From NCBI GenBank assembly GCA_002297865.1, contig DBKX01000052.1, positions 2,702 through 9,979 on the forward strand: 7,278 nucleotides of DNA. Reading direction: 5' to 3'. The notes beneath the pieces were generated by a model, which did not search any database, was not told the origin of the DNA, and worked only from the letters and a program-made list of their open reading frames with translations. The DNA is from Lachnoclostridium sp. UBA739. GTDB taxonomy: Bacteria > Bacillota_A > Clostridia > Lachnospirales > Lachnospiraceae. Positions 1 to 7,278 of the stretch are shown one piece after another (the stretch's first letter is position 1; each line of letters starts with the position of its first letter). The position numbers were made by a program, and so were the translations under genes.

Positions 1-1
1 T

Positions 2-823
2 CCTGGAGAGAGAAAGAGATTACCATTAGACGAAATTAAACATATTATCAGCAATTTTATTGAATTGGGTGCAAGAAACTTTCGCTTGGATGGAGGAGAA
101 CCATTCACTTATGGAGATGAGTTATTTGATGTACTTGAATATTTGGACGAGCGAAAGCTTAAGTGTGGTATTTTTACCAATGCGAGTTTAATTAATGAGA
201 AGACAATCGATAAACTAAAGAAGTATAAGGATTTAACGTTATTTGTAACATTGCATATATTAAATGTGGCTAATGAATTTGAAAAAACTCTTTCAGGTCT
301 TAAATTGTTATCTAAAACAGATATTAATGTTGAACTCATTCTTATCGTATCTAAAAAGAACATTCCGATTCTTGAGGAAAAACTTGTTGATATTGCAGAA
401 CTGGGATTTCAATTAACTCTGAGACCAATAATTCCAATTGGTAAAGCTTTTGAAAATATGGAGCAAGGTTTTGGTGCGCTCACTGAGTTAGATGTAGAAA
501 GAATAGAAGTTTTATTAAAAAATGAGAAGGAGAAATATCCTTCGTTTAATGTTGTAAATGCAATATCGGATATACATAAAAAGAAAGATGGCTATCATGA
601 CAAGTCAGAAGGATTCGTATTGCATGTTAATACAAATAGTGAGATATTGCCATCATTTGCGGCTGGAACATCCAAATATTTAGGTAGTGCTTTAGATCTA
701 GAACAAATGAAAAAGAAACTCGAAGGGGAAACAGTAATTCATTTTCTAAAAAGCGCGGATAGTGCAGTATTAGAAAGAATTAACGGAACAGAACAACCAA
801 CTAATGAACAGATTCAGCTTTAG
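2..823 (+). CDS. Radical SAM enzyme, 5'-partial, lacking SPASM cysteines (paralogue of the gene at 2189)
   Basis: The frame is open from base 2, so the gene enters from upstream; 273 residues are visible. Aligned to the full-length paralogue at 2189-3100, about 24 N-terminal residues are missing, including the CX3CX2C motif that binds the SAM-cleaving 4Fe-4S cluster. The visible core has LDGGEPF (GGEP SAM-binding motif, visible residues 29-35), a FTNAS strand and a VTLHI strand where radical SAM barrels place SAM-contacting residues. Near the C-terminus LHVNTNSEILPSF occupies the place of the SPASM entry motif, but serine stands where cysteine is expected. The only visible cysteine is residue 55, so no auxiliary Fe-S cluster can be built here. 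A TTG at 65 is not the start, because homology continues upstream of it. It is the first of three consecutive radical SAM genes. The family call is firm; the substrate is unknown. Confidence 0.85.
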   Translation, partial: PGERKRLPLDEIKHIISNFIELGARNFRLDGGEPFTYGDELFDVLEYLDERKLKCGIFTNASLINEKTIDKLKKYKDLTLFVTLHILNVANEFEKTLSGLKLLSKTDINVELILIVSKKNIPILEEKLVDIAELGFQLTLRPIIPIGKAFENMEQGFGALTELDVERIEVLLKNEKEKYPSFNVVNAISDIHKKKDGYHDKSEGFVLHVNTNSEILPSFAAGTSKYLGSALDLEQMKKKLEGETVIHFLKSADSAVLERINGTEQPTNEQIQL

Positions 824-853
824 GATGAGTTACAATTATAAAGAGGTGTTAAT

Positions 854-2170
854 ATGGTCAGTAGTATGAGTAGATTATTACAGAACAATTATTTGGCAGG
901 TAGAATACTGGACTTATCGTATGGAAAATATGAGTGTAGAGAAATTTGTGAAATTATTGGTTCTGAACGAAGTCTTGAGAGAGCATTTTTGTGGGAAGAT
1001 GTGCAAAAGTATATTGAAAAGTTAGAAAAAGAAGGATCTATCTGCGTTCATAATGGTATTGCATATAGAAATGAAGAACTTTACATTGCTAACAAGAAAC
1101 AGAGAGAAGAAATAGGAACAGATGGCGTGACCAGAATATTGTGGGACATAACTAGAAAGTGTAATTTAAGATGTCAGCATTGTTATGCGTATAAAGAAAG
1201 TGATTTTTCAGAAGAACTTAGTATAGAACAAGTATATCAGACAATTGATGAGCTCCGTGAAGTTCAGCCATATTTGATTGTTTTTGGTGGTGGGGAGCCG
1301 CTTGTACGTAGTGACTTCGTAGATATTTTAAAATACACAAAAGAGACCCTCGGATGTAGAATCAAAATACTAACAAATGGAACACTATTAAACCATGAAA
1401 GGTTAGAGCAGATAAGACCTTACGTTGATTTTTATCAACTGAGTATTGACGGAAGTGAGCAAGCCCATGATGAATTGAGAGGGCATATCGGGGCATACAA
1501 AAAAACAATAGAGACAATTAAAATGCTTCGCAAAGAGGGATTACAGACTGGAATTTGTATGACAATACATAATAAAAATTACAAAGACATTCAAGAGGTA
1601 ATAGAGTTCTCTTTAAAATATGGAGTTTATAAATTAAGGATATCTCCATTCGTAGCATCTGGTAAAGCAAAAAATAACTTTAGAGATTGGATGATTCCAA
1701 GGGAGGATTTTGTAAAAATTTATGACACATTAGCCCGGTTGCGGTTGAAACTGCAAGATCAGCTTTTATTAGATTTTCGAGATGAATTATATGGTGCGGC
1801 CTTTATAGGATGCCCAGGCGATAAGCTGAAAGAAGATAACAACTATTTATTATGTGCAGCAGGAAGAAGTTTATTTTATATAAATCCCGAGGGATATGTA
1901 ACTCCTTGTAATTTTATTGATACTGAACAATATTTTGTTGGAAATGTTAAGCAGGATGATGTTTCGGATTTATGGTTTAATAGTAAGCTATTTGAAGAAT
2001 ATCGAACGTTAAATGTAAATCAAATAGAAAAATGTTCAGGATGTAAACGTAAGAATCTGTGTGGAGGGGGCTTAAGATGTAATGCCCTTATGACAACAGG
2101 TGATATAAAGGCATTTGATCCATGTTGCGATTTTTATGAGGAAGTATGTACAGAGAGCAAACCAGTCTAA
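854..2170 (+). CDS. Radical SAM/SPASM maturase-like enzyme with N-terminal PqqD-like segment
   Basis: A 438-residue enzyme. Residues 103-110 are CNLRCQHC, the CX3CX2C site for the SAM-cleaving 4Fe-4S cluster. GGGEP follows at 145-149 and LSIDG at 196-200. The C-terminal SPASM region is cysteine-rich: C320, C334, C352 (in GYVTPCNF), C394, C397, C403, C409, C424, C425 and C432, enough for two auxiliary clusters. Residues about 15-70 resemble the helical half of a PqqD/RiPP recognition element winged helix (AGRILDLSYGKY, EICEIIG, VQKYIEKLEKEGSI) but lack the usual N-terminal beta strands. SPASM enzymes of this layout (PqqE, AlbA, sactionine and mycofactocin types) usually act on peptides; others modify small molecules or proteins, so peptide maturation is an inference. 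The start at 854 is set by AAGAGGTG at 841-848 with a 5-base spacer; Met5 at 866 has no such site. It lies 30 bases after the previous gene and 18 before the next. Confidence 0.9.
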   Translation: MVSSMSRLLQNNYLAGRILDLSYGKYECREICEIIGSERSLERAFLWEDVQKYIEKLEKEGSICVHNGIAYRNEELYIANKKQREEIGTDGVTRILWDITRKCNLRCQHCYAYKESDFSEELSIEQVYQTIDELREVQPYLIVFGGGEPLVRSDFVDILKYTKETLGCRIKILTNGTLLNHERLEQIRPYVDFYQLSIDGSEQAHDELRGHIGAYKKTIETIKMLRKEGLQTGICMTIHNKNYKDIQEVIEFSLKYGVYKLRISPFVASGKAKNNFRDWMIPREDFVKIYDTLARLRLKLQDQLLLDFRDELYGAAFIGCPGDKLKEDNNYLLCAAGRSLFYINPEGYVTPCNFIDTEQYFVGNVKQDDVSDLWFNSKLFEEYRTLNVNQIEKCSGCKRKNLCGGGLRCNALMTTGDIKAFDPCCDFYEEVCTESKPV

Positions 2171-2188
2171 AAAGAGAGGTGTATACCA

Positions 2189-3100
2189 ATGAAAGTTTCA
2201 CAAATAGTTATAGAATTATTAACAGCATGTAATTTTAATTGCCCTTATTGTAGAGATGCATCGGGAGAAAAAAAGAATATTTCTCTAGATGATGCAAAAA
2301 AACTTGTAGACACATTTGCAGAATTAGGAGTAAATAAAGTCCAGCTTGATGGTGGAGAGACATTTTTATACAAGGATATTTTTAAGCTAATTCAGTACAT
2401 TGTATCCAAAAATATGAAGGTTGGTATTTATTCTAATGCAAGTGTTATTACAGAAGAGATGGCTTTGCGTCTTGCAGAGTTTTCATCAATTAAATTATGC
2501 GTAACAATTCACCCTTTAAACCCACAGGATCAGATAGAGTCAACATTTACGGGAATAGCCAATCTAAAAAGCAAAGGAATCTATCCACAGATTGTATATG
2601 TAGTGAGCAGCAAGTCCTATGAAAAACTTCCGGAAATACTGGAGAGACTTCCAAAAGGAAAATATAAGATTAATTTGAATCCAATTGTACAGTCAGGACG
2701 TGCCGTAGATAACGGAGTAAGTCCGCTTTCTAAAGAGCAAAGTCAGGAATTTGTTAAAATAGTGGAAAAGGCACGAAAGCAGTACCCTGATTTAGACATC
2801 ATGGATAATGTTTTAGTAAAGCAAGAAGAATTGAAAATTGAGAATATTCAAATGAATGAAGACGGAGAATTTGCTTTACATATTAATACAGATGGATATG
2901 TTCTTCCGTTTTTCTCAGCTGATAACTCAACTGCAATTGGAAATGTTAATGACTTAGAAAATTTAAAGAAAACGATGAAGGACAAAGAAACGATTGAGTA
3001 CTTGGAGAAATGCCGACTCGCAATGAAAAAAAGAATCGAAGGAGAATATGATTCGAATAGCAGAAAAATTGAGCGGTCAGAAATTGTGAAGATAGTTTAG
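2189..3100 (+). CDS. Radical SAM enzyme with cysteine-less SPASM-like tail
   Basis: A 303-residue cytosolic protein. The cluster motif CNFNCPYC (C14, C18, C21) sits almost at the N-terminus, followed by LDGGETF at 53-59, where threonine replaces the proline of the common GGEP motif. SNAS and VTIHP strands follow. Residues 240-263 read like a SPASM entry, with HINTDGYVLPFF and then IGNV, but phenylalanine 251 replaces the cluster cysteine. The only other cysteines are C104 and C275. It should therefore carry one 4Fe-4S cluster. It matches the gene at 2-823 along nearly its whole length and shares no clear DNA-level repeat with it, which indicates an old duplication. AGAGGTG at 2175-2181 with a 7-base spacer fixes the ATG. 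The two paralogues may act as a heteromer or on successive substrates, but this is not shown. The reaction is unknown. Confidence 0.9.
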   Translation: MKVSQIVIELLTACNFNCPYCRDASGEKKNISLDDAKKLVDTFAELGVNKVQLDGGETFLYKDIFKLIQYIVSKNMKVGIYSNASVITEEMALRLAEFSSIKLCVTIHPLNPQDQIESTFTGIANLKSKGIYPQIVYVVSSKSYEKLPEILERLPKGKYKINLNPIVQSGRAVDNGVSPLSKEQSQEFVKIVEKARKQYPDLDIMDNVLVKQEELKIENIQMNEDGEFALHINTDGYVLPFFSADNSTAIGNVNDLENLKKTMKDKETIEYLEKCRLAMKKRIEGEYDSNSRKIERSEIVKIV

Positions 3101-3104
3101 GTGG
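3099..3104 (+). promoter_or_regulatory. Ribosome binding site overlapping the upstream stop codon
   Basis: AGGTGG starts inside the TAG stop (3098-3100) of the radical SAM gene and lies 5 bases before the ATG at 3110. It decides the start of the AMP-binding gene: the in-frame GTG at 3101 lies inside this site and has only weak purine-rich sequence before it. The arrangement suggests that translation of the two genes is coupled. Confidence 0.6.
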
Positions 3105-3109
3105 TACGA

Positions 3110-4357
3110 ATGAATATTGGCTATATTGTATCAAAAAAGAATGATATGGTGCGGAAAAAAAAGGCGATTATTGATATGGATAACGCCAATCAGAGTATAA
3201 CATATGAAGAGCTAGATTATTTAACAGATAATATTGCAAGAAACTTTACCCGAAAGGGATTTAAGCATGGTGATATCGTAATGGTTATGCTAGAAAATAG
3301 TATTGAATTACAGCTTTGTTACTTTGCTTGTTTCAAAGTGGGAATTATAATCCAGCCCTTAAATTATCATATTGGAACAGAGGATGTATATTATGCATCC
3401 TCACAATGCAAACCGAAGGTATTTATTACTAATACTAAATTGTGGAATCAAAAAGTCATTACTTTACGAGATAAAATGCCATGGATTCAAGAGTGGTATT
3501 ATACAAAAGGAGATGGAAATTTAGGGGAGAATGTAAAAAGTTTTTCAGAACTTCTTATTGCGGGTAACGGAGAAATCAGTCCAAGTAAGGTAAAAGATAC
3601 GGATTTTGGTCAACTCTTTTTTGTTTTTTCGAATACAGGCACAAAATTTAATCACAGGGGAGTACTGCTCACTCATCATGTAATGGAATGGCATTCATAT
3701 CCTTATGAATTGATGGGGCTATCAGAGCACGATGTAGTAGCATGTATTTTACATCCTTATAATGCATTGACGCGGGCAGTGCTAAAGGCTGGAGCAACCT
3801 ATGTAATTATCAAGGATTTTTCAGGAGAAAGATTTATTGAAGCCTGCTTTCAGTTTGGAATAACATTTTTTGGAGGAACCCCAGAGCAGTTTCATGATAT
3901 TTTAAATGCTGCAAAAAGGATGAATCGTTTTCCTGAGACGTTGAAAGGCTGTTTTTGTGTTGGGCAACTATTAGATAATGAGTGCTGGATTGAATTTGAG
4001 CGAGTTTTCAAGACAAAGGTATATGGTGGAATCGGATGTAAGGAGTTGGGGATTTTTACATTACAGAAGGCCACGGAAAAATCTTTGATTGGTTCAATCG
4101 GACAAGTAATACCATATATGTATTACAAGATTAAATGGAAAGATGAAGAACAGGGCATTGGGGACTTATGGATAAAGAGTCATTCAATGATTTCACATTA
4201 TTGGATAGATGGAATAATACAAGAAAATCAGACACAGGATGGCTGGTTTGAAACTGGGTATGAAGTAAAAAAAGATGCAGAGAACAATTTATTTTTGACT
4301 GGTAACAAAAAAGATACTAGTATATCTGGATTGAAGCGTTATTTCAAGACAAATTAA
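3110..4357 (+). CDS. Degenerate, C-terminally short AMP-binding (ANL superfamily) protein
   Basis: 415 residues from ATG 3110 (418 if GTG 3101 were used); acyl-CoA synthetases and NRPS adenylation domains are usually about 500-550. The N-terminal half is typical: TYEELDYLTDNIA near 31-43, a KHGDIVMVMLENS segment near 52-64, and GIIIQPLNYH near 78-87. The signature sites are altered. The P-loop, normally like TSGTTGxPKG, reads FSNTGTKFNHRG (173-184), with one extra residue and arginine in place of lysine. The YGxTE site reads YGGIGCKE from residue 305. The ribose-binding TGD reads TGY (382-384). The hinge GRxKD reads GNKKD (398-402). The protein ends about 13 residues later, so the mobile C-terminal lid with the catalytic lysine is missing, and no remnant of it follows in another frame. 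It is probably impaired in, or unable to perform, ATP-dependent adenylation. A role as a non-catalytic partner or substrate-binding subunit of the next gene's enzyme is an inference. Confidence 0.85.
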   Translation: MNIGYIVSKKNDMVRKKKAIIDMDNANQSITYEELDYLTDNIARNFTRKGFKHGDIVMVMLENSIELQLCYFACFKVGIIIQPLNYHIGTEDVYYASSQCKPKVFITNTKLWNQKVITLRDKMPWIQEWYYTKGDGNLGENVKSFSELLIAGNGEISPSKVKDTDFGQLFFVFSNTGTKFNHRGVLLTHHVMEWHSYPYELMGLSEHDVVACILHPYNALTRAVLKAGATYVIIKDFSGERFIEACFQFGITFFGGTPEQFHDILNAAKRMNRFPETLKGCFCVGQLLDNECWIEFERVFKTKVYGGIGCKELGIFTLQKATEKSLIGSIGQVIPYMYYKIKWKDEEQGIGDLWIKSHSMISHYWIDGIIQENQTQDGWFETGYEVKKDAENNLFLTGNKKDTSISGLKRYFKTN

Positions 4358-4360
4358 GAA

Positions 4361-4365
4361 AGGTG
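4361..4365 (+). promoter_or_regulatory. Ribosome binding site for a GTG start
   Basis: AGGTG, preceded by AAGAA, lies 10 bases before GTG 4376, the start chosen for the LuxE-like gene. The ATG at 4380 is out of frame, and no in-frame ATG lies near this site. The wide spacer and GTG codon suggest weaker initiation than for the neighbouring genes. Confidence 0.5.
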
Positions 4366-4375
4366 TGGTTACTAC

Positions 4376-5452
4376 GTGAATGATATAGAAAAGCAGTTGC
4401 TAGATGAACAGGTAAGAGAAATTATTGAGTATCATTTTAACCCTAATTCAGGCTCGGCATTTTGGATTAATTTCGGAAAGGAAAGAGGAATTAATCCAAT
4501 TCATGATATTACATGTTATGAAGAATTAAAGATTTTAGGTAATTTTAATGCTGATAACTTAAGAACTATACCAGTTGAGCATTTTATACCAAAGGACAGA
4601 TTGAATTTTCAAAAGTATGATCCTAGAGTTTTTGAGACAGGAGGAACTTCAGGTATTCCTAAAAGAGTTATGGATACAGAGCATCAAAAAGAAAATGCAG
4701 TATGGATTTGTGATATTTTGCAAAAGCATGGATTCAGAGAAAAGGGAAAGTGGATTAATCTATTTCCATCAGGACCACATGCAGTATCTCTGTTGACATA
4801 TCATATTGCTAAAACAAGGGAAGAAATCGTCTATTCTATAGATATCGATCCAAGATGGGTGAAGGTTCTTATAAAGAAGAATCAGAGTGATATTATGAAT
4901 ATGTACATTGAGCATGTTATGGATCAGGTCATTAACACTATCAAATCACAAGACATTAAATATTTGTTCATAACATCTAAGCTGTTAGAACAGTTAATGA
5001 TGAGGCTTGATTTAACGCAAACAAGTATTAAAGGAATTGTTTGTGGTGGAACAAAAATTACAAGTGAATTTTATAAGTTTGTCAAAACAGAAGCCGCACC
5101 TGGAATTGACTTCTGTGCATTATATGGAAATACGTTAATGGGTGTTGCCCCTCAGGTGCCAAGTTCATATTTAGAAGAGAATAGTAGTCCTTGGTCTATT
5201 CAGTATTATCCGTATTTCCCACATTTCTATATTGAAATCGTCGATAAAGAGGATCATGAAAAGTATGTTGATTACGGAGAGGAGGGTAGAGTAAAGCTTA
5301 CCGTTTTAAATAAAGATGTATTTATTCCGTCATTACTAGAACGTGATGTTGCTACCCGAGTGAAACCATGTAAGTTGTTTTCTTGGGATGGTGTTGCTAA
5401 TGTGGGGAGTTTTCAGCCATTAGAAGCAAACTTGATAGAAGGAGTGTATTAA
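4376..5452 (+). CDS. LuxE/PaaK-like carboxylate-activating (acyl-protein synthetase-type) enzyme
   Basis: 358 residues with a GTG start. It resembles the LuxE acyl-protein synthetase and phenylacetate-CoA ligase branch of adenylate-forming enzymes. Visible motifs are an intact P-loop TGGTSGIPK (88-96), CGGTKI (223-228), the A5-like ALYGNT (248-253) and LERDVAT (321-327), where RD is the usual acidic site in this branch. It ends soon after WDGVANVGSF, without the C-terminal lid of PaaK, so its length is close to LuxE (roughly 370). LuxE makes an acyl-adenylate, holds the acyl group on a cysteine near its C-terminus and passes it to LuxC; here C342 lies 16 residues from the end and is a candidate for that role. 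The stop overlaps the start of the LuxC-like gene by one base, which supports a working pair. The substrate is unknown; no thioesterase (LuxD) or luciferase is present, so light production is not implied. An aryl or amino-acid substrate is as possible as a fatty acid. Confidence 0.75.
   Translation: MNDIEKQLLDEQVREIIEYHFNPNSGSAFWINFGKERGINPIHDITCYEELKILGNFNADNLRTIPVEHFIPKDRLNFQKYDPRVFETGGTSGIPKRVMDTEHQKENAVWICDILQKHGFREKGKWINLFPSGPHAVSLLTYHIAKTREEIVYSIDIDPRWVKVLIKKNQSDIMNMYIEHVMDQVINTIKSQDIKYLFITSKLLEQLMMRLDLTQTSIKGIVCGGTKITSEFYKFVKTEAAPGIDFCALYGNTLMGVAPQVPSSYLEENSSPWSIQYYPYFPHFYIEIVDKEDHEKYVDYGEEGRVKLTVLNKDVFIPSLLERDVATRVKPCKLFSWDGVANVGSFQPLEANLIEGVY
5439..5444 (+). promoter_or_regulatory. 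Ribosome binding site inside the upstream coding end
   Basis: AAGGAG within the last codons of the LuxE-like gene lies 7 bases before ATG 5452. The stop and start share one base (TAATG, 5450-5454), a standard arrangement for translational coupling. Confidence 0.7.
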
Positions 5453-6861
5453 TGAAGGATTTACCTATCATCCGGTTCGGCAAGGTGTATGAGTCAGAAG
5501 AAAAGAGAGAAATTATTAATGTTAGGCATGACGTAAATGATTTAATATCCGTAGCGATTCCACTAGTTTTTAATACTGATATTAAGAGAAATAGAAAAGA
5601 GGTATCTGCGCGCCTGAGGAAGAGAGATATCCATGTCATACTTGATTGGATAAAGAAGGCAGGAAAGATATTTGCAACAGAAGATGTAATAATAAATGGC
5701 GAATTGCAAAGTCCAAAAGAATATTGTGAAAAGGTTCATCAGGTTACTGGGCTGCCAAGAACAATGTGCATAGAAATACTAAATGAAATGCGTACTTATA
5801 TGGAAGAGATGGAAGACATATTGTGTAAACAGTTTCGAGTGGAAACAGTAAGTTGTCTAAATGATTTTTATACAACATTTCGAGGCACAGGAATTGGATT
5901 TGCGCCTGTATCAGATATAGTCTGTGCAGTTATGCCAGGAAATCACCCTATCGTAAATATGATGTGGATTATGTCATTTGCAATGAAGTTTCCAGTAATC
6001 ATAAAACCTTCATTTGAGGAGCCATATACACCACTTAGATTAATTTACTCTTTTATTCAGGCAGGAGCTGATAAGGAGTTTTTCTCATATTATCCGATAG
6101 AGCATAGCTGTTTAAAATCATTAGTTCAGATATCAGGTTGTTCTATTCTATTTGGTGCTAGTAGTCTTAAACAAGAGTATGGCAATGATCCAAAAGTTAA
6201 GGTTTACGGTCCAGGTAATAGTAAGATCATTATTGATAAGAAATATGGGGAGCAAGTAGATGATGTAGTAGCTCACATAAAAAAAGCGGTTTTGTATCAT
6301 TCAGGGAGAGCCTGTATTAGTACAAGTGCCGTTATTACAGAGATAAATGGTGAACAGATAGCAAGGAAATTAGGGGAGAAGTTCCTAAAGTTTCAGGAGA
6401 TGGATGTGGAAGCAGATGATGCTGGTATTGCAGCTGTTCGTGATGTAGAAAAAGCTTATAGAATAGCAATGGAAATAGAGAAACTTCTTGAGACGGGGAA
6501 TGTAATTGACATGACGCAGGACTCAGACGTAGTACGCAAATATAACGGAAAGGTGTATTTAATGCCTAAAGTACTATATTGTAAAGATGTTAGAGAACCC
6601 TACTTTGGAATGGAATTACCATTTCCATTTGTGATGGTAGGAGAATGCAATTTAACAGAAATAGAGCAGGTAATAGGTGAAACATTATCTGCAAGTGTAC
6701 TATCAGATGACATAGATGTTATGGAGAACATTCTCAGAACAGCAAAGGTTGAGAAAATTTATCAAGGATATCGGAAATCATACAAAATGGATTATGGTAT
6801 GCCACATGGAGGATTTCTTGCGGATTTCTTATATAAATGTAAAGGCTTCGTGATATCTTAA
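5452..6861 (+). CDS. LuxC-type acyl-CoA/acyl-enzyme reductase (aldehyde dehydrogenase fold)
   Basis: 469 residues, a normal length for the LuxC family (PF05893), which reduces an activated acyl group to an aldehyde with NAD(P)H. The likely nucleophile is C288 in SGRACIST, close to the acylated cysteine known in Vibrio LuxC (around residue 286). Other visible sites are MPGNHP (161-166), the IIKPS lysine K185, YGPGNSK (252-258) near the nucleotide site, and ELPFPFV (388-394), the counterpart of the aldehyde dehydrogenase E-x-F-G-P segment. Residues 1-80 form the family's variable N-terminal region. No signal peptide or membrane segment is evident, so it should be cytosolic. With the overlapping LuxE-like gene it forms a probable carboxylic acid reductase complex that spends ATP and NAD(P)H. 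The following aminotransferase gene is a possible consumer of the aldehyde. The family call is strong; the substrate and cofactor preference cannot be read from the sequence. Confidence 0.88.
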   Translation: MKDLPIIRFGKVYESEEKREIINVRHDVNDLISVAIPLVFNTDIKRNRKEVSARLRKRDIHVILDWIKKAGKIFATEDVIINGELQSPKEYCEKVHQVTGLPRTMCIEILNEMRTYMEEMEDILCKQFRVETVSCLNDFYTTFRGTGIGFAPVSDIVCAVMPGNHPIVNMMWIMSFAMKFPVIIKPSFEEPYTPLRLIYSFIQAGADKEFFSYYPIEHSCLKSLVQISGCSILFGASSLKQEYGNDPKVKVYGPGNSKIIIDKKYGEQVDDVVAHIKKAVLYHSGRACISTSAVITEINGEQIARKLGEKFLKFQEMDVEADDAGIAAVRDVEKAYRIAMEIEKLLETGNVIDMTQDSDVVRKYNGKVYLMPKVLYCKDVREPYFGMELPFPFVMVGECNLTEIEQVIGETLSASVLSDDIDVMENILRTAKVEKIYQGYRKSYKMDYGMPHGGFLADFLYKCKGFVIS

Positions 6862-6866
6862 GGAGG
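6860..6866 (+). promoter_or_regulatory. Consensus ribosome binding site
   Basis: AAGGAGG starts within the stop codon of the LuxC-like gene and lies 5 bases before ATG 6872. It is the only full consensus Shine-Dalgarno in the window; the sites before genes 2 to 5 use an AGGTG-type core. This may mean stronger translation of the aminotransferase. Confidence 0.75.
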
Positions 6867-6871
6867 TTAAA

Positions 6872-7278
6872 ATGATTCATGTTAATGAATATTATAATGA
6901 TTTAGAACAATCGTTCTTTTTCACCTCAATTCGTCAAAAGGTGATGGTGTTTCAAAAATGTTATCCTCAAAAGAAGCTTATTAACTTGGGGATTGGCGAT
7001 GTAACATTACCTATCGCACCGACTGTATTGCTGGCAATGCAGCATGCGGTGCATGAGTTAGGTAATAAGGAAACATTTCGGGGATATGGTCCAGAGGAAG
7101 GCTATGACTTTCTAAAAAATGCAATTGCTCAGTGGTTTCTTAAAAGAAATATTCAAGTTGAGCAGGATGAAATATTTATAGGAGATGGGATAAAAAGCGA
7201 TATTGGAGCTATTACTGATATTTTTCATAGCAGTCAGACAGTATTAATTCCAAATCCAGTGTATCCGGCATATGTTGC
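6872..7278 (+). CDS. LL-diaminopimelate aminotransferase-like PLP enzyme, 3'-partial
   Basis: The first 135 residues of a fold type I aminotransferase; the family is about 400-410 residues long, so roughly a third is present. The match to DapL-type enzymes is close: NLGIGDVTLPIAP (38-50), ETFRGYGPEEGYDFL (67-81), IFIGDGIKSDIG (101-112) and NPVYPAYV (128-135). In DapL the glutamate in GYGxExG and the lysine in DGxKxD contribute to substrate or PLP binding; here they are E75 or E76 and K108. The PLP-binding lysine lies beyond the window. DapL itself makes LL-diaminopimelate for lysine and cell wall synthesis, but relatives act in other pathways, such as plant ALD1 in pipecolate synthesis. In this operon, after an aldehyde-forming pair and without other lysine genes, a specialised transaminase is more likely than housekeeping DapL. 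It may aminate the aldehyde or make an amino acid building block. Confidence 0.85.
   Translation, partial: MIHVNEYYNDLEQSFFFTSIRQKVMVFQKCYPQKKLINLGIGDVTLPIAPTVLLAMQHAVHELGNKETFRGYGPEEGYDFLKNAIAQWFLKRNIQVEQDEIFIGDGIKSDIGAITDIFHSSQTVLIPNPVYPAYV

What the first reader, a model, noticed from the sequence alone, without database searches (positions are those of the whole stretch)
2..7278. Uncharacterised operon joining three radical SAM enzymes to a LuxE/LuxC-like pair and a DapL-like transaminase
Seen: seven tightly packed co-directional genes (three radical SAM, two AMP-forming-type proteins, a LuxC reductase and an aminotransferase). Known: LuxE/LuxC reduce activated acids to aldehydes, and SPASM radical SAM enzymes often modify peptides. 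Inferred: one pathway that modifies a substrate by radical chemistry, reduces a carboxylate to an aldehyde and perhaps aminates it. I know of no described pathway with this gene set.
Basis: partly seen in the sequence, partly recalled or inferred. Interest (0 to 1): 0.7.

Follow-up and report, generated by a model that had tools for sequence, protein, structure and literature searches.

The report
Radical-SAM operon with acid-to-aldehyde reductase pair
A rare, probably clostridial operon joins three radical-chemistry enzymes to a two-protein machine that likely turns an acid into an aldehyde, plus an aminotransferase; no described pathway with this set was found in the papers searched, and its product is unknown.

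Summary
In detail: seven co-directional ORFs with gaps of at most 30 bases; the first and last are cut by the window ends. The parts need renaming. The "LuxE-like" protein is a full-length homologue of EhpF, the atypical adenylating enzyme of griseoluteic-acid (phenazine) biosynthesis; the "LuxC-like" protein is its EhpG-type partner with an invariant cysteine. The pair is adjacent in the window and in the 10 other loci read, so it looks like a portable two-protein carboxylate reductase; 118 of 120 listed EhpF relatives end in [E/V]GVY. The other AMP-binding protein looks degenerate. The middle radical SAM protein has a SPASM domain with one cysteine displaced and a PqqD-like N-terminus, hinting at a peptide substrate; the other two are paralogues, rSAM3 without SPASM cysteines. 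Close relatives of the reductase and of rSAM3 are few, and two contigs carry both with EhpF. Most likely: radical modification of a peptide- or amino-acid-derived acid, adenylation, reduction on Cys288, perhaps transamination. Substrate, product and flanks are unknown. A new combination of known enzyme kinds.

The parts
2..823 (+). rSAM1: radical SAM protein, 5' end cut, paralogue of rSAM3
   Evidence: PF04055 39.7 bits; 30% identical to rSAM3 (83 of 280 columns), E 3e-45; one Cys in the visible part, none in a SPASM-like position
854..2170 (+). rSAM2: PqqD-like N-terminus (about residues 3-63), radical SAM core, SPASM domain with one cysteine displaced
   Evidence: PF04055 103.6 and PF13186 44.5 bits; CX3CX2C at residues 103-110, SPASM-type Cys 334, 352, 394, 397, 403, 425; Leu407 where 25 of 25 aligned homologues have Cys, with Cys409 close by; PqqD-like signal
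2189..3100 (+). rSAM3: short radical SAM protein, CX3CX2C kept, SPASM-like tail without cysteines
3101..4357 (+). Degenerate AMP-binding (ANL) protein without C-terminal domain; start perhaps at 3110
   Evidence: PF00501 140.7 bits; motif losses in alignment with six ANL proteins
4376..5452 (+). EhpF-like adenylating enzyme, ends in EGVY
   Evidence: PDB 3l2k/3hgu EhpF E 2e-46, residues 13-358 of 358; ETGGTSG motif and tail
5452..6861 (+). EhpG/LuxC-like acyl reductase of the aldehyde dehydrogenase superfamily; likely nucleophile Cys288
   Evidence: PF05893 30.8 bits (cut-off 21), PF00171 42.4 bits (cut-off 23); Cys288 in 13 of 13 rows of A2 and 17 of 17 rows
6872..7276 (+). DapL-like PLP aminotransferase, first 135 residues, 3' end cut
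   Evidence: TIGR03542 145.3 bits against a whole-protein cut-off of 364.7; PDB 6oxm E 1.7e-33

Best explanation
The window is the middle of a biosynthetic operon for an undescribed specialised metabolite, probably in a clostridial (Lachnospiraceae-like) bacterium. Supported by homology: an EhpF-type enzyme adenylates a carboxylate, and an EhpG/LuxC-type reductase takes the acyl group onto Cys288 and reduces it with NAD(P)H to an aldehyde, as a two-protein counterpart of carboxylic acid reductase. Inferred: the conserved EGVY tail of EhpF docks on the reductase; the PqqD-like/radical SAM/SPASM enzyme and the two shorter radical SAM proteins modify the substrate, more likely a ribosomal peptide or amino-acid derivative than a fatty acid; the DapL-like enzyme transaminates the aldehyde or a keto acid of the pathway; the degenerate AMP-binding protein is a binding or scaffold subunit.
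For: Full-length EhpF match. EhpF-like gene directly upstream of the reductase gene in the window and in 10 of 10 other loci read: L001-L005 and L010-L014; all were found with the reductase as query. Cys288 in 13 of 13 and 17 of 17 rows. 118 of 120 listed EhpF relatives end in EGVY or VGVY. EhpA-E make phenazine-1,6-dicarboxylic acid, EhpF-O (except the exporter EhpJ) do the later steps, and griseoluteic acid carries a hydroxymethyl group beside one carboxyl (PMC3175449, passages). CX3CX2C in rSAM2 and rSAM3, SPASM in rSAM2. PqqD-like N-terminus: 21.2 bits against 9.0 for the best of 2000 shuffles, hhalign probability 92.8; 18.3 bits against 7.9 for the next best of 1117 background ORFs plus 7 window proteins. 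Operon spacing. Precedent for acid to aldehyde to amine: tambjamine TamA/TamH (PMC9594044, abstract).
Against: No substrate or product evidence. No room for a precursor peptide gene between the genes of the window (gaps at most 30 bases), and the flanks are not available. Pfam's own PqqD model did not report the rSAM2 N-terminus even at E<=10, and the model of that part has block means of pLDDT 34-52 up to residue 90. One SPASM cysteine that 25 of 25 homologues have is Leu in rSAM2. The aminotransferase is a fragment. The full operon was found in no other DNA that could be read.
Confidence: 0.55

Rival explanations
1. The pathway makes a small molecule without a ribosomal precursor: an aromatic or amino acid is modified by radical SAM enzymes, reduced to aldehyde or alcohol, and the DapL-like enzyme supplies an amino acid earlier in the pathway.
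For: Four of the five opened plasmid loci with an EhpF/EhpG pair are small-molecule clusters, three with phz genes and one with pabB; the shorter radical SAM proteins also resemble small-molecule enzymes such as BlsE, MoaA and viperin in sequence and fold; no peptide gene between the genes of the window.
Against: PqqD-like N-terminus on rSAM2; the best structural match of rSAM3 is the peptide maturase SkfB.
Confidence: 0.3
2. Lux-like fatty-aldehyde system: LuxE/LuxC reduce fatty acids for light or lipid aldehydes.
For: PF05893 LuxC above cut-off, 30.8 bits against 21.
Against: The partner is EhpF-like and no LuxE family was reported at E<=1e-3; no luciferase gene among the seven ORFs of the window; three radical SAM genes have no known place in a lux operon (recalled).
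Confidence: 0.05
3. Chance neighbours: two or more unrelated operons that happen to touch.
For: Some contigs in the protein lists do not show all three families.
Against: Same strand, gaps of at most 30 bases; contigs of 116,502 and 32,320 bases appear for rSAM3, EhpF and the reductase, and 18,489 and 14,167 for rSAM3 and EhpF.
Confidence: 0.1

Closest known systems
EhpF/EhpG of D-alanylgriseoluteic acid (phenazine) biosynthesis, Pantoea agglomerans
   Same: Both proteins, their order, adjacency, size, active-site motifs and the EGVY tail; window proteins 31% (EhpF) and 22% (reductase) identical to the pair of locus L010
   Different: No phenazine genes in the window; three radical SAM genes and a DapL-like aminotransferase instead
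LuxE/LuxC fatty acid reductase
   Same: Logic of acid activation followed by reduction on a cysteine (recalled for Lux); LuxC family match
   Different: The activating protein is EhpF-like and not LuxE; no luciferase gene among the window's ORFs
Radical SAM/SPASM peptide maturases with PqqD-like domain (PqqE/PqqD, MftC/MftB, SkfB)
   Same: SPASM architecture and PqqD-like N-terminus of rSAM2; SkfB as best structural match of rSAM3
   Different: No precursor gene seen; one SPASM cysteine displaced; none of the 25 best NCBIfam models shown reaches its cut-off; coupled to an acyl reductase
Tambjamine TamA/TamH
   Same: Acid to aldehyde to amine logic (PMC9594044, abstract)
   Different: Carrier-protein thioester route with fused transaminase and reductase domains

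Membership tests
EhpF/EhpG pair | Full-length match to solved EhpF | tested here: met
   E 2e-46, residues 13-358 of 358
EhpF/EhpG pair | Reductase gene directly downstream with conserved cysteine | tested here: met
   5452-6861, Cys288
EhpF/EhpG pair | Adenylates and reduces a carboxylate | not testable with these tools
   Needs enzyme assay
Griseoluteic acid / phenazine cluster | phz core genes beside ehpF/ehpG | tested here: not met
   None among the seven ORFs of the window; the flanks could not be read
LuxE/LuxC fatty acid reductase | LuxE-family synthetase | tested here: not met
   No LuxE family at E<=1e-3; EhpF-like instead
LuxE/LuxC fatty acid reductase | LuxC-family reductase | tested here: met
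   PF05893 30.8 bits, cut-off 21
RiPP pathway with radical SAM maturase | SPASM radical SAM enzyme | tested here: met
   PF13186 44.5 bits, cut-off 21.5; six SPASM cysteines conserved, a seventh displaced
RiPP pathway with radical SAM maturase | PqqD-like recognition domain | tested here: inconclusive
   Custom profile and hhalign positive; Pfam PqqD silent; low model confidence
RiPP pathway with radical SAM maturase | Precursor peptide gene | tested here: inconclusive
   No room between the genes; upstream and downstream DNA not available
LL-diaminopimelate aminotransferase (DapL) | NCBIfam TIGR03542 over its cut-off | tested here: inconclusive
   145.3 bits for the first 135 residues (profile positions 2-132 of 402), cut-off 364.7

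The most novel reading that the evidence does not exclude
A ribosomal-peptide pathway in which a PqqD-like/SPASM radical SAM enzyme and two SPASM-poor paralogues rework a peptide, a free carboxylate of it is reduced to an aldehyde by an EhpF/EhpG pair, and the aldehyde is aminated: a new class of reduced, aminated peptide-derived metabolite.
Probability: 0.2. Interest if true: 0.75.

Novelty: new variant of a known kind. Interest (0 to 1): 0.5.

Why it matters
The operon would tie radical SAM chemistry to a stand-alone carboxylate reductase, giving a product class to look for in anaerobes. The EhpF/EhpG pair, which I know from phenazine antibiotics only, appears as a widespread two-protein carboxylate reductase with a testable docking tail, useful for biocatalysis.

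Tried and rejected
Whole-genome context: no genome is held for the window. The one genome-contig scan gave 5 distant EhpF+reductase loci and no full operon; two viral scans confirmed nothing (0 of 27 and 0 of 4 candidate stretches). rSAM2: 219 of 398 genomes of a phylum sample at E<=1e-20, best 33% identity; most listed alignments start at residue 66 or later, one without stops at 41 and a few with internal stops at 7, 31, 49 or 51; so no orthologue seen. To steer towards Lachnospiraceae I used a 16S probe pattern recalled from memory: 0 of 40, 0 of 80 and 0 of 398 genomes; 16S may be masked or the pattern wrong, so this shows nothing. Defence reading: viperin-profile matches of the three radical SAM proteins (best E 2e-7 to 6e-27) are matches of the shared radical SAM core, rejected (inference). 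Rfam and tRNA: none. Promoter and terminator patterns no more than in shuffles (29 against 32.5; 3 against 2.8). Papers: searches gave no pathway with this gene set (listings only); the EhpF structure paper is not held, its title was seen in a reference list; PMC11278526 and PMC3175449 passages only; PMC9594044 abstract and outline only; PMC10991766 listing only. Recalled, from no call: EhpF and EhpG as the very enzymes of the carboxyl reduction, ANL and SPASM motif rules, the Lux mechanism, and the Lachnospiraceae placement of Anaerocolumna. A claim of strict co-inheritance was rejected because several contigs do not show all families.

Full report
Observation. Seven + strand ORFs fill the window with gaps of 30, 18, 0, 18, -1 and 10 bases. 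The first and the last are cut by the window ends, so the operon extends on both sides. No genome is held for the window. One related contig is named 'MAG: Anaerocolumna sp.'; its reductase, rSAM3 and EhpF are 50%, 60% and 68% identical to the window's, which points to a clostridial source; this is inference.

The acid-reducing pair. The protein of 4376-5452 matches solved EhpF over residues 13-358 with E 2e-46. The next protein, overlapping by one base, belongs to the aldehyde dehydrogenase superfamily and passes the LuxC cut-off (30.8 bits, cut-off 21). A scan of one genome per species found five distant loci, and 5 of 5 have the EhpF-like gene directly upstream of the reductase. Five of 18 plasmid records were opened and 5 of 5 show the same: three clusters with phz genes (Pantoea, Burkholderia, E. 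coli), a Streptomyces cluster with pabB, and a haloarchaeal pair beside a sodium:solute symporter. All ten were found with the reductase as query, so they say nothing about EhpF genes without it. Cys288 of the reductase is present in 13 of 13 rows of A2 and in 17 of 17 rows. In EhpF the nucleotide-loop motif is GGT[S/T]G in 13 of 18 rows and a close variant in the other five. I read this as a two-protein carboxylate reductase: adenylation, transfer to Cys288, hydride reduction. The phenazine case is consistent: griseoluteic acid carries a hydroxymethyl group beside one carboxyl, its precursor is a dicarboxylic acid, and EhpF-O do the late steps (PMC3175449, passages); the assignment of EhpF/EhpG to that very step is recalled.

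A tail. 61 of the 120 listed EhpF relatives end in EGVY, 57 in VGVY, one in EGIY and one in GAVY; 1062 relatives passed the threshold and only the best 120 were listed. The window's codons GAA GGA GTG TAT also supply the ribosome-binding sequence of the reductase gene, so part of the conservation could be at DNA level; but the 11 loci use different codons for the same four residues, among them GAG GGT GTC TAC, so the protein is conserved. A docking tail for the reductase is inference.

The AMP-binding protein of 3101-4357. Aligned with six ANL proteins of fetched loci it lacks the normal P-loop (FSNTGTKFNHRG), has TGY where all six keep the Asp and GN where all six keep the Arg, and ends before the C-terminal domain. 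It is likely not a working synthetase on its own; this rests on one sequence.

The aminotransferase. 135 residues, closest to LL-diaminopimelate aminotransferases. Tambjamine TamA/TamH is a precedent for acid to aldehyde to amine (PMC9594044, abstract).

Rarity and linkage. In a word-seeded search of 5.8 billion clustered proteins the reductase has 13 hits, nine of them (P0001-P0009, the window's own cluster included) at about 43% identity or more over at least 99% of the query; rSAM3 has 11, ten of them at 50% or more. Distant reductases such as those of the plasmid clusters are missed by that search, so this rarity concerns the close family. Identical longest-contig lengths indicate linkage: 116,502 and 32,320 for all three families; 18,489 and 14,167 for rSAM3 and EhpF; 989,035, 13,526 and 3,837 for reductase and EhpF. 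Against full linkage: rSAM3 contigs of 144,919, 139,542 and 51,920 bases have no listed partner, and 989,035 has no listed rSAM3. The lists give only the longest contig per cluster, so absence is weak evidence, and equal length is an indirect proof of identity.

Conclusion. A real, rare operon, a new combination of known enzyme kinds. The reductase half is understood with fair confidence; substrate and product are open, with a peptide-derived substrate slightly favoured.

Noticed in passing
window 4376-5452, C-terminus of the EhpF-like protein: 118 of 120 listed EhpF relatives end exactly in [E/V]GVY; possible docking tail for the partner reductase.
   Followed up: partly
L004:6191-16790 and L005:5898-20804: In Anaerobacterium chartisolvens and Pelosinus fermentans the EhpF/EhpG pair sits among B12-binding radical SAM genes, an asparagine-synthase-like gene, a PLP decarboxylase and ArgJ or SAM synthetase: another unexplained cluster.
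   Followed up: partly
window 3101-4357: Degenerate ANL protein: altered P-loop, TGY for TGD, GN for GR, no C-terminal domain.
   Followed up: partly
window 854-2170, residue 407 of rSAM2: A SPASM cysteine present in 25 of 25 aligned homologues is Leu here, with a Cys two residues later.
   Followed up: partly
L014:7175-11233: EhpF/EhpG pair in a haloarchaeal plasmid next to a sodium:solute symporter, suggesting use on an imported acid.
   Followed up: no
L012:3808-18176: Phenazine-type cluster with an ehpF/ehpG-like pair on an E. coli plasmid, with a gene annotated clbA just downstream.
   Followed up: no
window 3098-3110: The AMP-binding gene probably starts at ATG 3110 behind AGGTGG, not at GTG 3101.
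   Followed up: no
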